Positions 1 to 64,000 of a DNA stretch of 64,000 nucleotides are shown in pieces; within the stretch, counting starts at the first letter, position 1; each line of letters begins with the position of its first letter. Source of the stretch: Cloeon dipterum (lineage: Eukaryota > Arthropoda > Insecta > Ephemeroptera > Baetidae); NCBI RefSeq assembly GCF_949628265.1, contig NC_088786.1:42801681-42865680 (forward strand), read 5' to 3'. Both the position numbers and the translations under genes were made by a program. Under the pieces are notes generated by a model. It did no database searches and had not been told where the DNA came from. It worked only from the letters and a program-made list of their open reading frames with translations.

Positions 1-1747
1 CATTGACTGGCTGCGTTTCGGGCCGAAATTCACGTTTTTCGCCATAGTTTTTACACGGGAAGATAAAGGAAGCGTTTTACTATGAAAAAATGGCTGGGAC
101 GCCGACAAACTTTTGGTTAAGGGAAAAGGAAAAAGGAAGGGAAAGCTCCTTAGCTGCGCAAAAGTGTGAACTGATCCTCTTTTATATAGTTTAAGTTGGA
201 GGCGTGAAATAAAATGAGGAAAGTAGAAAACACCGCACGTTCATTCTGATAAAACCTTGAAACTATGCAACCGGTTCGACTTGTTTGCGGCGCAGGTTGC
301 ATGCGTTTTCTTTTTCTGAGCGCCTTTGGATAATATTGAGAGAGAGAGATCTCGATTTCAACGCATGGTAAAGAGAACGTATGCAACTCGCTAAGCAATA
401 ACTCAACGCCGGTTGCAGAAATCCACTCGCAGCAGGCGCTGGTTTTCAAAGGAATATTAATTACGTATTTTACTAGAATAAAAGTTCTCAATGTTGGAAT
501 CGGAGCAAATGCTCACATTTGACTCTCTTGCGTTGCAATGACGAGCGCTCGCCAGCACTCTTTTAAAATTAATAGGAAACTGGCGTGCGATGGCAAAATT
601 GGCAAACACGTAGCCGCGTGTGAAATAATTTATTTATTTTCGCATAAAAAAGCGAGATGAAAAATATTGTTTTATCGCCCGGAGACAATTGTCATTTAGT
701 TTTCCAGTCAAGGTTTGTTTTTATAATCAAGGCTTATTTGATTAAAATGAAAAAAAAAAGATAAGGAAATGTTTGCAAATGAAGTAATTCAGAGAAAAGG
801 CAGAGTTGTGCGTGCGACGCGGCGAGCAGATAAGCGACTTTTCCGCTTTTGGCTCGGCGTGCAGGTAATTTACATTGAGTTATCAAAGCTATTGTCAGCG
901 ACCGCCAGAGAGGTGTGAAATTGGCCTCTAATCGCACCTTCCTTATAAAAACATTTTATTTTAAGAAAAAAAGCTTAAATATTTGTCAAAAATATGTTTT
1001 AGAAATTATTTAATTATTCATTGTAGTTCGTCGGCTCATTTCTTTCTTTTCACACGAAAATTTATAAATGTACAGCGCATCAAATATCCTTTTTAATATG
1101 TTTGGAAAAAAACACTGTGTAATCCTGATTTTTGCGATCAGATGTAAAGTTATACACATTGTGAAACACTGTAATTTAAATTTATGATAGTTTTTTGGAG
1201 CAGAAGATGGTTTCCTAATTGCCTACTGCCTAAATGATATTGATCAAATTTTCAAAGTAAAAGAGGAATTATTCGAAGACGAAGAATAGTTGGAATACCT
1301 GTTTCATGTAAATGTGAGTACGACATCGAAAAAGAGAATTTTTCTCGCTTTTAAAATTCTCGAGCACTAACGTCAAGATTTCCTTTTCACTTATTGTCAC
1401 TGACTCTAGAGTCAGCTGTTTTTAATAAAGTGGTTGCAGCAACAAAGAGCATACCAAAATACGATTCGGTTTCTCGAGGCTTTAGTTGAAAAAAAATAAA
1501 TTAGTTGAGAAAATTTGTTGTTTTTATAAATATGTTATTGAATTCCTATTGTTGATTATCTATATAAGACAAATAATACCATTTGTTGGTATTGTAGATG
1601 TTTAAATGCAGTGTGTATCAAATGAAATCAGTTTGTCTGCTTTCCACAGTCATAATTTAATCTTAAAGGGTTAAATTCTACATTTCCTTGGCACAAATTC
1701 CAGTTCTATTGCGATTTGCCAAAATTGGATTATGGTTCAATTTAAAC

Positions 1748-3638
1748 TCATTTAATTGTGGCTTTATATTGTCTTCCTATCTCGCTAACCAGATGGTCCG
1801 GGTTTTTTGTAATGTGACGATGCTTTTCCTTGTACGCCATGGTTACTTCGCACTCGCGGCATTCCCACTTTTCAACGTGGATGTTATATACGTGTTTTTT
1901 CAGCCGTTGCTCCGTTGAAAATAACTTTGGACAAAACTCGCATTTTTTTAGCTCAGCTGGAAAATGCTTTCCTATGATGTGTTTTTTTAAATCGTCCTTT
2001 CTGTACTTAAAGTATTCACAAAAATCGCAATAGTACAGCTTCAGTGGCGTTTCCTCGTACCCATCGGGCTTTGGTACACGTACCAACGTTCTCACTTCGT
2101 CGATGTTTTCAATTTTGAATATCAAGTCCCCTTCCTGTTGGTTTTCCGAATTTAGTGCTTTAAACCTGTGCCAATTGCGGTGTCGATAAATGTTGCTGAC
2201 GTCCTCTTTTTTGCACACCTTGCAGACTCCCTTGTCACTATTTTTGGTCTTTTCTTTCGGGTCTTCCAGTGCTTGAACCTTGTGCTGTTGCAAGGGAGGA
2301 TTCATTTTTGTACTTTCCTCTCTGACTGCTGATGTGTTTACCTCGGAACCGCCATTTTCTTTCTTCTTCCCATTCCTTCCTTCTTGTTTGGAGGCCGCTC
2401 TCTTCCTCTCTTCTCCTGCTGGATCAGTTTCAAGCTTTCTTTTCGTATTTTTTCGAGAAGAACAACTCGCTAAATGTTCCTTGACCACTCCTTCACATAA
2501 AAAACTGCTTTAGACTCTGATTTCGATAAATTCTCTTAAAATTTCTTTTTCAGTCGTATAATTTCCACTGGACACTCACCTGCCGTTTCTTCCTTTTCGT
2601 TGCTCCCATCCATCTCTTCGGAATTCCATTTGCCAAACCTAGTCACGAACAGTGGAGCCCAACGAATCACGGGGGAAAAAGTGTGGAAACCGGGCACTAA
2701 AAATTTGAAACAACATTTTAAAGCAGCTGCTTTTCATTTTCAGTAATATTAGAAATATAAACGGCGGTCAGCACTAAAACGAGACCATTTTAATGTTATT
2801 TAAAACCACGAAAAACGAAACTTAAAATATCGAATCGTACAAGCCCCTAATTTACGAAGACGCCAACAGATGGCGTCATTGGCGCGCGTATACTTTAAAA
2901 ATTAAATTGAATTTTAAGGCACTTCCGCTGCGATTTCAGAATCTTCACTTAATGGGCTTTCTTTTAGCGTTCTGAAAACCAAAATCAATCCAGCCACTCG
3001 CCGCATCGAGAACGTTGGAAATGATTTTATAAATTTCAAATAATAGTTTTTCACGATTCTATGGCAATTTGCTGAACCGATTTCCGTTGTCAGCATGTCA
3101 AGACGAGAAAGCATATTTAATGAAGGGCTCACATTGGAAAAATCGAGTCTGAAATCGCAGCGGAAGTTACTTAAAATTAAATTTATTAAGAAAATGTACA
3201 TTGTCACCGCATCTGTTGGCGGCTTCGATCACTAAAAGGGCTTATTTGACTAAAGTGCGCGTTAAGCATTATATTTTCAAAATTCATATATCAACGCAAA
3301 GACCGCCAAGAAAAGTATTAATTTGTCGCTAATTGAAAGAAAAAAACTCACACGCTTGATTTCCAATCCCCGAAACTGCGAATTCTGGACCAACTGTCGG
3401 CCTCGCAGGGCGTTCTTCCTGAGCAGCTGTGCTTCCTGCGTCAGAATTGTGTTCATCCGAAGGTGGCGGATTCTCAACACGCAACCGATGCAAGCTGGAA
3501 CAATAATATCTCTGGTTAATTTATCTGGAAACAACTAACCCGTTACATAGTGTCTTACATAAAACATTCGAGGCAATCGTCTCCGTTTTTCGCCTCGCGT
3601 TCGCCGCATATTTCGCAAAAAATCTTTTTTGCTTCCAT
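1748..3638 (-). CDS. C2H2 zinc-finger protein, outer copy, left arm
   Basis: Four exons can be read: 3638-3559, 3494-3352, 2696-2576 (or 2580) and 2504-1748, about 366 aa. The N-terminus has a paired-cysteine motif (FCEICGE, then CLECF), followed by a Pro/acidic linker, a Lys-rich region and three to four Cys/His finger units near the C-terminus (CKVC; YYCDFCEYF with paired His; CEFCPKLF with paired His; CREC). Phases of exons 1-3 agree. The last junction keeps frame only with a GTGTCC donor four bases beyond the stronger-looking GTGAGT, so that junction, or the start, is uncertain. It is presumably a nuclear nucleic-acid-binding protein; its target is unknown. A mirror copy lies at 17,179-21,108. 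Confidence 0.68.
2855..3227. mobile_element. Hairpin MITE, copy in left arm
   Basis: The ends are inverted repeats (CGAAGACGCCAACAGATGG at the left, its near reverse complement at the right). Inside them is a second matched pair around CTTCCGCTGCGATTTCAGA, so most of the 370 bp folds on itself. It lies between exons 2 and 3 of the outer zinc-finger gene. Related copies are at 19,704-20,071 (the mirror position) and 10,868-11,210 (independent). The element encodes nothing credible. Confidence 0.7.
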
Positions 3639-4261
3639 TGTGGAGAGCCCAATCGGAACGTTCTTCCTTCAAAAGCAGCTCGTCTAAGAATGAACATCTT
3701 TGTCAGCAGATATAATGAAGACAAATTCTTGATATTTCTCTAAGGTTTGAAATTTCGACCCGAATTCCAAGAATCGTTCTGATCCACAATAATTTATATG
3801 GAAAAATTGTATCCTTTTTAACCTTTATTCTAAAGAATGTCATAAATTATGCTTCCTTTTTGTTCCGAGAATGATTGATGGAAATTTTTTTATATCTTTC
3901 AGTCAAAATTAATACTTTTTTAAGTAAAAAATAGAAGGCATCCTCGAAAATTAAAATTGTAATCATATTTTCTAAGATTTAAGTCTAGCCATTTGATTTT
4001 TACCGTTTTCAATCGGTGTGAATATTTTATGGTGCGTTCTGTTTAATTCTAATTCTTCAGACATTTAGAAAATTTATTACTTAAATAAATAGAATTTTAA
4101 TGAATGAAAAGTTAGGGTTACCAAGCCCCTGCAACATTGACCTGTTTTCGGTTCAAAGAGGATATCAAAATAAAAACAGCATTTTCTGGACTGTTAATGT
4201 TTGGCTTTCCTATTTCTCAGAATGATACGAGCGGAATTATCTTGCTTATTTTTAAGTTTAT

Positions 4262-5333
4262 CGCAAACTTTGCTCTATTAAAGAATTTAGGGATGCCAGC
4301 TATTGTACCTCCAATAGCAGAGGAAAACACAAGATTCTAATCCAGATTAATCCTAATTAATAGAAGATGGGTTCGGTGCAGACCTCGGTTCCGTGGAAAT
4401 AACAAATATGCTCACTTTGAAAAGGCGAAAAAAATGAATAATATTGGCGAATACTTTGGATAAAAAGAAAATATATTCGTCGGATTTATTACACAAATTA
4501 CGAAACCTATGGTGATGTGCGTAGCGATAATGTGTAGCGACAAATATATAAAAAAATAGGAAAGGGTTAGTAAAGGGGTAACAAGTTTAGATATTGAAAT
4601 AATTGCGCTTATCAAAAAATTCTACTCAACAATTCTTCTATCGGTAGGGTCTCTAATCACAAGTCTATCTTGTCGTCGTTCTTCTCACAGCTCAAAGGGT
4701 ATGGTCAGTTTGGCGCATGCAGAGTGGAATTGGGTTGGTCGTTCCACGCGGACACAATTGGCGATGCCCGTACCTCTCCTGTACGATGCCCAGGAAGGCG
4801 CTGCAGGCCGTCGGTGTTAGAAATACCAAACGGCCCCGCAGGGCACCTGAGGGTAGCGAATTAAATAGTCAGATAATGGCCCGATAAATTAATGTGCACA
4901 AAAGTCACATAAATAAGGTAGAAGCCCAAATAAAAACTCACTTACGTTTGAAATTTCAAAAGGGAGTTAAGAAATCCGATCGGACAAAGATCGTTGGTTG
5001 GCAAATAGCACACCAGCTTGCGTGCTATGCCTTTTGGTGGTTTTCGGGCCTCTGACTATTAAATCACCGTGAGTGCAACGCATTGCACTCCCCTCATGCG
5101 CCTGCGAGGTATCCCAAATATCGCAATAATTGGGGTTCTCAGCATGCGGTAAATGATTTTTACATGACTTTAATTTTGTCGTTTGACTCACATAAAATTA
5201 AGATAAGCGCAATTTGAAGAAAAGGGAGATAGTAAGAGAGAAAGAAAATTACAAAAATTAAAATAAATCACTCGTCTGTTTGAATAATTTACGTGTTAAT
5301 TTCGTCAAATGCCAATTAATCAATACAACGTTA
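4262..5333. mobile_element. 1.07 kb insertion with 9 bp target duplication, left arm only
   Basis: The right arm shows the empty site near 16,565-16,590. In the left arm the site is split, and TAAGTTTAT is present on both sides (4253-4261 and 5334-5342). I see no terminal inverted repeats and no LTR-like TG...CA ends. A GC-richer core (about 4,660-4,870) contains only short open frames that I do not recognise. Type undetermined; a 9 bp duplication would fit a Mutator-like or non-LTR source. Confidence 0.75.
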
Positions 5334-5494
5334 TAAGTTTATTAGACACATTTGTTTCTATCGACAATTTACAGGCACGGAAATCATCCATACCTTTCAG
5401 TTACATGACATAAATGCATGTCACGTGACCTTTTTCGATTCTATTGGCAATCATGAATTGTGCTTAAATTTATTCCTTATCGCGTCGTTTCCTG

Positions 5495-6856
5495 TTAATC
5501 AATCTCGATAATTTGGTGGCTTGGGTATTTTTGTTTGTGTTTCCAAAATTTCAAGTAGGCCATGCTTCTTTTTGGAATGCACGAGCGGCATTCCCACTTT
5601 TCATCGTGGATGCGATTTACGTGTTGCTTCAGCTGTTGCTCCGTCGCAAATGACTTTGGACAAAACTCGCAATTTTGTGAGTTAAGCTCAGCTGGAAAAT
5701 GCTGACACATGATGTGTTTTTTTAAATCTTCCTTTCTGTACGTAAAGTATTCACAAAAATCGCAATAGTACACCTTCAGTGGCTTTTCCTCATACCCATC
5801 GGGCTTTGCTTTACGTACCAATGTTTTGACTCCGTCGATGTTTTCAATTATGAATACCAAGTCCTCTTCTTGTTGGTTTTTTGAATTTAGTGCTTCAAAC
5901 CTGTGCCAATTGCGGTGTCGATAAATGTTGCCGACGTCCTCTTTTTTGCACACCTTGCAGACTCCCTTGTTTCTATATTTATCCTGATTCTCAGTTGCTT
6001 TTCTTTTACTGTTTCTGGGTTTTTTCTTCGGCTGCGCTGAATCGGAATTCAGTTTCCTCTTCAGCTTCTTGCCTGAACGCCCACTTGTAGAAGGCTCTGA
6101 AATGTCAAAATTTCATAAATAAATAATAATAATTACGCCAAAAAATGCTTTGAATTTTTTGTACACATTTTCATACATCAAGTGCCTTTTTTGAGGCTTG
6201 AAAATTCTTTCTTGACAGAGAAATGCCACGAAAATATGCCTCACCAGGTTCAACACCGCTATTAGCTAAGTTTTCCCATCCAACTTCTGTGGCGTCTGGA
6301 ATTTGTGCTGGAATCTCATCAACATTTTGGCTCTCAGAAACTCGTTCTAAAATTTTATTTTCACGTGATTAATAACAAAGTCAAATAAATTACTTAACAG
6401 ACGAGCTTACCTGGATCAGGACCAACTCGAAAGCAAGATGAACCTGTCGATTCCGAATTTTCTTCCAATTCCTTGCGATTTTCATTGGCGTCCAAGACAA
6501 TCTCGTTTTCCCGCTTTTTGATCTGTTCGCCTTGCAACTCAGTGTCAAAGTTGCTGAGTGATGCCGAAGTTTCTTTCTTCCTTAGCAGATGGTCCTCCGT
6601 TTGCTCTTCGGCTGCAATTCAACTCAGGATAATTAGATACTGAATCGGAAAGCACATTTACCAAAGAATTTCGGATTGGTTTGTTCCGTCTCACTGGCTT
6701 CCGGGGCAGAAATGCTTGCGCTGAAAATTTGGACTCATTATAATTGTTGGGACACAGGTATTTGTGCAGAACTAATTTTTACCTTTGACTCGAACCTGAG
6801 AAGCAGCAGGCAACGCAGATGCGTTTTTTGCACTTGGCTCCTCTCGGACAATTCAT
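5495..6856 (-). CDS. C2H2 zinc-finger protein, inner copy, left arm
   Basis: Five exons with matching phases: 6856-6783, 6720-6662, 6611-6411, 6346-6245 and 6096-5495, total 1,038 nt, 345 aa. The N-terminus is Cys/Lys-rich (MNCPRGAKCKKR, then CVACC), followed by a Ser/Glu-rich acidic middle, a basic stretch like a nuclear localisation signal (KKLKRK, PKKKPR) and C-terminal fingers: CKVC with paired His; YYCDFCEYF with paired His; CEFCPKSF with paired His. The finger exon resembles the last exon of the outer gene, so the two are paralogues. The mirror copy at 15,064-16,415 has identical exon lengths except for 6 nt (two codons) in the last exon. Presumed nuclear; target unknown. Confidence 0.78.
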
Positions 6857-7626
6857 TATTTAATTTTTTTCTGGAGTATAGTGGAATAATTGTTGCTCGA
6901 GTGAACGCACCAAGTACAATGAACAAGACGCTCTTTTCTTTCCTTTTTGTACGCTTAGGGGGAGCTTCTCCCTTGAGCTAGGGTTGCGCGCCATTTTTTA
7001 ATTCAGGCCGTTATTCCCGCTGTACAAACATGCTTCGTGAACTTTAAAATTCTTTTTTTTGGAATTGAATCCATTTTGCAGACGATTAATAATAACTTTT
7101 TCTTAGTTTTGAAGATGAGCCACTTAATTTTTTTTTAATTTATATAAGAGAATTAATTTACAGGAGCTAGAGGTTTGAGCCGCGGGATTTAAGTCAACGG
7201 CTGGCACGGCTGAGAATATTTGAAACGTGAATTTTGATCATGCTTAGCGTCCCGAAGGGGAGGAAGACGTTGCTCTCCTTCACTTTTTAATTTTCACCCT
7301 TTTTCACCGGCGCAGAGACTGGCAGAGACCTCTAGATTCTAGATAATGAAATGGAAAGGAGAGACGCGAGTGCGTGAAAATGAAACGCCTGCAAAAGTCG
7401 CAAGTACGCAACCGGCAAGACACGAATATTTTTAATTATTTAATTTTCTGATAATTAATCAAAAGAAATAAGTTAATTAATCACAAACGTTTTTCACTTA
7501 GAAATTTCAAGCTTTTAAAGATTTAATTGCAGCAAAATGAAGGATAAAACACTTTTAGTTTATAGAAACCAATTTTAAATTTTCATTTCAAGCAGATAAA
7601 CATTTATTTTTGACAACAAAAAATGT

Positions 7627-8346
7627 TTAATAGCAGCTTTTGGGCAGTTGGCAAATGAAGCGGTGGACGTGTGTGCAGCTGTCGGACTGGCTCTTGAGGA
7701 ATGCGCACACGTTTTTCGCCCTGTTGACGAATGCTGGTGCTCCGTCGACCCAGAGGACGCTGCTTTTGGCCAGCACCTCGCCGTCGCCCCACCAGAACGC
7801 GCCCGACGAGCTTGCGCCGTCCGACGCCGCCATCGCCCACACCCACCAGCACGCTTCTGCTATTAATTATAATTATATTAATTGGGGAGTTATCTCGGGG
7901 AAATTTAAACTCACGGCTTGTGACCTTCTCGAAGAAAAGTACGAGTCTTCCACGGTCTTCGGCGCTGCCAGGTGCATTTTGTTGCTTTCGCAGAAGCTTC
8001 TCGCTTTAAACCAATCCACCTGGCGAATTTTATATTGAAATTTGATCTGTTTCAGGTTCTAAATAAAATAAAAACCCACTTCAAAAGCGGAGAAAAAGTA
8101 TTTCTTGCCGTTTGCCAAGGTGGTCAAATTCAGTGCTAGATTTTTAATACAAATTTTATCCGAGGCGAGTGGAATTTGAATTATTGTTTACGATTTGGTT
8201 CGCACTGCAGTTTTTTTTTTGCCAGCTGCAAGAGTGCTTTTTTAAATTAAAACATAAATCTTTTAATATAGAATTTATTTACCTGTGAAATGAATTGCAT
8301 CTGCAGACACAATTCCCAAAAACAGAGCAACTAGGAGAATCCGCAT
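7627..8346 (-). pseudogene. Small secreted C-type lectin gene, probably damaged
   Basis: Exon 1 (from 8346) encodes a clean signal peptide (MRILLVALFLGIVSADA) and ends at a GT donor near 8282. Later exons carry typical CTLD pieces: GKKYFFSAFE around 8,080-8,120; DWFKARSFCESNKMHLA in 8046-7915; and the terminal exon 7856-7627 with FWWGDGEVLA, HRFICQLP and a stop. The frame breaks once in the second exon (a stop after CGTAAACAA) and once before the donor at 7914, where the needed phase is off by one base. Either this is a pseudogene or the assembly has small indels. The terminal exon is intact and duplicated at 14,063-14,292. Confidence 0.6.
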
Positions 8347-8808
8347 TTTTAAACTCTAGAAATTTTAAATTAGATTAGAGACGAAAAAAGGGGCAAAGAG
8401 GACTTACCAAGAAAGCAGCAGGAGGAAAATGATGATTTAAAGCTGCTTCTCTGTCTTTTTATCGCTTGAGTTTGAAGTGAAAAGTCAAAGATAAAAGGCG
8501 TAAATTAAAAAAATATGCTCGACCTTTCCCTTGATGTTCGTCGCTTTTGGCTTGTTTGTTTATCTCAATTATCAAAAGATCAACTAAAGTTCACTGCTAC
8601 GCTAAAACCGCTAAAAACAAGTAGTGCTCTAATTAACTTGAGGAAAATTTCAAACATCTTGTTCATTTGAATCCCTAAGTCCCTAAAAATAATTCTATAC
8701 TGTCGGTCGTGGAGAAAATGGAACGTTTTTTTATTTCCCCAATTTTATTTTGCCAGCACAACCAAAATGAGCAGTTTCAAATTAGTGCGTATACCAAAAT
8801 TACTAAAT

Positions 8809-11800
8809 TTACAGTTCGCAAAGAGTAAATGCTTCATCAGTGTCAGCAGAGCTTGCAAAAAAATAAGAATCTTGCAATGTGTTTTGGATATTCAGCGTCA
8901 TTATTTCCTTTTCTGGGTTTTTCTCAATGTCCGGGTGCCACTTCCACATTGAGAAATTCAGCGGCTCTCTGGACGTGCACCATCGGAAGCCGGTGACCGT
9001 TCCTTTCCTCGAGGCCGACGTCCATATATCGGCAGGTCTAGTTAATCCTCCTGAAAAAATATTTTAGACCGTTCATCGGTTTAATTTTGAAAACCTGCCG
9101 AGGGGTGAGTCCACAATGCACTGCAGTTCCGCCAGTGTCTCGATCGAAACTATTTTAACCCCGTAAGTGCAACACCAAGATCCGGCACCGTCGAATGAAA
9201 ACTTTTTGTGTTTTAATTTTTTTAGTCAAATTTCTGTTTTTGAACTAAAGTTTCAGTTGTTACGCGTTCCGAACCCGCCAGCAAATAGCGCTTGTTACAA
9301 ATAGTCAGAACAGTTCCAAACGCAGCTATAAAAAAGTAAGCTGCAATAAGAAATATTACAATTTCGTTTCGCGAATTTACTGTTTTTGTTCAAATACTCG
9401 TCGCTCCAGCGAGGCTGACAGATTTTAATTTTTCTCATAACTTTTTCTGATTTATTGGTTAACTCACGTGAATTATGCATTTATGATCAACGCATTCGCC
9501 CAGAATTGGTTGCAGAGGCGATTTTTCCTAGTTACAAAATGTCACGTGAGATTAAAAAAAAATAATGATTTGATTTATCGCAACTGCTGTGCTGTTGAAT
9601 TCTATTGCCGTGATCACGTTCGCCACTAGGTTTGGCGCCTTTTCCTGGCCACACTGGAAAACGTTGGCTATCGTGTCACACTCGTCCATGCCCTCTGCAC
9701 GAAGAAAAAACGTTTAAACATAAATTTTCTTCGATTATTTGTTTGTAAATATTTTAAGTTTTGAAAATTTGTTTTGCACTGCAGTGTGATAAATGAAATA
9801 CACACCGCGGGGGGCCGGATTCACGTGACGGTCAGATATGGCGGGAAAATTGAATACTTTATGTGTTGTTAATTCTGAACAAACAGCTGATTAGCCCGGT
9901 AATTGGCGAATCGACCGTTAGATGGCACGTCAGACCAATGGAAATGTAACAAAAATACGCGGGAACGAAATTATTGGGTCGGCACGCTTCTTTTTCGACG
10001 CTTCCGATTGGCTGCTGGACTGTCTCCTGATTGGCCTCCATTATTTCGACGAAATTTTGACTCCTGGCCGGCGGGAACCAACACAGGTCGCAATCCAGCC
10101 CCTGGTGGGAATAACGAGTGCGCAGAAGGTTTCGATTTTGGTCACGCTTGCGCAGTGATGCGTTTTGACCTCTCAAAGATATTTAGAAGCGATCTCATCA
10201 TACTGCGCATGATTGAGATGCGCACAAGTTTACTGCGCAGCTTCGAAACGGGCGTATAATCAAACAACTATAAATTTCGACGCCATATTGACTTCTGACC
10301 GGCGGAAAAACCAAATCAGCTCGCAACCCAGCCCCCGGTGTAATTAAAAACTTGCTGGATTTGGAGCACTCGTCGATAGCTTGTAAATTTGTGTTCAGTT
10401 GTGTGACGTCATCGGCGGGTGATGTGATTTTGGCCAAATTTATCAGGCGCTCGTCCACAACGCGACCATTATGTACCTTTAACATGGATTTTATATCAAA
10501 TTTGAAAACTTTTCACCCGCATTATATAAAAATTAACATGAGTATTTTTGTAAATATTTACAATTCCTCCACTCTCGCCCAAACATTGCAAGAAACACTG
10601 CAATGCATGCAACAAAAAATCGATCAATGAAGATTTAAGACTTTTATTCGAGTCAAACCTTGGTCCTTGCGCTGAAAGATGAGCTGTTGAAAATGTTGTC
10701 CTGCTCATCTGCATTGAAATTAATTATTTGTCTGCTTGAAACCAAGCTAAATTTTGATTTTAACCGATTGACACGTTCAAATTGGCTGCGCACTCGTCTT
10801 TCATGGCCTCTCCTTTGCTCGTAGAATTTCTCGTGTCCCGGATCTGCTCTCAAAATTCACCAGTTGGATAAGGCCACCAACGTATATTTTCGTAATAAAA
10901 TTTATTTTAAAGGCCCTTCCGCCGCGATTTCAGACTCAATCCTCCCTGACTGTGCGTTCTCCACTTAATTTTCTTTCTTTTGACGTGCTGAAAAGCAAAA
11001 TCGGTTCAGCCAATCACTGTAGAATCGTGAAAATCTATCGTTAGAAATAAAAAATATTTTCCAACGATTCTACGGCGAATGGCCGGACTGATTTTGGTTT
11101 TCAGCACGTCAAAAGAAAGAACGCACATAGTGTCTGAAATCGCAGCAGAAGTGCCGGAAAATTAAATTTATTACGAAAGTTTCCGCGGTGGCGCCATCTG
11201 TTGGAGGCTTGAAACACAACTGGTGTGTATAAAACGCTGAACTTACTTCACAAATAAATCGCAGAGCCAGTCGGCAGTCTGCAGTCATCAGTGTCGTGTT
11301 TTTGCTGCTGACATCCGCTGCGAGGCAGTGGCCGCCGACGCGAGGCTCGTTTCTGGCCCACATCGCATTCCTGACCACTTTGTTCTCAGCGCACCAGCCG
11401 AATGCTCCGGGGCAACCGTTATCTGTGCCCCAAGTCCAAAATTTCGCTTCGAGGGCAGCGCTATCATCCCCTTTTATGATTTCGTCAAAAGATTTGACAC
11501 ATAATTGTCATAAACTGCATTTCGTGACGGTCTTTAAATTATTTACCAAGAATTTGGGACAAGACAGAGTATTTGTAAGCGAAATCCAGGCTCAAAAGCT
11601 TCATTCCTATAGAACAACAGGTCTTTCTCGCGTCATTCCACTGCAAAAAGAATAAAAACGAAATGTTATTTTCTTCTTTATTTTTCTAAGGAACAATTAA
11701 CTGTTCGAAATTCATGGCTAAACATGAAAATACGGAAATTCCTGCTCTTCCAAAGTCCGTACTGCGCAGGATCTGTACATATTTTAATTAACTGTTTTTA

Positions 11801-12975
11801 TTTTCGCATCTTTAAGAAACGCCCGCGCACTTGTAAGATACTTGGTGACGTTGTCAAGTCCACGAGAGAACAAAGCATCCTTTTGTGAAAACAGGAAAGA
11901 TTAAAATGGTCCGTTAATGAATATATTTTACATTTTTGGTGCAATTTTCCTGAGGGCAGGCGGGAGCGAAACAACGTGCAGCTGGCGTCGTCGTTTCCTC
12001 AATTTCCCAATTTGAACAAAAAAATATAAACAATAGAGACAAAAATTCTTATTTGGTTAAATAAATTACAGGACGAGGAGATGTAGATGATGGAATTGTG
12101 CTTATTTCAACGCTCATCGAACTGTCAGCGTTCGTCGCAACCATATTATGTGTCGAGATGAAAATTTCCGTGCTTTCGTCTGCGTGAGCATTAAGGTTTT
12201 ATTGGTCACTAGAAAAATCCAGAATAGTAAAATCTAATAACTATAAGAGAGCTCGCAGGGCATTGGTTTTTTCCTTAATTAAAAAATTCCTATTTAATTT
12301 AAAAAAAATAATTTCTGAAGTTATTCGTTTCCTAACGCTTGCCGGATTTATAAATGAGTCATTTTGCACAGATTTATCAATTAAAATTTATTTTTTAATT
12401 CAATAAATGATTGAGATGTTCCAATAAATAAATAAACTGTCCATTGTTTTTTATTTGCCTTTGAAAATTTTCACTTTCAAACAAAAAATTGATGTCTATA
12501 TATACATACGAATGATCACTGTTTCCGGTTGTAATTCAGCTTTTGGATCGTCAGAACGGTTTTCAACGCCTTCATCCGAGCTTTCGGTCGAAAATTTTGA
12601 GGAGGAAATGAAATTCCGTTTGGTTGATTGTGTGCTAATTGTTCGATTTGCTCTTTTCAGAGGCAATTTCGAGCAGGACTTTCGTCCACAGCATTTTATG
12701 ATGATCTTCCGATTACCTAGATGTGAATTTCATGCAATTATCAACCCCATAGCTCGTTGAGGCGATGCACAAACCTCTGTACCTGATCATTTCAACCTGA
12801 CAAACACGTTAAATTATTTTTAGAAAGCAAAAAGCAGTAATTTACAAAATGATAAAGAATTATTTAAATTTTACTATTTATAATATATGAAAAATGGATT
12901 CGATACCTGTTCAATGCAGATGGCTAGAAATGTTAGCGCAATCAACAGAGAATGGCGCGTCCATTGCGGGTCCAT
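8809..12975 (-). CDS. Secreted CTLD-OBP-CTLD fusion protein (gene 1)
   Basis: Nineteen exons read in frame with agreeing phases give 588 aa: 12975-12907, 12796-12775, 12716-12510, 12179-12070, 11997-11932, 11879-11831, 11761-11724, 11640-11547, 11470-11247, 10843-10765, 10708-10659, 10597-10562, 10476-10356, 9694-9585, 9527-9468, 9414-9381, 9325-9264, 9201-9095, 9037-8809. Order: signal peptide (1-23); IIKCCGRKSC motif; Ser/Thr-rich stalk; Cys motif CFAPACPQENC; CTLD1 (about 160-293, with TCCSIGMKLL, FWTWG, FGWC, RFICE); OBP domain (about 310-425); CTLD2 (about 450-588, with WCCTYGVKI, IWTSA, FRWC, LCEL at the end). The OBP cysteines follow C-x25-C-x3-C-x42-C-x8-C-x8-C, the classical pattern. 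Expected to be extracellular; ligand unknown. A MITE lies in the intron before the OBP exons, and the intron at 10,355 seems to use a GC donor. AATAAA near 8,745 could be the poly(A) signal. Confidence 0.86.
10047..10340. repeat. Pair of ~60 bp direct repeats in an intron of gene 1
   Basis: 10,047-10,107 and 10,278-10,340 share a diverged unit that runs from CGACG through GACCGGCGG-like sequence to CAGCCCC(T/C)GGTG. The 170 bp between them contains several TGCGCA-like words. They lie in the intron separating the exons for OBP cysteines 4 and 5. They could be degenerate terminal repeats of an old insertion; I cannot assign a family. Confidence 0.45.
10868..11210. mobile_element. Hairpin MITE, copy in intron of gene 1
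   Basis: Same family as the elements at 2,855-3,227 and 19,704-20,071: inner inverted repeats around CCGCGATTTCAGA, shared GATTTTGGTTTTCAG-like inner segments and an outer CCAACAGATGGCG end. It is the most diverged of the three and lies between the CTLD1 and OBP exons. Confidence 0.65.
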
Positions 12976-14062
12976 TTCAGAGCAGAATGTCGCAATTAGA
13001 GCGGCAGACCGGCTGGACAGGATGCAGACACGTTCGTGCCACGAGTTGTGTTTCGCGCCTCTCTCAATTTTAATGGCAAAAATTGATAGCGTTTCTCACT
13101 TCCTGTCGACCGTGCCTCTGCTCTCGTTCGTAACTGCGTAAAATATCGAAAATTATTTGTGCAAAAATTTTAAAATATAGTGCAAGTAATTTACTTTGGA
13201 ATAAAACAATTCAGACAACAACAGAAATTGAGTAAAAAAGGGTCATTTAAAATATTTTTCAAAGATTTTGCCTTCAAAGAGACGCGTGTGGTGGTTTTTC
13301 CCTTTATTCAGCGACCATTAAAAATCTCTGTGACTTTAAAAGCCGACGCTGCTGGGAATATGGAATGACGCACGTACATCCATCCATCAAATCAATTGCG
13401 GAAGTTCCAGCTGTCACAGCAGGCGCGCAAAATCAGATCCAGAGTTTGAAATATCAAGTTAGTAGAAATTATTTGAAAAATTTGTCAATTTGAAACACGA
13501 CCAAATTCCACGGTGTCACAGAATTTCAAAACTTAAGAGCAATAAACAAAAACATGCTCAAATAAAATAGTTTAATTAAATTGAGACAATGCAGGTTGAG
13601 ACTTCATAAATGTTTTCAGAAATTGCAAAATAATTAAAATAACGCACCCCACCATTAAGTCCCAATTTTTTAAAAAATTTTTTGCACATTTGGAATCCTC
13701 AATTATTTAAAAGCAGTTCCTGCGCATTGGCATCAAATAAAATTAATTGTGAATTTTCAAATTTCTTTAGGTTGCATGCATGTTTTGTCGGTGCTCAGTT
13801 TTGCACGTCTTTTTCACGCGTTTTTCCAGTGTGTCGACGCCGACGGAAGTGAATTTCCCGTGCTCCATATTTTTGCCCTTTGTAGCGCGGTGATAGCAAG
13901 GAATGCTGGAAAAATAACAGGTGTGCTCGGTAAAATCCAACTTTTAGACTTTTTCAACTACGAAACACCAATATTCCGAGCATGAAAGAGGATTCCTGAC
14001 GAGCTACGCCGTGAGTTTAAATTTCCCCCCCCCCCCAATTAATAAATAATAATTAATAGCAG

Positions 14063-14292
14063 AAGCGTGCTGGTGGGTGTGGGCCGTGTCGGCGTCGGAC
14101 GGCGCGCGCGTGTCGGGCGAGTTCTGGTGGGGCGACGGCGAGGTGCTGGCCGAAAACAGCGCCCTCTGGTCCGGCGGATACCCGAACGACGCCAAAAAGG
14201 GCAAAAACGTGTGCGTCTACGTCAAGAGCCAGTCCGACAGCTGCACACACGTCCACCGCTTCATTTGCCAACTGCCCAAAAGCTGCTATTAA
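14063..14292 (+). pseudogene. Orphan CTLD terminal exon, right arm
   Basis: Mirror copy of the last exon of the small CTLD gene, open for its full 230 nt, with the preceding AG acceptor and its GT-side intron partly conserved. It encodes a tryptophan-rich CTLD core (CWWVWA, EFWWGDGE, RFICQLP, then stop). The palindrome ends within the upstream intron, so no signal peptide or N-terminal CTLD exon is found on this side and an independent product is unlikely. Confidence 0.7.
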
Positions 14293-15063
14293 ACATTTTT
14301 TTGTCAAAAATAAATGATTATCTGCTTGAAATGAAAATTTAAAATTTGTTTCTATAAACTAAAAGTGATTTTCCTTCATTTTGCTGCAATTAAATCTTTA
14401 AAAGCTGAAAATTTCTAAGTAAAAAACGTGTGTGATTAATTAACTTATTCCTTTTGATTAATTATCAGAAAATTAAATAATTTAAAACATTCGTGTCTTG
14501 CCGGTTGCGTGTTTGCGACTTTTGCTGGCGTTTCATTTTCACGCACTCGCGTCTCTCCTTTCCATTTCATTATCTAGAATCTAGAGGTCTCTGCCAGTCT
14601 CTGCGCCGGGGAAAAAGGGTGAAAATTAAGAAGTGCAGGAGAACAGCGTCTACCTCCCCTTCGGGCCGTTAAGCATGATCAAAATTCACGTTTCAAATAT
14701 TCTTAGCCGTGCCAGCCGTTGACTTAAATCCCGAGGCTGAGACCTCTAGCTGGTAAATTAATTCTCTTATATAAATTAAAAAAATTAAGTGGCTCATCTT
14801 CAAAGCTAAGAAAAAACTTATTATTAACCCTCTGCACAATGGGTTCAATTGAAAAAAAAATATAATTTTAAGTTCACGAAGCATGTTTGTACAGCGGGAG
14901 TAACGGCCTGAATTAAAAAAAGGCGCGCAACCCTAGCTCAAGGGAGAAGCTCCCCCTAAGCGTACAAAAAGGAAAGAAAAGAGCGTCTTTTTCATTGTAC
15001 TACTTGGTGCGTTCACTCGAACAACAATTATTCCACTTAACCCTGCAGATTTTAACTCAAGGA

Positions 15064-16415
15064 ATGAATTGTCCGAGAGGAGCCAAGTGCAAAAAACGCA
15101 TCTGCGTTGCCTGCTGCTTCTCAGGTTCGAGTCAAAGGTAAAAATTAGTTCTCCACAAATCCCCATTTCCCGAAAATTAGGATTCCAAATTTTCAGCGCA
15201 AGCATTTCTGCCCCGGAAGCCAGTGAGACGGAACGAACCAATCCGAAATTCTTAGGTAAATGTGCTTTCCGATTCAGTATCTAATTAACCTGAGTTGAAT
15301 TACAGCCGAAGAGCAAACGGAGGACCATCTGCTGAGGAAGAAAGAAATTTCGGCATCACTCAGCAGCTTTGACACTGAGTTGCAAGGCGAACAGATCAAA
15401 AAGCGGGAAAACGAGATTGTCTTGGACGCCAATGAAAATCGCAAGGAATTGGAAGAAAATTCGGAATCGACAGGTTCATCTTGCTTTCGAGTTGGTCCTG
15501 ATCCAGGTAAGCTCGTCTGTTAAGTAATTTATTTGACTTTGTTATTAATCACGTGAAAATAAAATTTTAGAACGAGTTTCTGAGAGCCAAAATGTTGATG
15601 AGATTCCAGCACAAATTCCAGACGCCACAGAAGTTGGATGGGAAAACTTAGCTAATAGCGGCGTTGAACCTGGTAAGGCATATTTTCGTGGCATTTCTCT
15701 GTCAAGAAAGAATTTTCAAGCCTCAAAAAGGCACTTGATGTATGAAAATGTGTACAAAAAATTCAAAGCATTTTTTGGCGTAATTATTATTATATATTTA
15801 TGAAATTTTGACATTTCAGAGCCTTCTACAAGTGGGCGTTCAGGCAAGAAGCTGAAGAGGAAACTGAATTCCGATTCAGCGCAGCCGAAGAAAAAACCCA
15901 GAAACAGTAAAAGAAAAGCAACTGAGAATCAGGATAAATATAGAAACAAGGGAGTCTGCAAGGTGTGCAAAAAAGAGGACGTCAGCAACATTTATCGACA
16001 CCGCAATTGGCACAGGTTTGAAGCACTAAATTCAAAAAACCAACAGGAAGGGGACTTGATATTCAAAATTGAAATCATCGACGGAGTCAAAACATTGGAA
16101 CGTAAAGCAAAGCCCGATGGGTACGAGGAAACGCCACTGAAGCTGTACTATTGCGATTTTTGTGAATACTTTACGTACACAAAAGGAGATTTAAAAAAAC
16201 ACGGAAAGCATCTTCAAGCTGGCCCAAAAACAATCGAATGCAAGCATTGTCCAAAGTTATTTTCAACGGAGCGACTGCTGAAGCATCACGTATATAACAT
16301 CCACGATGAAAAGTGGGAATGCCGCTCGTGCATTCCAAAAAGAAGCATGGCCTACTTGAAATTTTGGAAACACAAACAAAAATACCCAAGCCACGAAATT
16401 ATCGAGATTGATTAA
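15064..16415 (+). CDS. C2H2 zinc-finger protein, inner copy, right arm
   Basis: Five exons, all phases consistent: 15064-15137, 15197-15255, 15306-15506, 15571-15672, 15820-16415; 1,032 nt, 343 aa. Same layout as the left copy: Cys/Lys-rich start, acidic Ser/Glu-rich linker, basic motif, then C-terminal Cys/His fingers. It differs most in the last two fingers, where the left copy has SQNCEFCPKSF and this one has TIECKHCPKLF, and in the spacing to the first His pair (this copy has a shorter KHGKH). The reading frame survives in both arms despite substitutions, which suggests both are or were recently functional. Confidence 0.78.
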
Positions 16416-17356
16416 CAGCAAACGACGCGATAAGGAATAAATTTAAGCACAATTCATGATTGCCAATAGAATCGAAAAAGGTCACGTGACATGCATTTAT
16501 GTCATGTAACTGAAAGGTATGGATGATTTCCTTGCCTGTAAATTGTCGATAGAAACAAATGTGTCTAATAAACTTAAAAAGCAAGATAATTCCGCTCGTA
16601 TCATTCTGAGAAATAGGAAAGCCAAACATTAACAGGCCAGAAAATGCTGTTTTTATTTTGATATCCTCTTTGAACCGAAAACAGGTCAATGTTGCAGGGG
16701 CTTGGTAACCTTAACTTTTCATTCATTAAAATTCTATTTATTTAAGTAATAAATTTTCTAAATGTCTGAAGAATTAGAATTAAACAGAACGCACCATAAA
16801 ATATTTACACCGATTACAAACGGTAAAAATTAACTTAAATCTGAGAAAATATGATTACAATTTTAATTTTCGAGGATGCCTTCTATTTTTTACTTAAAAA
16901 AGTATTAATTTTGACTGAAAGATATACAAAAATTTCCATCAATCATTCTCGGAACAAAAAGGAAGCATAATTTATGACATTCTTTAGAATAAAGGTTAAA
17001 AAGGATACAATTTTTCTACATAAATTATTTTGGATCAGAACGATTCTTGGAATTCGGGTCGAAATTTCAAACCTTAGAGAAATATCAAGAATTTATCTTC
17101 ATTATATCTGCTGACAAAGATGTTCATTCTTAGACGAGCTGCTTTTGAAGGAAGAACGTTCCGATTGGGCTCTCCACAATGGAAGCAAAAAATATTTTTT
17201 GCGAAATATGCGGCGAACGCGAGGCGAAAAACGGAGACGATTGCCTCGAATGTTTTATGTAAGACACTATGTAACGGGTTAATTGTTTCCAGATAAATTA
17301 ACCAGAGATATTATTGTTCCAGCTTGCATCGGTTGCGTGTTGAGAATCCGCCACCT

Positions 17357-19468
17357 CCCTGCAAGAAAAAAAATATCACTGTGACGTCATATTGATGTCA
17401 CATGATATCACCCGGGTGACGTCATATTGACGTCACTTAATGTCCGTCACAATTGGATCATATTGATATCATTATGATATCACGACCAAAAAATTTTCCC
17501 CAAATGCTATTATTTTAATAGCATTTTCAAAACTGACAGTTTTTGGATCCGTATTCCGAGCTCCAACCTGGAGTGACGTCAATATGACGTCATATTGACG
17601 TCACTTGAGGTGATATCTTGACCAAAAAATTTTCCCCAGAAAATTTTCTTTAAATCATTTTAATAGCATTTTCAACCTCAAGTTTTAAAAATGCAATAAA
17701 AATAATTTTCTGGGAAAAATTTTTTGGTCGTGATATCATAATGATGTCAATATGATCCCATTGTGACGGACATTTAGTGACGTCAATTTGACGTCACCCT
17801 GGTGATATCAATATGACATCACAGTTATATTTTTTCCTGGAAAATTCAATTAATTTTTTGATTAGGAACGAAGAACACGCATATGAATTATTTTTTATTG
17901 TCACATACATCGCATACAATATAATTCTGAGTGTAAGGAATCTCCACCGTTATGAGCGTCAGCGGAAAAAGTAGCCCCGTCACGCTTGCCACTTTTATTT
18001 TAATAATCTTAATCTCCCAGCCATCGCAAATTATTTGCGTTTCCAACCAATCGAAAACATGGAGTTTTTTCCATTTTATAAAATAAAAATATTTACTGAT
18101 TTCCTTATTCAAGCATTAAATTTTCCATCCCTGCAATGACGTCACTGTGACATCACTTTGATATCACTCGCGTCACAATTGCACTTAAGTGCAAGAAAAA
18201 TGATGTCAGTGACGTGAAAATGACGAAAAATTTTGTATTTCCAAAAGGCTTTAAATTTTTATTTTGAACAATTAAAAACAAGTTTTGTTGGTTTTCCATT
18301 GAATTTTGAGCAAATTTGGAAAATTTCCCATTCCTTCAATGACGTCACTGTGACATCACTGTGATATCACTCACGTCACGATTGCACTTCCGAAGAGACG
18401 AGGAATGAAAATGATGTCAAAATGATATCATATTGACATACTCACGGTGACCAAACGTTTTAATATTTTTCCGTTGATATACCAAAGAAATCAATATAAT
18501 ATCTCTAAAATTTTCCAATTTTGGAAAAATTAAAAAAATTTAAAAATTAAAAAAAAAATTTTGTCATTTTTTCATACTTTTTTTAATTATATTATTGCAA
18601 ATGGGGCCTACAATTCAGGTGTGCCGGGTCACGATTCGATGTGATGTCAAAGTGATGTCAAAGTGACGTCAAAGTGATATCAATATGATATCAATATGAC
18701 ATGCTCAGCGTGATGATTTTTTGAAATTCTGGGGATGCGCGTGATATCAATGTGACATCAATGTGATGTCCCAAAAGAATTTGAAACAAAAAAATTATGA
18801 AATTAATTAATTAATTTAAATGTTAACGATCAGCAAAGATTTCAAATTTTTTTGTTTCAAATTCTTTTGGGACATCACATTGATGTCACATTGATATCAC
18901 GCGCATCCCCAGAATTTCAAAAAATCATCACGCTGAGCATGTCATATTGATATCACTTTGACGTCACTTTGACGTCACTTTGACGTCACTTTGACATCAC
19001 TTTGACATCACATCGAATCGTGACCCGGCACACCTGAATTGTAGGCCCCATTTGCAATAATATAATTTAAAAAAGTATGAAAAAATGACAAAAAATATTT
19101 TTTTGATTTTTAAATTTTTTGAATTTTTTCCAAAATTGGAAAATTTTAGAGATATTATATTGATTTCTTTGGTATATCAACGGAAAAATATTAAAACGTT
19201 TGGTCACCGTGGGTATGTCAATATGATATCATTTTGACATCATTTTCATTCCTCGTCTCTTCGGGAGTGCAACCGTGACGTGAGTGATATCACAGTGATG
19301 TCACAGTGACGTCATTGAAGGAATGTGAAAATTTTCCAAATTTGCTCAAAATTCAATGGAAAACCAACAAAACTTGTTTTTAGTTGTTCAAAATCAAAAT
19401 TTAAAGCCTTTTGAAAATACAAAATTTTTCGTCATTTTCACGTCACTGACATCATTTTTCTTGCAGGG
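17357..19468. mobile_element. Double-hairpin foldback element with TGAYRTCA palindrome arrays
   Basis: The ends are perfect inverted repeats of 14 bp (CCCTGCAAGAAAAA). The left arm of the palindrome shows the uninterrupted target near 3,460; CT (possibly CTT) is duplicated. Inside are two large hairpins, about 17,357-17,850 (centre near 17,603) and about 18,190-19,465 (centre near 18,828, arms of roughly 620 bp). Both are packed with TGACGTCA, TGATGTCA, TGACATCA and TGATATCA at short, irregular spacing. A 270 bp single-copy spacer separates the hairpins and holds a 74-codon open frame on the minus strand that I do not recognise. No transposase seen, so non-autonomous. Confidence 0.85.
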
Positions 19469-19703
19469 CTTCGGATGAACACAATTCCGACGCAGGAAGC
19501 AAACCGGCTCAGGAAGAACGCCCTGCGAGGCCGACAATTGGTCCAGAATTCGCAGTTTCGGGGATTGGAAATCAAGCGTGTGAGTTTTTTTCTTTCAATT
19601 AGCGACAAATTAATACTTTTCTTGGCGGTCTTTGCGTTGATATATGAATTTTGAAAATATAATGCTTAACGCGCACTTTAGTCAAATAAGCCCTTTTAGT
19701 GAT

Positions 19704-20071
19704 CGAAGCCGCCAACAGATGCGGTGACAATGTACATTTTCTTAATAAATTTAATTTTAAGTAACTTCCGCTGCGATTTCAGACTCGATTTTTCCAATGT
19801 GAGCTCTTCATTATATATGCTTTCTCTTGACATGCTGACAACGGAAATCGGTTCAGCAAATTGCCATAGAATCGTGAAAAACTATTATTTGAAATTTATA
19901 AAATTATTTCCAACGTTCGATGCGGCGAGTGGCTGGATTGATTTTGGTTTTCAGAACGCTAAAAGAAAGCCCATTAAGTGAAGATTCTGAAATCGCAGCG
20001 GAAGTGCCTTAAAATTCAATTTAATTTTTACAGTATACGCGCGCCAATGACGCCGTCTGTTGGCGTCTTCG
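19704..20071. mobile_element. Hairpin MITE, copy in right arm
   Basis: Mirror of the element at 2,855-3,227, with the same CGAAGCCGCCAACAGATG outer ends and CTTCCGCTGCGATTTCAGA inner repeats. It was present before the arm duplication, since both arms carry it at the corresponding place. Confidence 0.7.
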
Positions 20072-22386
20072 TAAATTAGGGGCTTGTACGATTTGGTATT
20101 TTTTATTTTGGCCGTTTATATTTCTAATATTACTGAAAATTAAAAGCAAGCTGCTTTAAAATGTTGTTTCAAATTTTTAGTGCCCGGTTTCCACACTTTT
20201 TCCCCCGTGATACGTTGGGCTCCACTGTTCGTGGCTAGGTTTGGCAAATGGAATTCCGAAGAGATGGATGGGAGCAACGAAAAGGAAGAAACGGCAGGTG
20301 AGTGTCCAGTGGAAATTATACGACTGAAAAAGAAATTTTAAGAGAATTTATTGAAACCAGAGTCTAAAGCAGTTTTTTATGTGAAGGAGTGGTCAAGGAA
20401 CATTTAGCGAGTTGTTCTTCTCGAAAAAATACGAAAAGAAAGCTTGAAACTGATCCAGGAGAAGAGAGGAAGAGAGCGGCCTCCAAACAAGAAGGAAGGA
20501 ATGGGAAGAAGAAAGAAAATGGCAGTTCCGAGTTAAACACATCAGCAGTCAGAGAGGAAAGTACAAAAATGAATCCTGCCTTGCAACAGCACAAGGTTCA
20601 AGCACTGGAAGACCCGAAAGAAAAGACCAAAAATAAATGTAAGGGAGTCTGCAAGGTGTGCAAAAAAGAGGATGTCAGCAACATTTATCGACACCGCATT
20701 TGGCACAGGTTTGAAGCACTAAATTCGGAAAACCAACAAGAAGAGGACTTGGTATTCATAATTGAAATCATCGACGGAGTCAAAATATTGGTACGTAAAG
20801 CAAAGCCCGATGGGCACGAGGAAACGCCACTGAAGCTGTACTATTGCGATTTTTGTGAATACTTTAAGTACAGAAAGGACGATTTAAAAAAACACATCAT
20901 AGGAAAGCATTTTCCAGCTGAGCTAAAAAAATGCGAGTTTTGTCCAAATTTATTTTCAACGGAGCAACGGCTGAAAAAACACGTATATAACATCCACGAT
21001 GAAAAGTGGGAATGCCGCAAGTGCGAAATATCCATGGCGTACCTGGAAAAGAATCGTCACATTACAAAATACCCGGACCATCTGGTTAGCGAGATAGGAA
21101 GACAATAAAAAGCCACAATTAAATTAGTTTAAATTGAACCATAATCCAATTTTGGCAAATCGCAATAGAACTGGAATTTGTGCCAAAGAAATGTAGAATT
21201 TAACCCTTTAAGATTAAATTATGACTGTGGAAAGCAGACAAACTGATTTCATTTGACACACTGCATTTAAACATCTACAAAATACCAATAAATGGTATTA
21301 TTTGTCTTATATAGATAATCAACAATAGGAATTCAATAACATTTATAAACACAACAAATTTTCTCAACTAATTTATTTTTTTTTCAACGGAAGCCTCGAG
21401 AAACCGAATCGTATTTTGGTATGCTCTTTATTGTTGCAACCACTTTATTAAAAACAGCTGACTCTAGAGTCAGTGACAATTAATAAATGAAAAGGAAATC
21501 GTGACGTTAATGCTCGAGAATTTTAAAAGCGAGAAAAATACTCTTTTCGATATCGTACTCACATTTCCATGAAACAGGTATTCCAACTATTCTTCGTCTT
21601 TGAATAATTCCTCTTTTACTTTGAAAATTTGATAAATATTTTTTAGGCAGTAGGCAATTAGGAAACCATCTTCTGCTCCAAAAAACTATCATAAATTTAA
21701 ATTACAGTGTTTCACAATGTGTATAACTCTACATCTGATCGCAAAAAGCAGGATTACACAGTGTTTTTTCCATACATATTAAAAAGGATATTTGATGCGC
21801 TGTACATTTATAAATTTTCGTGTGAAAAGAAAGAAATGAGCCGACGAACTACAATGAATAATTAAATAATTTCTAAAACATATTTTTAACAAATAATTAA
21901 GCTTTTTCTCAAAATAAAATGTTTTTATAAGGAAGGTGCGATTAGAGGCCAATTGCACACCTCTGGCGGTCGCGCTGACAATAGCTTTGATAACTCAATG
22001 TAAATTACCTGCACGCCGAGCCAAAAGCGGAAAAGTCGCTTATCTGCTCGCCGCGTCGCACGCACAACTCTGCCTTTTCTCCGAATTACTTCATTTGCAA
22101 ACATTTCCTTATATTTTTTTCATTTTAATCAAATAAGCCTTGATTATAAAAACAATTAAGCCTTGACTGGAAAACTAAATGACAATTGTCTCCAAGCGAT
22201 AAAACAATATTTTTCATCCCGCTTTTGTATGCGAAAATAAATAAATTTTTTTACACGCGGCTTCGTGTTTGCCAATTTTGCCATCGCACGCCAGTTTCCT
22301 ATTAATTTTAAAAGAGTGCTGGCGAGCGCTCGTCATTGCAACGCAAGAGAGTCAAATGTGAGCATTTGCTCCGATTCCAACATTGA

Positions 22387-22511
22387 ATAATAGCTTATGT
22401 ATAGCAATATTTAGTTGTATAGTTAGGTTTAGTATGACGTGTTTTTAATAAGTCACAAATGTAAATATCGACTTAAACAAAAATAAAATACAATCTGAAT
22501 CTGAATCTGAT
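22387..22511 (+). mobile_element. Truncated non-LTR retrotransposon tail, right arm only
   Basis: About 125 bp absent from the corresponding left-arm site near 490. It contains AAAATAAAATAC and ends in tandem TCTGAA repeats, as expected for the 3' end of a 5'-truncated LINE. No clear long target duplication remains. Confidence 0.55.
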
Positions 22512-22993
22512 AACTTTTATTCTAGTAAAATACGTTATTAATATTCCTTTGAAAACCAGCGCCTGCTGCGAGTGGATTTACGCAACCGGCGTTGAATTAT
22601 TGCTTAGCGAGTTGCATACGTTCTCTTTACCATGCGTTGAAATCGAGATCTCTCGCTCAATATTATCCAAACGCGCAGAAAAAGAAAACGCATGCAACCT
22701 GCGCCGCAAACAAGTCGAACCGGTTGCATAGTTTCAAGGTTTTATCAGAATGAACGTGCGGTGTTTTCTACTTTCCTCATTTTATTTCACGCCTCCAACT
22801 TAAACTATATAAAAGAGGATCAGTTCACACTTTTGCGCAGCTAAGGAGCTTTCCCTTCCTTTTTCCTTTTCCCTTAACCAAAAGTTTGTCGGCGTCCCAG
22901 CCATTTTTTCAAAGTAAAACGCTTCCTTTATCTTCCCGTGTAAAAACTATGGCGAAAAACGTGAATTTCGGCCCGAAACGCAGCCAGTCAATG

Positions 22994-25900
22994 CGGGGAG
23001 GTGCCGAATGGTGATTCCTGCAGTCAAAATCTCGATCCGGCCAACAGGAGAATTGAGAAAAATATAAAACAAAAGTTGGCTTTTTTGTAGGATTTTTGGG
23101 GGAGTTGCAAGTGCCGGAGGTAACCGCGGAGGCGGCAATGGTTCCAGATTTACGCAGAATTTAATGGCGATTCTAGCCAACATTGATTTCGTCCTGTACG
23201 ACCCATTAGAGCAGAGCTACGATTTTTTAAATGCAGAAAAATGCGATTTAAATATTTAATTATTAATTTAATGGGCCCAGCGATGCGCCTGCACTTACAT
23301 TCATTGCTAATTAGAATTTTTCGCGTAAAAAGTGCTCCGATAATCAGGGTAAAAGGGTAAAAAAGTTAATAAAGTCGAAACTCCCTTAAGAATAACACAC
23401 ACGGCTTCGTTTTGACCGTGCGCGAGGGCCCTAGCGGCCTTGAAACTCGAGATTCGGTTAGCGTTCGCCGAGACAACACGCTAACGGAGTGCGGAAATCT
23501 CAGCAGAGGAAAAGAGCTAATTACGACAAACTGACGAAATTCTGAAGTACAAATTTTGTGAGTGCACGGCCCGCATTCAGCGCTTGGTAATTTTGATTGC
23601 CTCGAACAGCGACCGCGAGCTGTTTCGTGCGAGACGGCGTCCCTTTCATGCCGTGCACTTGACCCTCTGACACAATTCTACGCTTCAATTTGGACAAAAA
23701 AAAATTAATTAATCAACAAATTGATGGTTTTAATGGCGAGATTTGATTTTGCCGCGGATTTAGGAGCATCATTCGAAAACCAAATGACCAGCATGGACGG
23801 TTCCGCGCCGATGAATCCTTTGTCCAACCACATTTTTTTATTTATAATTAAAAAGTTTGTTAGTTAATTTAATAGGGAAACTATTGCGATGGGCCAAGGT
23901 CGAAAATCTCTTGGCTCTGCATTCGCCAAGGGTTTTAAATAATAAAATTAATTATTTATCCAAGCATTTAGTCATGAGATAATTAATAAAGGTGTGGAAT
24001 GCTAGGAAAACATTATTGAAAACTATAATATTTAAGAAAATGTCGAAAACTCTTCCAACTTTTTGTCCTAATTAATTATTCAGACAACATAAACTATCGA
24101 TTTCTTTTGCGTGTGAAGATTTTGACGCAGAGGAACACGCTGAAGATGTGAATGTGACGAGCGATCGCTGAAAAAACCACATCCCGAGATTAAATAGACC
24201 GCGAAAATCTTTATTTTATTCTACTGTAAGAGCCAGTGACAAAAAGCAGCGAAATTATGCGTGTGTGACACGCACGCTATCGCAGCTTGTGCGGCGGCGG
24301 CCATGCCAGTTTTTCCTCCACCTCCTCTCACAATTTTTGAGAAGCGTTTTTCTATTATGTAGTCCATCTGACAAGTAAGTTTTATGATTAAAAAAATTTA
24401 AAAGAAGCAAAAAATTGTATTTAAAAATATTGAGACACTTTTTCCAGCGTGAAAATGAAAAATATTTTTTATGATTTGATTGTTTTTAAATTTCAAAGTT
24501 GAAACTAGGCGAAATTTCAAAATCCGATGTTTGCTCGCTGTTTTTCACCCTGAAACAAAAACACTGTGAAATTATTCTCTCCCTCAACAGCCAAGAAAAA
24601 GCGGGTCTTTAGTAGTCGCAGTTGTGCGTGTGCGATGCGAGTCGTTCAAATTTTGATAAGGCTGTGTCGCTGTTAGATTCACGATTCACACACTCGCTCG
24701 CGGCGGCGGGCTCAATTTTTCGATCAAAAAAGGTGCAACACCAGGGCAAAAATGATCTAAAATCTTTAATTGGTTCCTGAATTATCATTATTTAATTCGT
24801 TATCATCCCCCCGCCCATATCCAGGTTTTTTTTGCAATTCGCGAAAATGCGCCACTGGAAAAATTTCACGCTAAAAAGTCAGCAATTTTGGAAAATCACG
24901 ATGAGAGCTAAAATTTTAATAAACAAGCTGTTAATTTAAAAGAAGTGAGGGAGGAAGACGAAAATTTATAATCTCTTGCGTGAAATTTGTAAAAATGGCA
25001 TCCAAAATTATCGGATTTCCTGCAGACGCGAGCATTTTATCTTCGGCCGCTTTTGATGTATCATAAATGTGATCGTGCAAGATCTGACACCACTGCAAAG
25101 CGCAAAATTGCTCATATTGAAGTTAAATATTTAATAAGGCATTTAACAAGCGGTTGGCGCGGCGCGCGCGCCAACGGCTGCCCGCGCGGTCCTTCAGGCG
25201 CCTTCCGCCCTGCGGGAAACTGACCTGACCGTCGATAAAATCGCGCAACACGCGTTGAGCCCTGAGCTCAGGTGGTGTGACCTGACGAAATCGTTGAAGG
25301 GCAGCATCCACTAATTTTTTCGCTCGAAATCGCTGAAAATGCGTCAAAAACCGGCCTGGGTGCGGTTTTAAGGTCGGGGTACCCTGAAAAAGGTCGTCAC
25401 GGTATGCCAGGTCGAAGCCCCATCAAAGACCTGTCCGACGAGGGATCTTGGTTGAAGATCGGATTAGCGGCCGAATTTAAACAAAAATAAAACCATTTTC
25501 AAACCTCCGCGAGCGCAAAACAAAACAAAAAAAACGCAAAAAATTAATTTTAGCAAAGCCTCAAAGATGAAACTCGAAATTTGGGTTTCTTTTAACTCCC
25601 CCGATGTGATTCAGTGGTTAAAAGAGAAAGAAATTGGCCAGGAGTGCTCGTTTACGCTGCTCGTTGATGTTGAGAGTGGAAAAGCAAATTTTTGGAAAAA
25701 AATCGCCATAATTCGTCTTTGAGCCAGATAATTTTCAAACTCGGTTTCGCATTATTTTTCGTCAATTAAAAGAGGATATTGCACTAATCTTGGCAGAATT
25801 AAAATTAAAACTCAAATTTTCCCTAAGTAAATTATTTTCCATGTTATCCTCTTTTTTAAAAGTCTCTCTCCCTTAAGCCCTGAGGTGGTCGCACGTGTAA

Positions 25901-26929
25901 AAATTTTGTCAGGAAAGCCTTAAAATAGACCAAATTAATTTTTGGACTTTGAAATTAATCTCGAAATCTCTTTAATCTAATGTTAGAGTGGAGGGATGGT
26001 TATTCTCAAGGCGAGTTTCGATTTTTATCCAATTTTTTAGCCTTTCACCCCGACTATCTGCGGCGCTAATACCGTGCAAAGGCAGCACATTGTGTGTGTG
26101 TGTGCACTTTTGAATGAGAGCGAGCGGTGTGCCGGCGGGCCCGTACGGGCGCCGCAAAAAAACTTAATGCGTACAAACCGCGTTTTCTCGCCTTAAAAAA
26201 GTAATAACGCTGCGCTGCTAATATATGGGCCGTATGTAGGGTAGAAAACCAAAACCTTCTCAGACTCGGTAGGAAATTCAGCGTCTTTTATTCACAAATT
26301 CTACCCCCGTGAACCCCCGCAGCTCCCGAATTTCGCACAAGAAGACCAATTTTCTTAATTCACCTACGGGCTGGATCGAGTATTTGACTTCAAGACACTT
26401 TATTTCGCACCGAGAGGCGTCCATTGACCGGATTTCAAGCTAAAATTGGCGGATTTGGTGAATATTTAATCCGGGAAGATAGGGAAGTGGTTTAATCACC
26501 CCTTGCAGGGTCACACGAAAAAACCGATCCACGTTTAAAACAAAATAAGTTATTTCACGCATGTGCGGCACACAAATTGCTGTGCAATTTTCCGCCTATG
26601 TTGAAAAGAAACCGCACGTGCCGAAGAAGAATTGTGTGCTGCTATCTGACACGAGGTCATTGCTTTCCCATATTTCTATTTTATTTCTCTCTTCATGGAA
26701 GCGATAAAAAAGTTTTTATCGTTTCCACTCTACGGAAAAAGAGGACAACTAATGGCCTGGTGAAATAGCACTTCAATTTATCAAGACGGAAACAGGCCGT
26801 GATAAAATATTATTTCTTGTGGAATGACGTTTGTAGGTTTATCAATGCAGAAAAGAGAAAATTTCCAACGCGGACGAACGTGATTCGTCGAAATTTTCTT
26901 GCTATCTATTCAGTGCCTTCTTCTGTGAA
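22994..26929. other. Repeat-rich stretch with no supported gene
   Basis: Contains one copy of the GACCGCGAGCTG repeat near 23,610, a GC-rich block at 25,135-25,460 that is repeated at 37,320-37,640 and in inverted form elsewhere, and short GT runs near 26,093. From about 26,560 the sequence is shared with 52,565-52,700. Open frames here are short and not supported by splice signals or recognisable domains. Confidence 0.5.
23600..23680 (+). repeat. GACCGCGAGCTGTTT interspersed unit
   Basis: The unit (ACAGCGACCGCGAGCTGTTT, then about 25 bp, then GCACTTGACCCTCTGACAC) recurs at about 32,812, 36,630, 40,425, 45,285, 49,345 and 63,565, all on the plus strand. Downstream sequence is also partly shared (ACCACATTTTT, GTTTTAAATAA). 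Confidence 0.65.
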
Positions 26930-26937
26930 TATAAAAA
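26930..26937 (+). promoter_or_regulatory. TATA box of secreted-protein gene A
   Basis: TATAAAAAGGG lies 50 bp upstream of the start codon at 26,980. The surrounding 70 bp (GCTATCTATTCAGTGCCTT and on to the ATG) is conserved in paralogue B, as expected for a shared core promoter. Confidence 0.7.
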
Positions 26938-26979
26938 GGGCAGAAAAGCGTTGAGTGGCACAATACTGTCATTGGCACG

Positions 26980-28387
26980 ATGCCTTCGACGAATTGTAAG
27001 GTGCTTCTGCTTTGTCAGCTGCTCGTCTCAGGTATGCGACTTTTATACTTTCTCAGGGTTGAAATCGTTCTTTTTTCCCTATTTATTCTCTCAGCATTGA
27101 GAACGAACCACAAATTTTCTTACTCTTTCGTCCTAGATGTTTAAGGTGACGAGAAAATTGCTAGTGAACAACTATGTTTGATATAATATTACGATCGATC
27201 AATAATACTGGTACCGATGTAATCGATCTATTATAATCGGGCACCCAAGGGGAGAGTGCACAACACAATCAGGGAAATAAGCACCCCTCACGGAGGGGAG
27301 TGCTCTCTCTCTCTCTCTCTCCTTCTGATCACCTGCTCCCTCCTCTCTCCCCTTTGGGCGCCCAACAATAATTACTTGGATTACTTCAGTACCAGTATTG
27401 TCGTCAGATAAATCGCCGACACTGCTGAAAGGCGCTTGATATTTTTAAAATCCTTACCCCTAGCGAATCGATTGATTATCTATTGTTTCATAGTTGGCTG
27501 GGGCCAGTCGATTGTTGACGTCAGCCCCTCAGAGTTTCCCTACGTCGTGAGTGTGCTCAATTAAATTCTCCGTCATATATGAGCTCACAAGCTTTAATTT
27601 CAGGTGAAGGTATCAACTCTAGGATCGACCTACCCTTATACCGAAGCAGCAGCAGTCATAAGCAACAAATACGTCCTAGGCTCAATAATCGTAGCCTCAA
27701 CCCCGTGAATACATACAATTTTAAAATTATTCGCGCGATGCTATTGACAATTTTTCTAGAGCATCAAGCTTGACAGTCACGGATCGATCTGGAGTGGTTC
27801 GGCCTGTAGCCAGGGTTCAATCAATTTTGAGTGGTTTCCTGGGTTTTCTGAAAGTGTGTGAGAAATTTGAAGGGGCGACCATTCCGATGACGGCCTCCAG
27901 CTTCAACGACCTCTCTGCTGATGTCAATTCGACGGGGCTTCTGCTCTTCTACAACGCGTCATCTGTTAGTTTTGTCCTTTGCACGAAACCTCCTTTTTAA
28001 TCGAGATTTTTTCTGAAAGCACGTCTTGAGAAAATTGCCTGCCTCTGCGCAGAAAACTGCAAGCTGCCCTACATCCGCGGGAGGTAAATTTATTTGCATG
28101 TACCAGGATCCCACTCCAGGATTTTGCTCGGTGAGTTCTTTCTTGCTGTATGTAATTCTCTACGGCTGAAGACTGAGATTCATTTCCATTATCTGCAGTT
28201 TGTGAGTGATACAGAAGTTGATGCATCGCGAACCTACTTCAATCTGGCGCTAATTTCTTTTGGAACTCAAGTTCAAGGATATTTGGCGACAATAAATTGT
28301 AATTACGCGACTGGCACTATGACCAATCGTTGGTTGTTTTTTAACTACGGCTTCTGGTACCAATCTATCATTAATGCAATTCCCTAG
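26980..28387 (+). CDS. Secreted protein A, possible S1-protease-like pseudoenzyme
   Basis: Six exons with consistent phases: 26980-27031, 27494-27546, 27604-27704, 27760-27964, 28020-28130, 28199-28387; 711 nt, 236 aa. It starts with a signal peptide (MPSTNCKVLLLCQLLVS). The mature N-terminus has an EFPYV motif followed by AAAVISNKYVLGS, which resembles the FPYxVxL...ISxxxVLTAAHC part of trypsin-like S1 proteases, and the last exon ends like an S1 C-terminal helix. No TAAHC histidine, DIAL aspartate or GDSGG serine motif is visible, so if it is an S1 fold it is inactive. The fold assignment is tentative. AATAAA follows at 28,433. A MITE enlarges intron 1. Paralogue: 42,801-43,960. Confidence 0.8.
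27200..27401. mobile_element. Small palindromic element in intron 1 of gene A
   Basis: Ends are imperfect inverted repeats of about 55 bp, starting AATACTGGTAC and including GGGC(A/G)CCCAA(G/A)GGGGAGAG. The middle has a CT run and an inner CCCCTC/GAGGGG pair. The corresponding intron of paralogue B (42,844-43,063) lacks it and is about 240 bp shorter. Confidence 0.65.
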
Positions 28388-28654
28388 GTTGACATTAAAT
28401 AATTTCTTTTGAAACTCTGTGGAATTTGATGCAATAAAGAAATCAACCCTCAACCTTGTATAAGACTCGTCTTTCATTACAAGTACAACATATTTACAAA
28501 TTCCTCTCTTAGTTGATTTTTTCGGCGAATGTGAGATTCTGTCAGCGAGGATTAAATCGAAAAATCTGAATATATGAAAAGAGAGCGAGCGAGTCGTTGG
28601 TGCAATTGGACAACGCGCATCTCCGAGATAGGAAATTTGATTTTGACGCTGCGT

Positions 28655-28980
28655 AAACTAAAGCGACGAGAGACAGAGGCTGAGGCTGAAGTGCGACTGC
28701 ACCCTGAGGGCAGCTACCTCGTCAGGCACAGCGACCAACCGCGATTAAGGCAATTATTTAATCATTAAACACCGGCCTCCATTATTCGGGCGAGTTGCTG
28801 GCCAAAATAAGCGTCTTCTGGTCCGGCGGAGACCCCAACGACGGCGAAAAGGGCAAAACGTGTGCGTCCACGTCGAGAAGCAGGCCAACGAGAAGCTGCG
28901 GGACTGCAGCTGAGGCTCCGACACCCACCGCTTCATTTGCCAACTGCCCCTGTTTGTTTGGTGTTAAAATAAATGTTTTA
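28655..28980 (+). pseudogene. SH2-exon / CTLD-exon chimeric fragment, copy 1
   Basis: The stretch reading GCTGAGGCTGAAGTGCGACT to about 28,745 is the start of an SH2 domain (RLHPEGSYLVRHSDQP). After about 30 bp of AT-rich sequence it changes to the end of a CTLD terminal exon (ELLAK, WSGGDPNDGEKGK, RFICQLP). The same junction occurs at 35,538 and 52,034. This copy lacks the first SH2 residues and is not part of an open gene. Confidence 0.65.
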
Positions 28981-29054
28981 TTTGTTTAAATAATGAATGA
29001 ATGAATGAATTTATTATTAAACGCATATATGCGTGCGACACTAATCCTATACAA

Positions 29055-31856
29055 TCAATTCTTACAAGTCTTCGCTGCTGTTCTTAAACTAATTCTTTTT
29101 ACTACACATTTCAAAATATGGTATTTTTCACACTGTTCTCCACAAAATCTACATTTACAAATCTCCTGAGGTTCATAATGGTACATCTGAGTTGCACAGA
29201 ACAAATAGTGATATCCATGGCATGCAAATCGAGTAAATACATGTCTATCTTCAAAATTCGGCACCCTCCAATTCCCATTCATCATTGTTTGAGTTTCATA
29301 AAATGCATCACAAATCAAGCGTCTATTCATAATCTTTATGTTAACAAACTTCTTATAATTATCAGTTTCAGGGAGATCATATTTCATTTTAAGATCTGTA
29401 GCAAAAAGGTTTAAGTCTTTGGTCACCAGTTCATAGACGTATCGCGATCTATTGTATTTAGAGATCCCCAGCACTTTCTTTAGATATCGGGTTTTGACTC
29501 GCTCTAATGTTTCAAAATCATGAATAGTAAGATAAGGCCAAATAACTTCTATGCCATAAGAGGCAGTAGGAGAAACTTTTAGGTCAAAGAGTTTAACTGC
29601 CGTTTCAATGGAAAGTTTATGCAAGTTTTTAATACTATACGTTGCCATAAGGGCTGCCCTCGCTCGTTTCTCCACATGCCTACCAAAGGATAATCCTGAT
29701 ACTTGAAACATAACACCCAAATAACAAAATTCAGGGACAAAATCCACATTCACACCTTCTAATACAATTTTTTCATTCAATGCATAACGACCTCGTCCCT
29801 TATTTCTAAATTTCATTGCCTTACATTTATCTAAGTTCAACTGAAGACTTCTAGTTTGTAAGTATTCCTTTACAGCCACACATGCAACGCACAAATCACT
29901 CAGTGTCTCACTAGTCAGCACAATATCATCCGCAAATAAAATAGCTTTAAGTCCAGGAATATGATTAATTACCTCATTAATATCATTGATTGCAAGATTA
30001 AAAAGAAAAGGAGATAAGCAACCACCCTGACGTACTCCATTGGACTGCACAATTATTTCTGACTCAGTCACACCGTCAGCAATTCTTAAAAAATTTAAAT
30101 CTAAAGAATGAGCTAGATATTTGAGTTCCACTAGTGACATTTTGTTTGACTCAACGATTTTCCTGAAAATTATAATTCTATCCACCGAATCAAAAGCTTT
30201 CTTAACGTCTAAAAACAGCGCAAACAATGGCTTTTTCCTATCATGCACTGTGACATTAATTTCTTCAATGAGCTGCGTAACTGCTTGCATTGTGGACTTC
30301 CCTTTAACAAATCCAAATTGATTTGCCGGAATAATATCAATGAAAATTGAGTATAATCTATTATGCATGATTTTATCAATTAAATTATACAATGTATGGT
30401 TCAAACTAATTCCTCGATACGAATTTAAATCCTCAGAATTGCCTTTTCCTTTGTACAAGATTTTCAACGTTGAAAAACGCCAAGAATTAGGAAATGTACT
30501 ATTCGTAACACACAAATTGATAAAAGAAGTAAGCTCAGGGAGTAAAAATTTTGCTAAGATTTTAAGATTATCATTATTCATCCCATCAGGACCAGAAGCT
30601 TTACCACGTTTCATTTTTTGAAGGGCAAGAATAACTTCTTCCTTCATGATGGAAAAGAACTCTACAGACCCTCGATAATTTTCCAGCAATGCTTCTAAAT
30701 GTAATGAGTCCCCTTGATTGAATTTTTTCGTATTAAAAATTTGGTCATACGCAGATTCCCACTGATCAATTTGAATATTGTTATTACATTGAAACTGATT
30801 TGACAATTTTAATATTTTGTAGCATTTATTATTATTTTCCGCCTCCTTCAGAATATTATTTTCAATTGTGATAAAATAATTCTTTTTACGTTCATTGCAA
30901 AATTTCCTATAATCTCTCTTTAGCTCTGCGTGAACCCTAAGCAATGATTGCAATTGAGGCAAATTCTTAAGTTTAGCATCGTCAATAGCCTTATTTAAAG
31001 CAATTATACACTCACTCATTCTGTAGCAGGCTGAGTTAAACCATGGTTCGCTCACTCTCGACCACTTTAGCTTATTATGTTCTACCTCATTTAATAAATT
31101 AATCATAATTTCATAAAACCCATTAAAGTCCTTTATGTTTAGCGCTTCAGTCAATTTCGTTCTAAACTTTGTTTCAATTTTCTCTTCAAGATATTCACAG
31201 TCAATGCTAAACTTTTTACTCTTAACATTGTTTTTTGCAAAGAAGGTAGTTTCTAATTCGAAACATACTAATCTGTGCTTAGTTTGCCCATTCACCTTTA
31301 AAAGAAAGTTATTACATACTGTCTGATTCCCTTTGAAAACCAAGTCAATCACACTACAGCCATTCCTACACACGTATGTACTCTTAAAGGGTGTTTTGTT
31401 AACAAGTATCAGGTTATTTTCAGCCATAAAATCTAATAGCGCTTCGGCTTTTTTGTTTGAAACATCTAATCGGCAATTGTAATCCCCTGCAAAAATTATG
31501 TTTTGAAAATTATCAATACAGTCTAAAGTAAGCACTAATTGATCAGAAACATCAGAATGGTTTAGCTTCGGTCTTAAATAGCTTGCTACAACAGTAAAAT
31601 ATTGAAAATTTAGAACTAAGAAATTATCCAGGATATGATAATTAACTAAAGTGCCAACTTTTGCATTAAAGAAAATTGAGATACCCCCCATTGGACGTCC
31701 AAATTCATTTTTCGTTCCGAAATTGTGTCTTACATAATATCCAGGAATATTAAACTCGCGCAATAGGAATGTTTCTGCGACAATGATTAGATCAAACTTC
31801 TTGAGTTCTGCACTTGAAACACTATAAGAATTTTTTAGACCTTCGCAATTCCACAT
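29055..31856 (-). CDS. LINE ORF2: endonuclease-reverse transcriptase
   Basis: At least 933 codons with no interruption. The N-terminal third is an APE-type endonuclease (MWNCEGL start, VAET, GDYNCRLD, TKHRLVCFEL). The RT domain has the PDGM and SYRGISL region, an AFDSVDR motif, GVRQGGCLSPFLFNL and the catalytic FADDIVL. The C-terminus has a Cys-rich knuckle (CRFCGEQC...H...C). The frame stays open upstream of the first ATG and overlaps the ORF1 end by several codons. The product copies LINE RNA at the target site (target-primed reverse transcription). Confidence 0.95.
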   Translation of the reverse strand: MWNCEGLKNSYSVSSAELKKFDLIIVAETFLLREFNIPGYYVRHNFGTKNEFGRPMGGISIFFNAKVGTLVNYHILDNFLVLNFQYFTVVASYLRPKLNHSDVSDQLVLTLDCIDNFQNIIFAGDYNCRLDVSNKKAEALLDFMAENNLILVNKTPFKSTYVCRNGCSVIDLVFKGNQTVCNNFLLKVNGQTKHRLVCFELETTFFAKNNVKSKKFSIDCEYLEEKIETKFRTKLTEALNIKDFNGFYEIMINLLNEVEHNKLKWSRVSEPWFNSACYRMSECIIALNKAIDDAKLKNLPQLQSLLRVHAELKRDYRKFCNERKKNYFITIENNILKEAENNNKCYKILKLSNQFQCNNNIQIDQWESAYDQIFNTKKFNQGDSLHLEALLENYRGSVEFFSIMKEEVILALQKMKRGKASGPDGMNNDNLKILAKFLLPELTSFINLCVTNSTFPNSWRFSTLKILYKGKGNSEDLNSYRGISLNHTLYNLIDKIMHNRLYSIFIDIIPANQFGFVKGKSTMQAVTQLIEEINVTVHDRKKPLFALFLDVKKAFDSVDRIIIFRKIVESNKMSLVELKYLAHSLDLNFLRIADGVTESEIIVQSNGVRQGGCLSPFLFNLAINDINEVINHIPGLKAILFADDIVLTSETLSDLCVACVAVKEYLQTRSLQLNLDKCKAMKFRNKGRGRYALNEKIVLEGVNVDFVPEFCYLGVMFQVSGLSFGRHVEKRARAALMATYSIKNLHKLSIETAVKLFDLKVSPTASYGIEVIWPYLTIHDFETLERVKTRYLKKVLGISKYNRSRYVYELVTKDLNLFATDLKMKYDLPETDNYKKFVNIKIMNRRLICDAFYETQTMMNGNWRVPNFEDRHVFTRFACHGYHYLFCATQMYHYEPQEICKCRFCGEQCEKYHILKCVVKRISLRTAAKTCKN

Positions 31857-31903
31857 GACACACTTAATACTATTAGGATTTGTACTTATCGCTAATGGGG
31901 GGT

Positions 31904-32104
31904 TTACTGTTGAAAACGGTCGGGCGCTGTCGTCTTCCTCTTACTCTTCCTACCAGTCTGCTGGGGCTGAGGATCCACACCAGCCTCAAAGTCGTCTTGC
32001 AGATCAGTCTCACCCTCCGGAGCACAGAAGAGGGCACCAGCACCCTTCCACCTTTTAGAGTCATGAAGATTGTAGAAGTGGACTTTAATCTTCGTTTCCT
32101 TCAA
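31904..32104 (-). CDS. C-terminal remnant of LINE ORF1
   Basis: 66 codons read from the extreme 5' end of the truncated element to a stop at 31,904, in a different frame from ORF2. The sequence is basic at its end (RKSKRK). No zinc knuckles or coiled coil are in the part that remains. The ATG used at 32,104 is probably internal to the original ORF1. Confidence 0.5.
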   Translation of the reverse strand: MKETKIKVHFYNLHDSKRWKGAGALFCAPEGETDLQDDFEAGVDPQPQQTGRKSKRKTTAPDRFQQ

Positions 32105-33095
32105 CTCGTTTGTTTAAATAATGTCCAATTATTTTTTCTCTAAACACTTAATTAGTTATTTGCTCTGATAGCAGGCCAAATGCTCAGGTAAAATTAATTA
32201 TCCGCCGATTAGATGAATAAAAAAATTATTCCGTGTCTTGCCGGTTGCGTAGTTGCGACTTTTGCAGGCGCACGGCAGCGGCGTCAAAGTCGAGTGGCTC
32301 TTGGCCGACGCGCGGTAGCTGCAGTCTAGTGCGTTCGAAGGGCCGGCTAATTTTCGGGTAAACGCAGCACCAGGTAATTTATTCTCTCGTCGGGCCGGGT
32401 TTCGGGTTTAGTCTACCGGGTGCGGGTATTTTAAGAACTCGAACCTCATTCTCGTACGCTCTCACAACAAATTCAAATGCATTGCAATTTTATTTTGCAA
32501 ACTTTTGTTCAATCAGAGAGCGAAAAGGGCTGTTGAATTGCATATACTATTGAATTTATCGTTTCGGCCAGGAAGGACTAACACCAAAGTAGAATATAAT
32601 TAGACTAGATAGCAAGTTTTTTATTCAAAATGTTGCCAAATAAGTAAACTTATACCGTGACAATTTTTTACACGCACCGAAAAATACGAGACATAAACTC
32701 TGCAAAGGAAAAAAGTTAATTGATAAACCGACGCAATTGTAATATAAAATTGTTGTGACGGACGGCCTGCTCTCAGCGCTTGAATACTCGCTGTATGTTT
32801 TTCATTGCCACGAACAGCGACCGCGAGCTGTTTGCTGCGCGTTACCTTTTGTGTTTTGAACTTGACCCTACGAGACCAATTTCGTGCTTCCCTTTAAAAA
32901 GTTCATTTCAGTTCCACCTGACCAAAGGCGCAGGTTGCAGAGAGTCAAAGCAGAGCCCAATTTCACTCAGGGAAATTTGTAAAAATTATTATTATTTTTT
33001 TAACGATTCATAACATAATAAATGTTGCACATGGTTCGATTCTGCGCGGTTTTTATATTTAATCCTCACTTCCTCTCGTCTCCTTTGAAAATTAG

Positions 33096-33245
33096 GCCGT
33101 CGACACGCAACTGCCGCACCTATTCCAAGGAAGCAACGTGGTTTTCGCGCCCAAAGTGATCGAATTGAGAGACGTCAGAGCGGCGCGGTTGCGACGCGAG
33201 GGCAGCACCTCCATTGCTTTTTCATACCGGTTAACAATTGGATAA
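33096..33245 (+). CDS. Possible terminal exon of an unrecognised gene (copy A)
   Basis: After an ATTAG acceptor, 150 nt stay open in phase 0 (AVDTQLPHLFQGSN start, AFSYRLTIG end) to a TAA, with GAAATAAA close behind as a possible poly(A) signal. The block is identical in copy B at 49,628-49,777. I do not recognise the protein, and the rest of the gene is not visible upstream. Confidence 0.4.
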   Translation, partial: AVDTQLPHLFQGSNVVFAPKVIELRDVRAARLRREGSTSIAFSYRLTIG

Positions 33246-33529
33246 AATTTCCACGAAATAAACCTCTTTTTACCAAAAACGTCCATTTAAAGCAAATAAA
33301 TGGTATTTTTTATTAAAATTTTAGTTTTTTTCAGTTTTAGAATAAACTTAAATTGGTTATTTGACATTTATATAAACAGGTTTGTTTAACCGACCAACCG
33401 GCACCTGGCACATGGCACCTGGCACCTGATGATGACACAAACGTCAAAAGGTAAACAAGCTGATTGAGCCGGCGGCCGTGTTTTTCTCGCGAATTGCGCA
33501 CATTTGTCACGTTTTTCGCGTTTTGCAGA

Positions 33530-35640
33530 CGATTGGCGGGGATGCAGCGGCTGTTGCACTCGTCGGCGCCGCTGTCGGCGCCGCCAGAAAAGGCCACGAC
33601 CGGCAAGCTGCGGAAAAAGAGCGGCGACACGCTGAGCAAGTGCAGAAAAAAGGCGCTCGAGAACTGCGGAAAACTCGTCGCCAAGGTAACAAAAAACCTA
33701 TAATTCGCCCCTGAAGAGGTGTAAAGGGCCCTCTAACCCTTCAGGACGCGCCTTCAAGGGAAATATTTTTTATCACAGAAATTTTGAGAACCTTTAAATT
33801 TTTTACCAGGCTCCTGTCCCTCAGGGTATTCAATTTTTTCCTCAAAATAATTATTTGACCTTTCAGGTGGTACCGTGAGGCGCCAGGTCTACTTAGAATC
33901 TCAAAGGTGCCTTTTACCCTGACCCGGAATTTCCAGATATAAATTTTTAAAAATAAAATTCAGGTTCGACTGGAGGGCCGTGGAAAGTATTAGCGGAGGG
34001 TGCAGGTGGTGCTGTCGGCCCAGGTCCAGTCCCAGTCCCAGGTCGACGTCGGGAAGGTTTTTAAAAAAACCAACAAAACCAATTTTCGGCTCTCCAAGTA
34101 ATCGAAAACCGGTGTTAAATTAGAAAATAAAGAGCTTTTTGAAACAAAATTTAAAATATCGACCCTGAAAAAAATATTTTCTTTGCAGACACCTGTTGCG
34201 TGAGGAGCTCGCTGAGCTGACGAGGGTTGCCGATTATTGGCAGAAGCAGGAGGCGCTGAGAAAATGATACCCTGGGCAGGGAATCGCAGGTGGAGCAGCA
34301 GCACCGCCACTCCACCTTCGAGCGTTGAGTCGCACTCTCGTAAGTTAATTTATTAAAAATTGTGCTGATTAAAATTACGCACGACAGCAAAAGGCACGAT
34401 CTGATTTTTAACTGTAATTTGTGATCTTATTGCTTCAAACAGGTGAATTACCTGCATTATTCACTGTAAAATGATTATCAACAATTATCTAATATTTGAT
34501 GTGATCGCGAAAATAGCAAAATTAATTTCAAAAAACACCAATCTCAAAAATAAAATTCAGAATTAGCCAAATGGTGTGCTTGGAAACGAAATTAATTTGC
34601 ATTTTGTTAACATAGATAATCGATATTCTACCCGGATCATGGATAAATTTGCTTCAATACATTTTTTCCAGTCTGTTCTAGGCCAGAAACTCTAAATTTA
34701 TTTCGATTTTACGCAATTCTGCGTATTTCTATGCTTTTTTAAAAAAATCCGCTTTCAGGTGGACCCTGTGAGCATCCACCTAATGTCTGCGGCGCCGGCT
34801 GGCATGCACACATACCTCCGGCGACGGCGCCGTTCCTCGCCAAGTGGCGCCGCGCCCACGAGCAGCTTGCGGGCCCGCCCGGCGCACCAAGCGGCCCACG
34901 TCGCTACTGGTGGCCGCCGGCGGCCAGCAGGCCCAAGTACTCGAGCACCGAGTCGATGGCCACGAGCAGCAGCAGCAGCATGTCCAATTGTCCAGCATTG
35001 ACTCGCCGCGCAGCTCCACCACAACCTCCGCTAGCAGGTTTTTTATTTTTAAGAAGAAAAATGCTTGGTATTCAACATTTTTTATTTTGCAGACGCAGCG
35101 ACTCGCTGAGCTCGCACTCGTCCGGCCGACTCTGGCGGCGACCTCCGGAGGGCCGTGACTGGGCGGTGTCCACCCCTCGGCCTGCTCTCCAACGAACTGC
35201 CCATTTCGGACAAGTCGCACGAGCCAGCCTACGAAACCTCCGACAATAACAGGTTTTAGAGAAATTTCCCGTAAATTTCGGAGATTTGAACGCTGGGTTT
35301 TTGCAGAAAGTGGCAGAAAAGGCGTCGCCGAAGGGGAGGAAGCGGCCGCGACGCCGGTGGCGACACACGAGCTGCCGTGGGACATGCCGAAACACAAAAA
35401 ATTGAACGTGAACCTGGGCTGCTCCGCCCTGAGCCCCAGGGGCGACGACGTTGACGTCAGCATCCCCCTCGAGCGGCAAGGGTGAGCTAGGCTTTCGGTT
35501 TACTCTAAATTTTTGTTACATTTTGCGTTGTACGCAGGTGGTTGCACGAAGCCATCACGCGCGTCAAGGCTGAGGCCGAACTGCGACTGCACCCTGAGGG
35601 CAGCTACCTCGACAGGCACAGCGACCAACCCCGATTAAGG
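33530..35640 (+). pseudogene. Shb-like SH2-adaptor gene fragments, copy A
   Basis: Exon-like pieces with splice signals occur near 33,535-33,687 (basic, LENCGKLVAK at its end), 34,190-34,330 (REELAEL; SQVEQQHRHST), 34,757-35,037 (Ser-rich, SMATSSSSSMS), 35,093-35,160 (SDSLSSHSSGRLWRRP), 35,307-35,481 (THELPWDMPKHKK; VSIPLERQG) and 35,538-35,640. The last begins an SH2 domain (WLHEAITR, then RLHPEGSYLVRHSDQP). The VSIPLERQ-W context before SH2 resembles SHB/SHD/SHE/SHF adaptors, cytoplasmic phosphotyrosine binders. The rest of the SH2 domain is missing and frames clash between exons, so this is a degraded partial copy. Confidence 0.6.
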
Positions 35641-35850
35641 CAATTATTTAATCAGTAAATGACGCCTTCTATTATTCGGGTGAGTTGCTGGACAAAAATA
35701 GCGTCCTCTGGTCCGGCGGAGACCTCCAACGACGGCGAAAAAGGGCAAAACGTGCGTGCGTCCACGTCGAGAAGCAGGCCAACGAGAAGCTGAGGGACCT
35801 ACCGCTTCATTTGCCAACTGCCTCAATACTGTTATTCAAATAAATGTTTT
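35538..35850 (+). pseudogene. SH2-exon / CTLD-exon chimeric fragment, copy 2
   Basis: The SH2 opening exon (WLHEAITRVKAEAE, then LRLHPEGSYL) stops at about 35,640 and is followed by CTLD terminal-exon remains (GTGAGTTGCTGGACAAAAAT; TTCATTTGCCAACTGCC) and a poly(A)-like AATAAATG. The CTLD part has lost about 25 bp and is frameshifted. Confidence 0.65.
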
Positions 35851-37899
35851 ATTTGTTTAAATAATCTACGAGTTGCGTATTATTTTTTCTCTAAACACTT
35901 AATTATTTATTTGCTCTGAAAGCAGGCCAATTGCTCTAGTAAAATTAATTAAAATCGCTGATTCGATAAATAAAAAAGCTTTCCGTGTGTCGCCGGTTGC
36001 ATAGTTGCGACTTTTGCAGGCGCACGGCAGCGGCACGTCGTCAAAGTGGACGGCAGCTGCACCCCAACGGCACCCTCGAGCCGCCACCCTTCCTCCGACA
36101 CGACCTCCACAGGTGCCGCGCTTCAACCACCTCGGCAGCTCTGCAAATATATTAAAAAATTGTCCATTTTTGGGATTTTAGAATGGAGTTTTTATATAAG
36201 TTTGCATTGGATTCGTCCTGGATTTGGCGCACCTGATGACAGGGTAGGCTTCGGCATTCTTGAAAATATCCATGCGTCGCCAGGTCGCCGCCCCTGTTCG
36301 TCTGGATGCTTGACAGATTCCAGTGTCCCTCTCAATATCAGGAACCAAATTTTAAGTTTTTTTTTCAAATACAAAGCTCGGTAGTTTAAAGATCTGTTTG
36401 TGTTAATTCAATTGAATATTATTGAAATTATCGTTTCAGCCACGAAAAGCTAACACCAAAGCAGAAAAATTAGAGGAGATAGCAAGATTTTTAATTAATT
36501 TATTTTCAAATGTTGCCAAATGAATTCTTATACTCTGCAAAGAAAGAGTTAATATTAAAATTAAAATGTGGCAGCGGCCTGCACTTAGCGCTTGATGCTC
36601 GCTTAATGTTTTTTCATTGGTACACCGCAGCGACCGCGAGCTGTTTGCTGCGATGATAATAAAAGGCGTCTCTTTCCTACTGTGCAATCGACCGCCTCTT
36701 ACACAGATTTTACGTCTCAATTTAAATAATAAATTAATAAACAAATTGGTGGTTTTATTGGCGAGATTAGATTTCCCCGGGGAATTAGGAGCGTCCACTA
36801 TTCCACCGAAGTTTTTTCATCTTTCATAAGAACGCACTTGTTTCGAAAAATGCTTAAAATTGCAGAAACCCCCGCAAAAGACAGTTTTTCGCCATGCAGT
36901 TGTTTTTTCCGGAAAAATGCGGGTTTCATACGAACCCTGCCCATGCCGCGATATCACGAATTAATATTTTGCTACTCACCAAGAAGCAGCAATATTAAAT
37001 TAAATTGCCACGCTGAGCAAAAGCGATCATCTGTCGATCGCCCTTGCACTCACTTTTCGCCACATTAAAAGATTATGAAAATTCAGCTTAATTTCAAGCA
37101 GATTCCCTAAACAAGCTGTCAATTTAAAAGAATAGTGAGAAAGAAGGAGGAAAATTTATAATCTCTTGCGTGGAATTAGTGAAAATATTCAGATTTCCTG
37201 CAGACGCGCGAGCATTTTTTCATCTTCGGCCAGATGATTTGTCATAAACTCGATCGTGCAAGATCTGCCAGCACGGCGAGCGTAAAATCTTTCATAATTT
37301 GAGTTGAATATTTAATAAAGAATTTATTAACAAGCGGTTGGCGCGGCGCGCGCGCCAACGGCTGCCCGCGCGGTACTTCAGGCGCCTTCCGCCCTGCGGG
37401 CAACTCACCTGACCGTCGAGACGATCGCGCCACACGCGTTGGGTCCTGAGATCAGGTGGTGGGACCTGACGAAATCGTGCAATCAAATCGAGCACATCAA
37501 AATCCGGTCTTGGGGGCGGAACTCAGGTCAAGTGCCCTGAAAAAGGTCGTCAGGGTATGCCAGGTCGAAGCCCCATCCGAGACCTGTCCGATGAGGGGTC
37601 GTGGACGACGATTGGATCAGCGGTTGAATTTAAATAAAAATAAAATCATTTTTAGAACATTTCGACTTTTTCGAAAAATCGGCGGAAAAATTTGTAGTAA
37701 TTCGAAATATGATCCGATTTTGGAAAACCTTACACGGAAGAATGTGCCCCATCTAGGGGCATCGATTGGTGCTGAAATCAGTGCCGTCCTGACCTCAGGG
37801 CTCCAAAAACTAAAGTTTTAAATGTCACATTTCGCGTTTGTTCGACTTAAAAAATTAATAACTTTGTTTCAATGGGTCGCAAAGTAAAATAAATAGAGT

Positions 37900-38090
37900 C
37901 GCCGTGAAATTGTGCGTCTGTTTTTCATAAATTTGCTGCTCCATGCTGGAGGTGCGCACCTGGCCCTGGCGCGAAAGGTTCGACTTGCGGCCGCTCGACA
38001 CCGACGCCCGCGTGGAGTCGCGGTGCTGCTGCTCCACCTGCGAGTCACTTCCCAGGTCGTCCTTTTCGCCGCACCTTGCAACAAAATACC
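37900..38090 (-). pseudogene. Orphan Shb-like exon
   Basis: Minus-strand reading GEKDDLGSDSQVEQQHRDST then SVSSGRKSNLSRQGQ ends at a donor-like site. It parallels the ESQVEQQHRHST piece at 34,290. A second, inverted copy is at 44,311-44,440 on the plus strand, where the frame slips after the Gln run. No neighbouring coding exon is seen. Confidence 0.5.
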
Positions 38091-41000
38091 GGTTTAAAAA
38101 GTCGCTGAATAGAATATTTTCAGTTTCATTAGCAACTGAAACCAAGAATCACTAAAATTTATAAAAATTATAATTGTTTTCTTGCTTTTAATGCTTAATC
38201 AGGGCGAAAATAGGTTTATTTCGCGAGTTTTGGATCATCTTGATTGCCGGTATTCAAAGCAAAGCTTCTGCTGCGGTGAAACAAGTGCTGGCCTCGCGTA
38301 GCAACTGCCACAGTTTTCTGCTGCCAGCTTGTACTCCAGGACGCCTCAAAATTCGATCATTTTAGGCGCGAAAACCACGTTTTCTCTGTGGGAAGGAAAC
38401 GGGAAGGAATTGGCCAGCAGGTCGGCGCGCGGCGCCCGAATGTGTGCTCATTTACGCTGCTTGTGTGTGTGTGTGCGCGCCGAGAGCGCGAAAACCGACC
38501 ATTGAAAATAAATCGCCGTAATTCGCCAATGGGCCGGAAAATTCTCAAACTCGGTTTCGGATCATTGTTTGTCAATTAGAAGAGGATAGGATAGTAATAG
38601 TGGCTGGATTAAAATTAGAACTAAATTAATATTTCCCATTTTCATTTTAAGGGAGTTTCGATTTTTTGCAGTTTTTCAAGCTTCCAACCTGAATTTCAGC
38701 GGCGCAAAAAACGTAAAAATTAGGCATTTTTGTAGATTTTTGGATGCAATTTCATTTGAGAGTAAGCGCCGGCTCGGCGGGCCCCGTGAAAAAAAATCTA
38801 TTACTGTCCGAACCGCGTTTTTTGGCATTTAAAAATTAATAACTTGGCTCCTATTGGTCGTAGAGTCAAAACCGAATGTTCGCTGCACTCGCCATTAAAT
38901 CTCGCGTCTTTTAGGCACCATCGCCGTGGCTTCCAATGCCCTCTAAATTCGCGCAGAATGTCACATTCTCTTTTGAATTTTTTCTAAATTATCCTATGGA
39001 CTGGAGGTCGATTTTGACTGCTGGAAACTTGATTAGGCTCCAAGATTGGCCGGATTTCATTCAAAAAATCCCATTTTTATAAAGAGGAGAATTAGGAGCA
39101 ATGCCCAAAGCCCCTTGCAGAGGCCCCAAAAGGTCCAAGGGGTTGCGATGACCGATTCAATAATGACGATTGAGAACGAATGAATTGTTTGAAACCATTT
39201 TTGGCCTCTTGCTGCAGCTGCCGTGTTTCTGATGGACAAATTTTGCTGCCGCCGCGAGTCGTGAGTGTGTGAGTTTAAACGCGACACGCACGCCTTATCA
39301 AATTTATTGCGAGTCGCATCGCACACACATGACAGTTTTTTCTTGGCGAATTTTTCTTACAGTTTGCATAATTAACAACGTGCAAAACCTACCGACGGGA
39401 AATTCACCGACTAATTCAAGTGTTCGACCGACACAAACGAAAAGAGGATTTTTTCAGGTTTAATGGTTCCTAATGCAACGATCCCAAAATACAAATCCGT
39501 TTGTTGGAGGGAATATTAACGAGAAAGAAAAGTCATTGCGTTCGTAATTAATTTTAATAATAACGTAGAGCACCTTGAGATTAAGAATTAATAAGGTTTT
39601 CATATCGGGGTAAAACCATCTGATTTTAAAATTCGCATTGGAAATTTTTCAAACACACAGAACACGAATGTACATTTTGATTTTCGCAGCTCAAAAGGTA
39701 TTTAAAAATTTGTAATATATACGATCAATTTAATTTTAATAAAACTTTCCTAATAAAAATGCTTTTATAAAATTGTCGGAGGAGGTGGAGCAAAAACACG
39801 CATGGCCGCCGCGCATCCTGATATTCCTGATTGGCTGACCAAAACACGTGGGCCACGGTGGCTTTCAGAGCAGAATAGAAAACAAATTTTCACGCGTGGT
39901 TTAATATTTATTCTTTGGATTTGTTGTTAAAGCAAGCTCTACTTTGATTATTGACATGGCCAAAATGATGTTCAGCGTGTTGCTCTGCTTCAAACTCCTC
40001 ACGAGGACTCTTATACTCGAGAAAATAATTCAAATTTTCTTTTTAAACCCCTTGGAGAATTCAGCGGGATTTCCTATTCAATTAATTAATTGTCTAGGGT
40101 GCGTGCGCATTACTTGCTGCTTTGCACCTTTCCAGCATGCGTGATTTGGCTTCACCGAACGAATGTCTAGCGTTTCAAAAAAAGGCCTCGGTGCGGAGGC
40201 AAGTGGCCCTTGAGTGCAAGGCTGGGTCCCTGTGCGGCAAGGTGCGCCTATTCAATCCGTTCGCGGTAATATTCGCACGAGGGTGTGAGCATTCGTGGCA
40301 GTGCAGTAAGCGCCCTTCCCGCTCCGAGAGGACAGGGATACAAAAAATTAATAAATAAAATGTTGTTGTGGACGGCCTGCATTATTAAAAGCGCTAAATG
40401 CTCAATTTATATTTTTGATTGGCACGAACAGCGGCCGCGCCAGTTGCTAGCTGCGATAAGGCGTCGCTTTCGTGCCGTGCACTTGACCCTCTGACACGCA
40501 TTTTATTTTACTCTGCACTTTAAACAATATTTAAACAAATTGGCGTTTTTAATGGTGGAAACGCGGATTCTAAAGCATTTTCTCCGAAGCCAGAACATAT
40601 TTGTTGCTGACCACCATCGCCGGTTCAGTGCGTGTAGAATTAAGAAGATTGTTAATTAATTGAATAGGGAAATAACGATGGGTCGAAAGCCGCCGGGCTG
40701 CATTCCACGAGGGTTTTAAATTGGAAAATTAATTATTTCGAGTGTGAACTCCTCAGAAAATTAATAAAGATGTGAAATGCGGGGAAAAGATTAAAAAATA
40801 ATAATTAAAGAAAATGTAACGAGCGCCAAAAAGGTTAAAGCTTTTAGTCCTAAATAAATATTTAAGTCAGTGAATTATGCGAGGGCAAATCCGAAGAATA
40901 AATAGACCGCGAAAATCCGTTTTCTATTCTGCTGCAAGAGCCAGTGCGGACCACGTGACAAGGCCAGCCAATCAGGTCGCGCGGCGGCCATGCGTGTTTT

Positions 41001-41199
41001 TCCTCCCGCAGCACCTCCGACAATTTTATAAAAGCTCACTGCTTCAAACATTTGTTTATTAGGAAAATTTTGTAACAATTAAATCGGATCATGAAGCGAA
41101 GTAATTATCGTAATTATAATTAAAAATTTTGAGATACTTTTTGAGCTGCGAAAATAAAAATATCCATTCGTGTTCTGTGATTGAAAAATTTGCAAAGAT

Positions 41200-42020
41200 C
41201 CAAACTAAACGAATTTTCAGGGCATTGGAAGCCACGGCGATGGTGCCTAAAAGACGCGAGATTTAATGGCGAGTGCAACGAACATTTGGTTTTGACTCTA
41301 CGAACCATAGGAGCCGAGTTATAAATTTTTAAATGCCGAAAAACGCGGTTCGGATGGTAATAGATTTTTTTCACGGGGCCCGCCGAGCCGGCGCTTACTC
41401 TCAAATGAAATTGCATCCAAAATGGTACAAATGAAGAATTTTTACGTTTTTTGCGCTGCTGAAATTCAGGTTCGAAGCTTGAAAAACTGCAAAAAAATCG
41501 AAACTCCCTTAAAATGAACATGGGAAATATTAATTTAGTTATTTTTAGTTTTAATTTTAATTCGGCCACGATTACTAGCCTATCCTCTTCTAATTGTCAA
41601 ACAATGATCCGAAACCGAGTTTGAGAATTTTCCGGCCGATAGCCGAATTACGGTGATTTATTTTCAATGGTCGGTTTTCGCGCTCTCGGCGCACACACAC
41701 ACATGCAGCGTAAAAGAGCACACATTCGGGCGCCGCCGACCTCCTGACCAATTTCTTCCCGTTTTAGCGATTGATTCACACCGGGGGAGATTAAACAAAG
41801 TCAAATCTCGAGGTTTTTTTATCCTTGAGACTTTGCTAAAATTAATTTTAAGCGTTTTTTCGGTTTTGCGCTCGCAAAAATGGTTTTATTTTTGTCAAAA
41901 TTCGGCCGCTTGGCCGATCGACGACCACGAACCCTCATCGGACAGGTCTTTGATGGGGCTTCGACTCGGCATACCCTGACGACCTGGTTCAGGGTACCCT
42001 GACCTGATTTACTGCCCGTA
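41200..42020 (+). repeat. Direct repeat unit, copy 1
   Basis: Colinear with 46,390-47,225, roughly 90% alike by eye. It contains a CA run, the CGGGCGCCGCCGACC segment and, at its end, TCATCGGACAGGTC followed by the CCCTGACGACCTGG words also found inverted at 25,380-25,460 and 37,540-37,610. Confidence 0.8.
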
Positions 42021-42755
42021 GTGCGTTTTTAAATGCAGTTTCGGCAGTTTCGTGCAAAATGGTCGATATACTTTTTCACCCTCACCTGTCACTCATCATC
42101 CGTCAGGTCGCACGACCTGAAACCGGATTATGTTGGTTTATGCCGTCACTACTTTTTGACAAATTTGTTTACCACGCCGCAATAATTCAACGAGTTGGTT
42201 GAAATGAGCACTGCCTGAGACGACCTTTACCAGGGTAGCCCACCCTGATATCGGTCCCGGAGCCACTTTTCGAGATTTTTCCGTCGCCACGCCGACCACT
42301 TTGACGGATTCCGAACTTTCGGCTTTTTTCAACACGATTCTCGCAAAAGCAGATTGGCTCGATGGACGCCGCACCCAAAGGGTCCACTTGCGCTTGATAA
42401 TAAGATTTATTCAATTTTTTCTTAACAGGCACAAAATTCTGTGCCAATTACCAATGCCGACTCGCACGCGTTGAAATTTCCACTACGCATGCAGTTGTGC
42501 CTCGGCCTTTTCACCTATTTTATTTTTGTCCTATCTGAATATTGATAACAATCCTCGCTTTTTTATCATAAAAAGCAGGCCGAACTGCGTTTGAATATTT
42601 TTTTTCCATATTTTACGTCAGAAGCGGGGACGATAAAATTTAACGAGCTCCGTAGAGTTATCAATTTAAAAAATAAAAGAGAAAAGTGTTCGAACGCGGA
42701 CGAACGTGATTCGTCCACGATTTATTTGCTATCTATTCAGTGCCTTGTCTGTGAA

Positions 42756-42763
42756 TATAAAAA
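42756..42763 (+). promoter_or_regulatory. TATA box of secreted-protein gene B
   Basis: TATAAAAAGGGC lies 45 bp before the start codon at 42,801, inside a block conserved with the promoter of gene A. Confidence 0.7.
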
Positions 42764-42800
42764 GGGCAGAAAAGCGTCGATTGGCACTGTCAGTGACACG

Positions 42801-43960
42801 ATGGCGTTGGCTGCGCTTCTCCTTAGCGGCCTGCTCGTCTCAGGTACGACTTCCTCACTCTCTAGGTTGCATTCGAGCTTTTTTCCCCCATTTATCCTCT
42901 CAGCATTGAGAACGAACCTCAAATTTTCCTATACTGTTTCGTCTTAGATGCTTTGAATCACCAGGGCATTAAGGCTTGACATGTTTGAAAAATCCTTAAC
43001 CTTCACGAAAGCTTCAAATTGTAGTAAGAATTAAGTTGATCGTGTAATTAACTGTTTTTACAGTTGTTTGGAGTCAGTCGGTGATTACTGATGCCGGACC
43101 CAATGAATTCCCCTACGTCGTGAGTGTCCTCGACTCAATTCTTTACCAAACTTGAACATCCAAGCTTTAATTTCAGGTGAAGATTAATCATCAAGGTTCG
43201 GGTTACCCTTACACCGAAGCTGCAGCAGTTGTCAGCAAGAGATACATACTGGCCTCAGGAAACATAAGAAATTTCTTGTGAATATAAATATAATTTTAAA
43301 ATCAATCGCTCGACGTAACTGACCATTTATTTTGCAGACCATCAAATTTGGGTGTGACGGATCAATCAGGAAAGGTTCGGCCCGTAGCAAAGGTTCTAGC
43401 CTTTTTGAGCGATGCCATGGCTTATGTGAAAGTGTGTGACAAATTTGAAGGGGCAACCCTGCCGATGACGGCCTCCAGCTTCAACGACCTTTCTGCTGAC
43501 GTGAATAGCACCGGTTTTTTGCTCTTCTACAATGCGTCATCGGTTAGTTTTACCTTTTTACATTGAAACCTCCTGTTTACTCGTTTTATTAAGCACGTCT
43601 TGAGAAAATTGCCTGCCTCCGCGAAGAGTAATGCAAACTGCTTTTATTCCTTCGGAGGTGCATTTGTTTGCCAGTACCAGGACTCCACTCCCGGTTACTG
43701 TTCAGTGAGTTCTCCTACTATCTATATCTCTATACCGAAGACTGAATGATTTATTCCGTTATTTGCAGTTTTATTCGGATTCAACGCCCACCTACACCAA
43801 TAGGGCGTTAATTGCATTTGGAAGCCAGGTTCAGGCACAACTGTATACCATTTTTTGTAACACCACGACTGGCCAAATGTCTGATACATGGTACTTTCTT
43901 AACTTCAATTACTACCGCCAATCAATCATTGCTGCAATTCCCGAGATTGACATTAAATAA
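42801..43960 (+). CDS. Secreted protein B, paralogue of gene A
   Basis: Six exons with consistent phases: 42801-42843, 43064-43119, 43177-43277, 43338-43542, 43594-43704, 43769-43960; 708 nt, 235 aa. Signal peptide MALAALLLSGLLVS. Exons 3, 4 and 5 have exactly the lengths of gene A (101, 205, 111 nt). Conserved parts include NEFPYV, AAAVVSKRYILASG, FEGATLPMTASSFNDLSADV and GGAFVCQYQDSTPGYCS. As in gene A, the trypsin-like fold is a weak inference and no catalytic triad is visible. AATAAA follows at 43,991. The two copies differ enough in protein sequence to have diverged under coding constraint. Confidence 0.82.
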
Positions 43961-44249
43961 TTTCTGACGAAACTCTGTGCAATTTCATGAAATAAAGAAA
44001 TCAATTCTCAACCTTGCAAGACTCGTTTCTTTCATTAAAAGTGCAACACATTTACAAATTCCTGTCTGAGATGATTTTTTTTTTCTTAGAAATGGTTTTT
44101 TTTTGCGAATTAAATGTAGTTTTGCTTGGGTGTCATTATTATTCTTGGAAAGGTCAATACAATAAATACATTGAATAAAAAAAATGTAATAGCAAGAAAT
44201 GGCGAACAGTACTAGCATTAAAAGCAATAAAACAAAATATTATTAATAA

Positions 44250-47225
44250 ATTTGAGTGATTCTTGGTTTCAATTGCTAATAAAACTGCCAACTTGTTAAA
44301 CCGGTATTTTGTTGCAAGGTGCGGCGAAAAGGATGACCTGGGAAGTGACTCGCAGGTGGCGCAGCAGCAGCAGCACCGCGACTCCACGGGCGTCGGTGTC
44401 GAGCGGCCGCAAGTCGAGCCTTTCGCGCCAGGGCCAGGTGCGCACCTCCAGCGGCTACTCCAGCCACATTTTCCATTTTTTTAAATTTAGCATGGAGCAG
44501 TTAATTTATGTAAAAAAGACGCAGAATTTCACGGCGACTCTAATTTTTTACTTTGCGACGCATAGCAACCGAGGGATTAATTTTGTAAGTTCAAAAAACG
44601 CGAAATGTGACGTGTTAAAACTTTTTTTCGGGGCCCAGGTGGGGCCCTGTGGTCCTGACGGCGCTGATTGTAGCACTAGACGATGTCCCTAGATGGGGCA
44701 CATCCAGCCGTGTTCAGTTTTCCAAAATCAGACTTTATTTCCAATTGTTTTCGAAAATGTCGAAATTTTCTTAAAAATTATTTTATTTTATTTAAATTCG
44801 GCCGCTCGTTTGATCGTGAACCACGGCCCCTCATCAGACAGGTATCGCGGACGGGGCATCGACCTGGCATATCATAACGACCTTTTTCAGGGTACCCCGA
44901 CCTGAGATCCTCTCCGAAGCCGGTTTTTTACGCTTTTTCAGTAAATTCGAGCATATTTGGTGATACTCGGCGACGATTCTCACATTGATACCTTTTATTG
45001 TTGCAAAATGCGTAATGTATAATTATTCCTCTGATAACACGCGCCTGCAGCAATTGGAAGTATGCAACCGGCGTTTTTTTTGCTTTGCAAGTTGCTTATT
45101 CTCACAGGTTAAAATGAAGACCTCAATCTATGCCTGAAGATAACTCGTATAAAACGACGTAATTTCGATTCCCACTTTCCTTGTCCCTATATTTTTTGAT
45201 AAATGCGCCGCGCGTGCAGCGACTGTGAAATAGCGAGTGCAGCAAAAAATCCTGATCCAACGTGAGAGTGTTGATTGCCACGAACAGCGGCCGCGAGCTG
45301 TTTCGTGCGCGATAAGGCGTCCCTTTTGTGCAGTAAACTTGACCCCGTGACACACATTTTACGCTTCACTTTAAATAATATTTAGACAAATCCGCGGATT
45401 CTGGAGCATATTCACCGAAGCCAGAACGCATATTTGTTGCTGACCAACATCGCCGGTTCCGTTACACCTTTGTTCAGTCACTTGGGTTTTTTCCACGAGG
45501 GTTTTAAATAAGAAAATGTTTCAAGTGCACACAGTTCTCAGAAAATTAAGAAAGGTGTAAAATGCGAGTAGAACATTAAAAAAAATGTAAAAAAAGTTCC
45601 GAAAAGCTCACAACTTTTTGTCCTAAATAACTATTTAAGTCAGTGAATTATACGAGAGCTTGCTAAGAACAAATCCAAAGAATAAATAACAAATCACGCT
45701 TGAAAATCTGTTTTCTATTCTGCTGTAAGAGCCGGTGCGGACCACGTGACATTGCTTTTTTGTCAGCCGATCAGGTTGTGCGGCGTTTTTTAAAAGTCCA
45801 TCTGACGGAATAATTTTAATAAAAAAAATTAAATCGGATAGCGAAGCGATAAAATTCTATTTAACTAATTTGAGGTACACATTTTGAGCTGCCAAAATAG
45901 AAATGCTCATTGGTCCATTGGTGTTGTGTGCTTGAATAATTTCCAAAAATCAGATGCTCTCACCCCGACATGAAAACCTTATTAATTCTTAATCTCAAGG
46001 TGTTCTACGTAACAATTTTTCTTTCTCGTAAATATTCCCTCCTACAAATGGTTTTGTAAATGGATTTGTAAGTTGGATTTGAAACCATTAAACCACAAAA
46101 TAAAAATCCCCTTTTCATTTGTGTCTGTCAAATATTTGGAATAGTCGATGATGGCTACAAGTTGTTAATTCTGCAAACTGTAAGAAAAATACGCCAAGAA
46201 AAAAGTGTCATGTGTGTGCGATGCGACTCGCGGTAAATTTGATAAGGCGTGCGTGTCGCGTTTAAACTCACACAAAATTTGTCGATCAAAAACACGGCAG
46301 CTGCAGCAAATGGCCAAAAATGGTTTCAAACCGTTAATAAGTTCTCAACAATCGTCATTATTGAATTGGTTAACAGCACCCATTTGCGCGAATTTTCAGA
46401 GCATTGAAAGCCACGGCGATGGTGCTTAAAAGACGCGAAATTTTAAGGCGAGTGCAACGAACTTTGGGTTTTGAATCTACGACCAATAGGAGCCAAGTTG
46501 TTAATTTTTAAAGGCCGAAAAACGTGGTTCGGACATTAATAATTTTTTTCGTGGGGTCCTGATGGGAACACCGATCTACCACTTACTCTCAAATCAAATG
46601 GCATCCAAAAAGCTACAATTGCGGATTTTTCACGTTATTGGCGCCGCTGATATTCAGGTTGGAAGCGTGAAAAACTGCAAAAAACCGAAACTCCCATAAG
46701 AATTACACGGGAAAAATTAATTCAGTAATTTTTTTACTTTTAGTTTTAATTCGGCCACGATTACTAGCTTATCCTCTTTTAATTGTCAAACAATGATCCG
46801 AAACCGAGTTTGAGAATTTTCCGGCTGATAGCCGAATTACGGCGATTTATTTTCAATGGTCGGTTTTCGCGCTCTCGGCGCGCACACACACAAGCAGCGT
46901 AAAAGAGCACACATTCGGGCGCCGCCGACCTCCTGGCCAATTCCTTCCCGTTTTAGCGATTGATTCACACCGGGGGAGATTAAACAAAGTCAAATCTCGA
47001 GTTTTATCATTGAGACTTTGCTAAAATTAATTTTAAGCGTTTTTTTCTGATTTGCGCTCGCAAAAATGGTTTTATTTTTGTCAAAATTCGGCCGCTTGTC
47101 CGATCAACGACCACGAACCCTCATCGGACAGGTCTTTGATGGGGCTTCGACTCGGCATACCCTGACGACCTGGTTCAGGGTACCCTGACCTGATTTACTG
47201 CCCGTAGTGCGTTTTTAAATGCATT
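44250..47225. repeat. Inverted and direct copies of the 37-42 kb repeat blocks
   Basis: 44,250-44,920 is the reverse complement of about 37,500-38,160. 45,700-46,990 is the reverse complement of 38,360-39,940 and fuller than the copy at 40,880-41,770. 46,390-47,225 repeats 41,200-42,020 directly. A GACCGCGAGCTG-type unit is at 45,285 and a GCAACCGGCG unit at 45,065. No gene is supported. Confidence 0.75.
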
Positions 47226-49329
47226 TTCAGCAAAATTTTCTAGTCCGAATTAAAATTTGAGATTTTGGTCAGTCAACGCGCAGTGAATTTTATTTTTGAG
47301 AGGTCGAGTAGGGGTGAGAGGGGCGAATGATATTCAATGGCAAGACGTTGATTTAGAAGGTGGTGATTGTGGTGCGCGCGAAAGGTGGCACTCTCGGCTT
47401 CGCTCAGGTCGCGGCGGTGCGAGTCGGAGAAGCGGCGCGACGCCACTGCTGCCACCTCTCGCACGCCGACCACAACACTGCAACACGAGTCCAAAATCCG
47501 CACGGCACTCGCTCTTTCTCCGACCTACTGAAAAATATAGGTCAGTGTGACAAAACCAGTAGAAGAGGGTGAGTTTTCATCAAAGGCGGCTTTGAGGGCA
47601 GCAGCTGCCGGAGGACGAGTAGAATATGGGAGAAATGAAAAAAGGTCCAAATCACCCGCTCTCTCATTGCGTGTCCTCATCACCCACTTGTTAAATTTCA
47701 CTTGCAGTCAACATTTCCGGAAACAGCGCGTTTTATTTCATTTAGAAATTTCCCAAGTGTTCCTGAAAATTGGTCCGATAATCTCTGACTAAAATTTAAG
47801 AGGAAAATGTTAAAGAGTGGACGCTAAATTATTCCATGTTTAACAATTCAAAAGAAAAAAACCGGAGTCAATATTATATATATATGCGTTTAGTAAAATA
47901 GTTAATTAAAATAAATAAATAATAATATTTAAACCGCCCCGCCGCACGCCTGAAGCACTCGTTCGAACCGCGCGCCGCCCGCGAGGTGTGCACGGGAGCG
48001 GGCCGTGCTGCTGCCGCCTTTCACACGCCGGCGAGCGCAAATACTTAAAAATCGAAATAAAAAATTCAAGCGAAGCCACAACGACGAATCTCAAGATTTG
48101 AGTTTGTGTCAACGCGCCCGGTGCTCAGAATTTGATATAGCGGGATTATAATGCCCAGAGGGTCGGTGGCGCCCTGTGCCCATTTTCTCAATTCGTGTGC
48201 ATAAGGTTAACATATGGGAGAAATCGGCGGAACGGCCCGCGATAATTACGCGATATTTAGGAAGCATTCAACAATTTTGTAATAAAAAAAAAATCGAAAA
48301 ATCCGAAAAAAGTCGACGCGCCGGTGTGCAAGTTGCCGACTTCAGCGCACAAATGAGCATTTGCGGAACTCATTCAGCGAAGCCGAAAAGAAGCGTTTGC
48401 ACCGGCAAAAACACGTAATAGCAGCCCTGAGGAAGGTCGGTGGCGGGCGAGGGTGAAAAATCGGTGCCAAGTACCGCCGACCGTGCTTGAAAGTGCAGAA
48501 AAAAGCACGAAAATCACGCTTCTGTAGTGATCTCAGGTCGGGGAACCCTGAAAAATGTCGTCAGGGTATTTCTCATGAAAGCCGAGCTAAATACCTATCT
48601 GAGGTCCAGGATAGCACGAGCGGTCGAAATTTGCGGAAAATAAAACCATTGCCGGCCGTGGACTCGTCGCAAGGAACCGATCAAAAACCCGAAAAAAATA
48701 ATTTTAATTTTTCTATGGGTTTTAAAAATCCCAAATTTGGTACGCAGACGCGTGTTTGTCGTCCTGGTTTGGTGGATCAGGCATATCCGACTAAAATATT
48801 GGTCACGGTGGAAACAAATTCCGAAAATTGTGATTGTTTTGAAAATTTGGCGAAAAAAATTCACTTTGTTTCCAAAAATGGTCAAATTTTGAAAAAACAC
48901 ACTCGGGCAGACACTTACCTACACGAAAGACGAATCCGCGGTGCCAAAGCATCGCCGCACAATAATGCGCTCATCTCCGTGTGTCGATTTGCCTTTCGCC
49001 TCCATTCACGAAATTAATTCTCAGATTGTGCACCGCGAGAGAGTCGAGGAACCGCATTCGAGTGTCGTAATAAAATGCATTTCTTTATTTCCGTATTTTC
49101 AACCTTCCTCCACCACTGTTTCAACGAGCATTCAATTTGCGTTATCTGCCGCTGGCCGTTGATAGAAAAATAAACGGCATAGTGAGTGTCGGTCGGTCAA
49201 TTTCCTCTGCTGCATTGCGTTAAAAAAGGAATTGCCCTCTTTAGTAATAAAGTCAATTAATAAATTGACTCGATTCCAAAAATAATAAAATTATTGTGGC
49301 TTATAGCGCTTGAATGCTCACTTTTATTG
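47226..49329. other. No supported gene; two GC-rich islands
   Basis: GC-rich islands at about 47,380-47,520 and 47,935-48,045 have open frames on several strands, but I found no splice-consistent model or domain. A 176-codon open frame at 48,487-49,017 begins in sequence shared with the CCTGAA...GTCGTCAGGGTAT repeats and looks repeat-derived. TATATATAT occurs near 47,876. Confidence 0.45.
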
Positions 49330-49627
49330 TTGATTGCCAGCCACCACAGCGACCGCGAGGTGTTTGCTGCGCGTTAACTTTTGTGATTTGCACTTGACCC
49401 TACGAGACGAATTTCGTGCTTCCCTTTAAAAAGTTCATTTCAGATCCACCTGACCAAAGGCGCAGGTTGCAGAGAGTCATAGCAGAGCCCAATTTCACTC
49501 AGGGAAATTTGTAAAAATTATTATTAATTTTTTAACGATTCATAACATAGTAAATGTTGCACATGGTTCGATTCTGCGCGGTTTTTATATTTAATCCTCA
49601 CTTCCTCTCGTCTCCTTTGAAAATTAG

Positions 49628-49777
49628 GCCGTCGACACGCAACTGCCGCACCTATTCCAAGGAAGCAACGTGGTTTTCGCGCCCAAAGTGATCGAATTGA
49701 GAGACGTCAGAGCGGCGCGGTTGCGACGCGAGGGCAGCACCTCCATTGCTTTTTCATACCGGTTAACAATTGGATAA
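49628..49777 (+). CDS. Possible terminal exon of an unrecognised gene (copy B)
   Basis: Base-for-base the same 150 nt open block as 33,096-33,245, again with an AG acceptor before it and GAAATAAA after the stop. The identity may only reflect recent duplication. Confidence 0.4.
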   Translation, partial: AVDTQLPHLFQGSNVVFAPKVIELRDVRAARLRREGSTSIAFSYRLTIG

Positions 49778-50039
49778 AATTTTCACGAAATAAACCTCTT
49801 TTTACCAAAAACGTCCATTTAAAGCAAATAAATGGTATTTTTTATTAAAATCTTAGTTTTTTCAGTTTTAGAATAAACTTAAATTTGTTATCTGACATTT
49901 ATATAAACCGGTTTGTTTAACCGACCAACCGGCACCTGGCACCTGATGATGACACAAACACAAACGTCAAAAGGTAAACAAGCTGATTGAGCCGGCGGCC
50001 GTGTTTTTCTCGCGAATTGCGCACATTTGGCACGTTTTT

Positions 50040-52135
50040 CGCGTTTTGCAGACGATTGGCGGGGATGCAGCGGCTGTTGCACTCGTCGGCGCCGCTGTCG
50101 GCGCCGCCGGAAAAGGCCACGCCCGGCAAGCTGCGGAAAAAGAGCGGTGACACGCTGAGCAAGTGCAGAAAGAAGGCGCTCGAGAACTGCGGAAAACTCG
50201 TCGCCAAGGTAACAAAAAACCTATAATTCGCCCCTGAAGAGGTGTAAAGAGCCCTCTAACCCTTCAGGGCGCGCCTTCAAGGGAAATATTTTTTATCACA
50301 GAAATTTTGAGAACCTTTAAATTTTTTACCAGGCTCCTGTCCCTCAGGGTATTCAATTTTTTCCTCAAAATACTTACTATTTGACCTTTCAGGTGGTACC
50401 GTGAGGCGCCAGGTCTACTTAGAATCTCAAAGGTGCCTTTTACCCTGACCCGGAATTTCCAGATATAAATTTTTAAAAATAAAATTCAGGTTCGACTGGA
50501 GGGCCGTGGAAAGTATTAGCGGAGGGTGCAGGTGGTGCTGTCGGCCCAGGTCCAGTCCCAGTCCCAGGTCGACGTCGGGAAGGTTTTTAAAAAAACCAAC
50601 AAAACCAATTTTCGGCTCTCCAAGTAATCGAAAACCGGTGTTAAATTGGTAAATAAAGAGCTTTTTGAAACAAAATTTAAAATATCGACCCTGAAAAAAA
50701 TATTTTCTTTGCAGACACCTGTTGCGTGAGGAGCTCGCTGACCTGGCGAGGGTTGCAGATGATTGCCAGAAGCAGGAGGCGCGGAGAAAATGATACCCTG
50801 GGCAGGGAATCGCAGGTGGAGCAGCAGCACCGCCACTCCACCTTCGAGCGTTGAGTCGCACTCTCGTAAGTTAATTTATTAAAAATTCAATTGATTAAGT
50901 TAACGCACGACAGCAAAAGGCACAATCCGATTTTTAACTGTAATTTGTGATCCTCTTGCTTGCAACAGGTGAATTACCTGCATTATTCACTGTAAAATGA
51001 TTATCAACAATTATCTAATATTTGATGTGATCGCGAAAATAGCAAAATTAATTTCAAAAAACACCAATCTCAAAAATAAAATTCAGAATTTTGTGAACAT
51101 AGATAATCGATATTCTACCCGAATCATGGATAAATTTGCTTCAATGCATGTCCAGTCTATTTGTAGGCCCAATAAATCTATAAAAATGGGGATTTATTTC
51201 AATTTTACGCAATTCTACGTGTTTCCATGCATTTTTAAAAAAAATCCGCTTTCAGGTGGACCCTGTGAGCGCATCCACCTAATGCTTCGGATGCTAAGCC
51301 GCGCGGTGCGTGTCTGCGGCGCCGGCTGGCATGCACACATACCTCCGGCGACGGCGCCGTTTCTCGCCAAGTGGCGCCGTGCCCACGAGCAACTTGCGGG
51401 CGCCCGCCCGGCGCACCAAGCGGCCCACGTCGCTACTGGTGGCCGCCGGCGGCCACCAGGCCAAAGTGCTCGAGCACCGGGTCGATGGCCACGAGCAGCA
51501 GCAGCAGCATGTCCAATTGTCCAGCAGGTTTATTTTTCTTTCAAAGAAGAAAAGTGCTAGGTATTAAATATTTTTATTTTCAGAGTTCAGACGCAGCGAC
51601 TCGCTGAGCTCGCACTCGTCCGGCCGACTCTGGCGGCGACCTGAGGAGGGCCGTGAGCGGCCGGTGCCCGCCCCTCGGCCTGCTCTCCAACAAACTGCAC
51701 ATTTCGGACAAGTCGCACGAGCCAGCCTCCGAAACCTCGGACAATAACAGGTGAGTTTTTGAGAAATTAATTTCGGCGGAGATTTGAACGCTGGGTTTTT
51801 TTGCAGAAAGTGGCAGAAAAGGCGTCGCCGGAGGGGAGGAAGCGGCCGCGACGCCGGTAGCGACACACGAGCTGCCGTGGGACATGCCGAAACACAAAAA
51901 AATGAACGTGAACCTGGGCTGCTCCGCCCTGAGCGCCAGGGGCGTCGACGTCGACGTCAGCATCCCCCTCGAGCGGCAAGGGTGAGCCTCTCGGTTTACT
52001 CTAAATCTTTGTCACATTTTGCGTTGTACTCAGGTGCTTGCATGGCGCCATCACGCGCGTCGAGGCTGAACTGCGACTGCACCCTGAGGGCAGCTACCTC
52101 GTCAGCAACAGCGACCAACCCCGATTAAAGCAATT
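50040..52135 (+). pseudogene. Shb-like SH2-adaptor gene fragments, copy B
   Basis: Same exon series as copy A. The exon at 51,807-51,981 reads THELPWDMPKHKK and VSIPLERQG. The SH2 exon starts CLHGAITRVEAEL, so the conserved first Trp of SH2 is Cys here, while the Gly after His is present (Glu in copy A). An indel shortens RVKAEAE to RVEAE. The Arg of the FLVR motif is Ser here (SYLVSNS), which would abolish phosphotyrosine binding. Degraded partial copy. Confidence 0.6.
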
Positions 52136-52330
52136 ATTTAATCAGTAAATAATGACGCATTTTATTATTCGGGCGAGTTGCTGGCCAAAAACAGCGTCCT
52201 CTGATCCGGCAGAGACCTCCAACGACGGCAAAAGGGTCAAGAAGCAGTCCGACGAGAAGCTGAGGCTCCGACACCCACCGCTTCGTTTGCCAACTGCCTC
52301 TCAATACTGTTATTAAAATAAATGTTTTAT
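52034..52330 (+). pseudogene. SH2-exon / CTLD-exon chimeric fragment, copy 3
   Basis: Same junction as at 28,745 and 35,640: SH2 opening exon, about 30 bp of AT-rich sequence, then ELLAKNSVL of a CTLD followed by a stop (TGATCCGGC where the other copies have TGGTCCGGC). The end reads CGTTTGCCAACTGCC. Confidence 0.62.
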
Positions 52331-52564
52331 TTTAATCTACGAGATGCGTATTATTTTTTCTCTAAACACTTAATTATTTATTTGCTCTGAAAGCAGGCCA
52401 ATTGCTCTAGTAAAATTAATTAAATTCGCTGATTAAATAAATAAAAAAAGCTTTCCTTGTCTTGCCGGTTGCATAGTTACGACTTTTGCAGGCGCACGGC
52501 AGCGGCACGTCGTCAAAGTGGACGGCAGCTGCACCCCAACGGCACCCTCGAGCCGCCACCCTTC

Positions 52565-53115
52565 CCCACATTTCCATTTAACTACTCTGCTCTTGGTGGA
52601 AGTGATAAAAAGGTTTGTACCGTGCATGTGCCTCGTCCTCCTCCACGAAAAATGAGGGCAGGGAAAATAATGGCCTGGTGAAATGACGTCGGCAGCAGGT
52701 GAAATTTATCTTAGATTTAAAAATAAAACGAGAGCCGAGAGAGACGTTCAAAAGAAGCAGCTAAGCTACATCCCAAAAAATCTGAAAGTGTTAAGCTAGC
52801 CAATGGACTCGCCGATCCCAAAAATAAAATCAGAACGCGTAATATATGCAGGTGTGGCCACTCGACTCAAATATTGAGTTACAAGCCAAACAGACTGCCA
52901 AATTAATATTAACAAAATCGATGCAATTTTTCTGCAGCATATTTAAAGAGCAAAATATCAGCATTGCCAGCTTTGTCAGCTGCTCGTCTCACTCGAGGTT
53001 GGATTCGTGCTTTTTCCCTATTTTTTTCTCTCAGCATTGAGTACGAACCGCAAATTTCCTTACTCTTTCGTCTTAGATGTTTTAACTGGCGAGAAAATCA
53101 CCAAGGCCTTCAGTC
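52565..53115 (+). pseudogene. Relic of a third secreted-protein gene
   Basis: 52,565-52,690 resembles the region upstream of gene A (26,660-26,770). 52,973-53,110 matches its signal-peptide exon end (TTTGTCAGCTGCTCGTCTCA) and the start of intron 1. The donor is altered and no later exon follows, so only a 5' fragment remains. Confidence 0.6.
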
Positions 53116-54504
53116 TTTTATTTTTATTTTTGCAGTCCTGGGTCAAATACATTTTTGCCAGTTTTAATCAGTCGGGAAATATTTTATTTACAGGCGAGAA
53201 AAATATTATTTTCTTAGACACAATAATTTATTTTATATCTCAATAATTTAGTTATTTTATAAAATTCGTTTGAAAACACGCGCCTGCAGAAAGTGGAAGC
53301 ATGCAACCGGCGTAGATTTAATGCTTTGCGAGGTGCATATTCTCAGCTGAAAGATAACACTATCGTGTTTGTAGAAAATATTTCAGCTGCGGGATAATTG
53401 CAGGAAAACTGGCCGACAAGAATAGGAATACTTTCCCGAACGCATCGAGTTATTGATGTGTAGGAGATACACACTGCAAACACAGAAAAAATAGACTGTT
53501 GGTTGTTAAAAAAATACTGCTTTTCCAGATTTTCATCCACCCTAGCCAGAACTACCTTCCCCGCTTCCGTGTGTCTATGAAACCTGTGAAATTTTGTATT
53601 AAAATAATCCTGTCAGTTGGATTATTTACCAAAAATGCTCAAAGTGCTTTTAAATTTAATTAAAATTATCTATTATGACTTTTAATGAGTGTTTCGTGTC
53701 TTCAGAGGTTGTATATCGATTTACTATCGGAGTAACCCATTAAAAGTTTGATTTGCACCGAAAAAAAACCAGCACAAATCCGTTTAAATAAAAATGGTGG
53801 GTTGTTAAATGTTTAGTTTTCTTACAATTATAAACCAAGGAAAAAGGGTTGTTACTCCGAGCGAAATGACCACTCGACTCCGGGGTTGACACCCATCCGA
53901 TGGCTGTTTTAAAAAATGCAGAGCTCGTAGGAGATTTAAGCTGAAAATTCAAAATTTCGACTTTTCAATCGTTGCAATCCTCTAAAATTGCTGTACAGCC
54001 TCGAAAAATATTCGGATTTTCACAGAGAAAACTCAGCCTAGTAGAACACCGTGCGGTCCTGTGAAATTGGATTTCTTCATTTCAGCCGCAACGAGCGTTC
54101 ATAATTAAAATAAACGCTCCCTGGGCAGACATAATTGTGGGAGCTATGCAACCGGCGCGTCACGCACGCTTGGCAAAAAGCCGAACTGCGTTTTTGGCAG
54201 TCGATATCATAAACATGTCTCTTATCTCCGTCGCAAGCTTACAAATTATACTTTATTGCTCAAGAAAAATGGGTCGAGTTAATTTTTCTTTTATTTTACA
54301 GCATAAACATTAAATTCTTGTAAGTTTTTGATAAGTCTTAAATTCAGTCGCCACTACTCTCGCTACATAGAAAAATCAATTCTCTTTTTAACGTAATTAT
54401 TGAAGGATTTTTGAAATAAATGATTTAATAGCTCGGCAAAGAACGCAGCCAATTTATTTTAAAACAAACACGCGTACGTTTCAAAATCCAAACAAATTTA
54501 GCGA
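53116..54504. other. No gene seen
   Basis: AT-rich. A GCAACCGGCG repeat unit is at about 53,276-53,345 and another partial one at 54,148. No splice-consistent coding sequence found. Confidence 0.5.
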
Positions 54505-57500
54505 TCACAGTTGCTCGCATATAAACGATTTTAAAGGTGACGACCAATTAGTAAAATTGTAGAACATTTCGTGGATGTTCGCAGTTGGCAGGTTGACCAA
54601 AAGCAGTTTGAGAAGGTTCACGTGGAACGTGACGACGCATTCGGTGCACGGATACCTGAGTATTCCGGTTGAGTAGCCGTAGATATCCTGAGGCAACAGC
54701 TTGCGGCTGCGACACCACACCTCGCGCGTCTGGTCGATCGATTCAGTTTCGCCCAAAAGTATGTTGAATGGGGTTTGTTTGTCTGCAAAGGCGAAATTAA
54801 AAGTTTCTTAATGTCACCTCCATCTTCGTATTTATTTGACAGCAAAGAATAATTTATTTACTTGATATTTTCAGGGCCAATTGCAGGTCTGCCAGGGTCG
54901 CTGGTTCAAAGAGTTTCATTCCAAGAGCGCAGCAATGATTGAACGCTGCAATCGCATGCTGAACACAGATTATTCAACTCGATCAAAAGGTCGAAAACAT
55001 ATTTGTGAAATCTCCCACCGTGTTGCCAACGGTACCGAAAAAGTAGGTCCTTCCGTTCACAATCACCCTACTGCCGAATTGGTCTGCGTGGAAAATTAAT
55101 TCGAATTTTGGCTTTTCACAATATAATCTAATTACCTTTCCCCTGGCTGTTGAAGGTATTGATGACCGTCGCCTTCAATTTAAATAAAATTATTCAAAGA
55201 ATTTAAAAAAATAATGCATACATTCGAAGTACACGGATAGCGATCAGACATCCAGCAACTTCGACGCTTTGGAACACAAGGAAGGGGAGGGGGTTGCTGT
55301 AAAAATAATTTTAATCCCAGAAAAAATAAAATCTTTTGAATACAGCGACCACTGATGACGCATTGTCACTTTGAGCACTATTATTGACGATTTTCGCGAC
55401 CAAATCTGGCTCATTTTTCAGACCGCATTTGTATGTTTCGTAGGCAACCACGCACTCGTCGTCAGATTCTATTAAATCATAATATAACATATTTTTAAAT
55501 AATTATCAAACTTTTGCTGCTGCATCCGTCATAAGCAATGAATCCCTGTTCCATCTTGACGGGATCGTCTTCAGCGGCGATTTCTACTTGACGCAGCATT
55601 TCAATGCTGCTCACTCCGCCGGATTTAAACTGTTAAAATAATATTAAAAATGGTCCAACGTGGATTTTCCCCTCAAATACCATTCCAACCTCGGTGCCAA
55701 CGCATTTCAAGAAGCACTATACGATTAAAAACTAAATTATATTAAACCAAAACATAAATTTTGTACCGCGCACCTTCAGATTTAACGAGACATTTGCTGA
55801 ACTTAAACCACTATCGTTCGAAAGCAAGTCAATTTCATCTAAAAAAAATTGTCAGCATTTTTAAATATAAAAATAATTAAAATCTGTACAGCTGCTAATA
55901 TTCCAAATTTCTGCGCATTCAGATTGGATCTGAAGCTGAGACGAGGCCGCACTTCTCCCAACATCGCACAAAAAATTCTTTTCCTCGGCGCAATCGGCGG
56001 TGGCGAGAAGCGAAGATTCGTTTCTCGCCTCGAGATAAACGCAATTTAGGCCTTTCACCGGGTGTCCCTCCTTCCACCTGAGCTCAGGGTTGACGAAATC
56101 GCGGTCTAGGGTGCACCACCTGAAATTTGAGGTGCACCCCAGGTTCGTTCCGGAAAGCCAGTAATCGCCCACGGTCAAAGACGCGAATTCTTCGAATTAA
56201 ATTTAATTTAAAAATTAAATAAAAGGCTTCCGTTCTACTTGTCATCAGTTTGGAAATGCAATTCAATTTCCCAGACGACTCAATAGGCGTTAAATTCAAT
56301 CCAATAGCGCAGCACCGATCCCTGGCATTCTTCCAGGAAGACTATTATTTGATCAATTGCAGGCGGAGATGCGAATTTATAAAATTTGAAACCTTAGTTT
56401 TGGTGTAGGTCAAAATACTCCGGCCACAGCTATCGTACCACTCGCCGTATGAGGGGTAATCTGTATCGAAATATATATTTATTAAAATTTCGAACAAAAT
56501 ATCCTCACCTATAAGAAAGTTATTACTCGCGTTGAAAAGTTTGACCTTTTTAATTTCAAAAATTAAATGCACTAAATTAAATTCAACTCAACGCACGTCT
56601 CGCCGGCATTTATTCAAAGGGCAAGAGGCAACACACGCTGGCTTTTGGGTCACAGTGAGCTGAGTCTGAAATAAAAGGGTTTCATGCATATTTTGCGAAA
56701 TTGCATGATGATTTCATACCTTGCAAGCGTAGATGTATCTGTTGGTGCAGTTCCTGTCGGTCATGATGGCGGCCGTCGCGTTCAAAACGAAGCGAAAATG
56801 CACGCAGCTCTCGTTTCCGTTTTTGTTGTCGGGCTGGCCGCGCTCCCAAGTCAGACTCGGGCTGAAAACCGTGGGTCCGTCGGCTTTGCACCACGACCAA
56901 TGACCCAAAGGAGCACCCTTCCTCGTTCCAGAAGTCCAGTAATTGAAATTCATCTTCCAGTCGGCTGGAATAGGTTTTTATTTGTGGCTTTTTTGATAAT
57001 CTTAAGCACAAACTGGCGTTTTTTCCAATTGTCAAGCTGGACAGGCCCTGTTGCTCGGCCGCATCCTCGAGATTGAGCGCCTCCATTCCCAAAGCGCAGC
57101 ATTGCTGCCAGCTGGACGACCAGGACATCTATTATGTCAAGAAATAATTAATTTCTTGAACTTTAATGATTAATTAAATTTATTAACCGGCTTGTTTCCC
57201 AAAAGATACGTGAAGTTGCCAACGTTGAGCCACACTCCGTAAGAGTTTTTGTCTAAAATAACCAATTTTGAAAACCCCATTAAGATCTTTAAACCGTGTA
57301 CCAATTAAATTTCCAGAAGCGTCGAATAAGGAAACCTATGAAATTGAAAATAATTTAGAAATTTATTTATAAATAATCCTGAGATCGCACGTTTTTGTTG
57401 CACTGTTTGGGACAATCGACGGAAAAGTGGCAAATGTAGGGCAGACTCTCTTCACAATTCCTGAGCACCATCCCCTTTTGGGGGGCGGTTGAGAGGTCAA

Positions 57501-59017
57501 GGGCCAGACAGCGGTTGAGGGTGGACGGAGCGGCAGTGGTCGGCATCCAAAATTGCGTCGCGGAAACCAATTCCGTGGAAATGTTGAAGCCGATGGAGCA
57601 CCAAGCGAATTTGTGCTCCAAATCGCAGTTGAGGTCTTCGTTTGAGCCGCTCGTCCAAAAAGTTCCAACAGCTGATTCCATGAGTTAATAAATTTACGTC
57701 CAAAAATTTGATCAAACCTGTCAAAGAGGCCAGACAGTTCAGCTCGTCGAGAGAAGTGACGGCCAAAAGCGCTATTCCCATCGACTCGCATCGCAAAGTC
57801 GCTTCGTTTCTCGTCACCTTGTGATTTTTTTTAATTTATTTTAGTTTTAAATTTTTACAGGAATTTTTACAGCCATGTTTGAGAGGAAATAATTTTTGGT
57901 ACACATAGCGGCTGCCAACTGCGTGGAACCATCCGCTGCTAATGAGTGAATTTTGTTGAATTTTTGAATGGGCCATTTTAATTCTTTCATTTGACCAAGT
58001 TTAAAATTTTCAACAATTACAAACAGGCTTAATTTGGCCAAAAATAATATCATGTATTTTGAAAATTGTTGATTATTGATACAAAAATCCCTTCAAAATA
58101 AATTCTTCAACAAAATGCTTAAATTTTAATTAACATTACTTACGCGGAGCAGGTTTTATTATTGTTGGAGATTTCTTTTAAAGAGTGGTTAATATTAAAA
58201 TATCTAGCTTATCTGAAGGATAATCGTACCAATCGGTAGTTTTTGTAATCCGAACACGTTAAATGACACGGCGCGGGCTTAATTCATTTTCAAAGGTTTG
58301 ATTTAGAAAATTGTAGTTACTAAAACATTTCAACTCACCGTGGTGGTGGTTTTTGCTGTTGTTTCTTCAATTAAATTAGAGGGTGATTTTAGATCGTGCG
58401 GGATTATTGTCGTGATTGCAGAGAAATACGTCGTAGTCGTGATTGAATAAATATTTGTCGTCGGGATTGTAGAAATATCGGTAACACCTCTATCTGAGGA
58501 CAAAAAAGTCGAAACGGTCGTCAAATCAGCACTAACTTGTCCATTTTCTGTGTGATCAGCCACGGCAAAAGTCTCTCCAGGATTTTGTGCTGTTGATTTG
58601 TCCTCTCAATTGTTACAAATAAATGATAAATTATTTTACTCGTTTTTTCTGCAGTAATTGCTGAGAGCGGGGTAGAAATGTTGTTCTGCTCGTGGAATTA
58701 ATTTTATTTTGTTTTGGAAATATTTAAATACCAAAATACATACTTGATTTACTCCGAGCAGCTTGGTAGAAGAAGTTCTCCTTTCTGTTGGACTGCAAGT
58801 TTTGAATCCGCAGCACTTGACGATGTATTTCCTCCGCATTGGATGATTTGAATGACCGGAATTTCCTTTCATTTTCTTGGAATTCTTTTTTCTGCTCTGT
58901 AAAGGAGATTGAAATTATTCAAATTCTTATTAACGTTCGGCATATAATTACTTGCGGTAGAGCCTGTCCGATGCTGAAGAGAACCATTGAAACGAGGCAC
59001 ACGTTCCACAAATTCAT
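54505..59017 (-). CDS. Secreted multi-CTLD-OBP fusion protein (gene 2)
   Basis: Starts with a signal peptide (59017-58952, MNLWNVCLVSMVLFSIGQ). Exon 58896-58744 carries YIVKCCGFKTCS, like the KCCGRKSC motif of gene 1, and 58602-58339 a Thr/Ser-rich stalk. Then CTLD A (about 57,900-57,390: TLRCESMGIALL, TFWTSGSNED, FAWCSIG, YICHF), CTLD B (57,330-56,700: QQCCALGMEAL, NYWTSGTRKG, WSWCKAD, YIYACK), CTLD C (56,560-55,930: DRCCAIGLNL, DYWLSGTNLGC, FRWCTLD, FLCDV), an OBP domain (about 55,950-55,340: CAEIWNISS; a 27 nt exon with CFLKC; DGCSSK; DDECVVAYETYKC) and CTLD D (55,300-54,505: CCALGMKLF, EVWCRSRKL, SFICEQL, stop). OBP spacing is x3, about x40, x8, x8, the classical pattern. Introns are as short as about 46 nt. 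Some small exons before CTLD A are uncertain. Confidence 0.84.
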
Positions 59018-60240
59018 TTTATATTATTCGCCGTCTCTCTCGTTCAACCAAGTTGTGATTTTTGATGCCACTTGGAAGTGTGTTTCTCGTCAACTCCAAC
59101 AGCGTGTTAGTTTCCGGTTTGGAGAGGCGACAATCATACAAGTTGCGTCATATATTTCACATGCCGTGTTCCTATTTACCTGACACATTTTTCCACTCAT
59201 CCTGTTCAGGAGGACGTTAGCTAGCGTACATAAGCCGATTCACGGACGTAATACATGATCCTATGTAAATGGCAGCCATTTTACATTCCTCACGAGTGAC
59301 GCCATCAACTGACTACAGCGATGTGTCAGACATTCTCCCACCTGTTTAGTAAACCCAAGGGGAAACGAAAGTGAAAATACAATTATTCATTTTATTTTTT
59401 ATTTTTTACTCAAACATATGACCAAATATTCCAAAACAAAATATAATAGAATACACAAGCAAAACTATCTTTTAACAATTATGGTAAAGACAATCTAAAA
59501 ATAATAAATGCAAACTGAAATTAATATACCAAGAGCTCCATAGAAGACTTTGAACAATGGCTCATCTGCAATTTGAATTCAATAACTGGATGGCATTTCG
59601 AAGTCTCCCTATTAATTCCTTTAATTTTCCTTTTTTTTAATAGTTCTTATCTTCTTATTTTCTCAAGCAGTATAGTGCCAATATCAGATAGAGAACAGGA
59701 GTTTTTCAATCACATATCCACTTTACTTGGTGATAATTTTCATCAAAATCAACGCAAAGTAGCTGCACGAATTCAACAGAGACTAGATTTTGCTGGCTGG
59801 TTTGTTCGCTTTATGACTATCAATGTGTTTGACGTCGTTCTCCCGTGCATTTCAATGGCGTGTGCTATCCGGTTTTCGCAGTAGTCAGCCGTTTGTTTGT
59901 CGCTCGCAGTGCGAAAGAAAGCAAAATAATCTACACTAGCTGTGTAAAAGCGCTTCAGCGACTCATCCAGCGCGCGTCAACATTGAAATATTTAAATTTT
60001 TGAGATCAAATAAAGTATTAATTCAGTTCTTTTACAGTCTAGCATGGAGAAATTTTGAAAGCAGAAAAACAAGTCTATTTTAAGATTGTATATTTTAGAT
60101 CTTCAATCTTATAACTAATATTGGTTATCTTTATGGGCAAGCAGAAAATATCGTGGGCTATGATATTGCCTCATTTGCGAGCGGATGACATAATTGAGCC
60201 CAATCGTGGCCATTTGCGCCTGCCTGAATAAAATAAAATC
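59018..60240. other. No supported gene; one unexplained open frame
   Basis: 59,573-59,884 (+) is an open frame of 103 codons with a hydrophobic start and a plausible amino-acid mix after it (DREQEFFNHISTLLGDNF). No splice context or family is recognised; it could be a mobile-element remnant. The rest is AT-rich without features I can name. Confidence 0.35.
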
Positions 60241-60283
60241 CACTTCAAAAGCAAAAAACGTTTTTTTTGCCGTTTGCCATAGA
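60241..60283 (-). pseudogene. CTLD exon relic
   Basis: Minus-strand reading resembles the GKKYFFSAFE exon end of the small CTLD gene (8,075-8,120), including the following GTGGATTTTATTTTATTCAG intron-like tail. Nothing else of the gene is nearby. Confidence 0.5.
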
Positions 60284-63200
60284 GCTAAAATTCAATCCTG
60301 AACTTTATAAAATACCTGTTAAGCAATTAGATTTGTTTCTGTAGACGGAATTCTCGAAAACATTGAGCAACTTAAGAGAATACCTGTGGAAACTTAAAAT
60401 TATTCGATTAAAAACATTAAATTTGGAGAGACAACTAGGAAGGTCTCGTGTTTGAGCACGGTCCCATTCCATAGTCACTTAGGAATTCTATTTTTCAATA
60501 ATTCAGAGGATTTTCTTTCATCTTTCACGTTAATTCATAAATAAAATAGTCGATAAAATTTTAGCATCCAATAAACCAAGAGCAGAATCCTAATTTTTTT
60601 GTTTAGGTTGCCTTTTTACCATTTGGTGTTTGGAGAGAAAAGGATATTTTGCTCGCTGTTTGACGTGTGTTGCTATATTAAAAATGCTTCGTCTTCAGAG
60701 TACAGTGCGATGTATATATATTCAAAATATTTGGCACCACTGCGCGCGCGCACTCGCCTCAATCTTTTGCCGGGATAAAACGCGACCAGGGAGAGAAAGC
60801 AGAGGAGGGGAGGGAAAGGGAGGGCCGCCAACGGAATGAAGAGGGAAGACGATCAACAAACCACAACCGAATCAGTCTCCGATTCGACGACGCAACAATC
60901 GAAAATAGCAACAGGGGGCGGGGACAGGGTTTGGCCAGTGGTGTCGTTTACTTCCTTTGACGCTCGCTCCCGCACCGAAAAGTACATCTGGTCCTCGCGC
61001 TCTGATAAAGCAGACACGCATTAAATTCTGATAAGAGGGAAATTTTGATTAAAGGAAAATTTACTTGGAATAATTATTGTTCGGCAATTAAATTATAACA
61101 AGTTTGAGTGGGCCTTTTTTTAAATTGAGAGTGACCACGACTTCTAAAAGGGGCGAAGAAATTTTAGCAGTTGTTGCCAATCGACGTTAAAATAATGAGA
61201 TCAAAGTACCACTAGCACTTGAAATTTGGCAAAATTCAGCTTCAGAAACACTTCACACTTGATTATTTCGTTCTAGAATGGTTCATATGTCTCACAATCA
61301 GATTTTGACCGACTTAAGCAATCAGATTAGTTCCATTGTTTCTATCGTGAAAGCCCAACTTAGCAGTTTGTGATAAGGGTGGCAGAAAGAGCGTGGCGCG
61401 TGTTGAAAACATTATCGTGCCGCGTAAAAGGTCTAATTATCGGATGTTATCGCGTATTTAAAAGAAAGGCACGCTATACTAATAGGCTCATTTCGTAAAG
61501 CAAATTACAGACTGATTTCTGTTTCTCAACTACTTCGTGAGGACAGCTTCAATGTAAGTACTTTGAATGTGCAATATGCGTTGATATCATAATTTGTATA
61601 GTTCATTTGTGGTAATATTGTTGATGTAAAATTTAAAAAATATATCAAAATCTAGAGGCGAATTTTTAAAGTTTTAATAAACTAATTTCACTTGCTGCCT
61701 GTTTTGTCGATAGTAAGACTTTTAAAACTTCTCATTAGTCTTAAGTCAGAAGATCTTATCTTTTTTCCTAAATAATCAATAGTGCTATGCAAATATGCCC
61801 AAACTGAAAATTTGATTTAATATTTTGTTTCCTTTTCTTTATTAAAAAGTCATACCTTTTGCCTATCTACACGCGGCGAGAACCGCGGCGCAGCGAGTGC
61901 TTGTTATGTTCTAGATCAGATGCCATTGTTTGTCAGAATTATTTAGTGCGAGAGGGACGCGCTGCTGCACCGCGCGCGACAGGCGAGCTCGCGGGTTCCT
62001 CGGCAGTCGGCACCTGCAGGTGCGCGGCTGCCCCGCGTGATTATTATTCTTTCAGATTTTACGACTCGAGCATTATTTGTCTCTTTTTGGTATGCCTCGA
62101 TTTGGGCAAGGGGAACGAGCAGGGAAACAAAAGTGAAATTTCATTTTTCTAATGCTTCAAGTAAAATTATTGTGAATTTTTTATTTTAAAAAACGAAAAT
62201 ACATGCGAAGTTTAAAGTTTTTTTCCCAACTCCCGACCAAAAGGGCCCCAGCATAAAATTTTTCGAATTTCTCCGGTAAAACGCCCTCATTTTTAGCAAA
62301 GGAAATTAATTGCTTCTGGGGTGAGAAAAATTACAAAAACTTTATAGTGAAGAGTTAAGAAAAATATTACTTTTGAGTCTTGAAAGCTAATTTTTCAAAA
62401 ATTGCAGATTTTCAAAAGAGATCTGTGTTTGGCCTCATTATCATTCATATGTTTTTCGATCGTTGACATTACCAAAGCTGTGCAGAGTGAAAAATTACTG
62501 CAATTTACTGCGCTATTAGCTATTAGTTCCAAGGTCAGAGCAATCAATTAAGAGAACGGTCTTCACGCCTTCCGTGTATTTTCTCCTATAGTTTTAATTT
62601 CCTGTATACCTAATATATATAAGAAATAATTTAACAAAAATCTGAACGAAGCCAATTATTACATATTTGTTGACTTTTTATACCCTTTTTAGAAAAACGC
62701 CATCAAAAAACGTAAATTCACTTGGTTGCATCGATTTATTTCTTTTGTCCTTGTCCTGAATTTACCAGTATGCTTAATTTGAAAATTATGTAAATGGAAT
62801 AAAATTTTCAAAATCTTCCCCATTTGATATTTGATATCCTCGAACATTCTCAATTCTAAACGCATGGCCTCGTTCGGTGGCGCCAACAGCGGCGCCGTCA
62901 AGTGACTGATTCTGCTGCAAATTATTTCCGAGACTTTTCAGGACTCGGGGAACTTGAGACGACTTGACAAAATAAACTCGGTCTTAGCGAATTTGCAGGG
63001 AGAGAAATATTTAATTTCTCCGCGGAGAAGCTGCAGAGGAGAGCAGCAGAGAGAGAAGAGCCGACGAGCCGGAAACGGAGACCAACTCGGCGTGAGCCTC
63101 TATAGACACACGGAGAATTGCGGAATTTCTCTCTTATTTTGCCAGTCCTTCCAGTTATAACCCCCTGTCGTTTTTATTAATATCTCGCTCACCAAGAACC

Positions 63201-64000
63201 GCCAAGGGAAGCTAGTGTCAATGTCAAGGCCGCATATTACGTATTTTTTTGTGCTATCGGAGCGGAGGTTGGCTCTTGGCAAGATAAAAAAATAAGTAGT
63301 AGTGAAGTGGCTGGGATAAAAAGCAGTGACGAGAGGAGAGACGAAGAGAGACCGCATAGCGCACTGTTTGGATGAATAAATTTAAAGGAAGCAAACAGGC
63401 AGCTAGCTGTTAATTTACTTTGAAAACCAGCGCCTGCTGCAAGTTGGATTTCTGCAACCGGCGTTGATTTATTGCTTAGCGAGTTGCATAAATACATTCT
63501 CTTTCTCAAACAATCGAGACCTCTCTTTCTCCTGAATTCAGCGCTTAATAATTTTCAGCGCCACCACAGCGGCCGCGACTCTTTTCGTGCTGTCACACAT
63601 ATTTTACGCTTTCGTGCGTTAAACTTTATTAAAACTAATTTGTAGCGAGATTCAATTTTACCGCGAGTTCTGAAGCATTCACCGCATCCATAACACATTT
63701 TCTGCTGACCAAGAGGCAAATTGCGACACGTCAAGATCAGAATTCTCTCGGATCAAAGCCTCTGCATTCTCCAAGGTTTTTAATTAGAAACATTACCAAG
63801 GTTACATATTCGTCATAAATAATTATATGCAAGTCAACAAAAAATTCGATTTCTATTTCGTGTGGGGAGTTTGAAGCAGAGGATCACGCTGAAGATCATT
63901 TTGGTCGCGTGAATCTGGCCAGGGCTCGCTATAAAAACATTCCACGAATAAATAATTAATTATTTAATTTAATTAAATAATTTAATCTGTCTTGGATTCT
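60284..64000. other. No supported gene; repeats at the end
   Basis: A TATTTAAAAG at 61,455 with a GTAAGTA donor at 61,554 could mark a first exon, but no continuation was found. 63,420-63,510 is a good copy of the CGCCTGCTG...GCAACCGGCG repeat. It is followed at 63,560-63,900 by the GCGGCCGCGACTCTTTTCGT variant of the other interspersed repeat. Confidence 0.4.
63420..63510 (+). repeat. GCAACCGGCGTT interspersed unit
   Basis: About 90 bp running from GAAAACCAGCGCCTGCTGC through GCAACCGGCGTTGA to GCTTAGCGAGTTGCATA. Other copies: 360-455 (minus), 22,549-22,640, 45,040-45,110 and 53,276-53,345. A related GCCGGTTGC word with GCGACTTTTGC follows each CTLD terminal-exon copy (7,400 minus; 14,500; 32,237; 35,990; 52,465). 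Confidence 0.6.

Follow-up and report, generated by a model that had tools for sequence, protein, structure and literature searches.

In this study, we analyzed a stretch of 64,000 nucleotides of the genome of the mayfly Cloeon dipterum (contig NC_088786.1, positions 42,801,681 to 42,865,680; hereafter the window), and found two genes whose proteins combine C-type lectin-like domains (CTLDs) with an odorant-binding protein (OBP) domain (Table 1). For gene 1, the minus strand was read from 13,600 to 8,400 and splice sites and reading frame were used to join the exons, which gave a model of 602 residues with no internal stop, in agreement with the nineteen in-frame exons from a signal peptide to the end of a CTLD that the initial annotation had proposed. 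The encoded protein contains, in order, a signal peptide, a CCGRKSC motif, a Ser/Thr-rich stretch, a CTLD, a six-cysteine OBP domain and another CTLD. Most of its introns (16 of 18) were of the GT-AG type, and those after exons 13 and 18 were GC-AG. The splice sites at exons 2-3, 17 and 18-19 were preferred because they matched the residues of related proteins; a version of exons 2 and 3 with a 40-nt intron was dropped in favor of sites encoding residues present in these relatives.

The two CTLDs of gene 1 corresponded to those designated CTLD-B and CTLD-C in the family. Both chromosomal copies inspected, L019 and L020, contained exons for a further domain, CTLD-A, which were absent from gene 1: the matches in window positions 4,001-18,000 were confined to two at chance level and to cross-matches with the CTLDs of gene 1 itself. 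The longest introns, 13 (9,695-10,355; with a GC donor) and 9 (10,844-11,246), appeared by eye to be enlarged by transposable-element-like sequence. Gene 1 was also flanked by an inverted segmental duplication (window positions 4,000-7,887 and 14,032-16,826), whose arms were 86-98% complementary and each contained an apparent CTLD fragment and a zinc-finger-like ORF; the C2H2 matches of the left-arm ORF were under the Pfam cut-offs. Scans of the window with Rfam and for tRNAs gave no matches.

The second gene, identified by tblastn of the relatives at 59.0-54.5 kb on the same strand, was a divergent member of the family, mostly about 22-46% identical in the longer alignments. Since the end of its CTLD-B and the first OBP helix lie in one exon, the fusion in gene 2 needs no splicing assumption, and its core matched Pfam PBP_GOBP with 40.9 bits. 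The introns of the OBP domain occupied identical places and phases in the two genes (phase 1 eight residues past cysteine 1, phase 0 ahead of cysteine 2, phase 0 after a 36-nt exon, and phase 1 three residues past cysteine 4), an agreement that would fit one fusion followed by duplication.

Table 1. Features of the two CTLD-OBP genes in the window (positions relative to its first nucleotide).
Feature	Position	Strand	Evidence
Gene 1, 19-exon CTLD-OBP-CTLD secreted protein	8809..12975	-	Exon chain; Pfam; 15 homologs; dN/dS 0.29 versus paralog
Gene 1 exon 1, signal peptide	12907..12975	-	Hydrophobic N-terminus, by hydropathy
Gene 1 exons 2-3, CCGRKSC motif and start of Ser/Thr-rich region	12510..12796	-	Motif common to family
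Gene 1 exon 4, mucin-like Ser/Thr-rich stretch	12070..12179	-	Translation, composition
Gene 1 intron 4 (72 nt); CTLD-A exons at the corresponding place in relatives	11998..12069	-	Comparison with relatives
Gene 1 exons 5-9, CTLD-B, the more N-terminal of its two CTLDs	11247..11997	-	Pfam Lectin_C; profile match to solved CTLDs
Gene 1 exons 10-14, OBP domain, C-x25-C-x3-C-x43-C-x8-C-x8-C	9585..10843	-	Pfam PBP_GOBP; solved OBPs; cysteine spacing
Gene 1 exons 15-19, second CTLD (CTLD-C)	8809..9527	-	Sub-threshold Pfam; profile matches; model of a relative
Gene 2, signal peptide - CCGFKTC - Thr-rich - CTLD0 - CTLD-A - CTLD-B - OBP - CTLD-C	54505..59017	-	Exons of the N-terminal half only partly joined
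Gene 2 fused exon, uninterrupted frame from the CTLD-B end into the first OBP helix with cysteine 1	55890..56189	-	
Gene 2, other four OBP exons, cysteines 2-6	55350..55838	-	
Gene 2 CTLD-C	54505..55296	-	Translation; weak alignment to family

The domain assignments of gene 1 were then compared with Pfam. The whole protein matched PBP_GOBP (PF01395) with 42.3 bits and the OBP domain alone with 46.5 bits (cut-off 22), and Lectin_C (PF00059) was matched with 41.8 bits, so that the proposal of a complete OBP domain between two CTLDs held on both the exon chain and the profile matches. The domain lies behind a CTLD at residues about 305-436 of 602, which includes the interval of about 310-425 for which a PBP_GOBP match had been predicted, and its six cysteines showed the classical spacing, as had been claimed. 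It departs from the small, single-domain form with its own signal peptide that defines insect OBPs, because it sits inside a 602-residue protein. PBP_GOBP scored above the cut-off in all five family sequences scanned (gene 1, the gene 2 core, P0005, P0012 and P0018). A CTLD, recognized by a Lectin_C match or a CTLD fold, was likewise present in gene 1. In the predicted model of the relative P0004, seven helices were found at 222-339 (pLDDT by block 52-77); when a relative's model was compared with known structures, CTLDs filled the 50 matches listed, to the exclusion of any OBP chain, so that this comparison bears on the CTLD part of the model. EPN or QPD together with WND are the calcium/sugar motifs of sugar-binding C-type lectins, and neither was present in CTLD-B of gene 1; in the CTLD-B of relatives, EPN or QPD occurred in 6 of 19 and a WD pair in 1 of 19. 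Thus, the CTLD-OBP-CTLD architecture of the initial annotation stood, whereas the carbohydrate recognition suggested along with it became less certain, the CTLD ahead of the OBP domain having none of these motifs.

A search of the conceptual gene 1 protein against 5.8 billion proteins, with candidates of 0.55-1.75 times the query length, gave 15 matches, all from C. dipterum or Neocloeon triangulifer, the nearest being 75% identical over 76% of the query and 81% identical over 53%. No close protein corresponding to gene 1 itself was found among database candidates in this length range, though others from the same assembly were there; gene 1 may lack an annotation, may have been classed as a pseudogene, or may be annotated at a very different length. 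Searching long proteins with the OBP region of P0005 yielded 18 matches, again solely from these two genera. Combined, the searches gave 19 annotated proteins, from Cloeon and Neocloeon, that share the CTLD-OBP junction. A pattern search located the six-cysteine OBP pattern directly after the end of a CTLD in all 19, with a spacing of 25-26/3/41-43/8/8 (P0008 had one extra cysteine), and precomputed Pfam annotation listed PF01395 for 17 (not P0008 and P0016) and PF00059 for 18 (not P0009).

Several relatives had gene models incomplete at one or both ends, and the fuller models comprised a signal peptide, a CCGRKSC-like motif, a Ser/Thr-rich stretch, CTLD-A, CTLD-B, the OBP domain and CTLD-C, the longest proteins reaching about 920 residues. 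By hydropathy, all 20 family proteins scanned were free of membrane-like stretches beyond residue 40. The mucin-like stretch, included in 15 of the 20, consisted of 29-48% Ser and Thr, and family proteins contained 10-19 N-glycosylation sequons. Two C. dipterum proteins, P0003 and P0016, had additional cysteine-rich sequence at the N-terminus, resembling zinc-finger-associated domains, and are probably run-on gene models.

We also searched for close standalone OBPs with a profile of the OBP domain only, and obtained 23 matches. P0020 and P0022 were rejected as standalone OBPs, since they look like shortened fusions: the former begins within CTLD-B and the latter continues into CTLD-C. The other 21 (P0021 and P0023-P0042) came from contigs under 6 kb and resemble the OBP part; among the 16 of these that were read, P0027, P0033 and P0040 continue into a CTLD-C-like linker. 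Judging from such sequence matches, the family is probably carried by other species too.

To obtain the distribution of the fusion in the C. dipterum genome, the 100-residue fused exon of gene 2 was used as a query. Among the 150 matches listed, 104 extended past OBP cysteine 1 (residue 92; query end 98-100), and no stop codon occurred in any of them. The other 46 ended at residue 86 or earlier: 12 were gene-1-type loci, gene 1 included, in which the match ends at an intron or at divergence; one further locus (C1:41.343 Mb) had an OBP exon downstream; and no OBP was seen at the remaining 33, which may be CTLD-only copies. Many CTLD matches ending ahead of the OBP part clustered at C2:0.6-2.1 Mb, and these copies are possibly relatives that predate the acquisition of the OBP domain. 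With the gene-1-type OBP as query, 25 OBP loci were found, with CTLD-B upstream in 23, CTLD-C downstream in 21, both in 20 and neither in one (C2:10.690 Mb). Sixteen gene-1-type loci lay away from the 104, giving a total of about 120 fused loci among the matches listed; the total is approximate because the CTLD of one of the 16 (C1:17.069 Mb) may belong to a neighbor. In a search with a longer query, 82 of 103 fused matches listed were located at C1 37-43 Mb and C4 29-36 Mb.

In all of the best 30 fused-exon loci listed, gene 2 among them, four further OBP exons followed within 1.5 kb downstream, and a CTLD-A exon was present upstream in 29. A search with OBP exons placed a same-strand CTLD exon within 2.5 kb upstream in every one of the 150 matches listed of 180, which represent 86 loci. 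CTLD-C was examined in three gene-2-type loci (gene 2, L026 and L027); the latter two, on pieces of 6.0 and 5.5 kb, contained, in this order, an extra CTLD, CTLD-A, CTLD-B, the OBP domain and some or all of CTLD-C. Searched exon by exon, PF01395 gave one match in the C. dipterum genome. As a contrast, the 3.2-kb locus of a conventional OBP exon (C3:3.625 Mb) had no family match, and a search with that exon found only itself. The 104 one-exon junctions, together with the 19 proteins from two genera, support the earlier claim that the OBP exons belong to the same gene as the CTLDs. The finding is thus larger than the initial annotation stated: a big, lineage-specific and partly annotated family rather than a single odd protein.

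Pooled dN/dS values were 0.22 for the fused exon (101 unsaturated pairs of 435, from 30 loci), 0.23 for the linker between CTLD-B and the OBP domain, and 0.19 for the linker plus the start of the OBP domain. Between gene 1 and the copy near C4:29.478 Mb, dN/dS was 0.29 over 457 codons (CTLD-B, 0.27; OBP, 0.27; CTLD-C, 0.33). Therefore, the genes of this family, gene 1 included, appear to be maintained by purifying selection.

Each of the two domain types has known counterparts. The mayfly fusion shares the cysteine pattern and the above-cut-off Pfam match with classical six-cysteine insect OBPs, and the best match of the family profile among solved OBPs was 5dic (E 2e-9); known OBPs are small and single-domain, whereas the mayfly domain is part of a much longer chain. 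The best matches of the CTLD-B and CTLD-C profiles were secreted mosquito lectins (mosGCTL-1, E 1.1e-12, and mosGCTL-6, E 2.3e-7, respectively), whose matched solved chains have 151-198 residues and no OBP domain. The CTLD-B profile also matched the mannose receptor, mannose receptor 2/Endo180 and lymphocyte antigen 75, which have several CTLDs per chain; in contrast to these receptors, the mayfly proteins have an OBP domain and no membrane-like stretch. Among the papers listed in searches of the open-access literature of PubMed Central, we found no description of an OBP-CTLD fusion, in keeping with the initial annotation, which knew of no described family of this kind; the available part of a paper on mites (PMC6275457) shows no such fusion and states that mites lack OBPs. 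Thus, both domain types are known, and their combination and its scale are undescribed within the literature searched.

Our preferred interpretation, to which we assign a probability of roughly 60%, is that a single CTLD-OBP fusion event was followed by duplication, and that the CTLDs and the mucin-like stretch would retain the protein after secretion at a mucus or glycan-bearing surface. Because the protein would be held there, its OBP pocket, thus immobilized, could bind small hydrophobic molecules in the water, serving capture, buffering or presentation, as opposed to acting as a freely diffusing carrier; duplication would then have diversified ligand and surface specificities.

Another explanation, which we consider unlikely, is that the OBP domain has lost the ability to bind small molecules and persists only within an immune or matrix lectin, where it would serve as a structural spacer or as a protein-protein module. 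CTLD families that are large and duplicate rapidly typically belong to immune and surface proteins, the lectin motifs are variable in this family, and the two proteins without precomputed PF01395 would fit such a role; against it, the six cysteines and their spacing are conserved in all 19 relatives and PBP_GOBP exceeded its cut-off in all five sequences scanned. For the gene-2 type, the principal mechanistic alternative is a polyprotein, in which a precursor cut between CTLD-B and the OBP domain would free the OBP domain (or OBP-CTLD-C) to act as a regular soluble carrier. Cleavage might occur between the domains, as an adjacent basic pair was present in 27 of 30 gene-2-type linkers. However, none of these 30 contained a furin-type RxK/RR site, none of 19 gene-1-type linkers had a basic pair (the single RK listed, in P0014, falls within the CTLD), and the linker itself is under purifying selection, which makes this explanation rather improbable. 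Finally, it is hardly credible that two adjacent genes were wrongly joined by the earlier reading and by automatic annotation: in gene 1, a 403-nt intron with inverted-repeat-like sequence (by eye) does separate exon 9 from exon 10, but the junction is contained in a single exon at 104 places, gene 2 among them, and is common to Cloeon and Neocloeon, and no signal-peptide-like start was seen by eye ahead of the OBP domain in three-frame translation, so that such an artefact is contradicted for gene 2 and unlikely for gene 1.

The fused family bears on the known OBP repertoire of this species. According to the available text of Almeida et al. (2020; PMC7250882), C. dipterum has 191 OBPs (167 complete), a larger set than any other known at the time; of 152 clustered OBPs, 121 belonged mostly to four nymphal or pre-nymphal expression groups; and the gills expressed 82 of the 167, with 25 being gill-specific. 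The OBP-expressing gill cells stain with a neuronal marker, favoring the chemosensory reading of the authors, and the word "lectin" is absent from the main text. The 191-OBP expansion and the fused family agree in species, in domain and in their very large number, and on number and species many of the 191 may be lectin-mucin-OBP fusions. We give even odds to the stronger proposal that lineage-specific mucin-lectin-OBP fusions make up most of this repertoire, in which case the OBP-positive gill cells may secrete mucus or matrix and bear an anchored coat that binds chemicals, instead of, or besides, acting as olfactory-type support cells.

OBP counts inform the debate on insect chemical sensing and adaptation to land, in which the mayfly count stands out as an exception; should fusions account for much of the 191, both this count and the chemosensory view of the gills need re-examination. 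The fusion also provides a natural case, in an aquatic animal, of an OBP pocket attached to a putative surface-binding scaffold, and it raises the questions of which ligands the fused OBP domains bind and where the protein stays. For the heptageniid mayfly Parafronurus youi, the accessible portion of the source (PMC13205551) gives 10 OBPs of 135-252 residues, and the fusion family may therefore be limited to Baetidae or to part of the order.
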